Of a DNA stretch of 64,000 nucleotides, positions 1-64,000 are shown in pieces. Positions within the stretch are counted from its first letter, which is position 1, and every line of letters begins with the position of its first letter. The DNA lies in assembly GCA_021155965.1 (NCBI GenBank), contig JAJNBJ010000010.1, forward strand, positions 62,001-126,000, in the 5' to 3' direction. The position numbers were made by a program, and so were the translations under genes. The stretch is from Flavipsychrobacter sp. Its GTDB lineage: Bacteria > Bacteroidota > Bacteroidia > Chitinophagales > Chitinophagaceae. The notes under the pieces are model-generated. The model ran no database searches and was not told the origin of the DNA. It was given only the letters and a program-made list of their open reading frames with translations.

Positions 1-7
1 GGAGATC

Positions 8-21
8 CCGATAGCTATCGG
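8..21. repeat. Perfect 14-bp palindrome at the window edge
   Basis: The palindrome CCGATAGCTATCGG sits in a gene-free stretch at the left edge. Similar 'GATAGCTATC' palindromes are common in short intergenic repeats of Bacteroidota, and the surrounding GGAGAT...GGGGTGAG context fits such an element cut by the window. No role is inferred. Confidence 0.4.
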
Positions 22-48
22 AAGGGGTGAGGTAAATACTCGCGTCCT

Positions 49-228
49 TTAAGTCGTGGAGGTAGAGGATGATATATAGGCTTTAGCCAAAATATCGTTT
101 AAGGTTATTTTCACGCCTCGCCCATTCTTGATTTGCTTTTTGCTCTCCCTAAGCCTTGAGATCATCTTAGTAGATAAAGGGGGACTTGCCTTAGTGTTAA
201 TGGATTTTTTTTCAGTCGGTTTATTCAT
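49..228 (-). CDS. Small basic hypothetical protein (59 aa)
   Basis: I do not recognise this protein. It is short, rich in Lys and Arg, and has no signal peptide or membrane segment. Its middle, with RESKKQIKNGRGVKIT, vaguely resembles the N-terminal half of short antitoxin-like proteins, but no toxin partner adjoins it. An upstream in-frame ATG would add 21 residues. The inner ATG is preferred because a TATTTTTG -7 box at 233-240 lies between the two starts, four bases from the inner one. Transcription would then begin at or next to the start codon. Confidence 0.45.
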   Translation of the reverse strand: MNKPTEKKSINTKASPPLSTKMISRLRESKKQIKNGRGVKITLNDILAKAYISSSTSTT

Positions 229-232
229 AGTG

Positions 233-240
233 CAAAAATA
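233..240 (-). promoter_or_regulatory. Promoter -7 box TATTTTTG
   Basis: On the minus strand this matches the Bacteroidota -7 consensus TAnnTTTG and is followed by C and three bases before the ATG at 228. The hairpin at 252-276 sits immediately upstream. Confidence 0.5.
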
Positions 241-251
241 TGGTTTCCGCC

Positions 252-276
252 TTTGTTGGTGTTCTTCACCAACAAA
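252..276. repeat. Inverted repeat, 10-bp perfect stem
   Basis: TTTGTTGGTG and CACCAACAAA are separated by a 5-base loop. No T-run follows on either strand, so it is not a standard terminator. It lies just upstream of the -7 box at 233-240, where a regulator could bind. Confidence 0.5.
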
Positions 277-315
277 CCTCGCGCAGGACAAACTCGCGCA
301 TCCTGGCTATCCACA

Positions 316-350
316 AATCCTATAAATCCTAGTTCAGACAAAACCTCGCG
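316..350. repeat. Dispersed intergenic repeat, copy 1
   Basis: These 35 bases recur with one mismatch at 1589-1623, on the other side of the serine hydrolase gene. Both copies contain TAGTTCAGACAAAACCTCGC or a one-base variant, and both are followed after a short gap by a CGGTTAATCT stretch. It looks like the common Bacteroidota 'AATCC...TTCAGAC' intergenic repeat family. Confidence 0.6.
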
Positions 351-408
351 CCAAACAAAATCACAAATCAGGGCAATCCCGGTTAATCTCGTTTAATCAA
401 GGTTCGCA

Positions 409-1524
409 CTAATGCAGCACATTATATATCCTCCGGGCTATCACAGATGGTTCTGCCTGCGCGGTATTGGTAAACACAATGATGCTGAGGTCTTCATCTA
501 TACCATGCCAATAGGCGTTTTTAAATCCCACCGCTGTGCCTTCATGCGTAAGCAGTATTCCGTAGCCGCTTTTTATCACTCCCCACCCATATCCGTACCA
601 GGTTACCCGTCCATAGGGCTTCACCGGCGGACGCACGGTATCCTGCCACATGCGTGCCCAGTCGTCCTTGCTCAGCAGGTCGCCGTGGCGCTGTATGGAA
701 TCCCATTTTATCATATCCCGGATAGTCGATGAAAAAGCCCCGCTCGGCCGCATTACCTGTATGCTGGCCCGCTCTTTGCCATCGCCATTCCATACTCTTG
801 CGCCGCCGCTGTTTTCGTCATATTTGTACGATCTGGCACTGAGCGGCCCCAAACTCCTGTTCGTTGTAGTGGTATGCTCAAGGCCAATTATGCGGAACAC
901 CAGGTTGGTGTACAGGTCAAAACTGTAACCACTCGTCTTGCGTATAATATCGGCAAGAATAAAATAGCCAAGGTTACTGTATTGCCAGCCCTTGCCGGTA
1001 GCAAACTCCAGGTCTTTTTTATAAGCAGCCTTTATGTAAAATGAATCGGGTTTGCTGTGGCCCCAGTCAAAATTTGGTGGTTCTCGCTGCAGGCCGGAGG
1101 TGTGATTGAGCAAGGTGCGGATAGTTATGTCGCCCCATTCCTTGGGTGCATCAGGATAGTAGCTGGAAACATAGTCCTCGATTGTAAGTTTGCCTTCTTC
1201 CGCCAGCCGCAGTATGCAAACTGCAATTATGTGTTTGCTCAGGGAGCCTATTCCGTATACCGTACTATCCGTGGCAGGCAGGCGTGCATCCACGTCAGCC
1301 ATTCCATAACCCCGGCTTAGCAATACCTCGCCATTGCGCACTATCCCCACCGACAAGCCTACTATATGCTGGTTGCGCATTTCTTCGGCTACTATACCGT
1401 TTATCTCGGAGACCTGTGCAATACTATTGCTGCCTGCTCCACATAAAAGCAGCATCAATTGAAGGAAGCTATATGTAAGCAATGACTTCACAGGGATAAT
1501 CTTATCCGTAAGATACATACGCAT
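409..1524 (-). CDS. Secreted or lipid-anchored serine hydrolase, class C beta-lactamase family
   Basis: This 371-residue protein has the penicillin-binding/beta-lactamase fold seen in class C beta-lactamases, D-alanyl-D-alanine carboxypeptidases and esterases. The catalytic SxxK motif is SLSK near residue 94, the second motif is YSN in 'WQYSNLGYF', and an HEGT segment near the C-terminus stands in for the third motif. The hydrophobic N-terminus ends in LLLCGAG and then SIAQ, so it is exported, either by signal peptidase I or as a lipoprotein at that Cys. The substrate cannot be read from the sequence, and the label beta-lactamase would overstate it. An alternative start lies two codons in. 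Copies of a 35-bp repeat flank the gene. Confidence 0.85.
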   Translation of the reverse strand: MRMYLTDKIIPVKSLLTYSFLQLMLLLCGAGSNSIAQVSEINGIVAEEMRNQHIVGLSVGIVRNGEVLLSRGYGMADVDARLPATDSTVYGIGSLSKHIIAVCILRLAEEGKLTIEDYVSSYYPDAPKEWGDITIRTLLNHTSGLQREPPNFDWGHSKPDSFYIKAAYKKDLEFATGKGWQYSNLGYFILADIIRKTSGYSFDLYTNLVFRIIGLEHTTTTNRSLGPLSARSYKYDENSGGARVWNGDGKERASIQVMRPSGAFSSTIRDMIKWDSIQRHGDLLSKDDWARMWQDTVRPPVKPYGRVTWYGYGWGVIKSGYGILLTHEGTAVGFKNAYWHGIDEDLSIIVFTNTAQAEPSVIARRIYNVLH

Positions 1525-1588
1525 CTTAGATTTTCAAATAGCCTACGGGCCATTTGCCTCTATTTTCTAGCACATCCTGCAATCCGTT

Positions 1589-1623
1589 AATCCTATAAAT
1601 CTTAGTTCAGACAAAACCTCGCG
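1589..1623. repeat. Dispersed intergenic repeat, copy 2
   Basis: This is the second copy of the 316-350 repeat, in the same orientation with one C/T difference. It lies upstream of the TPR gene. Confidence 0.6.
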
Positions 1624-1725
1624 GTGGATAAAACCCACCTATCAGCAAAACGCACAGCTCAAACTGCCCATCAGCAAAATCTCGGTTAATCTGAGGTTCA
1701 GACATTTATCGTATTTTTACAACTC

Positions 1726-2226
1726 ATGAAAAAAATCCTGTTGTTCTTATTTGCTCTCGGTGTGTTCAACGCTCATGCCCAGCTCGCTGCAGACTATTAC
1801 AATAGTGGCGTAGCAAACATAAGGAAGGGAGAGATGCAGGCTGCCCTGGCAGATTTCAACAAGGCTATTGAGCTCAACCATAAATTTGGCTATGCATACT
1901 GCTACAGGGGTGCGGCAAAATATTGCCTCAAAGACCCGCAGGGCGCTATTGATGATTATAATATTGCACTCAACATTAACCCCGAGGATGGAACATCGTT
2001 TTCGGGCAGGGGATGCGCCAGGTGTACTATTGGCGATTTCGGGGGCGCATTGGAAGACCTCAACAAAGCCATTGCGCTAAACCCAAACGATGCCGGTGCT
2101 TATTATAATCGGGGGATAGCCAAAATAAACCTCAACCAGAAAGAGAGTGGCTGCGAAGACCTCCAGAAAGCCCTCCAACTCGGCGACAGGCGCGCCACCG
2201 AAGCCATAAAAAAATCCTGCGAATAG
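1726..2226 (+). CDS. Secreted TPR-repeat protein
   Basis: A signal peptide (MKKILLFLFALGVFNAHAQ) is followed by about three and a half tetratricopeptide repeats of 34 residues. The repeats carry typical TPR positions such as YYNSGVANIRKGEMQAALAD, the A-YxNRG pattern, and helix-ending 'LNPNDAGAYY'. TPR domains bind other proteins, and here the protein would act in the periplasm or at the outer membrane. No enzymatic domain is present and neighbours give no hint of a partner. Confidence 0.85.
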   Translation: MKKILLFLFALGVFNAHAQLAADYYNSGVANIRKGEMQAALADFNKAIELNHKFGYAYCYRGAAKYCLKDPQGAIDDYNIALNINPEDGTSFSGRGCARCTIGDFGGALEDLNKAIALNPNDAGAYYNRGIAKINLNQKESGCEDLQKALQLGDRRATEAIKKSCE

Positions 2227-2407
2227 AAGAACTTCCCTTCTGTGGTGAGCTTGCCGAACCATTAGGAAGGGATGTCGGCGAAGACGAACGTCAGAGCTGA
2301 CTGGGGTGGTTGACTCGCGTAGAACACCCGCGTCTACATCATGAAACCAGCCTGATTATTTTACTGCCCAAAATCCCTCAAACCCGCGCCCATGGCTCAA
2401 ACTTTTT

Positions 2408-2446
2408 TCCTTGACGGTACTGAAATGGTACCGTCAAGGATTTTTT
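2408..2446 (+). terminator. Rho-independent terminator
   Basis: A perfect 13-bp stem (TCCTTGACGGTAC / GTACCGTCAAGGA) with a 7-base loop is followed by six T's. T's also precede it, so it could work on both strands. It lies 180 bases after the TPR gene. Confidence 0.85.
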
Positions 2447-2576
2447 CACTTTGCCACACCATTTTCTCCTCCGAACTTTACAGGTTATAAGCCCGGGCAC
2501 AGGTTTACCAGGCAAAAAACTTGATAGATCTTGTGGCTGAAATGATAAATAATGTGAGCGGGATTAGTAACAAATG

Positions 2577-2616
2577 TGTGCAAAAGTGCGCAAAGAATGC
2601 GCAAATAGTGCGCAAA
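2577..2616. repeat. Four direct repeats TGYGCAAA at 10-11 bp spacing
   Basis: Copies begin at 2577 (TGTGCAAA), 2587, 2598 and 2609 (all TGCGCAAA), giving steps of 10, 11 and 11 bp. That is one DNA turn each, so a protein bound to all four would lie on one helix face. The array ends about 110 bases before the glycosyltransferase start and may be its operator. Confidence 0.6.
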
Positions 2617-2726
2617 AATAAATGTAAAAAAGTACATAAAACCAATGAATTATATATATCACTGTTGTCCCCCAAAAAAATCATGAAAACTGTGCAATAT
2701 CATAAAACCCTTATTTTGTGCCACCA

Positions 2727-3845
2727 ATGAAGATAGCCTTTGTGCAAGACTGGTTCAATGCTAATGGCGGCGCAGAAAAAGTAGCCGGCGCCATCCTCGC
2801 CCTCTATAAAAGCGAGGATGTGGATATCTATGCCCTGTTCAATAAATTCACCCCCGCTGCAAAGCACGAGATACTGCATGATAGGGCTGTAAAAACATCA
2901 GTGCTGCAGCATGTGCCCTTCATCAGCCGCATATACCGGTTAGCTTTGCCCGTCATGCCGTGGCTCATGAAACGTTTTAACCTGCAGGGCTATGATCTGA
3001 TACTGTCAACATCACACGCAGTTGCAAAAGGTTTCCGCAGCGATCCAAAAACGCTGAACATCTGCTACTGCCACACCCCCCTCCGCCCCATTTGGGATAT
3101 GTACGACGATTATGCCGCTACTCATCATATGGGCCGCACAGGATTTTATAAATGGTTTGTAAACTACCTCCGCCGCTGGGACAAGCGATCGGCCGAGCGG
3201 GTACATTACTTCATCGCCAATTCAGAGCATGTGCGCAGGCGCATACAGAACAGCTATGGCAGGGATTCCACGGTTATCCATCCACCTGTTCGCGTAGATA
3301 AATTTGCATTAAGTACTGCTCCCCGGCAGGATTATTATCTATGCGCGGGCAGGGTAGTGCCATACAAGCGTATGGACATGATAGCCCGTGCATTCAAACA
3401 AATGCCGGACAAGAAACTGGTAATAATAGGCGATGGCTGGGGAGCAAAAGAATTTGATGATCTGCGGGATTGTAAGAATATTACCTGGCTCGGCTACAAG
3501 CCTGATGCAGAGATGATACAATATATGCAGCAGGCAAAAGCCTGTATCTTCGCTGCCAAAGAAGATTTTGGTATTGTATGTGTGGAAGCACAGGCATGCG
3601 GCACCCCTGTTCTTGCCCTTAATTATGGCGGCTACAAAGAAACTGTTATCGATGGTCAGACCGGCTACCTCTTTGCAGAACAATCGGAACAGGGCGTGAT
3701 GGAAGCAGTAAATAAGTTTGAAACAAACCCGCTCACCAACCATACTTTAATAAGGGAAAATTCGTTAAGGTTCTCGGTAGAGCGGTTTAATAAAGAGTTT
3801 ACAGAATTTGTAGATGCTGCAAGACGGCAGTTTAATAATGAGTGA
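2727..3845 (+). CDS. Glycosyltransferase family 4
   Basis: This is a GT-B fold sugar transferase. The N-terminal domain starts MKIAFVQDWFNANGGAEKV, with the glycine-rich GGAEK loop. The C-terminal nucleotide-sugar domain shows AGRVVPYKRMD, IGDGWGAKEF, LGYKPD, and the family signature EDFGIVCVEAQACGTPVLA, with the E-x7-E pair that binds the donor. It should transfer a nucleotide-linked sugar onto an envelope glycan in the cytoplasm. A GTG nine bases upstream is open but lies in a TATTTTG -7-like element, so the ATG is preferred. It overlaps the next gene by 8 bases, consistent with joint assembly of a surface polysaccharide. Confidence 0.9.
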   Translation: MKIAFVQDWFNANGGAEKVAGAILALYKSEDVDIYALFNKFTPAAKHEILHDRAVKTSVLQHVPFISRIYRLALPVMPWLMKRFNLQGYDLILSTSHAVAKGFRSDPKTLNICYCHTPLRPIWDMYDDYAATHHMGRTGFYKWFVNYLRRWDKRSAERVHYFIANSEHVRRRIQNSYGRDSTVIHPPVRVDKFALSTAPRQDYYLCAGRVVPYKRMDMIARAFKQMPDKKLVIIGDGWGAKEFDDLRDCKNITWLGYKPDAEMIQYMQQAKACIFAAKEDFGIVCVEAQACGTPVLALNYGGYKETVIDGQTGYLFAEQSEQGVMEAVNKFETNPLTNHTLIRENSLRFSVERFNKEFTEFVDAARRQFNNE

Positions 3846-5115
3846 ATTACAACACATAGGGAAGCCCCTTCATGCCCGTCCGAATGGCAATTTAGCCGGG
3901 CGGAGGTTTGGGGCAGCCGATAAATATATTGCACGGCTGCTGATGCTGTCCTTTTTTCTGCCCATGAAGTGGCAGGTATGGGCAACCATGGCTGCCGGTG
4001 TTTATTTTATTATACGCACCGTACAGTTAAAATATGCAGCGCCTAAACAAAACTATTTGTGGGCATTGCTGCTGGGCAGCACTTTCCTGCTCTTCCTGCT
4101 GGCAATTCCATTCACTCCGGCAGAATATGCACGGGTAGCAAGGAAAGCGGTTGAGCATAGGGTAACGCTGTTGTTCATGCCGGTTTTGTTTGCAGCTATA
4201 TCGCCCATGCTCAGGCAAACAATAATGAAGCAGCTGATGTATTTTGTGTATGGCTGCCTTATTATTTGTGCCGCCGCCAATGCCAGTTTTGTTTATCATT
4301 TGCTTACCGATGAGAATGCGGCTGCATTAACGCATATGGCTTACCGGGCCAGCATGCATTTCTTCATGGATATCCATCCTACCTATCTGTCCATGTATCT
4401 CTGTGTGTCCATTTGTATCATGTTGCAGGTGCACAAGCTGGAGATACAGGTACGCCCGGTTCTGCTCAATGTGCTGTTGTATATTTCGTTCCTGTTCTTG
4501 GTAGCTCTGGGCGCAAAAACGCCTATCCTGGCTATGCTGCTCATACTCGTGCATTTTGCCTGGGCGCATAGAAGGGTGTTGCGTACATACACGGTACTTT
4601 TCATTGGGTTGATAGCTGTCGCCGTGCTGGCATATGCATTCATCCCTTTCATCGGCCAGCGGATGAATGAGATGATAACGCTCTTAAGTTCAAGCAGCAA
4701 AGCAAGCCTTACGGATAACTCTGTTGCAGCACGCAAAGCCATTTGGGACATAGACGTAGAACTGGTAAAGCAGCATTGGCTCACAGGTGTAGGCCCCGGC
4801 AGGATATCAGCAGTAATGGAAGCGGGATCGCATGAAAAGGCGCTCCCGGTCATTTACGAGGACCCACACAATGAGTATGTTTACGAATGGCTCTGCTTTG
4901 GCATTGCCGGCATTTTGATTTTTGGTATTGCATTGATACTGCAAATATGGCGGGCTATACGCTTTAAAGAGCGTTTAAATCTCTATTTACTGGTTGTTTT
5001 TTGTGTTACCTTTTTTACAGAAAGTGTGTTATCTCTGCAGAGGGGTATAATGCTCTTTGCAATATTTACATCGTTATTGTTCTATAATTGTGTTGATAAG
5101 AATAAGCCCCTTTAG
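3838..5115 (+). CDS. O-antigen ligase/polymerase family membrane protein
   Basis: The protein has about 425 residues and roughly ten to twelve hydrophobic segments. A larger non-membrane loop before the last helices contains GVGPGRISAVME and EDPHNEYVYEWLCFGIAGI, typical of the Wzy/WaaL family, where 'HNEY' lies in the periplasmic catalytic loop. It should ligate or polymerise lipid-linked glycan on the periplasmic side. The ATG at 3838 overlaps the stop of the preceding glycosyltransferase, implying translational coupling. An in-frame ATG at 3814 is possible but would lengthen the overlap. Whether it is a ligase or a polymerase cannot be decided from sequence. Confidence 0.85.
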   Translation: MSELQHIGKPLHARPNGNLAGRRFGAADKYIARLLMLSFFLPMKWQVWATMAAGVYFIIRTVQLKYAAPKQNYLWALLLGSTFLLFLLAIPFTPAEYARVARKAVEHRVTLLFMPVLFAAISPMLRQTIMKQLMYFVYGCLIICAAANASFVYHLLTDENAAALTHMAYRASMHFFMDIHPTYLSMYLCVSICIMLQVHKLEIQVRPVLLNVLLYISFLFLVALGAKTPILAMLLILVHFAWAHRRVLRTYTVLFIGLIAVAVLAYAFIPFIGQRMNEMITLLSSSSKASLTDNSVAARKAIWDIDVELVKQHWLTGVGPGRISAVMEAGSHEKALPVIYEDPHNEYVYEWLCFGIAGILIFGIALILQIWRAIRFKERLNLYLLVVFCVTFFTESVLSLQRGIMLFAIFTSLLFYNCVDKNKPL

Positions 5116-5121
5116 GGGTTT
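5104..5121 (+). terminator. Short hairpin at the end of the O-antigen ligase gene
   Basis: AAGCCCC and GGGGTTT (one G-T pair) flank a TTTA loop that contains the stop codon. It lies in the 11-base gap between convergent genes, so it may end transcription from either side. The T-run is weak. Confidence 0.4.
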
Positions 5122-5126
5122 GGGGT

Positions 5127-6812
5127 TTAAATTTTCTCCAGCCTGATGACTTTCTGCTGGGTAGGGGACACAACCTTGAGTATATAAATACCAGCAGGCA
5201 GTTCTTGTAATGATAAAACAATAGGGGTATTATATCCCTTGAATAAATTTTTGCTGAACGACAATACGGTCTTGCCGGTTACATCCATCAGCCTGAACTC
5301 CACAAAGTTGTCAGAGTTTGGTGATACCGCGATCTTGATTTCGCCACTGGAAGGATTAGGCGCTGCGATCACCCAGTTTGTTGGTGTGAAGGGTGGTGGT
5401 GTATCTGTAACATGCAGTAACTGTTGCGTACACTGAAAGTTAGGCACGCCATAGCCAATGTGGTTATCAGGTGAGTTATAAGCGCTTGCGCAACGAATGA
5501 TCGCCTGCTTTATCTGGTAGGGAGTAGCATTAGGATTTGCCTGCCAGAGGCATGCTGCCCACCCCGCTACCTGCGGGGTAGAAATGGAAGTGCCATTGCG
5601 CGACACTATTGCTCCGGGTATTAAAACGTTTGCTCCCTGTCCAAAGCATGCTACGTCTGGCTTAAGCCTGCCTGCGGCATTTGGCCCGTACCCGCTGGAT
5701 GCTGCAATAACTCCATACTGGTTCGTAGAGCCAATGGTGAATGCGCTGTCCGCATCGCCGGGTGTGAGTATGTGATTGCCCCAACTGCCGAATCCCATAC
5801 CATCGTTGCCTGCAGTGGCTACGAACAGCATACCCTTTTTTGTGGCAAAATTTGCTGCTTTGGCGCCAACCGTGGTTTTGCCATCCAGGTCAACAGCAAA
5901 CACCTGCCCCGCACCGGGCGGATAATCAAACACGTCATACCCAACCGATTCAGAAATAATGTCTGCACCAATACTGTCTGCACGCTCTGTGGCTGCTATC
6001 ATCTGGTCCAACTCAATAGGCTGGTCCGATCCACCGGTTTCAGTGCGGTACAATGCAAAAGTAGCATGAGGTGCGGCACCCACGTAAGACCCCGGTGCAT
6101 AGCCGGCAATAGTTGATAATACATCTGCCCCATGGGAGTCAGCGTCGAAAATATTATTTGAGTGCCTGACATAGTCAACCGTATCGATGACCCTGCCGGA
6201 ATTAAACATACTATCGAAACCCGCAATTGAATGGGCGCCGGCAAAGCCAGCGTCAAATACCGCTATCAGTATTCCCTGCCCCATAAATCCATTAGAGTGA
6301 AGGTAGTTGCCCCTTACCAATGAGGTTTGCACCCATGATTCATTATAGTATGCCGCATCAAAACTGGTGGTTTTGTAACCTGGCGACTGCACAGGATCGG
6401 CCGTAGTGGCTGCTGGCTTATGTAAATTAGACGTATAGTACGCAATCAATTTTATTTCAGTGATAAATGCCTTGCCGGTGAGGTTATTAATATTGGCAGA
6501 GTCAGCAGCAGCTAATAATATGGTACAGTTATTAAGCCATTTGGAAGTAGTGTGCCACTTGCCGCCGGTCAGTACAAGTACACTATCAATATATGCCCGG
6601 TTTACCGGCAGATCGGTGCTGTCAATAGCTATGCCTTGTGTAGCACGCCTTGTGATCGCTCTCGAAGATAAATATGCAGAGGGGGTACTGAGACTGTAGG
6701 GTGTGTTGTTTTTATCAGTAAAGCTTACCCGGAAAGCAAATTGTTGCGAGATTGCCCTGCTGCAGAGCATAAATGCCAACACCACACAGATCCCAATCAC
6801 TTTCCTGTACAT
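5127..6812 (-). CDS. Secreted S8 subtilisin-family protease with T9SS sorting domain
   Basis: This 561-residue protein has a signal peptide (about 1-22), a prodomain-like region and an S8 catalytic domain. The triad residues are visible as Asp187 (IAVFDAGF), His227 (ADSHGADV) and Ser409 (NGTSISTP), with the oxyanion Asn336 in ATAGNDG. The C-terminal ~75 residues start with 'APNPSSGEI' and end 'KVIRLEKI', a type A T9SS sorting domain, so the enzyme should be exported through the outer membrane. The upstream lipoprotein gene ends 6 bases before this start, suggesting one operon. Confidence 0.93.
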   Translation of the reverse strand: MYRKVIGICVVLAFMLCSRAISQQFAFRVSFTDKNNTPYSLSTPSAYLSSRAITRRATQGIAIDSTDLPVNRAYIDSVLVLTGGKWHTTSKWLNNCTILLAAADSANINNLTGKAFITEIKLIAYYTSNLHKPAATTADPVQSPGYKTTSFDAAYYNESWVQTSLVRGNYLHSNGFMGQGILIAVFDAGFAGAHSIAGFDSMFNSGRVIDTVDYVRHSNNIFDADSHGADVLSTIAGYAPGSYVGAAPHATFALYRTETGGSDQPIELDQMIAATERADSIGADIISESVGYDVFDYPPGAGQVFAVDLDGKTTVGAKAANFATKKGMLFVATAGNDGMGFGSWGNHILTPGDADSAFTIGSTNQYGVIAASSGYGPNAAGRLKPDVACFGQGANVLIPGAIVSRNGTSISTPQVAGWAACLWQANPNATPYQIKQAIIRCASAYNSPDNHIGYGVPNFQCTQQLLHVTDTPPPFTPTNWVIAAPNPSSGEIKIAVSPNSDNFVEFRLMDVTGKTVLSFSKNLFKGYNTPIVLSLQELPAGIYILKVVSPTQQKVIRLEKI

Positions 6813-6818
6813 ACAAAA

Positions 6819-7556
6819 CTAGTTGTGGTCTATTGCGCGCATAATAACGGAATAGCCGTTCCTGCTCTGAGGGTAAGGTGCGCTCCAGGTATAGTGTGTC
6901 CACTCTTTATAAATCATGCCTACATTGTAGGCATAAACTTCTTTTGCGTAGGTTTTATACCCATGCGGGAGGGAATCTACTTCCTGGTAGTTCACATTTT
7001 CGTCATTCTGCATCACGGTAACGGTATTATCAAAGCTCACAAAGCCATTAAAGTAGACGTGGTCATAGTTCTGGTAAGTATAATCCCAGTTTTTCAGGTA
7101 AGAGAACAGCGTATCCTGCACCTGCGCAAATACATTGCCTTTCCAGCTAAAACCTTCTTTCACCGGAAACATCAGTTTTATGTATTGCGTGCCGTCCTGT
7201 GAGTATAAAAGGCCATCGTGTGTAGGCTGTACCAATATTACACGCTGAGGCACCCAGTCCGCCCCCTCATAAGGACGGTAATAAACATCCATTATGTAAT
7301 TGAGTTTTTTCTTATAGGTGTAAGTGTCTGTTACTGCGTATTTCAATTGGCACCTCGTTTCAACTGTACGGGCGGTATCGTAGGCACCGCCATAATAATA
7401 TGTCGAATCAACAGCATAAGTAACATATTTGCCAAACTGGAGCGGGAAATAATTACGGGTAGCATCCACTGTGCTGTTACTTACTTTTTTGCAGGAATAA
7501 AATGCAAATACACATGATAATACCAATAGAAAACCAGTTAAAATCTTCCTGATCAT
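6819..7556 (-). CDS. Hypothetical lipoprotein (245 aa)
   Basis: The N-terminus is a lipoprotein signal: a hydrophobic run followed by FAFYSCKK, with the lipidated Cys at about residue 22. The rest is Tyr-rich and beta-type, with no domain I recognise. Phrases such as 'RNYFPLQFGKYVTYAVDS' and 'GMIYKEW' are typical of Bacteroidota lipoproteins of unknown function. It is first in a likely operon with the secreted subtilase, whose start is 6 bases downstream. Confidence 0.8.
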   Translation of the reverse strand: MIRKILTGFLLVLSCVFAFYSCKKVSNSTVDATRNYFPLQFGKYVTYAVDSTYYYGGAYDTARTVETRCQLKYAVTDTYTYKKKLNYIMDVYYRPYEGADWVPQRVILVQPTHDGLLYSQDGTQYIKLMFPVKEGFSWKGNVFAQVQDTLFSYLKNWDYTYQNYDHVYFNGFVSFDNTVTVMQNDENVNYQEVDSLPHGYKTYAKEVYAYNVGMIYKEWTHYTWSAPYPQSRNGYSVIMRAIDHN

Positions 7557-7748
7557 AAGATTCTGATGCCGTTATTTCACGTAAATATAATGAAAGAAAC
7601 GAAAATAACTAAAAATACTTGGGGATGTGCTAATATTATGAATTTCCTTTTTTTTAGAGGCATTGATCGTAATAGGCAATACTCTGTATGTAGCCATTAA
7701 AGGGTCATTAACATTACACTACTTCCGGATGTCGTATTATATTTTTAC

Positions 7749-7766
7749 TTTTAGTGTGCACTAAAA
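7749..7766. promoter_or_regulatory. Palindromic operator candidate before the PAS sensor gene
   Basis: TTTTAGTG and CACTAAAA are perfect 8-bp inverted arms around a TG centre, ending 7 bases before the GTG start at 7774. The left arm overlaps a TACTTTTA promoter-like box, so a bound dimer could block transcription start. Confidence 0.5.
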
Positions 7767-7773
7767 ATATCAT

Positions 7774-9312
7774 GTGTTAAAACGATGGCGCAAAATATGG
7801 CGGCTTTTCCGGTATAAAGTGCTGCTTAGCTTCTTTGCGTTCATTCGTATATTTATTATATGGCTGGCGGTATATTTTTACATTAACAACCGCAGGGCAG
7901 ACCTCGACAGGTTCCAGACACGCCTTTCGAACCTTCAAAACCTGTACGGATCTGCTAATCGCGACCTGCAGAACTTTATCATATCTGGCCACCGGCAACC
8001 TTCATTCTATAGTACCGGCAGGCAAAAGGATATAGATAATTTCGACTCATTGCAGCGCCTCATACTTACTGGCATTGGCCAGATAAGGGAGGAAGCAGAC
8101 AAGAACAGTATCGACATCCGGGAACACTTAGACACTCTTGCGAAACTGCACCGGCAACTTGCCGATTCGACAAAAATGCTGCGGCATATATACATAACCA
8201 AAGGGTTTAAAGATTATGGTGCAGAGCGTAAAATGCGGGACTATGCGCTATTTCTCGAAGACTCGACGCCGGTTCAGAAAGCTGATATACTTATGCTGGG
8301 CCGCTGGGAAAAGGACTTTATGCTGCGCGGCGAACAAAAATATATTGACGCATTCAATACTATTATAGACAGCCAGGTGGTGAAATTCGCCTCCGTACCT
8401 GCAATTAATGCAGCGCTTGTGAGGTATAAGTTCGCATTTAATGATTGGGCGGCCTATTCACGTCGGCTGGGCATAAATACAGATCACGGCCTGTACACAA
8501 ATATGGAAGTCGTTATCAGCAATCTCAATAACAGGTATGGCCTTACAGGCAAAAAGGTTAGCAAAGAGATAGCTTACTTCAACCATTTATTTGCCATCAT
8601 ACTGGTCACTACTTTCATTTTTCTTGTTGCCGCATCCATCTATCTCAGCATTGTACTATCAAAAAGCCTTACCAGGGATATACACAAACTGAATAAACAC
8701 CTGGGCGCTTTTGTCCGTTCCGGCTTTAAGGAAGACCAGGATGTGGACGACCCCCTCTTTTCCAAGATCGCAGAGATACAGGGGCTGAACGAAAACATCG
8801 CCTACCTTAAAAAAGCGTTGCTTAAAACGCTTGCTAACCTTCGGAAGGCCCTGGACGAAGAGAAAGAACTCTCGAGAAAATTGCAGGTTTCTATTACCAG
8901 GCAAAATAACCAGTTCATTATTACCGCCCATCAGCAGGCCGAATTGCAGCAATACCATATCATGCTTGGTACTTTATTGCATTATACTGCCACTCCTATA
9001 ATCATCTTCGGGTCGCACCTGGAAGTGATCTTTCATAACCCTGCCTCAGACGTGATGGTGCATGCCGCCACGAAGAACGACCTGTCTCCCGGCTCCCATA
9101 TTTATGAATATTTGCCTGACGACATTTTATCCGACCTTAAAGCTGGTATAGAAACGGCACTTGCCGGAAAGGAGATAACTACCGGCTACAACATAGCGCA
9201 AAATGGGACTCCTACGAACTGGAACATCAGCCTTTACCCTGTGCGCGACGATGATAATGTTGTGTTTGCAGTAGTATTAATTGCAGAAAAGTTGGATGAC
9301 ACCGCGGTGTAA
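7774..9312 (+). CDS. Membrane PAS-domain sensor without an output domain
   Basis: The order is: membrane helix at about 17-37, a largely helical extracytoplasmic sensor of about 230 residues (CHASE3-like in character), a second membrane helix at about 268-292, a HAMP-like linker, a long coiled coil rich in Lys and Glu at about 340-390, and a PAS domain from about 395 to the end with IIFGSHLEVIFHNPASDVMV. No histidine kinase, cyclase or methyl-accepting region follows. It may act as a decoy or partner of another kinase, or have lost its output. It starts with GTG directly after a palindrome. No in-frame ATG lies nearby. Confidence 0.75.
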   Translation: MLKRWRKIWRLFRYKVLLSFFAFIRIFIIWLAVYFYINNRRADLDRFQTRLSNLQNLYGSANRDLQNFIISGHRQPSFYSTGRQKDIDNFDSLQRLILTGIGQIREEADKNSIDIREHLDTLAKLHRQLADSTKMLRHIYITKGFKDYGAERKMRDYALFLEDSTPVQKADILMLGRWEKDFMLRGEQKYIDAFNTIIDSQVVKFASVPAINAALVRYKFAFNDWAAYSRRLGINTDHGLYTNMEVVISNLNNRYGLTGKKVSKEIAYFNHLFAIILVTTFIFLVAASIYLSIVLSKSLTRDIHKLNKHLGAFVRSGFKEDQDVDDPLFSKIAEIQGLNENIAYLKKALLKTLANLRKALDEEKELSRKLQVSITRQNNQFIITAHQQAELQQYHIMLGTLLHYTATPIIIFGSHLEVIFHNPASDVMVHAATKNDLSPGSHIYEYLPDDILSDLKAGIETALAGKEITTGYNIAQNGTPTNWNISLYPVRDDDNVVFAVVLIAEKLDDTAV

Positions 9313-9325
9313 GTGGCTTTATTGC

Positions 9326-10417
9326 TTAGTGCTTCTGTATTATACCCCCTGCCACCACATCATCGCCCTCGTATATAACGGCAGACTGCCCAGGGGCAAT
9401 GCTGCTTACAGCATGTTTAAAGTCAACAAGAATTCCGCCAGCTACATTGGTCAGTGTGCTTTCTGTTCCGGGATCACGATACCTTATTTTAGTAACTGCT
9501 TCCATACCATCAGGTATTTCCGCGTATTTTACCATATTTAACCCACGCACAAACATTTGGTTGTGCTGCAACTCGTTGGCTTCACCCAATACCACCGTGT
9601 TTGTTTCTGGTAAAATATTGGTTACGAACATGGGCTTGCCCAATGCTACATCCAGCCCTTTGCGCTGGCCTATAGTATAGAACGGATAGCCCTGGTGCTT
9701 GCCCACAACCTGACCATCAGCCAATACAAAATCGCCACCCTTTACACGATCTTCAAGGCCATTCACATTACGTTTCAGGAAGCTGCGGTAATCGTTATCA
9801 GGCACAAAGCATATTTCGTAGCTCTCTGCTTTTTTAGCCAGTTCTTTGTAGCCCATATCGTAGGCTATTTGTCTTACTTCAGTCTTCAGATAGTCGCCCA
9901 ATGGATATATGCTGCGCGACAAACAATCCTGTCCTAATCCCCACAATACATAGCTCTGGTCTTTGGTCAGGTCTTTGGCTTTTGATAGTACAAAACGGCT
10001 ATTCTCTTCCCTGACCTTCACATAATGCCCGGTTGCTATATAATCACAGTTCAGGGAATTGGCGCGTTTCAGCAGGGCCGCCCATTTTATATGGGTATTG
10101 CATAAGACACACGGATTTGGAGTGCGTCCCGCTATATATTCATCAACAAAATTATTAATAACATGGTCGCCAAATTCCTCGCGGATATCAAGTACATAAT
10201 GGGGGAAGCCATGCTCCACAGCCGCTGCACGCGCATCATTGAACGAATCCAGGTTGCAGCAGCCTGTTTCCTTTTTGCCGCCGCCTGATGAAGCATAATC
10301 CCACGTTTTCATGGTAATGCCCACTACTTCATAACCCTGGTGGTGTAACATAAGGGCGCTTACGGTACTATCTATACCGCCACTCATGGCCACCAACACC
10401 TTACCTTTTTTACTCAT
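9326..10417 (-). CDS. mnmA: tRNA-specific 2-thiouridylase MnmA
   Basis: MnmA adenylates and thiolates U34 of the tRNAs for Lys, Glu and Gln in the cytoplasm. The 363-residue length is normal. The PP-loop SGGIDS is at 12-17, the catalytic Cys103 is in RTPNPCVLC, and the second Cys203 is in SYEICFVPD; these two form the persulfide/disulfide pair known for the family. The start follows a TACCTTTG box by 10 bases on the minus strand. The gene is divergent from aroB. Confidence 0.96.
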   Translation of the reverse strand: MSKKGKVLVAMSGGIDSTVSALMLHHQGYEVVGITMKTWDYASSGGGKKETGCCNLDSFNDARAAAVEHGFPHYVLDIREEFGDHVINNFVDEYIAGRTPNPCVLCNTHIKWAALLKRANSLNCDYIATGHYVKVREENSRFVLSKAKDLTKDQSYVLWGLGQDCLSRSIYPLGDYLKTEVRQIAYDMGYKELAKKAESYEICFVPDNDYRSFLKRNVNGLEDRVKGGDFVLADGQVVGKHQGYPFYTIGQRKGLDVALGKPMFVTNILPETNTVVLGEANELQHNQMFVRGLNMVKYAEIPDGMEAVTKIRYRDPGTESTLTNVAGGILVDFKHAVSSIAPGQSAVIYEGDDVVAGGIIQKH

Positions 10418-10427
10418 AACTGCGTTG

Positions 10428-10435
10428 CAAAGGTA
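10428..10435 (-). promoter_or_regulatory. Promoter -7 box TACCTTTG (mnmA)
   Basis: It matches TAnnTTTG on the minus strand, 10 bases before the mnmA ATG, giving a leader of only a few bases. Confidence 0.55.
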
Positions 10436-10506
10436 CGAATATTGTAGGTATAGGCCGATCGTGGCTATCTATAAGTGAATAGAGGGTTTCTGATAGTTAT
10501 AAAACC

Positions 10507-10514
10507 TATTTTTG
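10507..10514 (+). promoter_or_regulatory. Promoter -7 box TATTTTTG (aroB)
   Basis: It matches TAnnTTTG, 9 bases before the aroB ATG at 10524. It argues against an upstream TTG start at 10512, which overlaps the box. Confidence 0.55.
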
Positions 10515-10523
10515 AAACCAATT

Positions 10524-11561
10524 ATGCAGCAAACAGTAACTTTTCCTTCAGGCACCGTGCATTATCATTTTCAAAGCTCTTTTGCTGAGCTCTGGACGAG
10601 GTATGATAAAGAACATGCGGTGATCATTACTAACGAATACATCGCAAAACAATACGCTAAATTGCTTAAAGGCTATAAACTGCTGGTGATTCCGGTGGGT
10701 GAGCACAGTAAGAACCCGCATACGATAACCTTCCTTGCCAAAGAACTGCTGAATATGGAGGCAACGCGCAAAACCATGCTGGTAGGTATTGGCGGGGGTG
10801 TGGTAACGGATATTGTGGGTATGCTTGGCTCGATATACATGCGCGGGGTACCTTTTGGGTTTATACCTACCACCCTGCTTGGAATGGTGGATGCAGCTGT
10901 GGGAGGGAAGAATGGCATTAATGTTGGCCTGCATAAAAATATCTTGGGTGCTGTAGCACAGCCACGGTTCATACTGTATGATCCCCGTTTCCTGGATACC
11001 TTACCGGATGATGAATGGAGCAATGGCTTTGCAGAAATAATTAAGTGCGCCTGCATCTTTGACGCAGAGCTATTTGCTGAATTGCAGAAGAATAACATTT
11101 CGTATTACAAGGACCATAATGATGATGCGCTGCAGGTATTGATACAGAAATGCGTGGCACTGAAAAACAAAACGGTTGTAGAGGATGAGAAAGAAACGGG
11201 GCTGAGAAAACTGCTGAACTTTGGGCATACTGCTGCCCATGCCATTGAGAACCTTTATGAAATACCACATGGCAAGGCAGTGGGCATTGGAATGGTGATA
11301 GCTGCACGGGTGTCATCACAAGTGGCCGGCCTGAACGAGCACGTTGTAACTGACCTTGAGGAGTTACTGGGAAGGTACCACCTGCCGATAAGCCTTAAGA
11401 TCGATGCTAAGAAAGCGATAGAGATAATGAGGATGGATAAAAAGCGAAGCGGTGATATGATGGACTATATAGTTCTTGAAAAGATTGGGAAGGCTGCTAT
11501 TCGTTCATTACCGCTTACGGCTATAGAAAAAGCTCTTTTCGATTATGAAAGCGATAATTGA
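10524..11561 (+). CDS. aroB: 3-dehydroquinate synthase AroB
   Basis: AroB converts DAHP to 3-dehydroquinate using NAD and a divalent metal, the second step of the shikimate pathway. The NAD-binding segment 'VGIGGGVVTDIVGMLGS' and the following 'PTTLLGMVDAAVGGKNGIN' are characteristic. Metal-ligand regions are NGFAEIIK (Glu) and LNFGHTAAHAIE and 'IPHGKAVGIGM' (His). Length is 345 residues. It overlaps aroA by 17 bases, and aroC follows, so three shikimate genes run together. Confidence 0.96.
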   Translation: MQQTVTFPSGTVHYHFQSSFAELWTRYDKEHAVIITNEYIAKQYAKLLKGYKLLVIPVGEHSKNPHTITFLAKELLNMEATRKTMLVGIGGGVVTDIVGMLGSIYMRGVPFGFIPTTLLGMVDAAVGGKNGINVGLHKNILGAVAQPRFILYDPRFLDTLPDDEWSNGFAEIIKCACIFDAELFAELQKNNISYYKDHNDDALQVLIQKCVALKNKTVVEDEKETGLRKLLNFGHTAAHAIENLYEIPHGKAVGIGMVIAARVSSQVAGLNEHVVTDLEELLGRYHLPISLKIDAKKAIEIMRMDKKRSGDMMDYIVLEKIGKAAIRSLPLTAIEKALFDYESDN

Positions 11562-12813
11562 ACCAGGAAATATAAATGGTATCATCGCTGCTCCGCCATC
11601 CAAGAGCATGACACAGCGCGTATATGCTGCTGCGCTTTTGCATAAGGGTAAAACAGTTATTCATAATGCGGGTATATCAGATGATGAGAATGCCGCTTTG
11701 CAGATCATACGGCAGCTAGGTGCTAAGGTTGTATCGCTCCCGGATAAGGGCATGGAAATAACCAGTAATGGGGTAGTGCCAATATCCGGCGTCATCAACT
11801 GCAACGAGAGTGGATTGGGCGCACGCTTGTTTACGCCCATAGCTGGTCTGTGCGATCAGCGCATACAAATTGAAGGGCATGGCACATTGCTTCGTCGGCC
11901 AATGGACGGGTTTGGAGAAATTTTGCCGCAGCTAAATTGTTACCTGACTGGTTTTGCCGGAAATATTCCGTTTGCCATACAAGGCCCTATGCAGGCCAAG
12001 AGCATACAGCTTGATGCAAGTGATGGTTCTCAATTTTTAAGTGGGTTGTTATTTGCATACAGTAGTTGTGTTAAGGAAGCAGTAACTATAACTGTGAAAG
12101 GACTGAAAAGTAAACCATACATAGATATGACCCTGGAGGTATTGGCGCATTTTGGCAAAACCATTACGCACAATAACTACAAGGAGTTTATTATAGATCC
12201 TGCTGTATTTACCCACAAGGATGAATTGACAATAAATGTAACCGGGGATTGGAGCAGTGCAGCATACTACCTGGTAGCCGGTGCTGTTGCAGGGGATATT
12301 ACTGTGTCAAACATGCAGATAGGATCGAAACAGGCAGATGTGGCTATACTCGAAGTTTTGAAAAGTGCAGGCGCTGAAGTTACACAGATAGAAAATAGTT
12401 TTTCAGTAAAAAAAACCCGTTTAAACGCATTTGAACTTGATGCTACTGATTGCCCCGACCTGTTTCCTGTCCTGGCGATCCTGGGTGCTTGTTGCGATGG
12501 CGAGAGTCATATACGTGGGGTGCATAGATTATTTCATAAGGAAAGCAACCGTGTGGAGAGTATTACAGAGATGTTGCATGATTTTGCAGTGCCATTCTCG
12601 GTTGAGGATGATACCTTATTTATAACCGGTGTGCCGAAATTACAGGGAACCATTATAGATTCGTATCATGATCATAGGATAGTGATGGCAGCAGCTATTG
12701 GGGCTCTTCGTGCCAATGGGCCGGTGGAAATTACTTTTGCCGAGTCTGTGAATAAATCGTATCCTGATTTTTTCAAAGAGTTGATAGCGTGTGGTGGAAA
12801 TGTGAGGCTATGA
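11545..12813 (+). CDS. aroA: EPSP synthase AroA (3-phosphoshikimate 1-carboxyvinyltransferase)
   Basis: AroA joins phosphoenolpyruvate to shikimate 3-phosphate. The N-terminus has the substrate-binding PPSKSMTQR segment, and the middle has SGLGARLFTPIAG where the classical enzyme has the GNAGTAMR loop. The C-terminal half shows LDATDCPDLFPVLA, HKESNR and 'DSYHDHRIVMAAAIGAL', all family hallmarks. The 422 residues are typical. It begins inside the end of aroB. The altered PEP loop appears usual for this phylum as far as I recall. Confidence 0.95.
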   Translation: MKAIIEPGNINGIIAAPPSKSMTQRVYAAALLHKGKTVIHNAGISDDENAALQIIRQLGAKVVSLPDKGMEITSNGVVPISGVINCNESGLGARLFTPIAGLCDQRIQIEGHGTLLRRPMDGFGEILPQLNCYLTGFAGNIPFAIQGPMQAKSIQLDASDGSQFLSGLLFAYSSCVKEAVTITVKGLKSKPYIDMTLEVLAHFGKTITHNNYKEFIIDPAVFTHKDELTINVTGDWSSAAYYLVAGAVAGDITVSNMQIGSKQADVAILEVLKSAGAEVTQIENSFSVKKTRLNAFELDATDCPDLFPVLAILGACCDGESHIRGVHRLFHKESNRVESITEMLHDFAVPFSVEDDTLFITGVPKLQGTIIDSYHDHRIVMAAAIGALRANGPVEITFAESVNKSYPDFFKELIACGGNVRL

Positions 12814-12838
12814 TTGATTAATTTGTATTTTTAGTCTA

Positions 12839-13819
12839 ATGAACACATTTGGCAACATATTCAGGGTTAGCATCTTCGGTGAATCTCACGGTAGGTGGGT
12901 TGGTGTAACCATTGATGGCTGTCCTGCAGGCATTGATATTAGCGAAGCAGATCTTATTCCCGACCTGGAGCGCCGGAAAGCAGGCCAAGCAGGAACTACA
13001 CCGCGAAAGGAAGATGATGCGCCAATATTTGCCAGTGGTGTATTCAATAATAAAACAACAGGTGCGCCACTGACTATTGTTTTTGAAAATAGTAATACCC
13101 GTTCGGCTGATTATGATGCGATAAAAACAACTCCCCGTCCGGGCCATGCAGATTTTGTGCTGAGTAAAAAATTCAATGGGTTCAATGACCATCGCGGTGG
13201 TGGGCATTCATCCGGTAGGCTTACGGTAGCATTGGTAGCTGCGGGTGTGGTTGCGAAGAAAATATTAGGTTCTGTTTTGGTTAATGCCACTCTTATAGAG
13301 GCAGGAGGTAACATAGATGTTGAGGCTGCTATCAACAAAGCCATTGAGCAGCAGGATAGTATTGGTGGCATTGTGGCGTGCAATGTGAAAGGGTTGCCTG
13401 TGGGATTAGGTGAACCATTCTTTAATTCTGTTGAATCTGTTATCAGTCATGCCGTATTTTCCATCCCTGCTATTAAAGGAGTAGAATTTGGCAATGGTTT
13501 TGCGTCTGCACGAATGAATGGCTGTGAGCATAATGATGCCATCGTTGACGAGCAGGGTACTACCCGTACCAATCATGCCGGCGGAGTTAATGGAGGCATA
13601 ACCAATGGAAACGAGCTTTATTTCAGGGTGGCGGTGAAACCAACAAGCAGTACGCCTAAAGAACAGCAAACGTGGAACAACGCTACCGGCTCTGTAGAGT
13701 CTTTTACCGTAAAAGGACGGCATGATCTCTGCATTGCTTTACGGGTTCCCGTAGTTGTGGAAGCTGTTACTGCCATAGCCCTTGCGGACCTGTTGTTAAT
13801 ATCGAAGGCATATAGATAG
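12839..13819 (+). CDS. aroC: Chorismate synthase AroC
   Basis: AroC makes chorismate from EPSP using reduced FMN. The signature GESHGRWVGVTIDGCPAG is near the N-terminus, followed by 'ERRKAGQAGTTPRKE' and DHRGGGHSSGR. The C-terminal 'KGRHDLCIALRVPVV' motif is present. At 326 residues it is slightly shorter than the common 350-360 length but contains all core motifs. It starts 25 bases after aroA. A TATTTTTAG element ends four bases before the ATG, so it may also have its own promoter with almost no leader. Confidence 0.95.
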   Translation: MNTFGNIFRVSIFGESHGRWVGVTIDGCPAGIDISEADLIPDLERRKAGQAGTTPRKEDDAPIFASGVFNNKTTGAPLTIVFENSNTRSADYDAIKTTPRPGHADFVLSKKFNGFNDHRGGGHSSGRLTVALVAAGVVAKKILGSVLVNATLIEAGGNIDVEAAINKAIEQQDSIGGIVACNVKGLPVGLGEPFFNSVESVISHAVFSIPAIKGVEFGNGFASARMNGCEHNDAIVDEQGTTRTNHAGGVNGGITNGNELYFRVAVKPTSSTPKEQQTWNNATGSVESFTVKGRHDLCIALRVPVVVEAVTAIALADLLLISKAYR

Positions 13820-13890
13820 AGGTATTAACGCAGTTTTATGAATTTAACCGTACAGGAGTTGTAATTTTAGCACGAATTCAAAATAGAGGA

Positions 13891-14991
13891 ATGAGGAACA
13901 TAGCTATACTTTCAGTTTTAGTATTACTTTCATTAAACAGTTTTGCGCAAAGAGCAGGTAAGGTGCAGCCTGAGGCTATTCGTATGTATGATCCGCTCTC
14001 AGGTGTGCTACACTCTGCCAAGACCACGGTGCTGGGAGACACCCTTACTCTATCACATATCGCAACGACTGATTCACTTACGATATATAAACTTGCTTCA
14101 GGCGGTTATGTTACCGGGACTAATTTCTGGGGCGATAAAGCATTTGCTGAGCGTTATGACCATACGGACGATACCGGAAAGAATATGAAGGTGATCGGTT
14201 TGTTTGCGCTGTTCTCAGGAAATGTCACTGCTGCGTCGAATAAGACTGTGACCTTTACTGTATGGGATGAAGGGCCGAAACAAATGATCTCTGCAACACG
14301 ACACTTCCGGGGTTTTCCGAATAATATCCTTGATACGCTTACGGTTCCGGGAACTCAATTAGGTATTGGAGCTACTATTGATACCTTAAAACAATTCCTT
14401 TTCGCAACACCAACAGTTAACTTCCATAGTTCGTTTTTTATTGGTTATAGTATTAATTACGATTACGCATCGCTGGCAGGAGATACATTGGGATTGGCTT
14501 CTACGTTGCATGGCGACCGCTTTCCCGCAATTGATTATACGTTTTCTTACAATGTGTCGACATTTGACACCACGCTCGATACTGTTTTCAATGTTCAGAA
14601 TGCTGTGAAGCAATCGGATAACAGGTGGTATGACAACTACTCCCAGAATGACTCTATCCGCAATAACCTGGCTATTTATCCTATCATAATCATGGGCTAT
14701 CCGGCCAGTGTGAAAGGCATCACCCGTAATTATCTTACTTTTTATGGTAATTACCCCAACCCAACTACAGGAAATACGAATGTGAAATTCTCGCTGGCGA
14801 AAAATACGGATATAACTATCCAACTTATGGATATGAGCGGGCGGGTATTAAATACTAGTCAAGAAAATAATGTTGATATTGGCGAACATATCCTTCAACT
14901 GAATACTGCTGCATTGCCGGCAGGTGAATACCTGTATCTGTTGCGTACCACAGATGGTGATGGCATCGCCGGAAAGATCATCAAACAATAA
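13891..14991 (+). CDS. T9SS-sorted secreted protein of unknown function
   Basis: The protein has a signal peptide (to about residue 19, ...NSFAQ) and a central beta-rich region of about 260 residues that I do not recognise, with many Thr/Asp/Tyr-rich stretches. The C-terminal ~75 residues start at 'YGNYPNPTTGNTNV' and end 'GIAGKIIKQ', a type A T9SS sorting domain. It should be secreted or attached to the cell surface. A purine-rich AGAGGA lies just before the ATG. It ends 11 bases from a convergent gene. Confidence 0.85.
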   Translation: MRNIAILSVLVLLSLNSFAQRAGKVQPEAIRMYDPLSGVLHSAKTTVLGDTLTLSHIATTDSLTIYKLASGGYVTGTNFWGDKAFAERYDHTDDTGKNMKVIGLFALFSGNVTAASNKTVTFTVWDEGPKQMISATRHFRGFPNNILDTLTVPGTQLGIGATIDTLKQFLFATPTVNFHSSFFIGYSINYDYASLAGDTLGLASTLHGDRFPAIDYTFSYNVSTFDTTLDTVFNVQNAVKQSDNRWYDNYSQNDSIRNNLAIYPIIIMGYPASVKGITRNYLTFYGNYPNPTTGNTNVKFSLAKNTDITIQLMDMSGRVLNTSQENNVDIGEHILQLNTAALPAGEYLYLLRTTDGDGIAGKIIKQ

Positions 14992-15002
14992 TGTAAAATC
15001 CT

Positions 15003-16040
15003 TTATGGTCTGGGATTTGCGTGCATCCACTCCACCATATACTTGGGGTCCAACTGGTAGTAGGCGTAAACGCTTTTATATTCTATTACACTGTTGTTCA
15101 CCCAGTAAATAGTGGGTACACCATTGTGCTCACCTTTTTTAAGCCCCGAATTGATCATTTCTTCAAATTCCTCGTTATGAGGGTAGTGGAGATAAGGCAC
15201 TTTTTCAGCATGTGTCTCGTCAAAGAATTGTTTCTTATGGTCTTTGTTTCCTGCAAGTACCATAAATAGCGGGATATCAGGGTGCTGCTGGTGGATAATA
15301 TGCATCAGCTTTGCCGCCTTTTTACAATGGGGGCAGGTAAGGCTCATAAACGCAATGATGTGTTTGCCCTGCCTTAGCTCTACAGTTGGTTTAGGCTCAT
15401 ACTTATATAACGGCTCCAGGTTAATGGGGCTGGAATACTTAACAGGGCTGGTACCGATATATATATTGTTTACCGCAAACGGTACCGAAAAGCTTGCAGC
15501 GCATAAAGCCATACAAACGTACTCCTGGAATTTATACGGCTTCACCGGGTAAATGAACATCAGTAAAACCGCTGCCGTTATCATTGCTGCATTCTTCCAT
15601 ATTGCCTGCGACGGTGTCATAGTGATCTTATTGCCGAAACAGCCGCAATTGCCGGTATTGCCTTGTTTTAGCATTATAACCAACAGGTAGGCAATGAATA
15701 TTATAAGAATAGCAATAACCGCTTTGTAAGTAAACTGCCGCAGGTAGATGTGGAATAGTAGGAAAAGGCCTAGTAGCAGTTCCAACCCTATCATTATACG
15801 GGCAATGATGCCTGCTGCCAGCATGCTGTTAATGCCCAGGTCGAGGAATGTCCACTGGAAACTATCGAAAGCATTGGTGGCGCCCGGGGTATCTACAAGA
15901 TAAAACCCCTTCAGCTCAACTCCCGATTTTGTATAGGCTGAATATAAAAAAGTGGTAGCTAGGGCAAGCAATAAAATAGCGCCTAAGGTGCGCTTGATAT
16001 AAAATAAAATACCTTTTGGGGCAGGGGAAACTGGATCCAT
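15003..16040 (-). CDS. MauE/DoxX-type membrane protein fused to a thioredoxin-like domain
   Basis: Residues 1-200 form about five or six membrane helices of the MauE/DoxX family, including the paired-Cys motif GNCGCFG that is typical of MauE redox partners. Residues about 230-345 form a thioredoxin-like domain with CPHC in SLTCPHCKKAAKL and the cis-Pro region NGVPTIY. The fusion suggests electrons pass across the inner membrane to a periplasmic thioredoxin domain, but the target is unknown. The small Cys-rich lipoprotein gene 90 bases upstream on the same strand could be a substrate. Confidence 0.85.
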   Translation of the reverse strand: MDPVSPAPKGILFYIKRTLGAILLLALATTFLYSAYTKSGVELKGFYLVDTPGATNAFDSFQWTFLDLGINSMLAAGIIARIMIGLELLLGLFLLFHIYLRQFTYKAVIAILIIFIAYLLVIMLKQGNTGNCGCFGNKITMTPSQAIWKNAAMITAAVLLMFIYPVKPYKFQEYVCMALCAASFSVPFAVNNIYIGTSPVKYSSPINLEPLYKYEPKPTVELRQGKHIIAFMSLTCPHCKKAAKLMHIIHQQHPDIPLFMVLAGNKDHKKQFFDETHAEKVPYLHYPHNEEFEEMINSGLKKGEHNGVPTIYWVNNSVIEYKSVYAYYQLDPKYMVEWMHANPRP

Positions 16041-16130
16041 AACTATTATGGCTCAAACCTACATAAAAAGATGTTATTGGTAAAAAAAATCCAAACCTGT
16101 TGTTTGCTAAAGGTTTGATAATAATGGTGT

Positions 16131-16379
16131 TTAGTAAAGCGTGCAGGTTTCCTTCGTTTTAATGTAGTTCACCTCTTTTTCGTACGAATTTTCTTCGCAC
16201 TTGCTTTGGGCCTTTGATTTGGTGTCCGATATGTCATATTCATGAACTGCGGTATCCGGCAGGCCGGGGATACCACTATAGGTGATCTCGCAACGGCATA
16301 TATACTTTTTTACACAGGAACTCGTAGAGCAAACAACTGCAAGTATCAGCACCGGTAATAAAAAAGGGCGAAATTTCAT
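16131..16379 (-). CDS. Small Cys-rich lipoprotein (82 aa)
   Basis: A signal peptide ends in a lipobox-like STSSCVKK, with the lipidated Cys at about residue 22. The mature part is only about 60 residues and holds four further Cys (YICRCEI, QSKCEEN, KETCTLY), enough for two disulfides. I do not recognise the family. It precedes the MauE-thioredoxin gene on the same strand. Confidence 0.7.
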   Translation of the reverse strand: MKFRPFLLPVLILAVVCSTSSCVKKYICRCEITYSGIPGLPDTAVHEYDISDTKSKAQSKCEENSYEKEVNYIKTKETCTLY

Positions 16380-16451
16380 GAATTAGATTTTATTAAGGGG
16401 TGAAGTTAGTGATATACAGCTAAATATCAAAATCCGGGCTTGTTTACAATA

Positions 16452-17774
16452 TTATAGCTTTCTTACAGGTATTCTCGCTTTTACATTACCTCCTTCATCT
16501 GTTATTACCAGCACATATGAACCCGCAGGCACATCTTCGTACCGGAATGTATTTGTCCCATCGCGCGCAACGCTCCAGTTTTGCCGCATATCCCTACCCA
16601 TTAGGTCAAACAAGGTTATCCTGTCATTAGCAACGAGGTTTGTAATGTTTAGTATTTCTCCCGATGGGTTTGGATACACTTGTATGTCGGACTGTACGTT
16701 TACATTTTTAATAGCCAGCGGGGCAGTAGTTGACGGGGTGCTGTTGAGGGATGCAATGGCTGAATCTCTTGCGGCGGGGCTAAAAGCATAGAAGTAATTA
16801 AAAGTGCCCTGGTTGGCAGGGTGCAGCGCATAAGTCGCTGTGGTCCTGTATACGCTATCGCCGGCACTGTCTACAGTAGCCAGGTGGGGGATGTACATCA
16901 TAAGGCCAATGGCTTTATCGCCCATTTGGGTCACCCCTGCGGTGTAGAATGCAGTGGAGCCAAAGCCAGCAGAATGAAGATAGCCAGACGCACTTGGTGT
17001 AGAGATGCTGATAGGCCACCCGTTATATATGATCGCTGTGGCGGCAGTATCGGTCGTGCCTAACGCCATATAAGGGGCGCTCGAGCTGGTTCCTGTTGCC
17101 GATACGATCGTTGTATCGGTTAACTGGTATTCTATCAAATTGTTTGTAACGAAACTGCCGCCTGGCCAGGTCACATCATTGTCGGGGTCAAGGCTGCGGA
17201 AATAGTAAATATTATTTTTGGCAGCCGATGCAGTATTGGTGAGGATAACTTTCACCGTAAAATAAGCCTGGTTGGTATCAAGCGTGGTTATTTGTGTTAT
17301 ATCCACGCTGTCGAAGGTGCCCTTCCAGGTTCCTATCACTTTGGTGCCGCTGGTGGTATAGGAGAAGTTGCTGCCAGAGCATGCGGGGCCTGTAGTAAGC
17401 AGGGCAGAGGATGAAGACGCATTATTGTATCCCTGGCAACGGTTGCCATTTATTTCCAGCGACCAGCCTTCAAACGGGAACCCCGGCGTAAAATAATCTC
17501 CGTTATAATGTGAACCCGAACTTGTGCTCCAGCCGGTTGCTGCGGGGTCTGCTACAAACCCAAGAATACCAGAGGTGGCACTTACAGCAGGGCGGGGATG
17601 ATAACCCGAAGGAGCAGGAGAGTCAGAGCCATAGTAGCCGTTGTGGCCAATACCTAATTCCACAAATCTTCCTTTCAGAAAGATATCTGTGCCCACCATT
17701 TGGGCGTTCGCATTAATTGTTATCAGGAATGCGCCAAACAGGGTGGCTGTTTTAAGTAAATGGGTGTACTTCAT
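16452..17774 (-). CDS. Large secreted protein with T9SS sorting domain
   Basis: The protein is about 440 residues with a signal peptide ending TINANAQ. The mature region is Gly/Ser/Thr-rich and beta-type, with 'RFVELGIGHNGYYGS' near the start and 'YFRSLDPDNDVTWPGG' in the middle. It appears to be a surface protein of a family with no assigned function. The end, from 'IQVYPNPSGEILNI' to 'KARIPVRKL', is a type A T9SS sorting domain. I chose the inner ATG, which directly precedes the signal peptide. A TACTTTG element at about 17802-17808 lies upstream of it. An ATG ten codons earlier is open. Confidence 0.82.
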   Translation of the reverse strand: MKYTHLLKTATLFGAFLITINANAQMVGTDIFLKGRFVELGIGHNGYYGSDSPAPSGYHPRPAVSATSGILGFVADPAATGWSTSSGSHYNGDYFTPGFPFEGWSLEINGNRCQGYNNASSSSALLTTGPACSGSNFSYTTSGTKVIGTWKGTFDSVDITQITTLDTNQAYFTVKVILTNTASAAKNNIYYFRSLDPDNDVTWPGGSFVTNNLIEYQLTDTTIVSATGTSSSAPYMALGTTDTAATAIIYNGWPISISTPSASGYLHSAGFGSTAFYTAGVTQMGDKAIGLMMYIPHLATVDSAGDSVYRTTATYALHPANQGTFNYFYAFSPAARDSAIASLNSTPSTTAPLAIKNVNVQSDIQVYPNPSGEILNITNLVANDRITLFDLMGRDMRQNWSVARDGTNTFRYEDVPAGSYVLVITDEGGNVKARIPVRKL

Positions 17775-17904
17775 GAGTATATTTTTTAGGTGTGTTATTG
17801 GCAAAGTATGCCGGTTGTTACATAAAAGACAGATGGAAATAATTATTCGTTAGTAAAAGTATCATATATTTTACTTAGCAATGTAATATCCCTGCCAAAG
17901 AAAT

Positions 17905-18372
17905 TTATGGCTTGATAATGAATGTGGGCGTAACGATCTCGTTACTTTTATTGCCTGCACGGTCCTTTATATATAATATATAATAAAGTGTGTCGCCGGT
18001 CGCGGTGTGTAAGGAGTCGGGGCGGGGCACAGGCCTCGGGTCTGGAAAGTATACGCATTCTCCTGATATTCCTTTTTTGGGGTCTTCTATACTCACATCT
18101 ATATCAGGGAATGGTGTCTTCATGATCACAGTGGTATCGCGGCTGTCGATGAGGTATATCTGGGAAATAGAGTCTCCCGGCCCGGCAATATCTGCATCCC
18201 CATCTACCAGGCTGAAATAAAAAAAGCAGGTATCCACATTGGCTTTCATTACGGTTTGCGGCTCAAACCGGATCAGGGATATATATGGTATCTTTGACAT
18301 CGTATTTTTCTGGCACGATGCAAACAGCATTGCTGCCAGTGAGGAAAGGGCTATATAGCGGATGCGCATCAT
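17905..18372 (-). CDS. Hypothetical lipoprotein (155 aa)
   Basis: A lipobox FASCQK follows a short hydrophobic leader, so the protein is lipidated at about Cys20. The mature part contains a DUF-like beta pattern ('FSLVDGDADIAGPGDS', 'YYILYIKDRAGNKSNEI') reminiscent of Ig-like or cadherin-like modules with acidic calcium-type loops, though I cannot name the family. A second Met directly after the first could be the start. Only 19 bases separate its start from the divergent LuxE-like gene. Confidence 0.72.
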   Translation of the reverse strand: MMRIRYIALSSLAAMLFASCQKNTMSKIPYISLIRFEPQTVMKANVDTCFFYFSLVDGDADIAGPGDSISQIYLIDSRDTTVIMKTPFPDIDVSIEDPKKGISGECVYFPDPRPVPRPDSLHTATGDTLYYILYIKDRAGNKSNEIVTPTFIIKP

Positions 18373-18391
18373 ATAATCAAAGTTAATAAAA

Positions 18392-19381
18392 GTGTCTTAC
18401 AATACAACGTTAAATCCGGAGGCAGTATTGCATGCAGACAGCAACAGCTTTCCACAACTGGCACTGGAAGTTTTCAGGTACCAGCATGAGCATAATGCAA
18501 TTTACCGGCAATATTGCGATGCGTTGAACGTTGATGCAGCAATAATTACTTCGCTTACAGATATTCCCTTTCTGCCCATTTCCTTTTTTAAAACACATAA
18601 GATAGTGACCGGTAATAAACAGCCTGATCTGGTATTTGAAAGCAGCGGTACTACAGCCGATATCCCATCGAAACATTATATAGCAGATGTTAATATTTAC
18701 AAGCGGAGCCTGCTGCAGGGTTTTGAAGCTTTTTATGGTCCCGCTAAAGATCATGTGGTGCTGGCGCTGCTACCATCATACCTGGAGCGTAAGAATGCAT
18801 CGCTGGTGTATATGGCGAAAACACTGATGGAGCACGGTGGGCATACTGCCAGCGGGTTTTACATTGATGAATGGGAGCAGCTACACGCGCAACTGCAAAA
18901 ACTGCAACAGAGTGGGCAAAAAGTACTGCTGCTTGGGGTAACGTTTGCATTGCTTGATTTTGCTGCAGCATATCCAATGCAGTTGACCAATACCATTGTG
19001 ATGGAAACCGGCGGAATGAAAGGCAGGTGTGAAGAACTGACCCGTGATGAGGTGCATGCCATCCTTAAAAAACAATGGCAACTGCAGCATATCCATTCTG
19101 AATATGGCATGACCGAGTTGCTCTCACAGGCTTATGCTACAACAGGTGGCATTTTTAAATGCACCAACACAATGCGGGTATTTGTCCGCGATATTAATGA
19201 CCCACTAGAGGTAACTGAAACCGGCACCGGCGCACTCAATATTATAGACCTTGCCAATATTCATTCCTGTTCATTTATAGCTACTGAGGATATTGGCAGC
19301 ATAGCTGTTGATGGCACCTTCAGGGTTCTTGGCCGACTGGACCACAGCGCCCTGCGCGGTTGCAGCCTGATGACCGTATAG
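18392..19381 (+). CDS. LuxE/PaaK-like acyl-adenylating enzyme
   Basis: This is a single-domain member of the ANL adenylate-forming superfamily related to LuxE acyl-protein synthetase. The AMP-binding P-loop-like motif is FESSGTTADIPS, and the adenine/acyl region HSEYGMTELLSQAY is the family's YGxTE motif. A C-terminal 'EDIGSIAVDGTFRVLGRLDHS' matches the hinge region. It probably activates a carboxylic acid as an acyl-AMP and passes it to a thiol. The substrate is unknown, and no reductase (LuxC) or carrier gene adjoins it. It starts with GTG, 19 bases from a divergent gene, so its promoter must lie inside that gene's start. Confidence 0.8.
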   Translation: MSYNTTLNPEAVLHADSNSFPQLALEVFRYQHEHNAIYRQYCDALNVDAAIITSLTDIPFLPISFFKTHKIVTGNKQPDLVFESSGTTADIPSKHYIADVNIYKRSLLQGFEAFYGPAKDHVVLALLPSYLERKNASLVYMAKTLMEHGGHTASGFYIDEWEQLHAQLQKLQQSGQKVLLLGVTFALLDFAAAYPMQLTNTIVMETGGMKGRCEELTRDEVHAILKKQWQLQHIHSEYGMTELLSQAYATTGGIFKCTNTMRVFVRDINDPLEVTETGTGALNIIDLANIHSCSFIATEDIGSIAVDGTFRVLGRLDHSALRGCSLMTV

Positions 19382-19465
19382 CGGGAATTTGGAATTTGTG
19401 GTTTGGAATTTGGGTTGTTATCGCTGTTTTTCTTTACTGCTAATTCTAAATTCCATAAAAACTAT

Positions 19466-19473
19466 TACCTTTG
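19466..19473 (+). promoter_or_regulatory. Promoter -7 box TACCTTTG (tRNA-Leu)
   Basis: It matches TAnnTTTG, 25 bases before the mature tRNA 5' end, giving a 5' leader for RNase P to remove. Confidence 0.55.
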
Positions 19474-19497
19474 CGCTCCCTGAACATTACCAGGAAT

Positions 19498-19581
19498 GCC
19501 CAGGTGGCGAAATTGGTAGACGCACTGTGTTCAGGTCGCAGCGCCTGCAAGGGTGTGATGGTTCGAATCCATTCCTGGGCA
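19498..19581 (+). tRNA. tRNA-Leu (anticodon CAG)
   Basis: The 7-bp acceptor stem GCCCAGG/CCTGGGC is perfect with discriminator A. The D arm contains the GGTAGA loop. The anticodon stem CTGTG/CGCAG encloses loop TTCAGGT with CAG at 19532-19534, reading CUG. A long variable arm, as expected for class II leucine tRNA, precedes the T arm GATGG-TTCGAAT-CCATT. CCA is not encoded. A terminator follows 13 bases later. Confidence 0.96.
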
Positions 19582-19593
19582 CAAAAATGAGAG

Positions 19594-19637
19594 CGGAGAA
19601 ACAAAGCGAAGAGCGAGTTTCTCCGTTTTTGTTTTTT
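19594..19637 (+). terminator. Terminator after tRNA-Leu
   Basis: Nine-bp stem CGGAGAAAC/GTTTCTCCG with a 14-base loop, then TTTTTGTTTTTT. Confidence 0.85.
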
Positions 19638-19686
19638 CGAAAGTAGAAAAGGCTTGTTACTTTGGACACATGAGTAGAAAATACGC

Positions 19687-20139
19687 GTGCCAACAATGGG
19701 AGATATTTCTGTAACTTTAGCTATGGTTCTCAAACATATCGGCTTATTCCTTACCTGCTGCTGGGTATTGATAATTGGCATATGTGGTCTGTTGCTATTC
19801 ATGGCCTTTCGCACAACGTCAATTGAGCGTGAACCCTTTATTTGTGGCAATGCGGCGTATTTGAGTGATTCGACTGTTACCGATGGCAAAGCTGTATTTC
19901 AAAATAATTGTGCATCCTGTCACAATCCGCTAAAAGATGCTACAGGGCCTGCGCTGGCAGATATAATTTCTTTTCGTTCGAAGGAATGGGTATGCAAATT
20001 CCTCACAGAGCCAAAGTTTATACCTAATGATAAGCGGGCTATCAACCTTCGGAAGCAATATGGTCTTAGTTGTATGAAATTCCCTCAACTAAGCTGTGAG
20101 GAGATTAATGCGGTGTTGGGGTATTTTGAGTATCATTGA
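19687..20139 (+). CDS. Membrane-anchored c-type cytochrome
   Basis: A single membrane segment at about 15-40 anchors a periplasmic domain with one heme c site, CASCH at about 75-79. A possible axial Met is in LSCMKFPQLS, as in mono-heme class I cytochromes. 'DATGPALADIISFRSKEWVC' is typical of the c-type fold. It probably carries electrons in the periplasm. The start is uncertain: GTG at 19687 or ATG at 19696, both behind a TACTTTG box at 19658. Confidence 0.82.
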   Translation: MPTMGDISVTLAMVLKHIGLFLTCCWVLIIGICGLLLFMAFRTTSIEREPFICGNAAYLSDSTVTDGKAVFQNNCASCHNPLKDATGPALADIISFRSKEWVCKFLTEPKFIPNDKRAINLRKQYGLSCMKFPQLSCEEINAVLGYFEYH

Positions 20140-20205
20140 CACCAGGTTAGGTAATCTTTTTTGCCTTAGCCACGTACTTTCCTTTACTTTCTAAAATTAT
20201 CGCAT

Positions 20206-20481
20206 ATGGCTTACGTAACAGAAGAAGTTCGGGAGCAACAGCAACGCGATGAGGCGCTTGCCGGCATGCTCGGTATCACTTATGATGAGTTGATGCAGTG
20301 CCAGTGGAGTTACCAGGAAGATATTGGAAATGACAATGCTGTATATGGGCGGTATATAGCGTTTGGCACATCTTCCCCGCAACATATATTGCATAAGATA
20401 AAGGGGCTGGAGGAAGATAACCGGGTGGAGATAGATAATTTTGATTTTGATGCTGATTTTGATGAGGGTGGCGGGGACTAA
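20206..20481 (+). CDS. Acidic hypothetical protein (91 aa)
   Basis: I do not recognise this soluble protein. It is rich in Asp and Glu, with an N-terminal helix (EEVREQQQRDEALAGMLGIT) and an extremely acidic, Gly-ended tail (FDADFDEGGGD). 'GITYDELMQCQW' looks like a short helix-loop-helix. It is 23 bases upstream of the DUF1801 gene on the same strand and could be cotranscribed. Confidence 0.6.
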   Translation: MAYVTEEVREQQQRDEALAGMLGITYDELMQCQWSYQEDIGNDNAVYGRYIAFGTSSPQHILHKIKGLEEDNRVEIDNFDFDADFDEGGGD

Positions 20482-20504
20482 TTGCTGCAACTAACAAAGT
20501 ACAC

Positions 20505-20867
20505 ATGAATAAAAATCCGGAGGTTGATGCTTTCCTTGCAAAGAAGGCGCACCCGATGAATGCCGAGATACAAAAGGTGCGCGAGATAATATTGAAGGTG
20601 CATCCCGGTATTGAGGAAACCATTAAATGGAGCAGCCCTACCTTTATGTACAAGGGAAATATGGCCTCATACTTTATGAATGCGAAAAAGCATGTGAGCC
20701 TGATGTTTCATAAAGGCGCCTATATAAAAGACAAAACCGGTTTGCTTGAAGGGGATGGCAAGGAAGGGCGCACTGCCAAATTTGCCAATATGGGCGAAAT
20801 AAAAAAGCGGAAGAAGGACCTGGAAACAGTAGTGAGAGAATGGATAAATTTGCAGGATACCGAATAA
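20505..20867 (+). CDS. DUF1801-family protein
   Basis: This 120-residue protein matches the DUF1801 (YdhG-like) family, with the conserved core IEETIKWSSPTFMYKGNMAS followed by 'HVSLMFHKGA' and 'KFANMGEIKKRKKDLETVV'. The fold is a small alpha/beta domain of unknown biochemistry, found as a cytoplasmic protein across many bacteria. A tiny ORF with its own promoter and terminator follows. Confidence 0.8.
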   Translation: MNKNPEVDAFLAKKAHPMNAEIQKVREIILKVHPGIEETIKWSSPTFMYKGNMASYFMNAKKHVSLMFHKGAYIKDKTGLLEGDGKEGRTAKFANMGEIKKRKKDLETVVREWINLQDTE

Positions 20868-20893
20868 GGCTTTGTTTTCACCGGATATTTTTT

Positions 20894-20901
20894 TAGATTT
20901 G
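20894..20901 (+). promoter_or_regulatory. Promoter -7 box TAGATTTG (small unit)
   Basis: It matches TAnnTTTG and is followed by CTGTA and an ATG at 20907, so the predicted RNA starts at or beside that codon. Confidence 0.5.
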
Positions 20902-20906
20902 CTGTA

Positions 20907-20972
20907 ATGAATTCTGTAATTGTATTGAAGATAAAGAAGAACAAGCTTTTCCGAAAGGGTAGGCCTGTATGA
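20907..20972 (+). CDS. Candidate 21-residue basic peptide or small RNA
   Basis: ATG to TGA encodes MNSVIVLKIKKNKLFRKGRPV, strongly basic (KIKKNKLFRKGR). A -7 box lies 5 bases upstream and a strong terminator starts 26 bases downstream, giving a discrete transcript of about 125 nt. It could be a small protein, a small RNA, or a leader with attenuator for the acetyltransferase gene that starts 15 bases after the terminator. The coding status is unproven. Confidence 0.4.
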   Translation: MNSVIVLKIKKNKLFRKGRPV

Positions 20973-20998
20973 TATTGCATAATACACATCATTTACGA

Positions 20999-21030
20999 GG
21001 GCTTACCAAACGGTAAGCCCTTATTTTTTT
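20999..21030 (+). terminator. Rho-independent terminator
   Basis: Perfect 9-bp stem GGGCTTACC/GGTAAGCCC with AAAC loop, followed by TTATTTTTTT. It separates the tiny ORF from the acetyltransferase gene. Confidence 0.88.
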
Positions 21031-21044
21031 AAACAAACACGATT

Positions 21045-21500
21045 ATGCCAACAAAGATCACAATGAGAAAGGGAGAAGAGCGGGACCTGCAACAGGTGCT
21101 GGGGCTCATCAAGGAATTTGCACAGTTCCAGCGCACGCCGGAAAAGGTTTCTGTTACATTAGACCAGATGAAAGCGGAAAAAGATCTGTTTAGCTGCTTT
21201 GTGGCTGAAGATTGTGCCGGACGAATAGTTGGCTTTGTTTCATTTTTCTTCTGCTATTATTCCTGGAGCGGCAGGGCTATTTATATGGACGACCTGTATG
21301 TAGAACCTGCAAGTCGGGGGCAGGGTATTGGTACAAAGTTGTTAACTGCTGTTCGCGACTATGGCAAAATGCAAAATTGTTACAAGTTCAGGTGGCAGGT
21401 ATCGCGATGGAATGAAAACGCTATTGGCTTCTATAAAAGCCTTGGCGCTGAAATAGATGAAGTGGAAATTAACTGCAATATTATTTACGGCAATCAATAG
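21045..21500 (+). CDS. GNAT-family N-acetyltransferase
   Basis: This 151-residue protein has the GNAT fold, with the acetyl-CoA pyrophosphate-binding motif A in 'LYVEPASRGQGIGTKLL' (RGQGIG) and motif B near 'RWNENAIGFYKSLGAE'. The 'YMDDLYVEPASRG' pattern resembles diamine (spermidine/spermine-type) acetyltransferases, so a small amine substrate is plausible but not shown. It follows a strong terminator by 14 bases, so its promoter may lie within the terminator region, or its expression may rely on read-through. Confidence 0.88.
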   Translation: MPTKITMRKGEERDLQQVLGLIKEFAQFQRTPEKVSVTLDQMKAEKDLFSCFVAEDCAGRIVGFVSFFFCYYSWSGRAIYMDDLYVEPASRGQGIGTKLLTAVRDYGKMQNCYKFRWQVSRWNENAIGFYKSLGAEIDEVEINCNIIYGNQ

Positions 21501-21507
21501 CTGAAAA

Positions 21508-21525
21508 ATACCACATTTGTGGTAT
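21508..21525. promoter_or_regulatory. Palindrome ATACC-N8-GGTAT, site 1
   Basis: ATACCACATTTGTGGTAT is a perfect inverted repeat (8-bp arms, TT centre). It lies exactly 22 bases upstream of the TAGTTTTG -7 box of the next gene, an activator-type position. Related sites are at 22561-22578 and 31647-31664. Confidence 0.6.
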
Positions 21526-21547
21526 TAGAAAATGTGCCCCCATTTAT

Positions 21548-21555
21548 TAGTTTTG
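21548..21555 (+). promoter_or_regulatory. Promoter -7 box TAGTTTTG
   Basis: It matches TAnnTTTG, 19 bases before the ATG at 21575, and is preceded by the ATACC-N8-GGTAT palindrome. Confidence 0.5.
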
Positions 21556-21574
21556 GTTCACAAACTGATCAATA

Positions 21575-21997
21575 ATGAACCTCATTCAAACAATCTACTG
21601 CAGCCAGTACTACGAATTGAAAAAAAGCGGCCGCGATTACACAAAAGGCAGGACCAATGGCACTGTGCTGGTGGCCGCAATATTGCTGCTCATAATTATT
21701 GCTGTTATTGTGCCCTATTGTGTCTATGTTCCCGGTAACGGTATAGACCGCATGTTCAGGGGTACAGGTATGTCGGGCCGGGCTATGGGCAAGATCCTGG
21801 GATTGGGTGGGCTTGCCCTTTTGTATGGCATATTGAATTTTACCGCAGGCAGCAAATCCAGCTACGACCGCATGATACAGCAATGGGAAAACATGTCGGA
21901 TGATGAATTAAAGGCCACCGTAAAGAAAGCGATGAAAATATTTTTTGTTGCTTTCGGGCTATTCCTCATCGCCATGATAGCCGCTTTTGCAGCATAG
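21575..21997 (+). CDS. Small inner-membrane protein of unknown function
   Basis: The 140 residues hold three hydrophobic segments (about 30-52, 72-90 and 118-138). Before the first is a short basic cytoplasmic part, and between the second and third a charged stretch DRMIQQWENMSDDELKATVK. I do not recognise the family. It is preceded by a palindrome and -7 box and ends in a bidirectional hairpin. Confidence 0.7.
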   Translation: MNLIQTIYCSQYYELKKSGRDYTKGRTNGTVLVAAILLLIIIAVIVPYCVYVPGNGIDRMFRGTGMSGRAMGKILGLGGLALLYGILNFTAGSKSSYDRMIQQWENMSDDELKATVKKAMKIFFVAFGLFLIAMIAAFAA

Positions 21998-22028
21998 TCA
22001 AAGCCGCAGGTTCTACGGCTTTGACTAT
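21994..22028. terminator. Hairpin between convergent genes
   Basis: A 13-bp perfect stem (ATAGTCAAAGCCG/CGGCTTTGACTAT) with a 9-base loop starts at the stop codon of the membrane-protein gene and lies 13 bases from the end of the convergent lipoprotein gene. T-runs are weak, so it may act as a bidirectional end structure. Confidence 0.6.
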
Positions 22029-22041
22029 CGCGATCTCTCAA

Positions 22042-22509
22042 TTATATTTTAGAGATGTCATTGAATTCACCTTCGGTAACGCTCATCGTTCCAGTTGAAT
22101 CGGCTGCAGAATAATGGAATGTGCCGCTTATTTTGTTGCCACCTGATTTGGTGATCTTTACTTCACCGCTTGTGCTCAGGTATTCACGATTGGAGGAGTT
22201 AACATATACTGTTGCAAAATTGCTGGCGCCAGTAGGACTAAGGCTGTAAGTGCCTACGGCATCAGATGGCACGTATATCTCTATAGTGGTTACGAAACCG
22301 CCATCTCCAATTATTTGTATGCCGGTGAACATTCCTGAAAGTGCTTGATACTTGCCCCCGCCTGATGGTTCGAAAGCTGTGCCGTTCAGTTTACAATAAA
22401 ATGGTTTGCCAGTTCCAGCTGTAGTAGAACTGCTGCTGCTTTTCTTGCAGCTTGTAATGGTGAATAATGCTGCTGCAAACAAGCATGCAGCCATAAATTT
22501 TCGTGTCAT
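22042..22509 (-). CDS. Small lipoprotein (DUF6252-like)
   Basis: A signal peptide ends in TITSCKK, so the protein is lipidated at about Cys20. The mature part begins with a Ser-rich linker and continues as a beta-sandwich-like domain with 'FYCKLNGTAFEPSGG', 'TIEIYVPSDAVGTYSL' and 'KISGTFHYSAAD', the pattern of Bacteroidota lipoproteins often labelled DUF6252. Function is unknown. I chose the inner ATG, since the -7 box TACTTTTG at 22531-22538 then gives a short leader; the upstream ATG adds eight residues and sits almost on the box. Confidence 0.78.
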   Translation of the reverse strand: MTRKFMAACLFAAALFTITSCKKSSSSSTTAGTGKPFYCKLNGTAFEPSGGGKYQALSGMFTGIQIIGDGGFVTTIEIYVPSDAVGTYSLSPTGASNFATVYVNSSNREYLSTSGEVKITKSGGNKISGTFHYSAADSTGTMSVTEGEFNDISKI

Positions 22510-22530
22510 AGTTTTTGTTTTTTGTTGGTT

Positions 22531-22538
22531 CAAAAGTA
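22531..22538 (-). promoter_or_regulatory. Promoter -7 box TACTTTTG (lipoprotein)
   Basis: It matches TAnnTTTG on the minus strand. The ATACC-N8-GGTAT palindrome lies exactly 22 bases further upstream. Confidence 0.5.
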
Positions 22539-22560
22539 GGGTTGGTGTATGCCGCGCCCA

Positions 22561-22578
22561 ATACCTTTATAGTGGTAT
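22561..22578. promoter_or_regulatory. Palindrome ATACC-N8-GGTAT, site 2
   Basis: ATACCTTTATAGTGGTAT keeps the outer arms of the motif with a less symmetric centre. A second inverted repeat, TCCGTA-GAAA-TACGGA, follows within 10 bases on the side away from the gene. Confidence 0.55.
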
Positions 22579-22633
22579 TTTATACTCCGTAGAAATACGG
22601 ATGGTATTTTAACAAAACAAATGAAAGCTAGCG

Positions 22634-22981
22634 CTAAGCAGTAAGCAGCCGTACAGCCACGATCAAAGTAACCAGGCTGACCAGCATTGTAACTACAGAC
22701 TTAAGGAAAGGGAATATCATAACGCAGTAAACCAACATAGCAGCGGTAACAACAATCGCTACTATAGGGCCGTAGGTAATACCTTTATTGACCATCAGGT
22801 AAGTAATGAACATCAGTATCCCGGAAAGTATAAGCACATGCCCATCCATCAGCAGGCGCAGCAGCTCGCGGTTGTAACCATCCTTATGTTTTATGATAAC
22901 AAAGATATCGTGGAGAATACCATTTCCTGTATACCAGATAGCAGCTATTAATAGCCAGTATTTTGAAAGCAAGGTTTGCAT
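22634..22981 (-). CDS. Small four-helix membrane protein
   Basis: The 115 residues form four hydrophobic segments with a short charged loop (IIKHKDGYNRELLR) after the first. No motif is recognised. Its ATG directly follows the TAA of the upstream secreted protein gene with no gap, so the two are translated from one mRNA and may work together. Confidence 0.7.
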   Translation of the reverse strand: MQTLLSKYWLLIAAIWYTGNGILHDIFVIIKHKDGYNRELLRLLMDGHVLILSGILMFITYLMVNKGITYGPIVAIVVTAAMLVYCVMIFPFLKSVVTMLVSLVTLIVAVRLLTA

Positions 22982-23515
22982 TTACTTTGCTTTCTTGATG
23001 CACGCTACATAATTCATCATAGCGGTGGCATATTCCGGAGTGACTACCTTTTCATAGCCTGCCAGGCTGAATTTTTTGATTTTCTTGGTGCTGAGCTCGC
23101 GGATCGAATTCTCTGTTAAAGTGTAATATACCTGTCGTATCGCCTGTAGTTTATCGTTTGTGAAATCGTGCGAGATCTTCAATGTGTCTTCGGCAATAAT
23201 GCTGTTGTCGTCAAATGTTATTGCCAGTTTCCACTCTTCTTTCTCCACCTGTTCTCCTTCTGCATTCTTGGTATATATATTATCTAGATCGCCTGCTATC
23301 TGGAAGATCATAATAAAGTTATCCGACTCATAATCAGGATCAACATTAATCGACCTGCTCACCTTAATAACTGTCGGTTCCTCCGGATCGGCAGGAGAGG
23401 AATAATCGAATATTTTATTGTCGGGAGATACATCTTTTACTACCTGTTTACAATAGTCCTGTGCAATTGCCGGAGAGATCGTGGCGATAGCCAAAAGGAG
23501 TAACAAATATCTCAT
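22982..23515 (-). CDS. Secreted hypothetical protein (177 aa)
   Basis: A signal peptide (to about residue 18, ISPAIAQ) precedes an acidic soluble domain with 'VIKVSRSINVDPDYESDNFIMIFQIAGDLD' type beta strands. Two Cys (DYCKQVV and VACIKK) near the two ends could form a disulfide. The family is not recognised. It is immediately followed, without a gap, by a small membrane protein gene. Confidence 0.68.
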   Translation of the reverse strand: MRYLLLLLAIATISPAIAQDYCKQVVKDVSPDNKIFDYSSPADPEEPTVIKVSRSINVDPDYESDNFIMIFQIAGDLDNIYTKNAEGEQVEKEEWKLAITFDDNSIIAEDTLKISHDFTNDKLQAIRQVYYTLTENSIRELSTKKIKKFSLAGYEKVVTPEYATAMMNYVACIKKAK

Positions 23516-23659
23516 ACGCCTGATTTTTAATACAATAAAGACTAACCAGGATATAAAAATACGTAAATAATATTAAGGAGTAGTGATTTACATGCAGAAC
23601 CATACCCGGTTGTGATATAAATACGCAAATGTGTACTTTGTGCCGCCAAATAGTTGTTA

Positions 23660-25057
23660 ATGAAACGCACTACCCTTACTTTTTTGTATATCTGTTCGGT
23701 GGCGGTGCTGGCTGTGGTAATGTTGTATGTGTTAAAAGCAGGCAAGGGCCTTGAAACGGGTATCATGAATACAGGGCTGCCGGCCCGCAAACAAATGGTG
23801 CAAAGTGCAGAGAGTGCATTCAGTCATCCCCTTGCTATTTTTATTTTGCAGCTTACGCTTATTATAGCTGCGTCCCAGTTATTCGGCCACTTGTTTAAGA
23901 AGATCGGCCAACCTACGGTTATGGGAGAGATAGTTGCAGGTATTCTGCTGGGGCCTTCATTGTTAGGGGCTGTGTTGCCCGATTTTAGTTCATTTATCTT
24001 CCCTGCTTCATCATTGGGTAATTTGCAAATGCTTAGCCAGGTGGGTTTGATTCTGTTCATGTTCGTTATAGGCATGGAACTGGACACGCAGATGTTGAAA
24101 CAAAAAGCCCGCACCGCATTATTTATAGCTCATTTCAGCATAGTACTGCCATTTATCTTGGGTATTGCACTTTCGTATTACCTCTATTCAGCTTATGCAC
24201 CTGCCAACATCCCTTTTTATGCTTTTTCCTTGTTTACAGGGATCGCCTTAAGCATTACAGCTTTCCCTGTCCTTGCAAGGATCATAAGGGAGAGAGGGCT
24301 CTCTGGTACAAAGCTGGGTATAATGGCTATTACTGCTGCCGCAGCAGGTGACGTGGCGGCATGGTGCATAATGGCATTCATAGTAGCTATAGTAAAGGCT
24401 GGCTCCATAAGTTCATCTGTATATACTATAGTTTTTGCTGTTGTTTATGTACTGTTCATGATCTTTGTTGTAGGCCCGCTACTGAAAAGGCTGGCAAGTT
24501 ACCGCAATGACCGCAGCATACTGAAACGTTCATACATGGCTGTAATTTTTGTGGTATTGCTGGTCAGCAGTTATTGCTGTGAGGTGATAGGTATACATGC
24601 TTTGTTCGGGGCTTTTCTCGCGGGGGTGATCATGCCTGCTGAATGGAATTTCCGCAAGTTGCTGATAGATAAAATAGAGGACGTGGCGCTGGTGCTGTTG
24701 TTGCCGTTGTTCTTTGTTTTCACAGGTTTAAGGACGCAAATAGGACTGCTCAGCGATGTGTCTCTTTGGGGTACGTGCCTGCTTATTATTCTTGTGGCGG
24801 TTGCCGGTAAGTTTGGTGGCAGCACTATAGCTGCCCGCATTACCGGCGAAAACATGCAGGACAGCCTCTCCATTGGCGCGCTTATGAACACCAGGGGGTT
24901 GGTAGAATTGGTGGTATTGAATATTGGCTATGACCTGAAAATAATTACTGCTCAAATGTTCACCATGATGGTGATCATGGCGTTGGTGACTACTTTCATG
25001 ACAAATCCGTCCATAGACCTGATCAATAAAATTTATGCTAAGAAGCAGGGGTTATAA
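23660..25057 (+). CDS. Cation/proton antiporter, CPA2 family
   Basis: The protein has about 465 residues and 12 or 13 membrane helices of the Na+/H+ exchanger fold. 'GQPTVMGEIVAGILLGPSLLG' and 'GLILFMFVIGMELD' are hallmarks of the KefB/CPA2 group, and 'AAAAGDVAAWCIMAF' carries the conserved Asp of the ion site. No C-terminal TrkA-N domain is present, unlike KefB/C. It likely exchanges K+ or Na+ for protons in the inner membrane. The ATG at 23660 is preferred over a TTG two codons upstream. Its end overlaps the convergent gene by 6 bases. Confidence 0.9.
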   Translation: MKRTTLTFLYICSVAVLAVVMLYVLKAGKGLETGIMNTGLPARKQMVQSAESAFSHPLAIFILQLTLIIAASQLFGHLFKKIGQPTVMGEIVAGILLGPSLLGAVLPDFSSFIFPASSLGNLQMLSQVGLILFMFVIGMELDTQMLKQKARTALFIAHFSIVLPFILGIALSYYLYSAYAPANIPFYAFSLFTGIALSITAFPVLARIIRERGLSGTKLGIMAITAAAAGDVAAWCIMAFIVAIVKAGSISSSVYTIVFAVVYVLFMIFVVGPLLKRLASYRNDRSILKRSYMAVIFVVLLVSSYCCEVIGIHALFGAFLAGVIMPAEWNFRKLLIDKIEDVALVLLLPLFFVFTGLRTQIGLLSDVSLWGTCLLIILVAVAGKFGGSTIAARITGENMQDSLSIGALMNTRGLVELVVLNIGYDLKIITAQMFTMMVIMALVTTFMTNPSIDLINKIYAKKQGL

Positions 25058-27253
25058 CCTTACCAGCTTTTTTGTAATAACCGAGTTTCCTGTAAATAAC
25101 TTTACTAAATAAATACCCGGAACAGAAATGTCGGTAGTATAGTTATATGTTCCACTTTTCTGTGCTTCATTGTCGACCACTTTGCTCATCTCTCTGCCTG
25201 TTACATCATATATTTTAAGACTCACGATGGCAGACGTAGTCATGTTATATCTTATGTTTACTTTTTCGCCAGCCGGGTTGGGATAAATGATCAAATCGTT
25301 ACTGCTGAGATCGTTCACAGGTATAGATGTTGTAGGAGGAACACAAGGAGGTATTGCAGTAAGGCTTCCTCCCATAGATGCAAAATCCGCATAGAACGAC
25401 TGGTAGTAAATATTGGCTATCGTATCATCATGTATGATCAGTGTGTTTTCGTCGTTTTGTGTATTTGCAGACATCGTCCAGTTATGCGAACCGGTAAGTA
25501 CTAATGGATCGGAGCATGTGTTTGACTGGTCTACAATAGCCAGCTTATCATGATATATGTATGAGCCGGTATAGGTCTTGAAGTTTGATCCCAATGCAGC
25601 GGTAAGTACCGGATGAGCAGCGCCACTTATGCTATTACCATCAACAATGCCTGCTGTATAAACGCCCGAAGTGTCTCTGTCTATAATATCATTGGCGTCA
25701 TTTAAAAGCGTAAACGTAAATACACCGAAATACAGGTCTGTATTTGCGGATTTGATCGTTGAGCTTATCCGGTCATTTACCCTTTCTGACGGACTGAAAT
25801 ATAGCTCGACCGCTTTCCCGGCGATATTGAATACATGTCTGCCAAGATCCGTTTTGAAAGACCCGAATTTTGAGAGAGAAGTATTAGGCACTAAACCTGT
25901 ATCGCCCCACATCATGTTGAATTCATCTAAGTAAGCATGTGCCAGTGCAGAATCCTGTATGAAAAGAATGTTGTTAAAGTCACGATTTAGCTGTTGTTCT
26001 GTCCAGTTTGTAGAACCGCCGGAAACAATAGCATCATTGGGGTCGGATGATCTGGCATCGATGATCACAAATTTATTGTGCATAATGGTGTAAGCACTCG
26101 TAGTAGGGCTGGCAAGGGTATGAATGCCCGGGTTGAGCAATGCTACACCGGTATTCGACGCTGAACCATCATATATCCACCTGATCCGTTTGCCACTTAA
26201 ATAGGCATTATTTATTGCGGTGGCAATATTGGCGAATCCTGATGTCTGTACATAATTGTACATGGCAATATCTATTGAATATTTTGCCCGGTTTATATAC
26301 GCAACAATAGTATCTGCAACACTGTTGCTCAGGTATATCGCATTCACTCCCGTAGATACCGTATTGTTTACCGGGTTATTAAAATAAACAGTGATCTTGC
26401 CTGAAGAAGCTGATGAACTCAGTGGTGTAGTAAAATAAGCTGTAGATGTATAGCCGCTAGTATCAGTGCCTGAACAGCGTGCCTGCACTTGGTATTCGTA
26501 AGTTGTATGTGCGGTTAAACCTGAGACAAACACTGACACCCCAGTTGATGACAAGTACGTCCATGGCAGTGTCCCGGATGTCCTGTATCTTATATTATAG
26601 TTCGTTGCTCCAGTAACTGGTATCCAGTTCAACGTCGCAGAAGTAGTAATCAGCGAAGAGTAGAATAAACCAGAGGGCATTATACATCCAGAGGTTGACG
26701 ACACGGATCCATTGATGACGAGGTTCAGTATTTGCAGGCTACCCGATGTGCCGCTCGCATTAAACCCATACAACCTGAATTTTAATTGGGTAGGGGCAGT
26801 TACGGTCATAGTTCTTGTCCATGCAACAGCCACTGTTGTTCCACAACTTGTATTAGACGGTGCGTGGTCAATCCCCTGGTCTATCCATGTTATGCCGCCA
26901 TCTGTGCTGTAGGCAAGCCGTACAGATGCAGGTCCGGTGCCAGATCTTCGTAGCTCTACCGCAAAGCGCTTGATATGCAGGGCAAATCCCGCATCAGCTG
27001 CAACGGATGTTTCCACCGCCGGCAGACCGGTAGTATAAGTTGTTGCAGACGGAAAGGATGATGAAGAAAATCCTGAGCTGCAAGGAGATGATGGACGTGT
27101 AGCACCATTTACCCTTGTAAGCGGTGTGCCTGTTACATGGGTGGCCACAGAGTACAATACACCGCCGGTATCTGTTGTATACGATAATATCTGAGCCTGA
27201 CTGCTATTATTGGGTAAGCAAAAAAGGATAAGGAAATAGGCAATCCTGTTCAT
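25052..27253 (-). CDS. Secreted phospholipase-D-fold protein with fibronectin domain and T9SS tail
   Basis: The order is: signal peptide (1-21), an N-terminal beta domain, a fibronectin type III module around 'ATLNWIPVTGATNYNIRYRTSG', two phospholipase D half-domains, and a type A T9SS sorting domain ending 'NSVITKKLVRL'. The PLD active motifs are MHNKFVIIDA...GGSTNWTE and YHDKLAIVDQ...GSHNWTMS, both HxK with the downstream Asp or Glu/Asn of the HKD family. It may cleave phosphodiesters (lipids or nucleic acids) outside the cell. The ATG five codons inside the longest frame fits the signal peptide. Confidence 0.87.
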   Translation of the reverse strand: MNRIAYFLILFCLPNNSSQAQILSYTTDTGGVLYSVATHVTGTPLTRVNGATRPSSPCSSGFSSSSFPSATTYTTGLPAVETSVAADAGFALHIKRFAVELRRSGTGPASVRLAYSTDGGITWIDQGIDHAPSNTSCGTTVAVAWTRTMTVTAPTQLKFRLYGFNASGTSGSLQILNLVINGSVSSTSGCIMPSGLFYSSLITTSATLNWIPVTGATNYNIRYRTSGTLPWTYLSSTGVSVFVSGLTAHTTYEYQVQARCSGTDTSGYTSTAYFTTPLSSSASSGKITVYFNNPVNNTVSTGVNAIYLSNSVADTIVAYINRAKYSIDIAMYNYVQTSGFANIATAINNAYLSGKRIRWIYDGSASNTGVALLNPGIHTLASPTTSAYTIMHNKFVIIDARSSDPNDAIVSGGSTNWTEQQLNRDFNNILFIQDSALAHAYLDEFNMMWGDTGLVPNTSLSKFGSFKTDLGRHVFNIAGKAVELYFSPSERVNDRISSTIKSANTDLYFGVFTFTLLNDANDIIDRDTSGVYTAGIVDGNSISGAAHPVLTAALGSNFKTYTGSYIYHDKLAIVDQSNTCSDPLVLTGSHNWTMSANTQNDENTLIIHDDTIANIYYQSFYADFASMGGSLTAIPPCVPPTTSIPVNDLSSNDLIIYPNPAGEKVNIRYNMTTSAIVSLKIYDVTGREMSKVVDNEAQKSGTYNYTTDISVPGIYLVKLFTGNSVITKKLVRL

Positions 27254-27325
27254 AAAAATACTTTCCATAACTTATGAAATTTTGCCGTGAGCAATAAAGG
27301 TAGCTAAATAGTACTAAAAAGAGGG

Positions 27326-29869
27326 TTACCACTCGCCATGTAGCGGGTAGTTCTTTGTTGTGCGTAGTTGTTGCAGGTTTATGGAAACCCTGATGCCTGA
27401 ATTGCTTTGCATACGGCTGTCCCAGGATTGGACGAAGTCTATACGCACCAGGCGGGCTAATTTATAACCTATATTATCTATGCCCACAAAAGCCTCGGTA
27501 TAATAATTGGTCTCTCTTGCATAAAATGCATTACCTCCTACCAGCAAATACCAGCGTGCCTGGCGCAGCAGCGGGATCTTATTACTCAATAATCCTTTCA
27601 GGTGGTATTCCACATGTGCCTCGCCATAGAAGGGTTCTTTATTGCTGAAATCGTAAAACGGCGCCATCTGGAAACTTTCCAGGTATGGTGCGGCAACGCC
27701 AATGCCCCGGTTGCCATACAGGTGCATCAGGTCGGGAATGGAAACATATTTGCTGTTCAAAAATCCGCCTGCTGCTATATGGTAGTTCAGGCTGCCCAAT
27801 AACCGCAAATTCATATCGTCCCGTACCGAGAAGCACCACCTGTCAAAATCGCTTTTGCTGTTTAAAATACCGGGTATCCCTTTTTTATAACTAAGCGTAA
27901 ACCGTGGCCATTTGCTGCCGGTGGCTACTTTGTAATCGGGGTACTGCACATACTTTATGCCGGGTTTGTAAGAGATAGAGGCTTCCACAAGGGCAGCATC
28001 ATGCTGCTCCCATGCCGTTGCGGCAGCAACAAGGTAGGCAGGTCCGTTGCTTTTGAAGCCTTCCTTGCCGCCCGGAATAAAACTATAGCTACTGCTGTTT
28101 TGCAATGGTATCCGCTGTTGGTAAGATGCTTTCAGATACCAGGTTATGCCAGTTCCGTAATTTCTTGATACATACGCGGTGGCATCATATCGCTCAAATA
28201 TTTTCAGGTCATTCTCCCGATAGAATAAAGCGGCATAGCTATTTAGCCATTCAGATACCGGGTTAGCCGGGTTATACTGGAAAACATATTTTCCCCCTTC
28301 TATGCCATATGTCCACGAGCGGTTTAGGAAAGTTCTGTCCTGTCTGAAATGGTATAGCCTTGCTATGGCATTCAAATGTGTATTTGTAAACCCATAACGA
28401 ACTGCAATATCAGCAAACAGGAGTTTTCCCGTATCAATAAAATGCCTGATATGCAATTTTGGTGCAGCATTGAACCCTTCTACAGTATTATAGTTCACCA
28501 TATTATCTGCACCAAACAGGATAGGATTGGTAGTATAAATGTTTTTGTTCTTCCTGCTGTGAAATTCCAATCCGCCGGTCAGCAGGCCAAGAGGCTTTAT
28601 TTTATTCTCTTTTCTGCGCAGCGAATCCTGGTAGTGCGGGTCGTTCACTATTTTATTCAGGCTGTCTTTTGAGATAAAATTATGTTGTTCGTCCTGTTCC
28701 AATGGTATGGGCCGTGCATCTTTCCAATAGGTGCTGTCTTTTTTGTTTGCCTGCTTGTCATATATGCTAACAACCTTGTCAGCAAAAATGGAATCTGGTA
28801 TAGGCTGGTTCACTTTCTGGTTATTATATGCAGCAACGCCCGTGCCTGTAATGTCGAAAGTGAAAATTTTTAGCGCGAAGTATAGTACCTGGCTTTTTAT
28901 CACCCAAGTGTCTTTTTCAAGTGGCAGGAATAACTGGTCTATTTTCAGCGTATCCACCATATCCATACCCGATTGCTGGGTGAGCGACATATTCAGGCTG
29001 TGTATGGCCCAGTCTTCATCAACTATATAGATGGTGCCATTGAAGCAAGGCTCGTAAGCCCTTTTCTGGGTTACGGCTATTTTATAAACAGTGTGCCCTT
29101 GCTCAGTAAACTGTCCCTGGAGTTTGTATTTATAATACATCAGGGCATTATCGCTGACAGGCGAGATAAAACCCCTGGAGTCCCCGCCAAGTACACGCAC
29201 GTTGTTTTCATAGAATGTTATTACAGGCGGAAAGCGTGATAATCCTAACCCATTGGCATTGCCGCTTTCGCGCACAGAATGGATCACAGTTTTGTTTTTG
29301 CCCCCAACGCTGTAATAATCGGCATGTTCCTCCGCAAGGTACAATACGCCCTTGCCTATGCTATCCACAACATCTCTTTCATCTATTACAACTTTCCCCA
29401 TAAATTTTCCGGGCATTGCACGAGAACGGCCAACTGCTTTAAAATAAATGGATGTCTGGAAAGATTTTACCTGTTCAAGATGTTGTTCTCTCTTTTTAAT
29501 AGTATTCCTGATGATCTCATAGGCAGGATCTTCGGTCACGCGCACCACCACTTCCTTCATCTCTAAGCTTTGGTCTTTCAAGACAAAATTGTGCTCTATA
29601 GTTTCATTGCCTGAGAAAGTAACATTAAAAGTACTTTGCTTATAGCCTATATACTGGCAAACTACTTTATACAACCCCGGTTGCACAATAAGTTCAAAAT
29701 CGCCATTGCCATTGGTGTTTACGCCCGTTGTAGTGCCTTCCAGGTAAACGGTGGCGTAGGGCAGGTGTGTGCCATGCTCATCGGTTACTTTCCCTTTAAG
29801 TATAGCCGCTATTGCGCTGTGCGAAACCAGCAGTAATAAAAAGATAAGTGCAGGTGAGGTTATCTTCAT
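27326..29869 (-). CDS. DUF5686 outer-membrane protein with CarboxypepD regulatory-like domain
   Basis: This 847-residue protein begins with a signal peptide and a carboxypeptidase-regulatory-like beta-sandwich (LKGKVTDEHGTHLPYATVYL...) of the kind that opens many Bacteroidota outer-membrane receptors. DUF5686 follows, with 'AYEIIRNTIKKREQHLEQVKSF' and 'SIYFKAVGR'. The second half is rich in aromatic strands, as in an outer-membrane beta barrel. The family's role is not established. It starts 32 bases after the deoxynucleoside kinase gene, so cotranscription is possible without obvious functional logic. Confidence 0.88.
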   Translation of the reverse strand: MKITSPALIFLLLLVSHSAIAAILKGKVTDEHGTHLPYATVYLEGTTTGVNTNGNGDFELIVQPGLYKVVCQYIGYKQSTFNVTFSGNETIEHNFVLKDQSLEMKEVVVRVTEDPAYEIIRNTIKKREQHLEQVKSFQTSIYFKAVGRSRAMPGKFMGKVVIDERDVVDSIGKGVLYLAEEHADYYSVGGKNKTVIHSVRESGNANGLGLSRFPPVITFYENNVRVLGGDSRGFISPVSDNALMYYKYKLQGQFTEQGHTVYKIAVTQKRAYEPCFNGTIYIVDEDWAIHSLNMSLTQQSGMDMVDTLKIDQLFLPLEKDTWVIKSQVLYFALKIFTFDITGTGVAAYNNQKVNQPIPDSIFADKVVSIYDKQANKKDSTYWKDARPIPLEQDEQHNFISKDSLNKIVNDPHYQDSLRRKENKIKPLGLLTGGLEFHSRKNKNIYTTNPILFGADNMVNYNTVEGFNAAPKLHIRHFIDTGKLLFADIAVRYGFTNTHLNAIARLYHFRQDRTFLNRSWTYGIEGGKYVFQYNPANPVSEWLNSYAALFYRENDLKIFERYDATAYVSRNYGTGITWYLKASYQQRIPLQNSSSYSFIPGGKEGFKSNGPAYLVAAATAWEQHDAALVEASISYKPGIKYVQYPDYKVATGSKWPRFTLSYKKGIPGILNSKSDFDRWCFSVRDDMNLRLLGSLNYHIAAGGFLNSKYVSIPDLMHLYGNRGIGVAAPYLESFQMAPFYDFSNKEPFYGEAHVEYHLKGLLSNKIPLLRQARWYLLVGGNAFYARETNYYTEAFVGIDNIGYKLARLVRIDFVQSWDSRMQSNSGIRVSINLQQLRTTKNYPLHGEW

Positions 29870-29901
29870 TCCCGGGAGGGTAAAGGGTAAAATGATGCGC
29901 T

Positions 29902-30546
29902 TTATTTTTTGCTGAACAGCCCATGCAGTTGCGCGTCAATTTTGCGCACCACATCGGCAAGGTCATCTTCTTTGTCAGCAAAGTTGCAGTTGTCTACATC
30001 TATGATCAGTAGAGGGCCATCTGTGTATTTGTCTATCCACTTATTGTATAAGCCGTTCAGCCGTTTAAGATAGTCCAGCCTTATATTCTCTTCATATTCC
30101 CTGCCGCGTTTCTGTATCTGGTCAACCAGCGCCGGCACCGATGCCCGCAGGTAAATAAGCAGGTCTGGTGGTTTTATAAGCGCTTTCAGGTTCTGGAAGA
30201 AAGATGTGTAATTCTCATAATCGCGTTTGGTCATCAGCCCCATATCAAAAAGGTTGGGCGCAAATACATAAGCATCCTCATAAATAGTGCGGTCCTGTAT
30301 CACGGTATCAGCGCCATTACGTATGTCTATCAGGTTCTTGATACGTGTATTCAAAAAGTACACCTGCAGGTTAAATGCCCATCGAGGCATATCCTCGTAA
30401 AAATCCACGAGGTATGGATTGTGCTCAATATCCTCAAAGTGAGGCTCCCACTTGTAATGCTTCGCAAGCATCCCGGCAAGGGTGGTTTTCCCTGAACCGA
30501 TGTTCCCTGCTATAGCTATATGTTTTGTTGTTTGTTTTGGAGGCAT
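29902..30546 (-). CDS. Deoxynucleoside kinase
   Basis: This enzyme phosphorylates deoxynucleosides with ATP in the salvage pathway. The P-loop GNIGSGKTT is near residue 14, and 'QDRTIYEDAYVFA' is the DRT/E motif that binds the substrate and sugar. The lid region 'RGREYEENIRLDYLKRLN' carries the expected Arg residues. At 214 residues it is the normal single-domain size for the deoxyadenosine/deoxyguanosine kinase type. The substrate range cannot be read directly. Confidence 0.92.
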   Translation of the reverse strand: MPPKQTTKHIAIAGNIGSGKTTLAGMLAKHYKWEPHFEDIEHNPYLVDFYEDMPRWAFNLQVYFLNTRIKNLIDIRNGADTVIQDRTIYEDAYVFAPNLFDMGLMTKRDYENYTSFFQNLKALIKPPDLLIYLRASVPALVDQIQKRGREYEENIRLDYLKRLNGLYNKWIDKYTDGPLLIIDVDNCNFADKEDDLADVVRKIDAQLHGLFSKK

Positions 30547-30606
30547 AAAAAGTGTTGGAGCTACACAATATAGTGAGCAATTTCAAGAAAATAAAACGGA
30601 AAAGGT

Positions 30607-31608
30607 TTAATAATAATTAATGCCTATAAGTTTCCTAGCGCCTTCTATTGTTTTTGATGCACCCGCGCGGGCTTTTTCGGCACCATCTTTCAGTATCTTT
30701 TTTATTGCAGTTTCATCTGCCTGCAAGTTTGCGGCATGCTCACGGATAGGGCGCACAAATGCCACCATATCTTCGGCAAGCTGCTTTTTCATATCGCCAA
30801 AACGTATAGTGCAATTGTTGAACTGGCTGCGGAAGGTATCTGCTATGCCGGGCTTAGCGGTAAGGTCCATCAGCAGGAAGAGGTTCTGTATATAATCGGG
30901 CATTACAGAATTATGCTCCGTTGGCCCGGAGTCGGTCTTAGCTTTCATTATTTTCTTCCTGATGGTGTCATCATCATCACTCAGGTATATCGTGGCGTTC
31001 ACATTCTCGCTTTTGCTCATCTTACCATTTCCATCCAGGCTCATGATCTTAACTGCACTCTGATTGAAGCGGAATACCTGCGGCTCCGGGAAAAACTCTT
31101 GCCCGTAACGGGTGTTGAACCTGTTGGCAAAATTGCGTGCCATTTCCAGGTGCTGCTCCTGGTCTTTGCCTACGGGTACTTTTACCGCGCGCTGTATCAA
31201 TATATCTGCAGCCATCAGCACAGGGTAGGTAAGTAGGCCTGCGTTTACATTGTCCGGTTGCGAGCGCACTTTTTCTTTAAAGGTGGGCACTTTTTCCAGT
31301 TCCCCTTTGTAAGCAAGCATATTCAGCATCAGGTATAATTCGGGTATTTCGGGGATATCACTTTGTGCGTACAAGGCAACTTTATTCGGGTCTAGGCCAC
31401 TGGCTATGTTCTCTGCTACTACACGATAAACGTTGGCTTTCAAAAGTTTCGGGTCAGGGTGGGTGGTCAGGGCGTGGTAGTCGGCTACGAAGAAATAACA
31501 TTCATAGTTCTCCTGCATCAATACATAATTTTGTATGGCGCCGAAGTAATTACCCAAATGCAAATAACCGGTAGAGCGTATACCACTCACCACAATTTCC
31601 TTATTCAT
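30607..31608 (-). CDS. trpS: Tryptophanyl-tRNA synthetase
   Basis: TrpRS charges tRNA-Trp. The class I HIGH-type motif is GYLHLGNYFGA and the KMSKS motif is KMSKSENV. The 333 residues match the bacterial family. A longer open frame starts 45 bases earlier, but the -7 box TATATTTG at 31613-31620 lies three bases plus C before this ATG, so the inner start is chosen and the mRNA is probably leaderless. The ATACC-N8-GGTAT palindrome is 26 bases further upstream. Confidence 0.95.
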   Translation of the reverse strand: MNKEIVVSGIRSTGYLHLGNYFGAIQNYVLMQENYECYFFVADYHALTTHPDPKLLKANVYRVVAENIASGLDPNKVALYAQSDIPEIPELYLMLNMLAYKGELEKVPTFKEKVRSQPDNVNAGLLTYPVLMAADILIQRAVKVPVGKDQEQHLEMARNFANRFNTRYGQEFFPEPQVFRFNQSAVKIMSLDGNGKMSKSENVNATIYLSDDDDTIRKKIMKAKTDSGPTEHNSVMPDYIQNLFLLMDLTAKPGIADTFRSQFNNCTIRFGDMKKQLAEDMVAFVRPIREHAANLQADETAIKKILKDGAEKARAGASKTIEGARKLIGINYY

Positions 31609-31612
31609 GCTG

Positions 31613-31620
31613 CAAATATA
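31613..31620 (-). promoter_or_regulatory. Promoter -7 box TATATTTG (trpS)
   Basis: It matches TAnnTTTG on the minus strand. Only four bases separate it from the ATG at 31608. Confidence 0.6.
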
Positions 31621-31646
31621 GTACGCAAGTGTTTCTTTCATTGGAA

Positions 31647-31664
31647 ATACCACATAAGTGGTAT
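31647..31664. promoter_or_regulatory. Palindrome ATACC-N8-GGTAT, site 3
   Basis: ATACCACATAAGTGGTAT is nearly identical to site 1 at 21508. It lies 26 bases upstream of the trpS -7 box. Confidence 0.6.
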
Positions 31665-31739
31665 TGTAAAACTCAAACCCGCAAATTATATTTACGCTAT
31701 TGTTATTTGTAAATGATTACAGCGTCCTATGGGTGAGAT

Positions 31740-31814
31740 ATGAAAAATATTTTATTGCTGATGTTATTCTGTGGGTGCGATGGCAAAGGCTGTAGTCTGA
31801 CAAGGACAAAATAA
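31740..31814 (+). CDS. Doubtful 24-residue lipoprotein-like peptide
   Basis: ATG to TAA encodes MKNILLLMLFCGCDGKGCSL and four more residues, which looks like a bacterial lipoprotein leader with the Cys pair and almost no mature part. It may be a very small lipoprotein, a remnant of a longer gene, or chance. It precedes the darB promoter on the same strand. Confidence 0.25.
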   Translation: MKNILLLMLFCGCDGKGCSLTRTK

Positions 31815-31829
31815 ACCCAAATTTATTGT

Positions 31830-31837
31830 TACTTTTG
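31830..31837 (+). promoter_or_regulatory. Promoter -7 box TACTTTTG (darB operon)
   Basis: It matches TAnnTTTG, 19 bases before the GTG of the first ketosynthase. It would drive the block to at least darA. Confidence 0.5.
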
Positions 31838-31856
31838 CGCACCCAAATTAATAGTA

Positions 31857-32990
31857 GTGAGGTCAGTTTATATTACAAGACTTTCTAAATGCCTGCCTAA
31901 TGAACCGGTTTCCAATGATGAAATGGAAGGTATTTTAGGGATGATCAACGGAAAGCCATCAAGGGCGCGGCTGCTGGTGTTGAGGAATAATGGTATAAAG
32001 ACCAGGTATTACGCTGTTAAAAACGGGGTTAGAACGCATACAAACGCTCGTTTGGCTGCTGAGGCTGTGAGGGCGCTGTTCGATGAAAAACTACCTATCA
32101 GTAGGTTACAATTACTTACAGCAGGCACTACTTCGCCCGAGCAAATATTGCCTTCGCATGCATCAATAATCCATGGTGAGCTGGGTGCAGGGAACATAGA
32201 AATAATCAGTGCTGCGGGTTCTTGTTGCAGCAGTATACAGGGGCTAAAATATGCTTATATGTCGGTTGCCGCAGGGCTTACAGATGTGGCTGCAAGTTGT
32301 GGTTCTGAACGTCTGTCAGCATGGTTAATGGCATCGCGTTACCAATCTGAGGCAGATAGCTGGCAGGAAATGGAGCGTAACCCATATATCGCATTTGAAA
32401 AGGATTTTTTGCGATGGATGCTGAGCGATGGCGCCGGTGCTGCCCTTTTGCAACCTGAGCCTAATCAGGTAGGACTTTCATTGAAAATTGAGTGGTTGGA
32501 GGTTAGTTCTTATGCAAATGAGCTGGAAACCTGCATGTATGCCGGGGCTGTGAAAAATGAAGATGGGTCAATGACGGGGTGGAACGACATGGATGTTTCC
32601 AAATGGGCAACAGAAAGTGTTTTCTCATTAAAGCAGGATACACGCCTGCTTGGCGCTAATATTATTAAAAAAGGTGGTGCTTATTTGAGCAAGCTGATAC
32701 AGAAAAAAGGATTTACCTCAAATGACATTGATTATTTCCTGCCGCATATGTCCAGTGAGTTCTTCAAAAAAGAAATGTACGATACGCTCTCTGAGATAGG
32801 ACTCCAGATCCCCTATGAAAAGTGGTTCTACAACCTGCCTTGGGTGGGTAATGTAGGCAGTGCATCTGCCTACCTGATGCTGGAAGAATTGTTCCACAGT
32901 GGCCGTCTTAAAAAAGGTGACCGTATTCTTGTTATGGTTCCTGAAAGCGCACGCTTTGTCTATGCCTATATGTACCTCACTGTTGTTTAG
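31857..32990 (+). CDS. darB: DarB-type ketosynthase III, copy 1 (dialkylresorcinol synthesis)
   Basis: This 377-residue thiolase-fold enzyme resembles beta-ketoacyl-ACP synthase III of the DarB group. In related pathways DarB joins two beta-keto acyl chains and cyclises them to a cyclohexanedione. The nucleophile region is ISAAGSCCSSIQGLKYA, with Cys123 in the FabH position and an adjacent Cys124. The His297 (FLPHMSSEF) and Asn332 (VGNVGSASAY) regions complete the triad. It starts with GTG. The next gene is a same-length, gap-free homologue that looks about two-thirds identical by eye, and a DarA-type gene follows. The exact acyl substrates are unknown. Confidence 0.85.
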   Translation: MRSVYITRLSKCLPNEPVSNDEMEGILGMINGKPSRARLLVLRNNGIKTRYYAVKNGVRTHTNARLAAEAVRALFDEKLPISRLQLLTAGTTSPEQILPSHASIIHGELGAGNIEIISAAGSCCSSIQGLKYAYMSVAAGLTDVAASCGSERLSAWLMASRYQSEADSWQEMERNPYIAFEKDFLRWMLSDGAGAALLQPEPNQVGLSLKIEWLEVSSYANELETCMYAGAVKNEDGSMTGWNDMDVSKWATESVFSLKQDTRLLGANIIKKGGAYLSKLIQKKGFTSNDIDYFLPHMSSEFFKKEMYDTLSEIGLQIPYEKWFYNLPWVGNVGSASAYLMLEELFHSGRLKKGDRILVMVPESARFVYAYMYLTVV

Positions 32991-33082
32991 AGGCTATAAT
33001 AAATAACCTTAATGGTATGGTTTTTGTAGGCTCCGTACATTAGTTTAGCTTAATTTTATTCTCTACTGCAAATCATTCTTTA

Positions 33083-34216
33083 GTGAGACCAGTTTACATT
33101 ACCAGGTTATCCAAATTTCTACCCAATGATCCTGTTTCGAATGAAGAAATAGAAACCGTAATTGGAAAAGTTAGTGAAAAAAGTTCCCGTGCACAGATAG
33201 CTGTTTTGCGAAACAATGGCATAAAAACAAGATATTACGCTTTCCGCGACGGCAAAAGCACGCATAGTAATGCTGAGTTGGCAGCGACCGCGGTGCAAGC
33301 TTTGTTCGATGAGGAAATTCCAATAGAAAAACTCCAGTTATTATCTGCTTCAGTATCCACACCAGAGCAAATTTTGCCATCACACGCCTCAATGGTACAT
33401 GGATTGCTAAAAGTGCCTGATGTGGAAATAATAACTGCTACCGGTGCATGCTGCACAGGGTTGCAGGCATTAAAATATGCGTTCCTGTCAGTAGGTTCTG
33501 GCGATAAGGATATTGCCGTAAGCTGTGGTTCAGAAAGAGCATCTACGTGGATGCATGCGTCCAGGTTCCAGGCAGAAGCAGACAGTCTTGAGCAACTGGA
33601 CAAAGAACCAATAATTGCTTTTGAAAAGGATTTTTTGCGATTCATGCTCAGCGATGGCGCCGGTGCAGCGTTATTGCAAGATGTACCGAACAAAAATGGA
33701 CTGTCTTTACAGATAGAATGGATTGATATAAGATCATACGCGAACGAACTGGAAACCTGCATGTATGCCGGTGCTGTGAAAAATGAAGATGGCTCGCTTA
33801 CAGGCTGGAATGATATAAACCCCGCTGAATGGACTGCAAAAAGTGTATTCTCGTTCAAGCAGGATACCAATATGCTTCGGGGTAATATTATTGCGAGAGG
33901 TGGGGATTTTCTGAATGAATTAAAAGAGAAATATGGGCTGTCAGCAGATAAGATAGATTACTTCCTTCCTCATCTTTCCAGCGAGTATTTTAAAAAGGAA
34001 ATGGTGGAATACCTCGAGAAAATTGGCATGCCCCTTTCTCCTGAGAAATGGTTCTACAATCTTACAAAAGTGGGCAACATTGGCAGCGCATCAGCCTATG
34101 TGATGCTTGAGGAGCTTTTTTACAGCGGCAAGCTCAAAAAAGGCGATCATATCCTGGTAATGGTGCCGGAAAGTGCCCGGTTTACTTATGGGTATATGTA
34201 TCTCACGGTCGTTTAG
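33083..34216 (+). CDS. darB: DarB-type ketosynthase III, copy 2
   Basis: This is a tandem paralogue of the preceding gene with the same length and start codon. Cys123 and Cys124 are conserved in ITATGACCTGLQALKYA, and His297 and Asn332 regions are present (FLPHLSSEYF, VGNIGSASAY). Both active sites appear intact, so neither copy is a pseudogene. A 92-base gap separates them. The copies may differ in acyl preference or form a heterodimer. The DarA gene begins 15 bases downstream. Confidence 0.85.
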   Translation: MRPVYITRLSKFLPNDPVSNEEIETVIGKVSEKSSRAQIAVLRNNGIKTRYYAFRDGKSTHSNAELAATAVQALFDEEIPIEKLQLLSASVSTPEQILPSHASMVHGLLKVPDVEIITATGACCTGLQALKYAFLSVGSGDKDIAVSCGSERASTWMHASRFQAEADSLEQLDKEPIIAFEKDFLRFMLSDGAGAALLQDVPNKNGLSLQIEWIDIRSYANELETCMYAGAVKNEDGSLTGWNDINPAEWTAKSVFSFKQDTNMLRGNIIARGGDFLNELKEKYGLSADKIDYFLPHLSSEYFKKEMVEYLEKIGMPLSPEKWFYNLTKVGNIGSASAYVMLEELFYSGKLKKGDHILVMVPESARFTYGYMYLTVV

Positions 34217-34231
34217 TAACTTTAACACCGA

Positions 34232-35158
34232 ATGAAGCCAAATATACTGGTACTGTATTATTCCCAAACAGGCCAGCTCCGACAGATATTAGACAGCATT
34301 TTATCAGGCATTTTGGATAAGGTTGAGGTTAGTTATGGTGTTATAGAGCCTGTAAAGCCGTTTCCGTTCCCGTGGAAGGCATTGAATTTCTTTGATGCTA
34401 TGCCCGAAACGGTGGAGCATCTGCCCGTCAATATAAAGCCGTTATCGCAGGATATTATCAATAAGGATTATGACCTGGTGATCCTCGGTTACCAGCCATG
34501 GTTCCTGAACCCGTCTCAGCCAACTACTGCATTTCTGCAAAGCGAATTTGTCAAAGTGCTGAATGATAAACCGGTTATTACGGTAGTGGGTTGCAGGAAT
34601 ATGTGGTTGCATGCCCAGGAAAAAGTAAAGGAATATCTATGTGCTGCAAACGCGCACCTTGTAGGTAATGTAGTGCTTACAGATACCAATCCTAACCTGG
34701 TTTCTTTATTAACAGTTATACGTTGGTCGTTTAAGGGGCAGAAAGCAGCGTCGGGCTGGTTGCCGACAGCCGGGGTGCAGGATCAGGACATAGCAGATGC
34801 CGAAAGGTTTGGCCATATAATCTACAAACATCTTAATGAGAATAACCTAATAGACCTGCACCGCGAATTGCTAATGCAAAGAGGCGTTGTGTTGAAGCCG
34901 GGACTGGTTATATTAGAACAAAGAGGTATCAAAAATTTCCGGTTTTGGGCAAAGTATATCAGGGCAAAAGGTGGTCCGGGCGATCCTAACCGTGCTAAAA
35001 GAGTGTTATTATTCAAAAATCTTTTGCTTACAGCTATATTCATTTTATCGCCTCTTTCGTTCTTAACGGCGAAAATAAAGCAGTTAATAATGTACAACTC
35101 CCTGGTGAAAGATGTAGACTACTTCAAACATTTGCAGTTTGAGAAAGGCAAGCTTTAA
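34232..35158 (+). CDS. darA: DarA-type dialkylresorcinol enzyme
   Basis: This 308-residue protein matches the family annotated as dialkylresorcinol condensing enzyme DarA. It begins with a flavodoxin-like FMN phosphate loop in VLYYSQTGQL, and the middle has 'DLVILGYQPWFLNPSQPTT' and 'VGCRNMWLHAQEKVKEYL', typical of the family. From published dialkylresorcinol pathways, as I recall them, DarA aromatises the cyclohexanedione made by DarB, which fits a flavin fold. A hydrophobic segment near residues 270-290 may attach it to the membrane. It follows the second darB by 15 bases. No aryl-polyene (flexirubin) genes are nearby. Confidence 0.8.
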   Translation: MKPNILVLYYSQTGQLRQILDSILSGILDKVEVSYGVIEPVKPFPFPWKALNFFDAMPETVEHLPVNIKPLSQDIINKDYDLVILGYQPWFLNPSQPTTAFLQSEFVKVLNDKPVITVVGCRNMWLHAQEKVKEYLCAANAHLVGNVVLTDTNPNLVSLLTVIRWSFKGQKAASGWLPTAGVQDQDIADAERFGHIIYKHLNENNLIDLHRELLMQRGVVLKPGLVILEQRGIKNFRFWAKYIRAKGGPGDPNRAKRVLLFKNLLLTAIFILSPLSFLTAKIKQLIMYNSLVKDVDYFKHLQFEKGKL

Positions 35159-35174
35159 TTAATAATTTCATTGA

Positions 35175-36428
35175 ATGTTGTTTCTGTATAATTTTTTCCT
35201 CTTTTTGTACCAATTAGCCATAAAGGCTTATTCTGTGTTCAATGCCAAAGCTCAGAAATGGGTGGATGGCAGGAAGGGATGGGAGCAGCATATTGCCGCA
35301 ACGTTAAAACAAGGAGAAAAGAGGATATGGTTTCATTGCTCATCAGTAGGTGAGTATGAGCAGGCAAAGCCATTGATAGAGGTTATGAAAGCTGAATTCC
35401 CGGCTTATAAGATCATAGTTACTTTTTTCTCTCCATCGGGCTATGAAGCATGTAAGGACAGTAAATTGCTGGACTATGTATTCTACCTGCCACATGATAA
35501 TAATAATAATGCAGAACGGTTTGTCTCATTGGTCGCACCATCAATGGCATTATTTGTAAAATATGAGTTTTGGTATCATTATTTACAGGCATTAAAAACA
35601 AGACAGGTACCCACTATGCTGGTGTCCGGTGCATTCCGGAGCGAACAGCCATTTTTTAAATGGTATGGCAGCTTGTTCAGGAAAATGCTGCAAAACTTTA
35701 CCTGGTTCTTTGTGCAGGACGATGAATCGAAAAAAATGCTCAATAAAATTGGCATTGAAAGTAACGTTATCATTTCTGGCGATACACGATATGACAGGGT
35801 AGCAACAATAGCCAACAATCTGTCCCCGATACCAGCTATCGAGGAATTCCAGGGGAATCATAAGATATTAATAGCCGGCAGCACCTGGCCGGGTGATGAA
35901 GAAGTACTCAAGGAATGTCTGGAGTTACTTCCTGATGATTGGAAACTGGTATTAGTGCCTCATGAAATTGACGATGCACACATCAAAAAAATACAGCAGC
36001 TTTTCGATAATAAACCAATCCTGTTTACTGACCTCAAAGATGGGAATACAGGGTATGACAAAAAGGTGTTGATAGTAAATACAATGGGTATGCTGTCGCG
36101 CATGTATTCTTACGGAGAGATAGCATTTATAGGCGGTGGTTTTCAGAAAGGGGGTATCCATAACATACTGGAGCCTGCTGTTTTTGGTTTACCGGTTCTG
36201 TTTGGTCCTATATATGAAAAATTTGTAGAAGCGAAAGAATTAGTAGCTCATCAATATGTATTTCCTGTAAATGATGCCGCAGAAGCTAAAGAAAAGTTGA
36301 AGAAACTGATCGAAGATGTAGATTATCGCCAGTCGCTGCACAATTCTTTAAAGAAATTTATGCAGGAGCACATTGGCGCTAGCGGGAAAGTTGTGGATAT
36401 TATCCAAAAGAAGAAATGGCTGATTTAA
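35175..36428 (+). CDS. waaA: Kdo transferase WaaA (3-deoxy-D-manno-octulosonic acid transferase)
   Basis: WaaA attaches Kdo-type sugars from the CMP donor to lipid A precursor at the inner face of the inner membrane. A hydrophobic N-terminal helix anchors the protein. The GT-B core shows WFHCSSVGEYEQAKPL, and the donor-binding segment 'GGGFQKGGIHNILEPAVFG' is the family signature (normally GGSF...GGHNILEPA). The 417 residues are normal. It lies 17 bases after darA and about 1.5 kb before the genes that make its presumed donor. Confidence 0.94.
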   Translation: MLFLYNFFLFLYQLAIKAYSVFNAKAQKWVDGRKGWEQHIAATLKQGEKRIWFHCSSVGEYEQAKPLIEVMKAEFPAYKIIVTFFSPSGYEACKDSKLLDYVFYLPHDNNNNAERFVSLVAPSMALFVKYEFWYHYLQALKTRQVPTMLVSGAFRSEQPFFKWYGSLFRKMLQNFTWFFVQDDESKKMLNKIGIESNVIISGDTRYDRVATIANNLSPIPAIEEFQGNHKILIAGSTWPGDEEVLKECLELLPDDWKLVLVPHEIDDAHIKKIQQLFDNKPILFTDLKDGNTGYDKKVLIVNTMGMLSRMYSYGEIAFIGGGFQKGGIHNILEPAVFGLPVLFGPIYEKFVEAKELVAHQYVFPVNDAAEAKEKLKKLIEDVDYRQSLHNSLKKFMQEHIGASGKVVDIIQKKKWLI

Positions 36429-36863
36429 TTGAAGTAGTGGAGTATCTCAAAATAATATCGAAAAAAAAATAATCTACTAAAAAATGCAACCCCAATAAGG
36501 AAACAAATGCCCATTAAAAAGTAGGATAGGTATGTTAAATAGTGAAATTTACTTTTTGCTACAAGTTTTGGAATAACAAGAGTTTAACCATGCTTCCAGT
36601 GTAGAAAATAATAGTTTCAAAAATAACTGATGCTATCCAAAATGATATAGAAGTTTTCTTTTGGCAGCCCAATCAAAGTAAATAAGGTAATTGTGTCCTA
36701 TAGAACAAAAAAAACATTAACAGCGCTAACTTCCATTTTCCTTTCTTGTATATGGTAATCATATCGCAAAATAATAAAAATTCATATTCATTTTACTGGT
36801 CAGGCCGGCTTGCTTTAGTAAAGACTTGTATTTAGTTCGTATATTTGTATTAAAATAGTGTAT
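36429..36863. other. 435-bp AT-rich gap before the toxin-antitoxin pair
   Basis: The stretch is clearly more AT-rich than its neighbours and holds no convincing gene, only short interrupted frames. There is a small palindrome ATATG-GTAAT-CATAT near 36751. It may be a remnant of an insertion that brought the toxin-antitoxin pair. Confidence 0.5.
36840..36847 (+). promoter_or_regulatory. Promoter -7 box TATATTTG (toxin-antitoxin)
   Basis: It matches TAnnTTTG, 16 bases before the antitoxin ATG at 36864. Confidence 0.5.
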
Positions 36864-37088
36864 ATGTTGAGTGTTAAAGCTATTTATGATGGGAAAGAAC
36901 TGAAGTTTATGGAGAAAATAAAAATAGATTCTCCTCATGCGGTCATTGTTACATTTCTTGACGAGCCGGGAGATGATATTACGTCTGAAGCAATGCAACA
37001 TATTGCAATGGAAGGAGAAGCCTTTACATTTCTTCAGAATCCCGAAGAAGACATCTATTCAGATAATGATCTTAAGGTGAAATATTAA
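36864..37088 (+). CDS. Antitoxin of a MazF/PemK toxin-antitoxin pair
   Basis: This 74-residue protein has a short beta N-terminus ('SVKAIYDGKELKFMEKIKI') and an acidic C-terminal part that should wrap the toxin, a layout common to small antitoxins next to PemK genes in this phylum. No clear DNA-binding motif is evident. Its stop overlaps the toxin start by one base (TAATG). I chose ATG at 36864 over GTG at 36858 because of spacing from the -7 box. Confidence 0.75.
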   Translation: MLSVKAIYDGKELKFMEKIKIDSPHAVIVTFLDEPGDDITSEAMQHIAMEGEAFTFLQNPEEDIYSDNDLKVKY

Positions 37089-37429
37089 TGCGGCGCGGTA
37101 CCATTGTTCTTACAAAATTTCCATTTACAGATTTATCTTCTGTAAAAAGGCGTCCGGGAATTGTAGTTTCACAAAGCGTCAGCGGTGAAAATGATGTTAT
37201 CATTGCTTTCATTTCTTCAGTAATTCCTGTTAATTCAGAGGGGACAGATTATATAATAGCATCTACTCATATTGATTTTTTAGAAACTGGATTGAAGAAA
37301 TCCTCGATCATAAAACTGAATAAAATAGCTACTATCAATTCATCTCTTATCTCAGGCGAAATAGGTAGCGCATCGGCTGCAATAATGAAAGAAGTAGATG
37401 CCCGGTTAAAAATGGCCCTTGGATTATAG
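37088..37429 (+). CDS. MazF/PemK-family toxin (mRNA interferase)
   Basis: The 113 residues show the MazF/PemK beginning RRGTIVLTKFPFTDL, then 'KRRPGIVVSQSV' and 'STHIDFLETGLKKSSIIKLNKIATI', which fit the SH3-like barrel with its active-site Arg and the later Thr/Ser segment. Members cut mRNA at short sites and are neutralised by the adjacent antitoxin. The start overlaps the antitoxin stop by one base, as expected for a coupled pair. The pair separates waaA from the Kdo8N operon. Confidence 0.87.
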   Translation: MRRGTIVLTKFPFTDLSSVKRRPGIVVSQSVSGENDVIIAFISSVIPVNSEGTDYIIASTHIDFLETGLKKSSIIKLNKIATINSSLISGEIGSASAAIMKEVDARLKMALGL

Positions 37430-37590
37430 GCAATAGCAGGTCGCATTTCAAAAATCGGCAGGTTAGAACTGTTTAACAAGTTCTGATATCATTCCTTCCT
37501 CAGCCTATTGGTAATAAACAAAAAAACTACCCAACTACATACCACTCCGATTAAATCTGGTACATTTTTTGCTGCTATAACACTTGCGAT

Positions 37591-37635
37591 TTATGACTTA
37601 CGACTCACGACTTATGACTCTTATGCCTTACGACT
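37591..37635. repeat. Degenerate TTAYGACT direct repeats
   Basis: Five imperfect copies of (T)TATGACT, TTACGACT, TCACGACT and related units run head to tail. Such sequences occur between genes in this phylum. They have no spacers and are not CRISPR. Confidence 0.5.
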
Positions 37636-37649
37636 AAATTATACCCAAA

Positions 37650-37706
37650 ATGCCGTTTTTTAGACATTTTATGCCGTTTTTTAGACCCTTTTAGACCCTT
37701 TTAGAC
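37650..37706. repeat. Phased TTTTAGAC direct repeats
   Basis: Two units ATGCCGTTTTTTAGAC start at 37650 and 37671. TTTTAGAC cores begin at 37658, 37679, 37689 and 37699, at steps of 21, 10 and 10 bp. They therefore face the same side of the helix. They lie about 180 bases before kdnA and about 155 before its -7 box. Confidence 0.65.
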
Positions 37707-37848
37707 ATGAATACAAAACACATAACATTTGCTCATAGCGCATTTCACCTATACCCGCTAAAAATTATTAACTGAAAACAGGCACATCCCGAAAATTATA
37801 CCCCTGATCCCGCATGCGCTGCAATAACACTACCGTTTTAGCGTTTGG

Positions 37849-37867
37849 GGTTTAAACCGTAATTTTG
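37849..37867 (+). promoter_or_regulatory. kdn operon promoter: palindrome plus -7 box TAATTTTG
   Basis: GGTTTAAACC (37849-37858) is a perfect 10-bp palindrome directly before the TAnnTTTG-type box at 37860-37867. The ATG follows 19 bases later. The palindrome is placed where a repressor would occlude RNA polymerase. Confidence 0.5.
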
Positions 37868-37886
37868 CAAACTTAAAATTTTTAAT

Positions 37887-39092
37887 ATGCCAGGAACAGA
37901 ACTATTCGGAGCCGAAGAACGCAAAGAAGTAAATGATGTATTGGAAACAGGGATGCTTTTTCGTTATAACCATGATGCCCAACGCAATGGTATATGGAAA
38001 GCACGCGAATTCGAAGCAGAAGTAAAAAAACAGTTGGGTGCTAAGTATGCTCATGCTGTTTCCAATGGTTCTGCAGCTATTGCTATCGCACTGGCTTCTG
38101 CAGGAATAGGTGCAGGCGATGAAGTGATATGTACGCCATTTACATTTATAGCAAGTGTCGAGGCTGTTCTGTTCGTAGGCGCTATACCTGTATTCGCAGA
38201 AATAGATGAAACCCTATGCCTGAGCGCAGAAGGAATTAAGAAAGTGCTTACCCCAAAGACCAAGGGTATTTGCCTGGTGCATATGTGCGGTGGTATGGCT
38301 GATATGGATAGCATCATGCAGGTGGTGAATGAGCATAACCTTATCCTTGTGGAAGATGCAGGCCAGGCATATGCGGCTTCTTATAAAGGAACATCGGTAG
38401 GCTTGTTTGGCAAAGCAGGTAGCTATTCTTTCGACTTCTTTAAAATAGCAACCGCGGGTGAAGGCGGTATATTCGTTACTAATGATGAAGAAACATATAA
38501 ACTTGCAGACGCTTATTCAGACCATGGCCACAACCACGTAGGTAATAACCGTGGTATGGAGCAACATCCGGTACTGGGTTTCAATTATCGTATCAGTGAA
38601 TTGCATGCAGCTGTTGCCTTGGCGCAAACACGCAAGGTGCCACAGGTGCTTGCCGCAAACCGCAGGAACAAAAAGATGCTGGAAGATGCCCTTTCTAAAA
38701 CAGAGGGTATATCATTCGCGCGCGTAGCAGACCCGGCCGGCGATTCTGCTACCTTCCTCAATATGATGCTGCCTGATACAGAGACCGCAAAGCGTACTGT
38801 TGATGAATTGAATAAAGCAGGTGTAGGTGGTTTCAATTATTGGTACCTGAATATGTATCACTTCATCAACCAGTGGGATCACCTGAAGAACATGAAGACG
38901 GTATCAAAACTTCCGGCTGAAGTACTCGGCATACCACGGGACTATAACAACCTGCATTTACCAAAGTCACAGGAAGTGATCGGCCGCCTTGTTTCTTTTG
39001 TTATACGCTGCACATGGACAGAGGAAGAAGTAAAAGCATTAGGACAAAAGATCGCTGGATGTGTTGAAGCAGCAATGCCGGCACATGTTTAA
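37887..39092 (+). CDS. kdnA: KdnA-like PLP aminotransferase (8-amino-Kdo synthesis)
   Basis: This DegT/DnrJ/EryC1-fold enzyme has 401 residues. The PLP lysine is Lys186 in SFDFFKIATAGEGG, and Asp157 (VEDAGQAY) binds the PLP ring nitrogen. In the known Shewanella pathway KdnA transfers an amino group from glutamate to the C8 aldehyde of oxidised Kdo. The assignment rests on the next gene being a metal-dependent alcohol dehydrogenase (KdnB) and on kdsA, kdsB and a KdsC-like phosphatase following in the same operon. By sequence alone it could be another sugar aminotransferase. Confidence 0.85.
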   Translation: MPGTELFGAEERKEVNDVLETGMLFRYNHDAQRNGIWKAREFEAEVKKQLGAKYAHAVSNGSAAIAIALASAGIGAGDEVICTPFTFIASVEAVLFVGAIPVFAEIDETLCLSAEGIKKVLTPKTKGICLVHMCGGMADMDSIMQVVNEHNLILVEDAGQAYAASYKGTSVGLFGKAGSYSFDFFKIATAGEGGIFVTNDEETYKLADAYSDHGHNHVGNNRGMEQHPVLGFNYRISELHAAVALAQTRKVPQVLAANRRNKKMLEDALSKTEGISFARVADPAGDSATFLNMMLPDTETAKRTVDELNKAGVGGFNYWYLNMYHFINQWDHLKNMKTVSKLPAEVLGIPRDYNNLHLPKSQEVIGRLVSFVIRCTWTEEEVKALGQKIAGCVEAAMPAHV

Positions 39093-39115
39093 TATTATTA
39101 GCGCACACACTATAC

Positions 39116-40195
39116 ATGCACAAGAATTTTAAAAACATAGATAAGGTTGTTTTCGGCCGGGGCAGTTTCTCTGAGATGGGGAACATCCTTGCTGAAAAAC
39201 GGAATGAGAATAACAAGTTCTTTCTTTTTGTAGTGGATAACTATTTCAAAGGAAAGGATCTCGAAAAACGCATTGCTGCGCAACCGGAAGATATAGTTCG
39301 GTTCATAGATGTCGACCCACATGAGCCAACTACTGAGCAGATAGATAATCTGCGCGATGAAGTGCTTGCAGCGAAAGGCTTGCCTGCCGGTGTGGTTGGC
39401 ATAGGTGGTGGTAGCATTATGGATATTGCCAAGGCAATATCACTGATGTTCACTAACGAGGGCTCATCTGTACAATATCAAGGTTTGAACCTGATCAAGA
39501 AGCCTGGTCTTTACCATTTGGGTGTTCCTACTATTTCCGGTACTGGTGCAGAAGTGTCTATGACGGCTGTGCTTACAGGGCCGGTAAAGAAGCTAGGTCT
39601 GAAATGCGACTGGACTGTATTTAACCAGGTAATACTTGATCCCGAGTTAATAGCGTCTGTACCTACAGATAAGTGGCTCTATACAGGTATGGACACATAC
39701 ATCCATTGTATAGAATCAGAGAATGGTACCCTGAATAATGCTTATAGCCATGCCTTTGCAGAACAGGCATTGAAACTTTGCCGTGATATTTATCTTGGTG
39801 AAAAAGCAGGCCAAACTCCGGAAAATGATGATAAGCTTATGGTTGCCTCTATGATGGGAGGACTTAGCCTTACATACTCGGAGGTAGGTGTATGTCACGC
39901 TTTATCTTATGGACTGTCTAAGATACTTGGCGAGAAACATTGTTATGCTAATTGTGTAGCCTTCCAGCACCTTGAAGATTATTACGGAGAGGGTGTAAGG
40001 GAATTAAAACAGATGTTGGTGCAACACAATGTGCAGTTGCCTCAAGGGTTGTCAAAGGGCTGGAGTGATGAAACGATCACAGCAATGGCAGAAGTTGCGT
40101 ATAATCTGCCGCATATGTGGAACCATGCTATCGGCGCTGATTGGAAAGAAAAAGTATCATTAGATACTATTAAGGAACTTTATAAAAGAATGTAA
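39116..40195 (+). CDS. kdnB: KdnB-like metal-dependent alcohol dehydrogenase
   Basis: This iron/zinc-dependent (group III) alcohol dehydrogenase has 359 residues. The NAD-binding GGGS is at 97-100 followed by MDIAKA. The metal ligands are visible as Asp193 and His197 (GMDTYIHCIES), His261 (GVCHALSYG) and His275 (LGEKHCYAN). In the known Kdo8N pathway KdnB oxidises the C8 hydroxyl of Kdo to an aldehyde for KdnA. It lies 23 bases after kdnA and 2 bases before kdsA. Confidence 0.88.
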   Translation: MHKNFKNIDKVVFGRGSFSEMGNILAEKRNENNKFFLFVVDNYFKGKDLEKRIAAQPEDIVRFIDVDPHEPTTEQIDNLRDEVLAAKGLPAGVVGIGGGSIMDIAKAISLMFTNEGSSVQYQGLNLIKKPGLYHLGVPTISGTGAEVSMTAVLTGPVKKLGLKCDWTVFNQVILDPELIASVPTDKWLYTGMDTYIHCIESENGTLNNAYSHAFAEQALKLCRDIYLGEKAGQTPENDDKLMVASMMGGLSLTYSEVGVCHALSYGLSKILGEKHCYANCVAFQHLEDYYGEGVRELKQMLVQHNVQLPQGLSKGWSDETITAMAEVAYNLPHMWNHAIGADWKEKVSLDTIKELYKRM

Positions 40196-40197
40196 AA

Positions 40198-41031
40198 GTG
40201 AGTGTAAAAAAAGTAAAAGTCGGGAATATCAATTGTGGTGCTGATGAGTTGTTTCTTATCTCGGGCCCATGCGTAATAGAGGATGAGTCAATAATGATGA
40301 AAACAGCTGAAAAGCTGAAGGACGTAAGCGCCAAGCTGAACATTCCCATCATTTATAAATCTTCTTTCCTGAAGGATAACCGCAGTAGCCTTAAGTATTA
40401 TGATGGTCCGGGAATGGATAAAGGGCTGAAGATATTAGCTAAAGTAAAAGAACAGTTTGGGTTTACCCTATTGACAGACATTCACTACCCTGACCAGGCA
40501 GCCCCTGTAGGCGAGGTATGCGATGTTTTGCAAATACCAGCTTATCTATGTATGCAATCTGGTCTTATGGTAGCTGCAGCAAAAACTGGTAAGGTGGTAA
40601 ATATCAAACACGGCCAGTTCCTTGCACCGGATAATATGAAACACCCGGTAGCTAAGTGTGAGGAGGCGGGTAATAGCCAGATCATTCTTACAGAACGTGG
40701 CTACACAATGGGTTATAACGACCTTATTGTTGATCCCCGCAGCTTTTATCACCTGGCCAATATTGGCTACCCGGTAGTATTTGATATTACCCATGCTATT
40801 CGCAAATATGGTATTCCAAGTGCTGATGCAAAAGGTGGCGCACGCGAGTTTTTACCTGTATTGAGCAGGGCAGGAGTTGCAGCCGGGGTAGATGGCATAT
40901 TCATTGAAACTCATCCTGAACCTGAAAAAGCTCTTTGCGATGCTGCCAGCCAGTTAAGTGTTTATGCACTTGAAGAGTTTTTAAAGCCTTTGATAGAATT
41001 GCATGCTATTGAGGTAAAATACAGGGGATAA
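40198..41031 (+). CDS. kdsA: Kdo-8-phosphate synthase KdsA, metal-dependent type
   Basis: KdsA condenses phosphoenolpyruvate with arabinose 5-phosphate. Motifs include SGPCVIED, 'YKSSFLKDNRSSLKYYDGPG', TDIHYPDQA and NIKHGQF. The metal-ligand set is Cys25 (GPCVIE), His199 (DITHA), Glu237 (IFIETHPEP) and Asp248 (CDAASQ), matching the metal-dependent class. The metal-independent E. coli enzyme has Asn where Cys25 stands. It starts with GTG, 2 bases after kdnB. Confidence 0.95.
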   Translation: MSVKKVKVGNINCGADELFLISGPCVIEDESIMMKTAEKLKDVSAKLNIPIIYKSSFLKDNRSSLKYYDGPGMDKGLKILAKVKEQFGFTLLTDIHYPDQAAPVGEVCDVLQIPAYLCMQSGLMVAAAKTGKVVNIKHGQFLAPDNMKHPVAKCEEAGNSQIILTERGYTMGYNDLIVDPRSFYHLANIGYPVVFDITHAIRKYGIPSADAKGGAREFLPVLSRAGVAAGVDGIFIETHPEPEKALCDAASQLSVYALEEFLKPLIELHAIEVKYRG

Positions 41032-41041
41032 ATAAAAAATG

Positions 41042-41049
41042 TAGTTTTG
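41042..41049 (+). promoter_or_regulatory. Internal promoter -7 box TAGTTTTG
   Basis: It matches TAnnTTTG in the 60-base gap after kdsA, 42 bases before the transaldolase-CBS start, so the second half of the operon may also be transcribed independently. Confidence 0.5.
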
Positions 41050-41091
41050 CACCAACTCTAATAGTTTAATAAATATTTTATATATATACAG

Positions 41092-42105
41092 ATGGAATTA
41101 TACTTGGATTCAGCCAACCTTAAGGAAATTGAAGAAGGATTTAAACTAGGGTTTCTTAACGGTCTTACTACCACACCTACCTTCATGCAGCGCGAAGGCA
41201 TTGCAGATATTGATGCCATGATAGTGAAGCTATCTAAAATGGTGCCTGTCCTTCAGATAGAAGCTTTAGGTAATACTGCTGAAGATGTGGTGAAAGAAGC
41301 GCACCGCCAGTTAAAACTCGGGTTGGATCCGAAGAAAACGGTTTTTAAAATACCGGTTTCTCTTGAGGGCGTTCGTGCATGCAAGTTGTTGCGCAATGAT
41401 GGCCTGTTGGTGAATGTTCACCTTGTATATACTTTACAGCAGGCTTATATGGCTATGCATGCCGGTGCTTCTTATGTTTGCCCGCTGGTGGGCCGCCTGC
41501 AAGATCAGGGCCACGATGCATTGGCGCTTGTAAAACAGTGCGTAGATGCTGTCAATCACTATGGTTATGATACCAAGATCATGTTCAGCTCGGTACGTAC
41601 TACAGAACATGTACGTAACGCAATAAATGTAGGAGTGCATACAATTACAGTTCCACTGAAGATATTGAAATCGCTTACCGATAATAACTTCACCACAATT
41701 GGTACAGAGCAGTTCCTTAGCGATACCCGCCTGATGACGGTACGTGTGAAGGAAGCTATAAATGGCACTAACCCAATAGTGAGTGAAAGCTCGAACCTGA
41801 AAGATGCTATTGTAAAAATGACTGAATATGGCTTTGGCTGTATCACAGTTGTGAATGCTGACGGTAGCCTCAGTGGTATATTTACAGATGGCGACCTAAG
41901 AAGGTTATTGCAGAAAGATGGTGAGCATATTTTGGATAAGAAAGTAGGCGACCTGGTTAACAAAACACCTGTTAGCATAGATGCTAATGCCTTGCTGAAC
42001 GAGGCACAAGGCATCTTTAAGAAAATGAATGTGGATACTATTCTTGTAACTGAGAAAGGCAAGCCATGCGGCATGCTGGATATACAGGATTTGAAAAGAT
42101 ACTGA
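41092..42105 (+). CDS. Transaldolase-fold domain fused to KdsD-type CBS pair
   Basis: Residues 1-215 match small transaldolases/fructose-6-phosphate aldolase: Asp6 (ELYLDSANL), Glu57, Schiff-base Lys86 (FKIPVSLEG) and the VGRLQDQGHD segment. Canonical positions differ: TTNP is TTTP (Thr28 for Asn28), NVTLVF is NVHLVY (His110), and SPFVG is CPLVG (Cys130, Leu132). Residues about 225-337 are two CBS motifs. GIFTDGDLRR (262-271) is the signature of the KdsD/KpsF arabinose-5-phosphate isomerase tail. It sits between kdsA and a KdsC-like gene, and no SIS-type KdsD is in the window. I infer a role in supplying or controlling arabinose 5-phosphate; activity is unproven. Confidence 0.8.
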   Translation: MELYLDSANLKEIEEGFKLGFLNGLTTTPTFMQREGIADIDAMIVKLSKMVPVLQIEALGNTAEDVVKEAHRQLKLGLDPKKTVFKIPVSLEGVRACKLLRNDGLLVNVHLVYTLQQAYMAMHAGASYVCPLVGRLQDQGHDALALVKQCVDAVNHYGYDTKIMFSSVRTTEHVRNAINVGVHTITVPLKILKSLTDNNFTTIGTEQFLSDTRLMTVRVKEAINGTNPIVSESSNLKDAIVKMTEYGFGCITVVNADGSLSGIFTDGDLRRLLQKDGEHILDKKVGDLVNKTPVSIDANALLNEAQGIFKKMNVDTILVTEKGKPCGMLDIQDLKRY

Positions 42106-42110
42106 TCTGC

Positions 42111-42824
42111 ATGACAACTTCCGATCTCGATCATCTCAAAGGTCTTTTCTCAGGTACTTTTCTTGTTGAGCCATTAACGCTGCAGGAAAAACTACTGAAA
42201 GTAAAGGCATTCGTGTTCGATTGGGATGGCGTGTTCAATAACGGAACGAAGGATGCCAGTGGTTCCAGTCCGTTTAATGAGGTAGATTCTATGGGCATAA
42301 ACATGCTCCGGTTCAACCATTATTTATGGAAAGGTAAAATTCCATTTACAGCAGTGATTACAGGTGAGTTGAATACTGCAGCATTCACTTTTGCGCGAAG
42401 GGAGCACTTTCACGGAGTGTATTACAACATAAAAAACAAAAAGGAAGCACTGTTGCATCTATGCGAAAGGCATGGGATAGACCCACACGAAGTCGCTTTC
42501 TTTTATGATGATGTACTTGATCTCTCTGTTGCTGAGCTGGTTGGCCTACGCATTATGATAGGCCGTCCCGGAAGCCCTTTATTATCAGCGTTAGCTCAGA
42601 GAAATAAGCTTGTGGATTATATTACAGCAATGGATGGGAGCAGGAATGCAATACGTGAAGCGACTGAATTACTAATGGGCCTCAGCGGTAAGTATGATGA
42701 TACTATTATGCAAAGGGTGCATTATACTGATACCTACCACCAGTATCTGACTAACCGCAACGCGCATGAGCCCACTTTTTATACATTAACCTATTCAGAA
42801 ATAACAGAACAGCAGCCTAAATGA
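42111..42824 (+). CDS. KdsC-like HAD phosphatase (Kdo-8-phosphate phosphatase candidate)
   Basis: This C0-type HAD protein has the DxD nucleophile in FDWDGVFNNG (Asp37, Asp39), a motif II Thr in VITGE, a Lys in 'NIKNKKEAL', and the acidic motif FYDDVLDLSV (Asp133, Asp134). KdsC has the same order and hydrolyses Kdo 8-phosphate to Kdo. At 237 residues it is about 50 longer than typical KdsC because of a C-terminal extension of unknown role. The operon position supports the assignment. An ATG 45 bases upstream lies inside the preceding gene and is not favoured. The stop overlaps kdsB by 4 bases (ATGA). Confidence 0.8.
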   Translation: MTTSDLDHLKGLFSGTFLVEPLTLQEKLLKVKAFVFDWDGVFNNGTKDASGSSPFNEVDSMGINMLRFNHYLWKGKIPFTAVITGELNTAAFTFARREHFHGVYYNIKNKKEALLHLCERHGIDPHEVAFFYDDVLDLSVAELVGLRIMIGRPGSPLLSALAQRNKLVDYITAMDGSRNAIREATELLMGLSGKYDDTIMQRVHYTDTYHQYLTNRNAHEPTFYTLTYSEITEQQPK

Positions 42825-43564
42825 TAGCAGGCATTATTCCGGCAAGATATGCATCTACACGTTTCCCTGGTAAATCGCTGATTGATATCCAGGGTAAAAG
42901 CATGATACAGCGTGTGTATGAAGAAGCATCAAAAAGCACTTCTTTAAACAAGCTTGTTGTTGCGACTGATGATAAACGCATTTTTGATCATGTTGTTTCG
43001 TTTGGTGGTGAGGCTGTGATGACAGGCGCAGGCCATCCAAGTGGTACGGACCGTTGCTGGGATGCGTTGCAGCAAATTGGTAATATTTACCAATACGTTA
43101 TCAATATACAAGGCGATGAACCTTTTATCGATCCTGCTCAGATTGATGAACTGGCTGCAATACTGAAAGATGGAACAGTAGAATTGGCCACGCAGATGAT
43201 ACCTGTAAGCAATTACGAAGAGCTGTTTGATAAAGGGGAAGTGAAAATAGTGTTGAATAACAAAATGGAAGCACTTTACTTTAGCCGTATGGTGATCCCC
43301 TTTATCAAGGGTGTTGAGGAAAAAGATTGGCATAAGCACCATGCATACTTTCGTCATGTGGGTATGTATGCCTATCGCAGGGATATATTAGAGAAGATAA
43401 CTAACCTGTCTGTTTCGCCTTTGGAAAAGGCTGAATCGTTAGAGCAGCTTCGCTGGCTGGAAGGTGGCTTTAAAATAAAATGCGTTACCACCCGGTATGA
43501 AAGTCATTGCATTGATACGCCAGAAGATGTTGAAAAAGTGCTGAGGCGCATGGGAAGACATTAA
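42821..43564 (+). CDS. kdsB: CMP-Kdo synthetase KdsB (possibly CMP-Kdo8N form)
   Basis: KdsB activates Kdo with CTP for WaaA. Motifs include IIPARYASTRFPGKSL (CTP-binding loop), ATDD, 'GHPSGTDRCWDAL', NIQGDEPFI and HVGMYAYRRDIL. The 247 residues are normal. In Shewanella a dedicated KdsB homologue prefers Kdo8N. The linkage to kdnA and kdnB suggests the same here, but no residue visible to me decides it. It overlaps the phosphatase gene by 4 bases. Confidence 0.94.
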   Translation: MIAGIIPARYASTRFPGKSLIDIQGKSMIQRVYEEASKSTSLNKLVVATDDKRIFDHVVSFGGEAVMTGAGHPSGTDRCWDALQQIGNIYQYVINIQGDEPFIDPAQIDELAAILKDGTVELATQMIPVSNYEELFDKGEVKIVLNNKMEALYFSRMVIPFIKGVEEKDWHKHHAYFRHVGMYAYRRDILEKITNLSVSPLEKAESLEQLRWLEGGFKIKCVTTRYESHCIDTPEDVEKVLRRMGRH

Positions 43565-43626
43565 TTTACCCGCTTTTTCATTTTTTCTTTTGTACGCTCT
43601 TAACTTTTACCTTACCTCTTATGCAC

Positions 43627-43634
43627 TATCTTTG
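43627..43634 (+). promoter_or_regulatory. Promoter -7 box TATCTTTG (sdaA)
   Basis: It matches TAnnTTTG, with GCGCC before the GTG start at 43640, so the mRNA is probably leaderless. Confidence 0.55.
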
Positions 43635-43639
43635 CGCCC

Positions 43640-45064
43640 GTGAAACAGGAAAGCATCTCGGTTTTTGATATTTTTAAGATTGGCATAGGTCCCAGTAGCT
43701 CACATACACTCGGTCCCTGGCGTGCTGCCCAGCGGTTCATAGCATCTGTTAAGCAAAAAGGAATTGATAAGGTAACTAGTGTTCGGGTGCTTCTTTATGG
43801 CTCATTGGCTAAAACAGGCAAAGGGCATGGAACTGATGTTGCGGTATTGCTCGGTTTGTGTGGTGAAGATCCTGTTACGTTCGATGTGAATTTGATAGAA
43901 CCACGGATGGAGCAGATCTTGGAACAGCGGAAACTTAATCTAAACAACGAGCACGTCATCAATTTTGATCCCGCTGAAGACGTTGTTTTTCTGTTAGACC
44001 AAAGTTTGCCATTCCATCCTAATGCATTAACATTTTTATGCTCCTATAACGACGGAGACGAAATAGCCGAAACTTTTTATTCAATTGGTGGTGGTTTTGT
44101 AGTGAAAGAAGGTGAAGAAGATGATGACAGTGCACTGGTAAAACTTCCTTACCCGATAGAGAAAGCTGAATACTTACTGGCTGCATGTGATAAGACTGGT
44201 CTTGACATATCAGGTGTAGTTATGCTCAATGAAAAGACATGGCGTAGCGAAGAAGAAACAAAAACAGGTGTGTTGCGTATTTGGGAAACTATGCGCGATT
44301 GTATTTTTCGTGGTTGCCATATTGGTGGAGAGTTACCGGGTGGGTTACAAGTAAAGCGCCGTGCGTTTGAACTAAATAAAAATCTTACCGCAGATAAAAC
44401 ATACAATAGTTTTGATGAATGGCTGGCTGTTATCCGCAGTGGTGGTCATTCTTTTAAATATACCCTTGATTGGGTCAGTTGCTTTGCATTGGCTGTAAAT
44501 GAAGAGAATGCGTCCTTTAGCCGTGTTGTTACTGCGCCAACCAATGGTGCTGCCGGTGTTGTTCCCGCAGTGTTATTGTATTTTATCGCATTTTGCGATG
44601 GCTACGACAATGAGAAGATCATCAAATACCTGCTCACGGCATCAGAAATAGGCAGCATCTTTAAGAAAGGTGCAACACTTTCCGCTGCAATGGGTGGTTG
44701 TCAGGCAGAGATAGGCGTATCATCATCAATGGCTGCGGCAGCCCTTACCGAGGCGCTTGGTGGAACAGTTGACCAAAGCCTTATGGCTGCGGAAATAGCT
44801 ATGGAGCATCATCTTGGGCTTACCTGCGACCCGGTTGGTGGCCTTGTGCAGGTGCCATGTATTGAGCGCAACACAATGGGGGCTATAAAAGCTATCACTG
44901 CATCTCAACTTGCTTTGCAAAGCAATCCAGATCACGCACGCATATCTCTTGATGCAGTAGTAAATACTATGTGGGAAACAGCTCTCGACATGGATCATAA
45001 ATATAAAGAGACAGCAGAAGGTGGTTTAGCTGTTCAGCTCCCAATTAGTCTTAGTGAATGCTAA
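43640..45064 (+). CDS. sdaA: L-serine ammonia-lyase (iron-sulfur type)
   Basis: This single-chain 474-residue enzyme deaminates L-serine to pyruvate. The N-terminal part carries '[22 protein letters not shown]' (beta domain), and the C-terminal alpha domain carries [17 protein letters not shown], '[24 protein letters not shown]' and '[20 protein letters not shown]'. These hold the Cys residues that ligate the [4Fe-4S] cluster. The GTG start directly follows a TATCTTTG box. Confidence 0.94.
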
Positions 45065-45086
45065 TTTAATAGCAATAATTAATTGA

Positions 45087-45104
45087 ATTTCAATGTATTG
45101 AAAT
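45087..45104. promoter_or_regulatory. Palindrome upstream of the ethylene-receptor-like kinase gene
   Basis: ATTTCAAT and ATTGAAAT are perfect 8-bp inverted arms around GT. The element lies 63 bases before the chosen ATG of the kinase, in the gap after sdaA, and may be an operator. Confidence 0.5.
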
Positions 45105-45167
45105 CGTGTGGGAAAGTTGTTGTACCAATTTTTTCATTCAATACAATGTTTTTCTATTTTTATTGTC

Positions 45168-46769
45168 ATGAGCCAGGTTGGCGATTTTTTCAGTAAACTT
45201 TTTGATACAACCAATTTTCCTCCGCGATGGCATTGTGGAAGGTGGTCGGATTTTCACGGCTGGCTCTACATCATCAGCGATATTATGGTCTGGGCTGCTT
45301 ATTTCGCTATTCCGCTCATTATCGTTCGGTTTGTTTCAAAGAGAACGGACGCGCGTTTCGTCCGTATCTATTTCCTGTTTGCAGCCTTTATCCTTGCCTG
45401 CGGTTCTACCCATCTTATAGATGCACTTGCATTCTGGTTCCCTTTCTACAGGTTCAATGCTTTAGTGCGTTTTTGTACAGGTGTCATTAGCTGGATCACG
45501 GTATTCAGCCTGATACGCATATTGCCTATGGCTAAATCTCTGAAGACAGCGGAGCAATTGGAAGCAGAGATAGAACAGCGTAAAAAAGCAGAAGAGCAAT
45601 TGCAGGTAAATAATGCGCTGTTGAACGAAGCGCAGGATATCGCACGCCTCGGGCATTGGCAATGGGATATCCCGTCAAATAAAGTAACGTGGTCGGAGTC
45701 AACGCTCAGGATATTCGGGGTGCCGCCAGATGTAAAAGAAATGACCTACGAGGACTACTTGCAAAAACTTCATCCTGAAGAGAGAAACATGATGCAGGAG
45801 CGTGTGGCAAAAGCATTGGAAGAAAAGGTGTACCCGCCTTTTTATCACCGTATTATATGGCCCGATGGACAAGTAAGAATATTGCTGGGGAAAGGTGAGG
45901 TGGTAGCAGACGACACCGGGAAAGTGGTGAAAATGATAGGTACAGTGCAGGATATTACCGACCAGAAAAATTCGGAGCAGGAACTTTTGCTCAAAACACA
46001 AAAGCTTGAGGCTTCCAATGTAGAACTGCAAAAATTTGCTTTTGTGGCCTCACACGACCTTAGGGAGCCATTAAGAAAGATAATTACGTTCGGCTCAATG
46101 CTGGAGCGGGAGTATAAAGATACACTCGGTGAAAAGGGTAACCTTTACCTGCAAAAGATGACGGGTGCATCACTGCGAATGCAGAAGCTGATTGATGATA
46201 TTCTTGATTTCTCAAAGCTGACGGTTAATCCACGGGCGTTTACTAAAGTAAAGCTGAACGATGTTGTTAGCCAGGTACTTTCCGATATGGAGGTAGCCAC
46301 TACCAAAGCCAATGCCAATATCCAGGTGTCACAGTTACCCGAAATAGAAGGCAATGCCAGCCAGCTTGGCCAGCTATTTCAAAACTTAATTAGTAATGCT
46401 GTTAAGTTTACAAAGCCCGGCGAGGCGCCTGTTATCCGTATTCATGCCAAGTATGTGGATGCAACAAACCTTCCAAAGGATTTTTTAAAAGACCACCAGT
46501 TCCATCTTTCAATGAACAAAAAGTATTGCCAGGTATTTGTGGAAGATAAGGGGATCGGTTTTGATGAGGCATATCTTGATAAGATATTCCTGATCTTCCA
46601 GCGCCTGCACGACAGGACTGAGTATGAGGGCACTGGGGTCGGACTTGCTGTCTGTAAAAAAGTAGTTGACCTGCACAATGGTTACATTACTGCCTACAGT
46701 AAGCTGGGTGAAGGGGCTACATTCGTTTTTATCCTTCCGTTAACCCAGGACATTATCGAGCTAGGCTAG
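45168..46769 (+). CDS. Histidine kinase with ethylene-binding-domain-like N-terminus
   Basis: Residues about 30-125 form three membrane helices aligning without gaps to the plant ETR1 ethylene-binding domain, offset by 13: Asp38 (ETR1 Asp25), Tyr45 (Tyr32), Pro49 (Pro36), Ile75 (Ile62), Cys78 (Cys65) and His82 (His69). Cys78 and His82 (LACGSTHLID) are the copper-ligand pair. A coiled linker, a PAS domain (about 145-265), HisKA with His296 (SHDLREPLRKI) and an ATPase domain (NLISNAVKF, DKGIGFD, GTGVGLA) follow. There is no receiver domain and no response-regulator gene next to it. A GTG at 45108 would add 20 hydrophobic residues. The C-terminus overlaps the convergent rlmI by 4 bases. Confidence 0.88.
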   Translation: MSQVGDFFSKLFDTTNFPPRWHCGRWSDFHGWLYIISDIMVWAAYFAIPLIIVRFVSKRTDARFVRIYFLFAAFILACGSTHLIDALAFWFPFYRFNALVRFCTGVISWITVFSLIRILPMAKSLKTAEQLEAEIEQRKKAEEQLQVNNALLNEAQDIARLGHWQWDIPSNKVTWSESTLRIFGVPPDVKEMTYEDYLQKLHPEERNMMQERVAKALEEKVYPPFYHRIIWPDGQVRILLGKGEVVADDTGKVVKMIGTVQDITDQKNSEQELLLKTQKLEASNVELQKFAFVASHDLREPLRKIITFGSMLEREYKDTLGEKGNLYLQKMTGASLRMQKLIDDILDFSKLTVNPRAFTKVKLNDVVSQVLSDMEVATTKANANIQVSQLPEIEGNASQLGQLFQNLISNAVKFTKPGEAPVIRIHAKYVDATNLPKDFLKDHQFHLSMNKKYCQVFVEDKGIGFDEAYLDKIFLIFQRLHDRTEYEGTGVGLAVCKKVVDLHNGYITAYSKLGEGATFVFILPLTQDIIELG

Positions 46770-47938
46770 AGCATTTGCACTATCAGGAATTTCAGGTATT
46801 GCGTGGATGGCACATTCCATAGAATAGGGTGGTCGCTTGCCTGTGTGCGCCATTCCACCTGCCTTAATGTGCGCCGTGCATCTTTTGCAGCATCGCCTAT
46901 CACGTTCAGGAACATTTCCGGAGTAACCAGGTTTGTACAGGATGCTGTTACCAGGAACCCGCCGGGCTTCACCAGCTTCATGCCCCTAAGGTTCACCTCC
47001 TTATAGCCGGTTACGGCTTTTTGTATATTTTCCCTGCTTTTGGTGAATGCAGGTGGGTCAAGCATCACTACATCATATCGCCTTCCGTCTTTTGCCCATT
47101 GTTTTAGAACATCAAAAGCATTCAATGCCTCAAACTTGCAGATGTCCTGGTAGCCATTTAACTCTGCATTTTTTCGTGCAGTGGCCACGGCAGTTTCTGA
47201 TATATCCAGGCCCAATACACTTTTAGCGCCATAATGTGCTGCATGCAGCGAGAAGGTGCCTGTATAACAGAATACTTCCAGCACATCTGCATCCTTCACT
47301 ATTGGTTTTATTGCCCTGCGGTTATCCTGCTGGTCGAGGAAATACCCGGTCTTTTGTCCATTCTCTATATCTACATGGAATTTCAGTCCGTTCTCATTAA
47401 TGGTGATGTTGGTTTCAAAAGGCGCGGATAAAAAACCTTTTATTTGTTCCATGCCCTCAATGGTGCGCACCGGCACATCATTACGCTCATAGATACCTTT
47501 TGGGTTAAATATTTTCTGAATGGCATTTACAATAGCCCCTTTCCAGCGCTCTATGCCTAAAGCAAGCGACTGTATAACAAAATGGTCGTTGAACTTATCA
47601 ATGATAAGTGCAGGTAACATATCGGCCTCACCAAATATCAGGCGGCAATTCTCCACATAGCCAAGCAGCTTTCTGTACTCCCATGCCTCCTTTATGCGTT
47701 TATAAAAGAATTGCTCATCAATGGTCTCATTCTTATCTCTTGTCAGTAACCTTATGCGTATTTGCGATGCAGGGTTAATATAGCCTTTCCCGATAAAAGA
47801 GCCGTTGTAAGAATATACTTCCACAATATCTCCCGGCTCTGCAGTGCCTTCGCTGTCGCCCAATTCATTGCCAAATACCCACGGATGCCCATTTGCCACC
47901 CGGTCGCCTATTTTTTTCCTCAAAAAGAATTTCGCCAT
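46766..47938 (-). CDS. rlmI: 23S rRNA methyltransferase, RlmI family
   Basis: This PUA-plus-Rossmann class I methyltransferase has 390 residues. The N-terminal 'RVANGHPWVFGNEL' is the PUA-type start, followed by 'GYFLDQQDNRRAI', the SAM-binding VLEVFCYTGTFSLHAA, the acidic LGLDIS, and the catalytic LDPPAFTKS and VTASCTNLV. RlmI makes m5C1962 of 23S rRNA, and this member is presumed equivalent. The ATG follows a TATCTTTG box by four bases, suggesting a leaderless message. Confidence 0.92.
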   Translation of the reverse strand: MAKFFLRKKIGDRVANGHPWVFGNELGDSEGTAEPGDIVEVYSYNGSFIGKGYINPASQIRIRLLTRDKNETIDEQFFYKRIKEAWEYRKLLGYVENCRLIFGEADMLPALIIDKFNDHFVIQSLALGIERWKGAIVNAIQKIFNPKGIYERNDVPVRTIEGMEQIKGFLSAPFETNITINENGLKFHVDIENGQKTGYFLDQQDNRRAIKPIVKDADVLEVFCYTGTFSLHAAHYGAKSVLGLDISETAVATARKNAELNGYQDICKFEALNAFDVLKQWAKDGRRYDVVMLDPPAFTKSRENIQKAVTGYKEVNLRGMKLVKPGGFLVTASCTNLVTPEMFLNVIGDAAKDARRTLRQVEWRTQASDHPILWNVPSTQYLKFLIVQML

Positions 47939-47942
47939 GCCG

Positions 47943-47950
47943 CAAAGATA
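47943..47950 (-). promoter_or_regulatory. Promoter -7 box TATCTTTG (rlmI)
   Basis: It matches TAnnTTTG on the minus strand, four bases before the rlmI ATG. Confidence 0.6.
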
Positions 47951-47972
47951 GGCTGATTACGCTATTCCATTA

Positions 47973-48009
47973 AATAAGAAAGCTCTCCATTTTGGAGAGC
48001 TTTCTTATT
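47973..48009. terminator. Strong hairpin between surface-protein gene and rlmI
   Basis: AATAAGAAAGCTCTCC pairs perfectly (16 bp) with its complement across a 5-base ATTTT/AAAAT loop. It lies 15 bases beyond the 3' end of the minus-strand surface-protein gene and before the rlmI promoter, so it should stop read-through. Confidence 0.8.
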
Positions 48010-48024
48010 ATGCAGAGGTTATAC

Positions 48025-51000
48025 TTATCGTTTCATAATAACCAGCTTTTGTGTCTGCACTGCTTGACCTGTGCTCAGGGTCACTAAATAAGTGCCTGCG
48101 GCAAGACTGCTGGCATCAACCGGTATGGTTTGTGATCCTTTTTGCAGGCTAACGGTTTTAGTCATCATAGTCCTGCCGGTTATGTCTGAGATACGCATTT
48201 CAGCGTTGGCCGCAAACTCGCTTGAAATAACTGCGCTGAAGCTGTTTTCAGCAGGGTTCGGGTAGATAGTGAATGAGTTAGCTACAGCAGAAGTTACATT
48301 GTTCACATAGTTACTTGCGCCGGATGAACTCAAAGTGTTCAAGGTAGTGTTGGTTGATATTGGTTCATTATGATCGAAGTAGATAGATGCCCTGTTCCTG
48401 AACTGTGAGCCAACCGCCAAACCGGGTTTTATATGAACAGTGTAAGTGAACATGCCATTGCTGCGCACTTCGTCGGCCGATCTTGTTGGCAGGTTGATGT
48501 TGTTGAACATGAACTTCGCGATCTTCCTTGTTCCATTTTGTGTAAGCGTAACCTGGCAGGGAGATGAATAATATACCGGGCGCAATGTTGTCCAGTCAAG
48601 GTTATCATCCAAAGTATCTATTACCATAACGTTCTCTGCCATCCAGTTGCCGGTGTTCTGGAAATGCACCATGTATTCGAGCACCGAATCTGTATGTGGT
48701 ATCATTCCTGCTGTTCCTGCTCCCTTAGGACTCACTTCTTTAAAGTTAGGCTCGTAAGAAGCTACTACCTGGGTTGAGTAATGCCTGATGTTATTCCATG
48801 GTGAAGCATCCGTGAGCCAGTTCGATGTAGGCTGTATATGTACAGCAGTATCCCTGAAGCTAACATTGGTGCCTACAGGCATATTTGCAGGCACATGGTA
48901 GTTCATGTAGAACCGTGTAGATGCACCTGGTGCCAAAGATGGCATGCTGTCTGCTGTGTAGTAATTAGACCCGCCTGAGAAATAACATGCATTTACAAAC
49001 GCAGGTACATATAATTGGCCGTCAGGTCTGTAGGTTATCAGTAATGAATCTGCGGTTATAGTACCGTCATTGGTTACAATAGTTATTTGCGAATAAGTGT
49101 TGCCTGCCACAGGTGGCGCATAATTCCATGTGCTGATGTGTACATCGCGTGCTGTATCTGTAGAGTCAGCAAAGTTCACCGTGTTCAGACAGCCTGTGCT
49201 GGCTGTTATCGCAAGCGGTATATCGTTTAGCTGGCATGCAGCAAGGTGGTGGTGTGCAGGTAATTTCTGTGAAACAGTATAAATGCCCGAAGGTACTTTG
49301 TAAGAGTAATAACCGCTTGCATTTGTGTATGTGTATGCTGTGCCAAATGTGCTGCCTGCGATCTTTATTTGTATGTTCGATATACCCGGTTCGCCAACAT
49401 CCTGTACACAGTTGTTGTTGCCATCATGATACACAGTGCCTTCTATGGTGCAATAACAGCTTGAGTTTGTTGTGTCATAGGGCATGTAAGAGTATCTTCT
49501 CGGCGTGGTGCAGCCCGCTGCATCAGTCGCATGCACCCAGTAAGGCCCGGGCGTAACTCCGGTAATAACCCTTGTGGTGCCGCCTGTGCTCCAGCCATAC
49601 GCGTAGGGTGGTGTGCCCCCCCAAGCCCAGGCACTGTCAATACCGTTATTGGCATACAGGCAGGTTGATGGAGTGGTCACTACGCCAACACCAACAGGCG
49701 ATGTTGAGGGCAGGAAATAAGTGCGTGTAGTTTTGCAGCCTACTGCGTCTGTTACAGTAACAGTATGGTTGCCTGCCTGCCTGCCTGTTATGGTTGCAGT
49801 GGTTGCACCGGTATTCCATACATATGTGTAAGGCGCAGGGCCACCTACCGGATATACGGTCATCTTGCCGTTAGCAGCAGTGCATACTGCCGGTGTAGCC
49901 AGGAAGCTCAGGCTGATGGTATTTATCGGCGGCACAAAAGCAGTGCCGCTTTGTTTGCAGCCCATTGCATCTGTAACTTCGAAATAGTAATTGCCCGATT
50001 TTAATAATGTAGCAGTGATGCCCGTATGGGCCGGTGAAGTATGCCATGTTGTTGTATAAGGTGGTGTGCCACCCCCTATGGTTAACGTAGCATTGCCGGT
50101 TGGGCTTGTACATAAGCTTGGTGTAGTAGTATAAGTGATCGCTATAGGAGTGGAAACACCTACAAAACCACCATCCATACCTATACAGCCATTGGCGTCA
50201 GTAACGTTTATTGTATAAAAGCCAGTGCCCAGCCCGCATTGCGATTGTGTGGTTGCTCCATTGCTCCATACATAGCTGTAAGGCGCTGTGCCGCCTGTGC
50301 CGAATGCGATCACAGTACCATCGTAAGAGGTACATGAAGCAGGAGTAGGAACCACTGGTGCAGTAACACTGATCGATTGCGGCACAAAGCCAAAGGCTGA
50401 TACGGCACAACCAACCGCATCCGTAACGGTTACCTGGTAAGTGCCGGTTACAAGGCTGCCTATTGAGCGCGTAGTAGCGCCTGTGGACCATTTGTAAGTG
50501 AACGGTGCAGCACCTCCGCCATATACCACGGCCTCTGCGCTGCCATTGGTACAAGCAGCTGTTGTTGTGCTGATACTGTCAGAAAAGCTTGGCAACACAT
50601 AGGCAAATATTTGGATGTCCTCTACAAGTGAGCCATAAGTGCAACCTGCCGCATCGGTAACAGTAACCCCATATATATTGCCGGGCGTTACGGGGGTGGG
50701 GTTCATTGTGCCAACAATGCCTGATGTAGCGATCTCGTACCATTCATAGTGGAAAGGAGCTGTTCCGCCACCACACATACTAGCTGTTAGCGTATCCTTT
50801 GCCGGACATACACCAGCGGCAATACTTAATGGGCAAATCGTGAAAGGTGGTGCACCTGCATAGTCGCCTGAATCAAAAACTCCCAATGCATCAGTAGCAG
50901 AAATTGAGATAGGCCCGCCGGAATAGCCCGTAAGTGCATCGGATGGGCCAACGACTCCTGTGTGCATGATTGTTGTTCCCGCTGAGCCATGTGTGTACCA

Positions 51001-51156
51001 CTTAACGGTAACTGGCGGCGTTAGGCCTGTAAACGTTGCCGACAAAACTCCATCATTATGGCACGGGGGGGTTACAAGGGTAAAAGAAGGTTGTGCCTTT
51101 GCGCTAAATGAGAATGCCACAAAAAGGAGTAATGGGAATAATTTCTTCATATTCAT
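48025..51156 (-). CDS. Large SprB-repeat surface protein with T9SS sorting domain
   Basis: The protein has about 1043 residues: signal peptide to about residue 20, then roughly eight SprB-type repeats of about 75 residues with recurring YxWSNGATT and VTDAxGC motifs. An SdrD-B-like domain follows (EGTVYHDGNNNCVQDVGEPG), then a DUF11-like region ('YMVHFQNTGNWMAENVMV', 'YFDHNEPI') and a type A T9SS sorting domain ending 'VQTQKLVIMKR'. SprB repeats occur in gliding and adhesion proteins displayed at the surface. The start is one of three closely spaced Met codons. Confidence 0.87.
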   Translation of the reverse strand: MNMKKLFPLLLFVAFSFSAKAQPSFTLVTPPCHNDGVLSATFTGLTPPVTVKWYTHGSAGTTIMHTGVVGPSDALTGYSGGPISISATDALGVFDSGDYAGAPPFTICPLSIAAGVCPAKDTLTASMCGGGTAPFHYEWYEIATSGIVGTMNPTPVTPGNIYGVTVTDAAGCTYGSLVEDIQIFAYVLPSFSDSISTTTAACTNGSAEAVVYGGGAAPFTYKWSTGATTRSIGSLVTGTYQVTVTDAVGCAVSAFGFVPQSISVTAPVVPTPASCTSYDGTVIAFGTGGTAPYSYVWSNGATTQSQCGLGTGFYTINVTDANGCIGMDGGFVGVSTPIAITYTTTPSLCTSPTGNATLTIGGGTPPYTTTWHTSPAHTGITATLLKSGNYYFEVTDAMGCKQSGTAFVPPINTISLSFLATPAVCTAANGKMTVYPVGGPAPYTYVWNTGATTATITGRQAGNHTVTVTDAVGCKTTRTYFLPSTSPVGVGVVTTPSTCLYANNGIDSAWAWGGTPPYAYGWSTGGTTRVITGVTPGPYWVHATDAAGCTTPRRYSYMPYDTTNSSCYCTIEGTVYHDGNNNCVQDVGEPGISNIQIKIAGSTFGTAYTYTNASGYYSYKVPSGIYTVSQKLPAHHHLAACQLNDIPLAITASTGCLNTVNFADSTDTARDVHISTWNYAPPVAGNTYSQITIVTNDGTITADSLLITYRPDGQLYVPAFVNACYFSGGSNYYTADSMPSLAPGASTRFYMNYHVPANMPVGTNVSFRDTAVHIQPTSNWLTDASPWNNIRHYSTQVVASYEPNFKEVSPKGAGTAGMIPHTDSVLEYMVHFQNTGNWMAENVMVIDTLDDNLDWTTLRPVYYSSPCQVTLTQNGTRKIAKFMFNNINLPTRSADEVRSNGMFTYTVHIKPGLAVGSQFRNRASIYFDHNEPISTNTTLNTLSSSGASNYVNNVTSAVANSFTIYPNPAENSFSAVISSEFAANAEMRISDITGRTMMTKTVSLQKGSQTIPVDASSLAAGTYLVTLSTGQAVQTQKLVIMKR

Positions 51157-51290
51157 GTTTTTAGCCAATAAAATAATACTACAGGTATGCCTGTTCCCCA
51201 GTACAAACCTGTGCGTTTTCTCGAGTTAATTTACCCAAAAATATGCGTAAATATAGGCAAAAATCAATATTATAGGTGGTTTTTGCCCGG

Positions 51291-51334
51291 AAAAATGGGT
51301 TGTTATTTCCATTCGCATAAATCAACCCATTTTT
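51291..51334. repeat. Inverted repeat, 12-bp arms
   Basis: AAAAATGGGTTG and CAACCCATTTTT are perfect complements around a 20-base centre. The T-run at the right side could form a plus-strand terminator, yet no gene on that strand lies upstream. Confidence 0.6.
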
Positions 51335-51448
51335 GCGTTAATATATAGCTATGCAGGCATAGATTGTGGAAAACATGTTATTTACAAAATATTTAAATGC
51401 GCATATCATGCTTTGGCATCGCATTTGTTATATAACTTTATAAGAAAC

Positions 51449-51456
51449 AAGGAGGG
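51449..51456 (+). promoter_or_regulatory. Strong Shine-Dalgarno AAGGAGGG
   Basis: It ends 3 bases before the ATG at 51460. Most other genes here have no clear Shine-Dalgarno, so this one is unusual and fixes the start. Confidence 0.6.
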
Positions 51457-51459
51457 TAT

Positions 51460-52167
51460 ATGACTTTAAGTGAGACATGGTTCATGGAAGGATATATAGA
51501 TTTTGAGCTGCAGAAATACAGGTTGCTGGCCTATCTTCATGAAGTAAAAAAGTGCTTTAACGAAACAAAACTCTACCCGCAGCTCTCCGATATAATTTTT
51601 CATTACAATAATCTTTTAGCTTTCCGTAAGAACAAGCAGGTGCTGCAAGACCAGTTCCCTAAGAAATTAGACCAAATAAATCTGCAAAGGCTGGAGATTG
51701 TTTATGAGAATATGCTTGCCGATGATGAACTGATGCAGGAACTGGAACAAATTACGCAGTATGCTATAGATGAGATGAAAGGAACGATAAGTGAAGGTGC
51801 GGAAATATATGAATTTGTAGAAAAGAAATTATTGATAGAACCGGTAGGTATTATGCCGCTCTACAAAAACGAAGGATATGTTTTTTTACGCTACGGCGAC
51901 CGCCCGGAAGTAAGGATATATAACTATAACATCACTCTGTTCGAGCATAAGGATGCCAGGTATAAAGGCATAAAAATGGAGTACATAGACAGCCGCACAA
52001 AAAACCTGGCAAATACCTACGAGCAGATAAAGCTGGATGTTATACGTTCTATACGCACATTGCCAAATCCCGCGGTATATAAAGTAGAATTCCCGCTAAG
52101 CGTGCCGTTCAATGAAACACTGTTGCCTGTTGCAAAAAGAATGCTGGTGCGGCATATCGCAGAATAG
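51460..52167 (+). CDS. Hypothetical cytoplasmic protein (235 aa)
   Basis: I do not recognise this protein. The N-terminal 90 residues are helical and charged ('LQKYRLLAYLHEVKKCFNET', 'VLQDQFPKKLDQINLQRLEI'), and a beta-rich C-terminal part follows ('GYVFLRYGDRPEVRIYNYNIT', 'VYKVEFPLSVPFNETLLPVAKRMLV'). No signal peptide or membrane helix is present. It is preceded by a strong Shine-Dalgarno. The downstream gene encodes a cytoplasmic trypsin-like protease, but a 71-base gap with a TATTTTTA element suggests a separate promoter. Confidence 0.65.
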   Translation: MTLSETWFMEGYIDFELQKYRLLAYLHEVKKCFNETKLYPQLSDIIFHYNNLLAFRKNKQVLQDQFPKKLDQINLQRLEIVYENMLADDELMQELEQITQYAIDEMKGTISEGAEIYEFVEKKLLIEPVGIMPLYKNEGYVFLRYGDRPEVRIYNYNITLFEHKDARYKGIKMEYIDSRTKNLANTYEQIKLDVIRSIRTLPNPAVYKVEFPLSVPFNETLLPVAKRMLVRHIAE

Positions 52168-52238
52168 GCGGGTGTTTTGTGAATTAAGGCATTATCCCGT
52201 TTTTCCTGTTATTTTTACCACGTTTTAAATCTGGTACC

Positions 52239-53294
52239 ATGTTTTTACAATTTGGTGGAAATGAAGCGGCAGCGGAAATGTTGAATAAAAGGCTTGCCCT
52301 TATCAATGAACTCACCTCTCCTCTGCTGCGAATGATGTGGATCTATAATATCGATGAGCCCGAGCGCCGCACATTCGAGAATAATATTTGCACCTTTCAT
52401 ATTGGCGGAGGCTACTTTTTATCTGTTGCCCATAATCTTCGTTCGCAGGCGGGTTTTTATAGGTCTATTGATGAGGCATTGTTCAAGCAGGAAATATTTC
52501 CGAAACTGGATGGCTCGCAAAACAGGCTGATGGAAACGCACTATTTCACCGATCCCTACACCCACAAAAAATACCTGAACAGCATTGAACCGGGTAATCT
52601 GCAGGCTATAGCCGCGGTATTGAAACAAAAACGTTTTGATACCCGTTGGGTAACACTCGCTCAGAAGAAGATATGCAATCCTTACCTGGTTGTGCAATTC
52701 AAGAATAATGTTTTCTATAACGATGCCGCTGCCACCCAGTTCTTCACAAATACGCGGCGGATGTATGACCAGGATGCACAGAAGCATACCTTCCTGCTAG
52801 AGATGGAACTGGTGAATGCATTTTATGGTGCTGATATTGCTTTGTACAAGATCATTAATGCACCCAAAGAAGTAGTAGACAAAATACCCTCAATAAACAT
52901 CGATTTTACTTTCCTTGATGAGCATACTGAACGAATGTATTGCCTGCAAAGCTCGCCCAGCGGGCCTGCCGGCCGTCTGCTCAATGATGCCACAATAGAA
53001 GGGATGATAGACCATTTTAATATCTTCCCCGATGATGTGGGCGGCAATTATGTGTTTGAAGGGTACCGCTACCTGGTAAAAGGATATTTCAGGTTCGGCT
53101 CATCCGGCGCACCTTATATCGTTTACGATAGTGCCCAGGGTAAGTATGTAGTGAATGCCATCCAAAGTGAGGCCAGCGGTATACAGTTCTCTATACGCAA
53201 CGATAAAGAAGGCAACACACAATATGTGAATGCTATTGCAACACCATTGTCAATCATTAAGGATGAGTTGAAACAATATTTAACGGAAAGATGA
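52239..53294 (+). CDS. Cytoplasmic trypsin-like serine protease domain protein
   Basis: The sequence has no signal peptide, yet shows the elements of a chymotrypsin-fold protease: His65 in YFLSVAHNL, Asp199 in GADIALYKI, and Ser289 in FRFGSSGAPYIVYD (GxSGxP-type). An N-terminal helical stretch (about 1-45) and an insertion of about 100 residues between the His and Asp strands are unusual. It could be a self-processing or stress-type protease, or an inactive relative. A secreted protein gene follows after one base and is likely cotranscribed. Confidence 0.72.
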   Translation: MFLQFGGNEAAAEMLNKRLALINELTSPLLRMMWIYNIDEPERRTFENNICTFHIGGGYFLSVAHNLRSQAGFYRSIDEALFKQEIFPKLDGSQNRLMETHYFTDPYTHKKYLNSIEPGNLQAIAAVLKQKRFDTRWVTLAQKKICNPYLVVQFKNNVFYNDAAATQFFTNTRRMYDQDAQKHTFLLEMELVNAFYGADIALYKIINAPKEVVDKIPSINIDFTFLDEHTERMYCLQSSPSGPAGRLLNDATIEGMIDHFNIFPDDVGGNYVFEGYRYLVKGYFRFGSSGAPYIVYDSAQGKYVVNAIQSEASGIQFSIRNDKEGNTQYVNAIATPLSIIKDELKQYLTER

Positions 53295-53295
53295 A

Positions 53296-53745
53296 ATGGT
53301 ATTGATTGCCAGAATTTCGATTATTGTCTGTTCGTTGGTAATTACTAGCGATTGTTTTGCCCAAGCTCATCATATTAAATGTGATAACTGTTCTGCGAGT
53401 TCAATTGCCTATTCTGACAATATCAGCGAGATGAAATTGTATTGTTTTTTAAAGCGGTTTAGTTTTGCTGAATGCAGAAATGCTATTGAATATATGGAAT
53501 ATGCGAATTCCCGGTTGTTTGATATTTTGAAGACCAATTCAAGGGCACTGATTGCAATATTGAATAAATATCCCGAGCTAAACATTAAATACCTGCATGA
53601 CGAAATAAAATCTCCTTTGTTAGATTACGATATCAGGCGCTTAATTTTCATGGTAGATTCAGTAAATGAGGATACTCAAATCAAGCGACAAATTGTGGCT
53701 GATCTCAAAACAATAAGGATTGATGAAAATGGATTTCCAAAATAG
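53296..53745 (+). CDS. Secreted hypothetical protein (149 aa)
   Basis: A signal peptide (about 1-23, ending DCFAQ) is followed by a short Cys-containing segment (IKCDNCSASS, LYCFLKRF, AECRNA) with four Cys. The rest is helical, with 'ALIAILNKYPELNIKYLHDEIKSPLLDY' and no family I know. Its ATG begins one base after the stop of the trypsin-like gene, so the two are coupled even though one product is cytoplasmic and the other exported. Confidence 0.65.
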   Translation: MVLIARISIIVCSLVITSDCFAQAHHIKCDNCSASSIAYSDNISEMKLYCFLKRFSFAECRNAIEYMEYANSRLFDILKTNSRALIAILNKYPELNIKYLHDEIKSPLLDYDIRRLIFMVDSVNEDTQIKRQIVADLKTIRIDENGFPK

Positions 53746-53753
53746 TACATAGA

Positions 53754-55928
53754 TTATTTGCCCACTATCTTCATCTCATCTATCAGCCATCCTGCATCGC
53801 CAAACTTCTCTACTATGAATAAGGTGTAACGTATGTCCACAGATATATTTCTGCACCTGTTCGGGTCAAAGTAATAATCGCTCATTGTACCTTCATAGGC
53901 ACGGTCAAAATTGGTGCCTATCAGTTCGCCTTTTGCATTCAGAACAGGGCTTCCCGAATTGCCGCCGGAAGTATGGTTGGATGCCACAAAAGCTAATGGC
54001 ATTGTGCCATTTACGCCCCAGCGCCCATAATCTTTTTTCTTGTACAACTCCTTCAGTTTCTTAGGCACAGTGAATATCTCCTGTGTGGTATCATCCAGGG
54101 CCACCGCTTCACCCAGCGTTGTCTGGAAGGAATATTTTGCCGGCCCATCGGGGTCTAATCCTTTCACTTGTCCATATGTTGTCCTCAATGTAAGGTTCGC
54201 GTTGGGATAGAATATCTTCTTCTTGTTCATCCCCATCTGCGCCTGTGTATACAGCCTGTTCAGGTATTTCATGCGTGTATAATATGCGCTTAACTGCGGC
54301 AGTATCGTTTTGCGGTGATCATTCATGGCATTATACAATTGCCATGCAGGGTCCCTGATTATTGCTGCGCTGTCGGCTGCTGTAGCTTTCGTGATAACTG
54401 ACATAAGTTTTTCCTTCGAGGTCAGCAGGGTGTTACTGTATACATCCTGCGCCCATGGCTTCATATCCTGTCCATATGCCTTGTACTCCGATTCGAACAT
54501 TGGTGGCAGTGTCTCGTCACATTTATTAAAATAAAGCACCATTAGTGTCATGAACACATCCTTGTCGGTGGCGGCATCGTAATTCTTGAAGAAGCCATCC
54601 ATGCTGTTCACTACTTTTGTCAGGGTATCCCGCAGTGCCCTTTCATCAAGGTTCAGCCTGAAACAATTGAGCAGTTTACCCAGTTCTGCTCCCTGCTGTA
54701 TCAGTTCTATGCCCAGTACAGCTTCTTTATTATATTGGTCCAGCGTTATCAGCGGGTCTATGTTAGAAGCTGCTTCTTTCATCTGCGGCAGAATAGTTTT
54801 TGCCAATGGATATTCTTTACTGGTATCTGCCCATTTCTGAAAGGCTTTTTCAAATTGCTCTTTTTTTCCGGTAGCATTGTTCAGCTTCAGTCCCAATACT
54901 TCTCCCTGCCATTTCTTCCATCCGTTCGCTACACCTGCGCGTTTCGATGTGTATTTAATAAAAATGTCCCTCGATGCGTTCATGTGTTTTGTCCACACAT
55001 CCAGTTTCCTTGTCCTGGCATCTATGCTTATAGGGTCAGTGATGTTGTACACCTGCTTCAGTTCGTATGATGAGATGTATTCCTGTGTTGTTCCGGGAAA
55101 ACCATACACCAGTGTAAAGTCGCCCTCTTTATACCCGCCCGCATTTATTTTAAAATACTGGTCGGCACGATATGGCTTATTGTTTTTCGAATAGCCTGCC
55201 GGCTTGTTATCCGCATCTGCATATATCCTGAACATGCTGAAATCCCCTGTATGCCTTGGCCACATCCAGTTCTCCACGTCACCGCCAAATGCACCGATAC
55301 CATTTGGCGGGAAGCCCACCAGCCTTATATCCCGGTAGGTCTCTGCTATTGCCACCCAATACTGGTTGCCCTCAAAGTAGGGCTTTATCATAGCATCCAT
55401 TTTGGTGCTGGCTTTTATATCTTTTTCTGCCGCAGTTATCCGCCGTGCGATGATGCTGTCTCTTATAGCGCCTTTAAGCGTATTGTCTATGCCCGCAAGT
55501 ATCCTGTCGGTCACGTTCTCTATCCTCCGTATAAAAGTTACCGTAAGTCCATTTACAGGTAACTCTTCATTGATGTTCTTTGCAAAGAAACCATCAGCAA
55601 AATAGTCGTGTTCCGTGCTACTAAGCCCTTGTACACTTCCATACCCGCAGTGGTGGTTGGTGAGCACAAGCCCTTGCGGAGAGATCACTTCACCGGTGCA
55701 TCCTCTTCCAAAAAGCACCACGGCATTGTTCATCCCTGTCCCGTCTTTATTGTACAATTGCTCCACAGGTATCTGCAATCCCATCGATCGCATGTCCTTT
55801 TCGTGGGCTTTCAACGTAGCGGGTATCCACATACCTTCTTTGGCATTTGCCGGCGAATTGCAGAAATTGCAAAAAATAAATATTAAGCCTTTGATTAATA
55901 AATAGTTGGATTTTGATTTACTGAACAT
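53754..55928 (-). CDS. S46 family dipeptidyl-peptidase
   Basis: The protein has about 724 residues: a signal peptide ending NSPANA, then the S46 fold. The catalytic His is in LVLTNHHCGYG, the Asp in 'RHTGDFSMFRIY', and the Ser in TSGGNSGSPVLN. These enzymes remove dipeptides from protein fragments in the periplasm. The residue after 'NFD' near the C-terminus is Arg (NFDRAYEGTMSDYY). From memory, Arg here marks the acidic-P1 DPP11 type, whereas DPP7 has Gly, so Asp/Glu preference is inferred. The chosen ATG is 15 codons inside the longest frame and directly precedes the signal peptide. Confidence 0.9.
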   Translation of the reverse strand: MFSKSKSNYLLIKGLIFIFCNFCNSPANAKEGMWIPATLKAHEKDMRSMGLQIPVEQLYNKDGTGMNNAVVLFGRGCTGEVISPQGLVLTNHHCGYGSVQGLSSTEHDYFADGFFAKNINEELPVNGLTVTFIRRIENVTDRILAGIDNTLKGAIRDSIIARRITAAEKDIKASTKMDAMIKPYFEGNQYWVAIAETYRDIRLVGFPPNGIGAFGGDVENWMWPRHTGDFSMFRIYADADNKPAGYSKNNKPYRADQYFKINAGGYKEGDFTLVYGFPGTTQEYISSYELKQVYNITDPISIDARTRKLDVWTKHMNASRDIFIKYTSKRAGVANGWKKWQGEVLGLKLNNATGKKEQFEKAFQKWADTSKEYPLAKTILPQMKEAASNIDPLITLDQYNKEAVLGIELIQQGAELGKLLNCFRLNLDERALRDTLTKVVNSMDGFFKNYDAATDKDVFMTLMVLYFNKCDETLPPMFESEYKAYGQDMKPWAQDVYSNTLLTSKEKLMSVITKATAADSAAIIRDPAWQLYNAMNDHRKTILPQLSAYYTRMKYLNRLYTQAQMGMNKKKIFYPNANLTLRTTYGQVKGLDPDGPAKYSFQTTLGEAVALDDTTQEIFTVPKKLKELYKKKDYGRWGVNGTMPLAFVASNHTSGGNSGSPVLNAKGELIGTNFDRAYEGTMSDYYFDPNRCRNISVDIRYTLFIVEKFGDAGWLIDEMKIVGK

Positions 55929-56028
55929 ATATTTTTTTGCTTTACAGAAATAAATATACACTTTTCGAGCCAAAATTAACGGTTATTAGTTTATATTAGC
56001 GGAAGATTAGGCTTACTCTTTGCGAAAT

Positions 56029-58167
56029 ATGAAAAAATATTTGCTACTCATAGTGGTTTTGTTATGCTCACAACTCAATAAAACCTACGCTCAAAAACTT
56101 AGAATATCACCCGATTCTCTCTTTTATGCACCGGACACCGTGTGTATCAACCAGCCTGTAACTGTACTTCCGGATACTGCCGCTTTTAATGCTTTATCTT
56201 ATTATTGGGGCTTTTGTTCAGGCTACCTGATGAATGCGCCTACAGGCAGAAATATGGGAGATAGTTTCGGTTTCCATATCCCTGCAAATATTGACATTGT
56301 AAATGATAGCGGCATATATTACGGTTTTGTTGTTAATGCCCGTACTAATGAGTTCCTCCGCCTCAACTTTGGTACCGACCTTACCAACAAACCTACAGTA
56401 ACCAACTTTGGAAACCTGGAAAAAGGATTGCCCATCAACCCCACATCTCTGTTCATTCTGAAAGATACTTTTTCACGTGAGTGGCACATATTCGTGACTG
56501 GCGGCTTTGAGGCGGCAACGTCAAGCATCGCCCGCATTGACTTTGGCATGCATCTCAGCAATCCCAAACCTAATATTGCCAACTTCGGCGATCACTTTGG
56601 TGTGCTTAACTATCCTAAAGGCATTTTCGTGGCACAGGATGCGAATAACCAATGGTTTGGCTACGTGGTGAACCACAATACCAACAACCTCATCCGCCTT
56701 GATTTCTCTTACAATGTTTCCAATACGCCTAAAGTATTCGATTATGGTAATCCTAAAGGTAGCCTGTTACAAAGTCCTACGGATATCGCAGGTATCTTAG
56801 ATAACGGGAAATGGTACTTATTCATTACCAACACAGGTGTAAGCAGCTTCGTTTCACGTATCGATCTGGATACGACACTCGCACCTGATTATAGTTACCT
56901 TAACGACCCTTCAGGCTCAAGCGAAAAGATAAGGAGCGATCCAAGCATACTCCCAGCAGACCCATCTCCTACAACTTTTAACTTCAGGATCGACCAGCCT
57001 TCATCTATCGTGCTTACCCGCGATTGCGGGGCTATTTATGCCTATGTTACAGACAGCACTACCAGCCAGCTCATCAGCATCCAGATGGCGTCTGTTACGG
57101 GTACTTATACTGCGATCGACTACAATACCGTTGGCGGAATGAGGTTCCCTTCATGTATCTCAAGCATATTGCGTAACAAAACCAACGATGACCTTTATGG
57201 CTTTATTGTGAACCCGGGAGATAGCACACTTACGCGTATCAACATCGAGCAGTGCCATCACTCCACTATTCCATCGTTCACAGAATCAAAACCGCCGGTT
57301 TATTCTTACGATTCCCCCGGTGTGTACAACATATACTTCGTGATCAACCAGGGTACACCCACCATGCGCGTGGATTGCAAGGAAATTACCGTACTCAAAT
57401 ATCCGCCTATCGCAATGAACCAGGACACTACTATTTGCCAGGGCGATACTATCCGTGTATATGCCGTATCTACCCTGGCAGATTCTTTCAGGTGGCAAAA
57501 TGGTTATAATATAGATACAACATATCTGTATCGCGATTCTGCAAAAGTGTTCCCGGACTATTCGCATACTTACAACATTACCATTTACTATCCTTTTGGC
57601 TGTATCATTGATACTGCCGTAAGGGTGCATGTAAGCAAGGTAATGGCAGATGCAGGCCCCGACCGCTATATCCGCGATGGTGCTACTTCTATTATTGGCG
57701 GGCCGTTTACAACGCTTGCAGGGCTTTATAAGTACCATTGGGAGCCTTTCCAGTTCATGAGCGATTCTACTGTGCCTAACCCGTACGTATTCCCGCCACA
57801 TGATATGACTTATCACCTCACCGTCACGGAATTGAATGATACTTTTGGTTGTGTCGCAAAAGATACGGTGGTTGTACGTGTAGACTGCGGTGATTTCGCT
57901 GTTCCGAACGCGTTCGCGCCCGCAAGTCCATACACAGCAGTAAGTACATTCGGTATTCTTAACAAAGCCCTTGTAAAATTGAACTATTTCCGGGTATATA
58001 ACCGTTGGGGCACACTCGTGTTCGAAACCACTAACCCAACATTGGGCTGGGACGGCACCTACGCCGATAAGCCTTGCGAACAGGGGGTATATGTATGGGA
58101 AGCTGATGGTTTCTGTATCACTGGCAAACGGATCAAAAAACATGGCAACGTTACGCTGTTGCGATGA
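56029..58167 (+). CDS. Secreted repeat protein with type B T9SS (gliding-type) C-terminus
   Basis: The protein has about 712 residues and a signal peptide ending KTYAQ. Residues about 90-430 hold several repeats of about 55 residues with the pattern GFVVNxxTNxLxRLDF and SNxPxxxNFGN, resembling a beta-propeller. PKD-like modules follow ('SPGVYNIYFVINQG', 'HWEPFQFMSDSTVPNPYV'). The last 90 residues, from 'VPNAFAPASPYTAV' through FRVYNRWGTLVFET and WDGTYADKPCEQGVYVW, are the gliding-motility-type (type B) sorting domain. It should be a surface protein. The ATG is chosen over a TTG three codons earlier. Confidence 0.87.
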   Translation: MKKYLLLIVVLLCSQLNKTYAQKLRISPDSLFYAPDTVCINQPVTVLPDTAAFNALSYYWGFCSGYLMNAPTGRNMGDSFGFHIPANIDIVNDSGIYYGFVVNARTNEFLRLNFGTDLTNKPTVTNFGNLEKGLPINPTSLFILKDTFSREWHIFVTGGFEAATSSIARIDFGMHLSNPKPNIANFGDHFGVLNYPKGIFVAQDANNQWFGYVVNHNTNNLIRLDFSYNVSNTPKVFDYGNPKGSLLQSPTDIAGILDNGKWYLFITNTGVSSFVSRIDLDTTLAPDYSYLNDPSGSSEKIRSDPSILPADPSPTTFNFRIDQPSSIVLTRDCGAIYAYVTDSTTSQLISIQMASVTGTYTAIDYNTVGGMRFPSCISSILRNKTNDDLYGFIVNPGDSTLTRINIEQCHHSTIPSFTESKPPVYSYDSPGVYNIYFVINQGTPTMRVDCKEITVLKYPPIAMNQDTTICQGDTIRVYAVSTLADSFRWQNGYNIDTTYLYRDSAKVFPDYSHTYNITIYYPFGCIIDTAVRVHVSKVMADAGPDRYIRDGATSIIGGPFTTLAGLYKYHWEPFQFMSDSTVPNPYVFPPHDMTYHLTVTELNDTFGCVAKDTVVVRVDCGDFAVPNAFAPASPYTAVSTFGILNKALVKLNYFRVYNRWGTLVFETTNPTLGWDGTYADKPCEQGVYVWEADGFCITGKRIKKHGNVTLLR

Positions 58168-58191
58168 CGTTAGCATTATGATAATATAAGT

Positions 58192-58223
58192 GTTTCGCCT
58201 CCGTAAGGGGGCGAAACTATTTT
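58192..58223 (+). terminator. Terminator after the type B T9SS gene
   Basis: An 11-bp stem GTTTCGCCTCC/GGGGGCGAAAC (one G-T pair) with a GTAA loop is followed by TATTTT. Confidence 0.7.
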
Positions 58224-58244
58224 CAGTAATTACCTAATTAAAAT

Positions 58245-58252
58245 TAACTTTG
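58245..58252 (+). promoter_or_regulatory. Promoter -7 box TAACTTTG
   Basis: It matches TAnnTTTG, 18 bases before the ATG at 58271. Confidence 0.5.
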
Positions 58253-58270
58253 GCGTAATAACTAACAGGT

Positions 58271-58567
58271 ATGGCCGCTTTCTTATTTCAATTTGAACTT
58301 CCTCCCTTTAATGATGAGCTTGCCGCAGTGGTGCCCATTCACCGTGAGCATATCAACAAGCTATTCTCAGAGGGCAGGATATTATCCTATAGCGTTTCTG
58401 CCAGCCGCAGCATGATATGGTGCGTTATAAACGCTGAGGACGAACAGGAAGCCATGGAAATGGTGCTTGCTTTCCCGCTTTATCAGCATTTTACCGAAGT
58501 ATCCTGCCATCCGTTGCTTTTTCACAACACATTGCCTGCCACCCTTCCAGGCATTTCTTTGAATTGA
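58271..58567 (+). CDS. YCII/muconolactone-isomerase-like small protein
   Basis: The 98 residues fit a ferredoxin-like dimeric alpha/beta-barrel fold: beta strand FLFQFELPP, helix with VVPIHREHINKLFSEGRILSY (the H-x2-H...L-x-G layout of YCII/muconolactone isomerase), strand MIWCVINAEDEQEAMEMV, and a final strand VSCHPLLFH. Reaction unknown. It stands alone with its own promoter box. Confidence 0.7.
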   Translation: MAAFLFQFELPPFNDELAAVVPIHREHINKLFSEGRILSYSVSASRSMIWCVINAEDEQEAMEMVLAFPLYQHFTEVSCHPLLFHNTLPATLPGISLN

Positions 58568-58584
58568 ATGAATAAATAGTAGCA

Positions 58585-58665
58585 CGTCATTTCGAACGAA
58601 ACAAAGACCGATAAGATCGGGCTTCGTGCAGAGAGAAATCCCCTGAGAATTGGCAGTTCGCTTAT
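58585..58665. repeat. Intergenic repeat of the GTCATTTCGA...GAGAAATC type
   Basis: The stretch starts with GTCATTTCGAACGAA and includes ACCGATAAGATCGGGCTTC and GAGAGAAATCCC, the recognisable start, middle and end of a repeat family widespread between Bacteroidota genes. The right end is degenerate. I see no coding content. Confidence 0.55.
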
Positions 58666-58682
58666 TAGGATCGTCACAGCAA

Positions 58683-59357
58683 TTAATCTACGGGGTGCCG
58701 TACCTTAAACCCATTGTTGACAGCATACATAGGGTTCAGCAGGCATACTGTAACAACTTCATACCACCTGAACCCGTTCCTGCTCATTTTTATGGTCAGC
58801 ACATGGCTTAGCTCGCCCAGCAATATGCCAGCCGCTGGTGTAATTACCAGGTCTTGTATGCTGGGCTGCTCTATGCCGCCTTCCCATGCATACTCCCACA
58901 ACAAAGCATGGGCAGCACAGAACAGTGCCGATTGCCGTGCATTAGCTCCCTGGCATCGAAGGGCATTGTAATAGATGCTCCCCTGGTACGGGTGCCCAAG
59001 ATAGTTGATGATTGGCAGGTCTGTGTCTATTACTGGTGCAGTAGTAAATGTCCGCTCATACTGTTCCAATATTGCCTTTACCGTGAATTTGTCCTTCTTG
59101 TTCCATTGGGTTATCTGTTCTGATGATAAAGTAAGAGTAGTGCCAATCACAACGTTATATGCAAATGAATAAGCTGTGCCTCTTATGATCTTGTTCGTTG
59201 TGCGGTCTTCTCGATGTTTGATAGTCGCTGAATACAAATAGGGCGGTTGCTTCCGCACAAGGAATGAACGTAAAGTATCCTGGCCTGTAGCATGCAGGCA
59301 GATGAAGCAAAAAAATAAAATAGCGGGCGTCCTGGTTATAAAGTTCTTATTCATCAA
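58683..59357 (-). CDS. DUF3943-like membrane-associated protein
   Basis: The protein has 224 residues and a signal peptide (to about 26, HATGQ). The core 'GHPYQGSIYYNALRCQGANA' followed by 'LLWEYAWEGGIEQPSIQDLVITPAAGILLGEL' matches DUF3943, an uncharacterised family of outer-membrane or periplasmic proteins with mixed helices. The ending 'LNPMYAVNNGFKVRHPVD' fits as well. Function unknown. A second Met directly after the first could be the start. Confidence 0.78.
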   Translation of the reverse strand: MMNKNFITRTPAILFFCFICLHATGQDTLRSFLVRKQPPYLYSATIKHREDRTTNKIIRGTAYSFAYNVVIGTTLTLSSEQITQWNKKDKFTVKAILEQYERTFTTAPVIDTDLPIINYLGHPYQGSIYYNALRCQGANARQSALFCAAHALLWEYAWEGGIEQPSIQDLVITPAAGILLGELSHVLTIKMSRNGFRWYEVVTVCLLNPMYAVNNGFKVRHPVD

Positions 59358-59594
59358 TTTGTTGGTATAATATCCATACCATTACCCTGGCTGGAAATAC
59401 TTAATTAAATGACTTGAACTAACCCCGTTTTGAGCAATAGCTATATCTATAGGAGAAAAATTATAGCGCATGATAAATAGCTATTTCATAAAATGTTAAT
59501 TCCCGGCAGATATGCAATTAACACTTTCTGCACATTTTATAAAAATAATTAAATCTGGCATGGTTTTTTATCTATGTAATGTAAAATGTAGTGT

Positions 59595-60059
59595 ATGCGT
59601 ATCAGGATTTTATTACTTGGAGACGACCCGGTGGCGATGGTGGCTGATGCCCAGCTTTTAAGGGAAAGGAATATGCTTGTATTTACTGCCTTCAATCTGC
59701 AAAATATTACGGAGCTCATATCGGAAGTGAGGCCCGATGTGATATTCTTTGATGCGCATAAGTCGAACAACGAGATCACTAATGCATACAACGAGATCGT
59801 GAATGGTATTTATTTCACAAATATTCCCGTTGTGTTCACTCTTTCGGAGGACGATGTTTACCTTGTTACACGCAAGCGCACTGAGACAAAAGATAAGAGA
59901 AGTTTCATCGCAGATAATATGATAGATGCGGTTAAGATCGCGTTGAGCAGCAACAAAAGTTATCAGAAGAAAACAAGGAAAGACTCTAATACCGGCAACA
60001 CAGGTAATACGCGCAACAACCAGCCTTCAGGCTCTCAAATGCGAATACCATTCCATTAA
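59595..60059 (+). CDS. Receiver-like protein, stand-alone
   Basis: Residues 1-115 look like a response-regulator receiver: an acidic pair at the first strand end (ILLLGDDP), the phospho-acceptor candidate Asp in DVIFFDAHK, and a Thr/Ser-containing fourth strand VVFTLSED. The conserved Lys of the fifth strand is not clear, so phosphorylation is uncertain. The tail is a low-complexity, basic, Asn/Gly/Thr-rich stretch (KKTRKDSNTGNTGNTRNN). No output domain is present, and no kinase gene is next to it. Confidence 0.65.
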   Translation: MRIRILLLGDDPVAMVADAQLLRERNMLVFTAFNLQNITELISEVRPDVIFFDAHKSNNEITNAYNEIVNGIYFTNIPVVFTLSEDDVYLVTRKRTETKDKRSFIADNMIDAVKIALSSNKSYQKKTRKDSNTGNTGNTRNNQPSGSQMRIPFH

Positions 60060-60080
60060 AAAAATCAGAGTAGGAACTCT

Positions 60081-60103
60081 CTTTGCGTCTTAGCGCCTTT
60101 GCG
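60081..60103. repeat. Dispersed CTTTGCG...CCTTTGCG element, copy 1
   Basis: CTTTGCGTCTTAGCGCCTTTGCG also occurs in near-identical form at 62485-62510. It lies between genes and is a short repeat seen in many Bacteroidota intergenic regions. Confidence 0.5.
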
Positions 60104-60127
60104 GTAGAATAAATTATTTTGAGGAAG

Positions 60128-61012
60128 TTACTTATTCTCTATAACCCGTACTTCCACTCTCCTGTTTTGTTCAGCGTCCCATTCACTTTTTTCGTCGGCA
60201 ATCACTGGGCGCCGGCGGCCAAAACCTGCATATTTCAGCCGGTTTGAATCAATTCCCCTGCTCACCAGGTAGTTATAGATAGCTTTCGCCCTGTTCACAG
60301 ATAAAGACTGTTCATAAGTGTCTATATCCCACGCGTCAATGGCGTCCTTTATGCAGCATACATGTCCTTCTATGCTTATTCGCAGGTTCGGGTAGTCGTG
60401 TAGCGCCGTGTACAGTTTTTCCAGTGTTTCTTTTGATTCTGGTTTTATAACATGCCTGTCTGGAGGGAAATATACGTTCTTTAAAAGAAGGGTGGCGCCC
60501 GGTTTTAAATTCTTTATGTCATTTACATTCGTCGTTCTTATTGAAATTGAACGTGCGCTGTCTTTTCTTGGTTTAACGGGCATCTTGCTGGTCTCCGTCA
60601 CTAGTCTTTTAGTGCGGTTATTCACTACAATATCCACTCTTCGGTCAGTAGGGTAGCCCGAGGGGTCCGTATGCCCGTCCCTGTTCACTTTGCCTTTCCC
60701 TTCTACTAGTTTCACGTAATTGGAATCAATACCGTAAGTCACCAGGTACTTCTTAACGTTCCTCGCCCGCTCCATAGAAAGACTTTTATTATATCCTTCT
60801 GATCCCAGGAAATCTGCATAGCCAACTATCATCACAGAACTGCCATTAATGATCTTGTCGTTATAGATAAGCAGGTCTATCTTTTTTTCAATGCTCGGGC
60901 TAAGGGCTGCCACATCCAGCTCAAAATACAGCCTGAAGGTATCCAGCGGCTTTTGTGCAAAAGACGTGGCTGTTCCCAGGGTTAGCAATATGGCAGGCAA
61001 TAATTTATACAT
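60128..61012 (-). CDS. Tandem OmpA-like domain protein
   Basis: A signal peptide (to about 19, TSFAQ) is followed by two OmpA-like peptidoglycan-binding domains. The first has IVGYADFLGSEGYNKSLSMERARNVKKYL and DRRVDIVV. The second has ISIEGHVCCIKDAIDAWD...LSVNRAKAIYNYLVSRGID and NRRVEVRV. In the second, the usual GHTD loop is replaced by GHVCCIKD, so binding may differ. It should tether envelope layers in the periplasm. Confidence 0.85.
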   Translation of the reverse strand: MYKLLPAILLTLGTATSFAQKPLDTFRLYFELDVAALSPSIEKKIDLLIYNDKIINGSSVMIVGYADFLGSEGYNKSLSMERARNVKKYLVTYGIDSNYVKLVEGKGKVNRDGHTDPSGYPTDRRVDIVVNNRTKRLVTETSKMPVKPRKDSARSISIRTTNVNDIKNLKPGATLLLKNVYFPPDRHVIKPESKETLEKLYTALHDYPNLRISIEGHVCCIKDAIDAWDIDTYEQSLSVNRAKAIYNYLVSRGIDSNRLKYAGFGRRRPVIADEKSEWDAEQNRRVEVRVIENK

Positions 61013-61064
61013 CAGCTTATTTCAGCTAGTTAACTTTTATCCAGCTATTTCTATGCCAGTTTTT

Positions 61065-61433
61065 TTATAACTGCGAAGTTTTTTTCCTGATCAGCAAATA
61101 TCCTAAGTAGGTAAAAGGTAAATAGGCAACCACATTTCCCGCTATAAACCAACCGGGGTGCGATATATGCATCATATTATAAATGCCTGCAAGTGTCAGC
61201 ACAATTCCCACTACCACTCCGGGAATTGCAGTTTCTCTTTGAGCTATTGCAGTAGCAATAACCCCGGCACAAAACGAACATACCATATAAACCCCGATAA
61301 GTGCCATATATGCGGTGTCCGGCATGGCCTCATTTCCATACGCCAGTACTATTTTGGTCTGGCTTACGGTTATCAGGATCATACCCGCCATAGCGCCTGC
61401 AACCACCGGCAGTATGTACTTGGTTATCTGCAT
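61065..61433 (-). CDS. Small four-helix membrane protein
   Basis: The inner ATG gives 122 residues with four hydrophobic segments and a C-terminal RKK. A longer frame starts at 61538 with a basic, Cys-containing, non-coding-looking N-terminus. A TAACTTTA promoter-like element just upstream of the inner ATG supports the shorter form. No family recognised. Confidence 0.6.
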   Translation of the reverse strand: MQITKYILPVVAGAMAGMILITVSQTKIVLAYGNEAMPDTAYMALIGVYMVCSFCAGVIATAIAQRETAIPGVVVGIVLTLAGIYNMMHISHPGWFIAGNVVAYLPFTYLGYLLIRKKTSQL

Positions 61434-61644
61434 GCTCTTACTTTGCCATAGTAAAGTTAATGCGAAACCTATTATACCGTATACCGGCAGGCTAATAAAA
61501 ATACACCTTCTTTGCCTGCTTTTGAAATTACAATACATTTGTTAAACATAATTTAAGAGAAGTTTATTGTTTAGGTTGCGGGAACTGCTCACTTTTTGGG
61601 AATAATTATATGTAACATGCTTAAATGCATTCAAATCTGCTGCC

Positions 61645-62427
61645 ATGCTTAAAGAAATACTTAGCCACAGGCCTACCAAGGTGTTTGTGGTGCTCACCTC
61701 GTTTTTTGTAGCCAACGCGCTCATAGCCGAGTGCATTGGCGGCAAACTGTTCTCATTGGAGCGCGTATTTGGCCTCACACCAACGCCGTTTTCACTGCTG
61801 GGAGAGTATGGGCTTACCTATACGCTTACCTGTGGTGTATTACTATGGCCCCTGGAATTTGTAATGACCGATATTGTGAATGAATATTATGGCCCTAAGG
61901 CAGTAAGGCGCATTTCCTATATAGCGGTGGGGCTCATCTCCTATGCATTTCTCATGTTCTACTTTGCTATACACGTACCCGCCGACCAGTCATTTTGGAC
62001 AGGCAGCCGCCAGGCACAGGGTATACCCGATATGCAGGCAGCTTTCACCGGTATCTTTGGCCAGGGTATGTGGATAATAGTTGGGAGCGTCACAGCCTTC
62101 CTCGTTAGCCAGTTGGTGGACGTATGGATATTTCACAAAGTGAAAAAAGCAACCGGAGGCAGGCATGTTTGGCTGCGGGCCACCGGCTCCACACTCGCAT
62201 CACAGTTTGTTGATAGCTTCATAGTGCTGTTTATCGCATTCAAAATAGGTAATGGCTGGTCTTTTCAACGCGTATTTGCTATTGGGTTGGTCAACTACTC
62301 CTATAAATTCACTATGGCAATCCTGCTCACCCCTGTTATCTATTTTGTAGAGAAAAGAATAGACGCCTACATAGGTCACGACAACGCACAAAAGATGAAA
62401 ACAGCCGCTATGGGTGGAGAGGATTAA
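61645..62427 (+). CDS. Queuosine precursor transporter, YhhQ/DUF165 family
   Basis: This 260-residue membrane protein has six or seven helices. The family hallmarks are 'PLEFVMTDIVNEYYGPKAVRR' in the first half, and 'SQLVDVWIFHKVKKATGG' with 'WLRATGSTLASQFVDSFIV' in the second. YhhQ imports preQ0/preQ1-type 7-deazaguanine precursors for queuosine. The exact substrate here is inferred from the family. Confidence 0.9.
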   Translation: MLKEILSHRPTKVFVVLTSFFVANALIAECIGGKLFSLERVFGLTPTPFSLLGEYGLTYTLTCGVLLWPLEFVMTDIVNEYYGPKAVRRISYIAVGLISYAFLMFYFAIHVPADQSFWTGSRQAQGIPDMQAAFTGIFGQGMWIIVGSVTAFLVSQLVDVWIFHKVKKATGGRHVWLRATGSTLASQFVDSFIVLFIAFKIGNGWSFQRVFAIGLVNYSYKFTMAILLTPVIYFVEKRIDAYIGHDNAQKMKTAAMGGED

Positions 62428-62484
62428 TTTTTTATTGCAAGGCAATACTATTTAAATATTAAAAAATGGCATCGACTTTGCGTG

Positions 62485-62510
62485 CTTTGCGCATCCTTAG
62501 CGCCTTTGCG
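62485..62510. repeat. Dispersed CTTTGCG...CCTTTGCG element, copy 2
   Basis: CTTTGCGCATCCTTAGCGCC and then TTTGCG matches the 60081-60103 copy apart from a few inserted bases. Confidence 0.5.
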
Positions 62511-62593
62511 TGAAAATTTTAATGCCTATTTTTATGGTCACTTGGTATAAAATTCCTTCAATTCCCTTTAATTCAAAAAAATTGAGTTCAGAC

Positions 62594-62626
62594 AATAATA
62601 AAAAAACCGGGAGCGTCCCCCCGGTT
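62594..62626 (-). terminator. Terminator of the outer-membrane barrel gene
   Basis: On the minus strand AACCGGG pairs with CCCGGTT across a C-rich centre and is followed by TTTTTTTATTATT. It lies 60 bases after the end of the partial gene. Confidence 0.8.
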
Positions 62627-62686
62627 CTTTCTGTATTTAAAACGACTATCCTGAAAATCCTCTAATCAAGCAAAGAACAGTTCAGA

Positions 62687-64000
62687 CTACTTCTCTTTAT
62701 TACCTCCGCCAAACCTATATCCCAATGACAACTGGAACGACGGGCTTCTGAACAACTGTGTAGATACAGCTTTAGCGCCATCTGTTTTCGCATTATCCCA
62801 AATGGTCTGCACATCGCGCAGGTCAATAGTTACCTTGGGCGATATCTGGTACGACACACCAAACAGGTAACCTAACCCAAACCTTGAATTGAAATCATCA
62901 GCTTTCAATTGCGCAGTGTTGTCGTTGCCTATAGCCGATACATATGTAGCGGTGTTATTTGGATCTACAGTACGGTAGTTGCCTGCATTTACGTTGAAGG
63001 TGTAGACAACATTAGGGCCAACAGCAAAGTTGAACCTGCCCGTGGTATAGCGCACAGCTATAGGCAATTCTATACTTTGTAATGTAGCTATCCTGTATGG
63101 GTTAGATACCTGTTCCCTTTTGAAAGTGCCGTTTGGCTGCGCGGTATACTGGTAGAAATCATCATTCAGGTTGTAATTATTGTTGATGCGGTTAAAGTAC
63201 TTCAGCTCTGCCATCAGGCTCAGCGACTGGCCAAAGCTCAGCATGCTGGACATACCGAACTGGAAGCCCATAAAGTTATTAGGGCCGAAGAATGTACGGT
63301 TAATACCGCCTGATATGCCCATTGCAAATGTTGCATGCCCTGCATTATACTTAATATCGTTGAATGCAGCATTCAGGTTCTCCAGTGTTTTAGCACCAAC
63401 AGGTTGTTTGTTGTTCGCTTCTTTGGCAGACATGCTAAAGCTTTCAGAAGAAGCGCCGGGTTTGATCGGAGAGCTATCCATATCCGGGTCTTCAGACACC
63501 GCTACCGAATTACCATTCTTTGCAGCTTCAGCACGTTCTGCACTGGCCACTTCATATTCTTCGGTAATAGACTCTATGGATATGGTATCCAGTTTCCTGT
63601 TCTCTTCCCTGTTTGCAGTTTTCAGGTAACGCTGCATTACCACCAGTTTTTCTATTACTCTCTTATGCTTCCTCGAGTTCACCAGCGATATATCTTTCAT
63701 CTCGCTTGCCCCGCCCTTATCAGCTTTAGATGGTGCAGGTATTTTATTGCTGAAACCAACCGGGCCCCTCTTATTTTTTGTTCCAGAAGCAACCGGTGTT
63801 TTGTTTGCAGTTGCAATAGATGTAGTAGAAGTACTTGTTGTTTTTGTTCCACTTGTGGCAGGCGCAACAGGCTTAGCTTTTGTATTGCCAGGTATCGCAG
63901 CAATTTTAGCAGGTTTAGCAGGGGCCGTTTCTTTAGCAGCAACCTTACTTGTCTTAGTAACTACAGGTTTGCTGGTTGCCACAGAACTACTTAATACTTC
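62687..64000 (-). CDS. Outer-membrane beta-barrel (porin family) protein, 5' end cut off by window
   Basis: The frame stays open to the window edge, so the true start lies outside. A GTG at 63982 is open, but six further codons upstream are also in frame. The visible part begins with a long Ala/Lys/Thr/Pro-rich linker (about 75 residues), then a helical region ('NSRKHKRVIEKLVVMQRYL'), then a C-terminal barrel domain with alternating hydrophobic strands from 'HATFAMGISGGINRTFFG' to 'FQLSLGYRFGGG', typical of an outer-membrane OmpA-like barrel. Proteins of this layout often have a cytoplasmic and transmembrane start tied to sigma-factor control, but that part is not visible. Confidence 0.75.
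   Translation of the reverse strand, partial: EVLSSSVATSKPVVTKTSKVAAKETAPAKPAKIAAIPGNTKAKPVAPATSGTKTTSTSTTSIATANKTPVASGTKNKRGPVGFSNKIPAPSKADKGGASEMKDISLVNSRKHKRVIEKLVVMQRYLKTANREENRKLDTISIESITEEYEVASAERAEAAKNGNSVAVSEDPDMDSSPIKPGASSESFSMSAKEANNKQPVGAKTLENLNAAFNDIKYNAGHATFAMGISGGINRTFFGPNNFMGFQFGMSSMLSFGQSLSLMAELKYFNRINNNYNLNDDFYQYTAQPNGTFKREQVSNPYRIATLQSIELPIAVRYTTGRFNFAVGPNVVYTFNVNAGNYRTVDPNNTATYVSAIGNDNTAQLKADDFNSRFGLGYLFGVSYQISPKVTIDLRDVQTIWDNAKTDGAKAVSTQLFRSPSFQLSLGYRFGGGNKEK

Follow-up and report, generated by a model that had tools for sequence, protein, structure and literature searches.

A transaldolase-fold enzyme with the regulatory tail of KdsD appears to take the place of KdsD in the Kdo pathway of many Bacteroidota

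Kdo is an essential sugar of lipopolysaccharide, and the enzymes of its synthesis, a core pathway of Gram-negative bacteria, are antibiotic targets. The five-carbon precursor of Kdo is arabinose 5-phosphate (A5P), which KdsD makes from ribulose 5-phosphate (Ru5P). KdsD and the related KpsF and GutQ combine a SIS domain with a pair of CBS domains. We know of no transaldolase that is involved in the Kdo8N pathway of Shewanella.

Enzymes of the transaldolase family can form A5P as well. The fructose-6-phosphate aldolase (FSA) FsaA makes it from glycolaldehyde and glyceraldehyde 3-phosphate (PMC6298115, PMC9947464), and the TalB variant F178Y yields both A5P and ribose 5-phosphate (R5P) (PMC9947464, PMC6298115). 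In FSA the donor is recognised by Asp6 and Asn28, and the catalytic water is held by Gln59, Thr109 and Tyr131 (PMC13259622); Ala129, or Ser at that position, tunes the use of dihydroxyacetone (PMC3962226). In the literature we found no paper on a transaldolase-CBS fusion or on a transaldolase replacing KdsD.

Here we describe such a fusion, called TAL-CBS, in a window of 64,000 nucleotides (the whole stretch of DNA analysed) from a Flavipsychrobacter genome. In many Bacteroidota KdsD appears to have been swapped for this unrelated transaldolase, which carries the regulatory tail of KdsD and indicates an undescribed route to A5P. The genes and domains of the locus are the following.

35175..36428, + strand: waaA/kdtA, Kdo transferase (PF04413), a recurrent neighbour (22 of 98 loci)
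37887..39092, + strand: kdnA, homologue of the Kdo8N transaminase (PDB 5k8b, 435 bits)
39116..40195, + strand: kdnB, homologue of the Kdo 8-oxidase (PDB 5k8c, 413 bits)
40198..41031, + strand: kdsA of the distinct subfamily KdsA', Kdo-8-phosphate synthase (TIGR01362 328 bits, NF003543 344 bits)
41092..42105, + strand: fusion gene for TAL-CBS (337 aa), the proposed stand-in for KdsD in A5P formation
41092..41727, + strand: transaldolase-fold domain, residues 1-212 (PF00923; the AlphaFold model matches 3r8r and 3s0c)
41734..42102, + strand: KdsD-type CBS pair, residues 215-337, with GIFTDGDLRR at 41875-41904
42111..42824, + strand: KdsC-like HAD phosphatase (NF007019 53 bits, below the cut-off); the ORF is also readable from 42066
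42821..43564, + strand: kdsB, CMP-Kdo synthetase, with a 4-base overlap with the HAD stop codon

The gene order kdnA-kdnB-kdsA-TAL-CBS-HAD-kdsB, all on the + strand, is that of a Kdo8N operon, in which KdnA and KdnB are clear homologues of the crystallised Shewanella enzymes and stand beside Kdo genes. The HAD gene probably starts at 42111 and not at 42066, because its homologues begin at residue 16 of the longer ORF. Upstream of the operon, a PemK/MazF-like toxin gene (37088-37429) lies just 5' of kdnA, two tandem DarB-type ketosynthases of the dialkylresorcinol/flexirubin type occupy 31857-34216, and a further gene (34232-35158) sits between these and the Kdo transferase.

In profile searches TAL_FSA (Pfam: PF00923) covers residues 3-201 of TAL-CBS with an E-value of 1.8e-35 and is followed C-terminally by two matches to CBS (Pfam: PF00571). 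The AlphaFold model has a mean pLDDT of 87.5, and its first domain matches the transaldolases of B. subtilis (3r8r, Z 28.9) and T. acidophilum (3s0c, Z 28.8). By sequence, the best PDB matches of the tail are the CBS pairs of KdsD proteins, with 4o9k first. A separate model of the tail also matches CBS pairs, among which the KdsD pairs 3k2v, 3fna and 4o9k score at most Z 1.0 below the top match, and many CBS pairs from other proteins score close to them. The G-x-F-TDGDLRR motif is common to TAL-CBS and the resident KdsD proteins (GIITDGDLRR in KdsD), and divergent TAL-CBS proteins end in a REGLIG-like C-terminus, the same as KdsD. Against the KdsD/KpsF profile TIGR00393 the CBS part alone is matched (positions 152-266), with a score below the cut-off, and the SIS domain is absent. 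The FSA profile TIGR00875 gives 162.3 bits against a cut-off of 245.95, so TAL-CBS does not class as an FSA. An assembly artefact can be ruled out, as the fusion was found in 82 of 396 genomes and at 491 contig loci.

The active-site positions of the first domain are listed below.

41107..41109, + strand: codon of Asp6, the catalytic Asp of the family, kept
41173..41175, + strand: codon of Thr28, in place of the donor-site Asn28 (Asn35 in TalB)
41260..41262, + strand: codon of Glu57 (Glu96 in TalB, Gln59 in FSA), kept and transaldolase-like
41347..41349, + strand: codon of Lys86, the Schiff-base lysine, equivalent to Lys86 of the T. acidophilum transaldolase
41419..41421, + strand: codon of His110, in place of the Thr of the catalytic-water site
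41479..41487, + strand: codons of Cys130-Pro131-Leu132, in place of Ser(Ala)-Pro-Phe(Tyr), at the donor and water sites

The first-pass annotation of this DNA had described a Schiff-base aldolase domain (Asp6, Glu57, Lys86) joined to a CBS pair with GIFTDGDLRR, three altered motifs (TTTP, NVHLVY and CPLVG) and a position between kdsA and a KdsC-like gene, and all of these features are indeed present. Across 144 aligned TAL-CBS relatives, Asp6, Glu57, Lys86, Thr28, His110, Cys130 and Leu132 are invariant, with the exception of a degenerate copy and of one row with a gap. Arg135, Ser167 and Arg169 of the phosphate site are conserved in all intact copies, and Tyr113, Ser166 and His183 are additional invariant changes. 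At the four positions that are Thr28, His110, Cys130 and Leu132 in TAL-CBS, the resident TalC proteins (n=16) have Asn, Thr, Ser and Phe. A sequence of E. coli FsaA was aligned for comparison.

Judged from these alignments, the sites for the donor hydroxymethyl group and for the water are rebuilt in TAL-CBS, and the lysine and the phosphate grip are retained. Because Lys86, Asp6 and Glu57 are kept in every intact copy, Schiff-base chemistry is pointed to. The changes Asn28 to Thr and Ser130 to Cys remove the partners of the dihydroxyacetone hydroxymethyl group and would match a substrate with one carbon fewer than fructose 6-phosphate, such as A5P, which lacks its C1. An aldose phosphate bound as an imine at its C1 would agree with this pattern.

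SIS-type KdsD was found neither in the window, as the first-pass annotation had stated, nor in the whole source genome (4.25 Mb, 99.78% complete) by searches with the SIS and KpsF profiles, which rules out a KdsD hidden elsewhere. The matches to the KpsF profile in this genome are to the CBS part alone. The four SIS matches belong, by their sequences, to GlmS, which has two of them, to a phosphoglucose/phosphomannose isomerase-like protein and to GmhA, which also rules out an isomerase built from a SIS domain only. An ordinary TalC is encoded elsewhere in the genome, and a separate TalC is present in 13 of the 14 TAL-CBS genomes of the genus, so the housekeeping transaldolase is a different protein from TAL-CBS.

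TAL-CBS is present in 13 relatives of the same genus, and four others lack it and have a SIS-CBS KdsD instead. A sample of the phylum (n=296) has TAL-CBS in 5 genomes, all 5 of them without KdsD, and KdsD in 211. In a sample of the class (n=396), 80 genomes have TAL-CBS only, 240 KdsD only, two have both and 74 neither, with a Fisher p of 1.5e-37 that ignores the shared ancestry of the genomes. Another 34 TAL-CBS genomes comprise 31 without KdsD and three with both, one of which (G354) is apparently the same assembly as G533. The first-pass annotation had named one finding that would speak against its proposal, a canonical kdsD at another place in this genome and in every relative with the fusion; this was looked for and not seen. 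The survey of fusions and their neighbours that it had suggested shows that TAL-CBS recurs (82/396 genomes), that Kdo genes are its common neighbours and that it is nearly exclusive with KdsD.

TAL-CBS is found in 18 families, in one of which (f64) the sole copy is degenerate. Eight families include both genomes with an intact TAL-CBS and genomes with KdsD, when f64 and f89 are left out of the count. Named carriers include Chitinophagaceae bacterium LGM1, with a complete chromosome, IBVUCB1, and MAGs of Flavipsychrobacter and Taibaiella. Among the genomes with neither gene, kdsA is absent in 69 of 73 tested. Two genomes of this group with kdsA have a TAL-CBS adjoining it that is interrupted by the contig end (G694, G550), one has only a partial kdsA match (G371) and one has genus-mates that possess KdsD (G540).

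In one genome (G588; L198, L204, L205) the two Kdo routes coexist, one made up of TAL-CBS and KdsA' and the other of KdsD and an additional, canonical KdsA; besides it, three sampled genomes hold both TAL-CBS and KdsD. Another genome, G397, was set aside as a counterexample, since neither Lys86 nor the TTTP motif survives in its TAL-CBS and the genome is without kdsA. This degenerate copy (L201:4389-5390) is possibly a leftover or a CBS sensor. A replacement of KdsD at the same genomic spot was ruled out, as the kdsD of congeners, and their different kdsA, lie at dispersed positions. In a tree, TAL-CBS and the resident TalC proteins fall on opposite sides of a branch with 100/100 support. Together with the common signature residues and the tail, this suggests a single origin of TAL-CBS, followed by spread through the class or differential loss within it.

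Around 98 TAL-CBS loci, many of which end at contig ends, the neighbours are kdsA (78 loci), HAD (77), kdnB (62), kdnA (60), kdsB (59) and kdtA (22), and each remaining gene is present in at most 14. A dependence of TAL-CBS on Kdo8N was ruled out by LGM1 (L088), which has kdsA-TAL-CBS-HAD-kdsB without adjacent kdnA and kdnB. In 11 of the 98 loci, for example at L048:6266-6679, kdsA and TAL-CBS are separated by a PIN-domain (VapC-like) gene of the same orientation. The KdsC-like HAD is absent from the operon in several congeners (L048, L050, L053), where the Kdo-8-phosphate phosphatase must either be encoded at another locus or be dispensable.

The KdsA of TAL-CBS genomes forms a distinct subfamily, KdsA', with 41-50% identity to the KdsA of relatives with KdsD, and it is present in all 81 genomes with an intact TAL-CBS. 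The KdsA of the window scores 328 bits against the TIGR01362 cut-off of 314 and keeps the N-R-S phosphate motif as KDNRS, so that it classes as a Kdo-8-phosphate synthase. One genus uses both of the unlike KdsA subfamilies (L226, L227 and L228 compared with 40198-41031 of the window).

Two genomes, G279 (a single contig of 7.0 Mb) and G620, have the operon kdnA-kdnB-KdsA'-HAD-kdsB from which TAL-CBS alone is absent, and encode a SIS-type KdsD elsewhere. Since KdsD makes A5P, the KdsA' of these genomes should use A5P, and TAL-CBS should therefore deliver A5P where KdsD is gone. This natural swap is the strongest argument for A5P supply, drawn from gene content. The near mutual exclusion, the shared dedicated KdsA and the swap inside an otherwise identical operon strongly support TAL-CBS as the stand-in for KdsD as A5P source.

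That TAL-CBS forms A5P, by whichever route, thus seems quite likely to us. It is also likely, by a slightly smaller measure, that it has replaced the catalytic half of KdsD without being homologous to it, feeds A5P to the adjacent Kdo-8-phosphate synthase and senses the end product with its CBS tail. In the proposed mechanism A5P would be formed at Lys86, through a Schiff base on the aldose with the imine at C1, and Arg135, Ser167 and Arg169 would grip the substrate phosphate. The carbon would come from glycolaldehyde and glyceraldehyde 3-phosphate or from R5P via the same enzyme-bound glycolaldehyde enamine. On balance we lean towards a natural transaldolase-family enzyme that makes A5P by such Schiff-base carbon chemistry, as an A5P synthase or an R5P 2-epimerase, and that, controlled by a regulatory domain inherited from the displaced enzyme, has taken over from isomerisation in Kdo synthesis in hundreds of Bacteroidota.

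As for regulation, the tail would sense CMP-Kdo or CMP-Kdo8N. The KdsD CBS pair in 4o9k was solved with a ligand, which we take to be CMP-Kdo, and by homology the tail of TAL-CBS most likely binds a CMP-sugar end product. The control through CBS ligand binding that the first-pass annotation had considered is plausible from the same homology to KdsD.

For the chemistry we tentatively place a ribose-5-phosphate 2-epimerase first, in which R5P would form an imine at Lys86, C2 would be inverted by retro-aldol and aldol steps or by proton exchange on the enamine, and A5P would be released. TalB F178Y forms R5P as well as A5P when given a single donor-acceptor pair, and since the reaction is reversible, a site of this kind could convert R5P to A5P with no need of free glycolaldehyde. 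Cells always contain R5P, and a partner gene is unnecessary. Against this, no natural epimerase of the transaldolase family is known to us, and the roles of His110 and Glu57 at C2 are putative.

An A5P synthase acting on free glycolaldehyde and glyceraldehyde 3-phosphate, as proposed in the first-pass annotation, is possible but rather doubtful. FSA catalyses this reaction in vitro and gives the correct stereochemistry, and the loss of the ligands of the dihydroxyacetone hydroxymethyl group suits a glycolaldehyde donor. However, no glycolaldehyde-producing gene was recognised among the recurrent neighbours of the 98 loci, the gene is a one-for-one exchange for KdsD, an enzyme that draws on the ever-present Ru5P, and an engineered A5P shunt was estimated to need about 1 mM glycolaldehyde at least (PMC6298115). 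The lack of a co-occurring glycolaldehyde source makes us slightly favour R5P over free glycolaldehyde. Of the original proposal of A5P by aldol chemistry, the role in place of KdsD has thus been strengthened by the exclusion, KdsA' and the swap, and its particular substrates have become one of three routes, weakened by the absent supplier.

The third route, acid-base isomerisation of Ru5P to A5P by a protein of transaldolase fold, would be the reaction of KdsD on another fold and is improbable. It would agree with the one-for-one exchange and with the new invariant histidine (His110) at the water site, but Lys86, Asp6 and Glu57, kept in all intact copies, speak for a Schiff base, the invariant Lys86 would be left without explanation, and a ketose bound as a C2 imine has no direct path to A5P.

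It is still less probable that the operon makes a different sugar, with TAL-CBS yielding another aldehyde that KdsA' uses in place of A5P. KdsA' differs invariantly from canonical KdsA (KANRS to KDNRS, and R120M, K139H and Q205R in E. coli numbering) and has low identity to the KdsA of KdsD-bearing relatives. These changes are likely near the aldehyde site, so the substrate could differ from A5P. KdsA' nevertheless retains the N-R-S motif and the PEP lysines, KdnA, KdnB and KdsB match Kdo-acting enzymes, and KdsA' occurs with KdsD and without TAL-CBS in G279 and G620.

Least probable of all is an ordinary transaldolase or aldolase under Kdo control, with A5P coming from another enzyme such as GlmS: the fold is that of a transaldolase and GlmS is encoded in the genome, but a separate TalC is present, four canonical active-site positions are invariantly changed, an E. 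coli kdsD gutQ mutant is an A5P auxotroph with the GlmS that E. coli has of its own, and GlmS, present with or without KdsD, cannot explain the exclusion. In favour of GlmS, eukaryotic GFATs, which are GlmS-type enzymes, isomerise Ru5P to A5P (PMC11301363).

If TAL-CBS does stand in for KdsD, a large set of environmental Bacteroidota would have an unrecognised enzyme at the first committed step of Kdo synthesis, and their KdsD would count as absent. It would be a clear case of an exchange of the catalytic domain with the regulatory domain retained, and a natural A5P-forming aldolase or epimerase of the kind sought by engineers of carbon-conserving pathways. The existing A5P auxotroph of E. coli K-12 makes the hypothesis directly testable.

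Compared with the known systems, the locus resembles the Shewanella Kdo8N pathway in that clear homologues of KdnA (5k8b) and KdnB (5k8c) flank TAL-CBS. With the TalC/MipB proteins of T. acidophilum and B. subtilis (3r8r) TAL-CBS shares the fold, Asp6, Glu57, Lys86 and Arg135/Ser167/Arg169 at about 33% identity, whereas their Asn28, Thr110, Ser130 and Phe132 are Thr, His, Cys and Leu in TAL-CBS, which adds the CBS tail. With FsaA it shares the fold and the Schiff-base lysine at about 24% identity, but FSA has Gln59, Tyr131, Ala129 and no CBS domain where TAL-CBS has Glu57, Leu132, Cys130 and the CBS pair. The Francisella transaldolase of PDB entry 3upb, described in the entry title as a covalent complex with A5P, has its lysine bonded to A5P in the adduct that we propose for TAL-CBS; there A5P is presumably an inhibitor and not a product. 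KdsD, KpsF and GutQ are like TAL-CBS in pathway position, in the type of CBS tail and in the G-x-x-TDGDLRR motif, and across genomes the two are nearly mutually exclusive. Their catalytic domain is SIS, whereas that of TAL-CBS is a transaldolase TIM barrel with no sequence relation to it.
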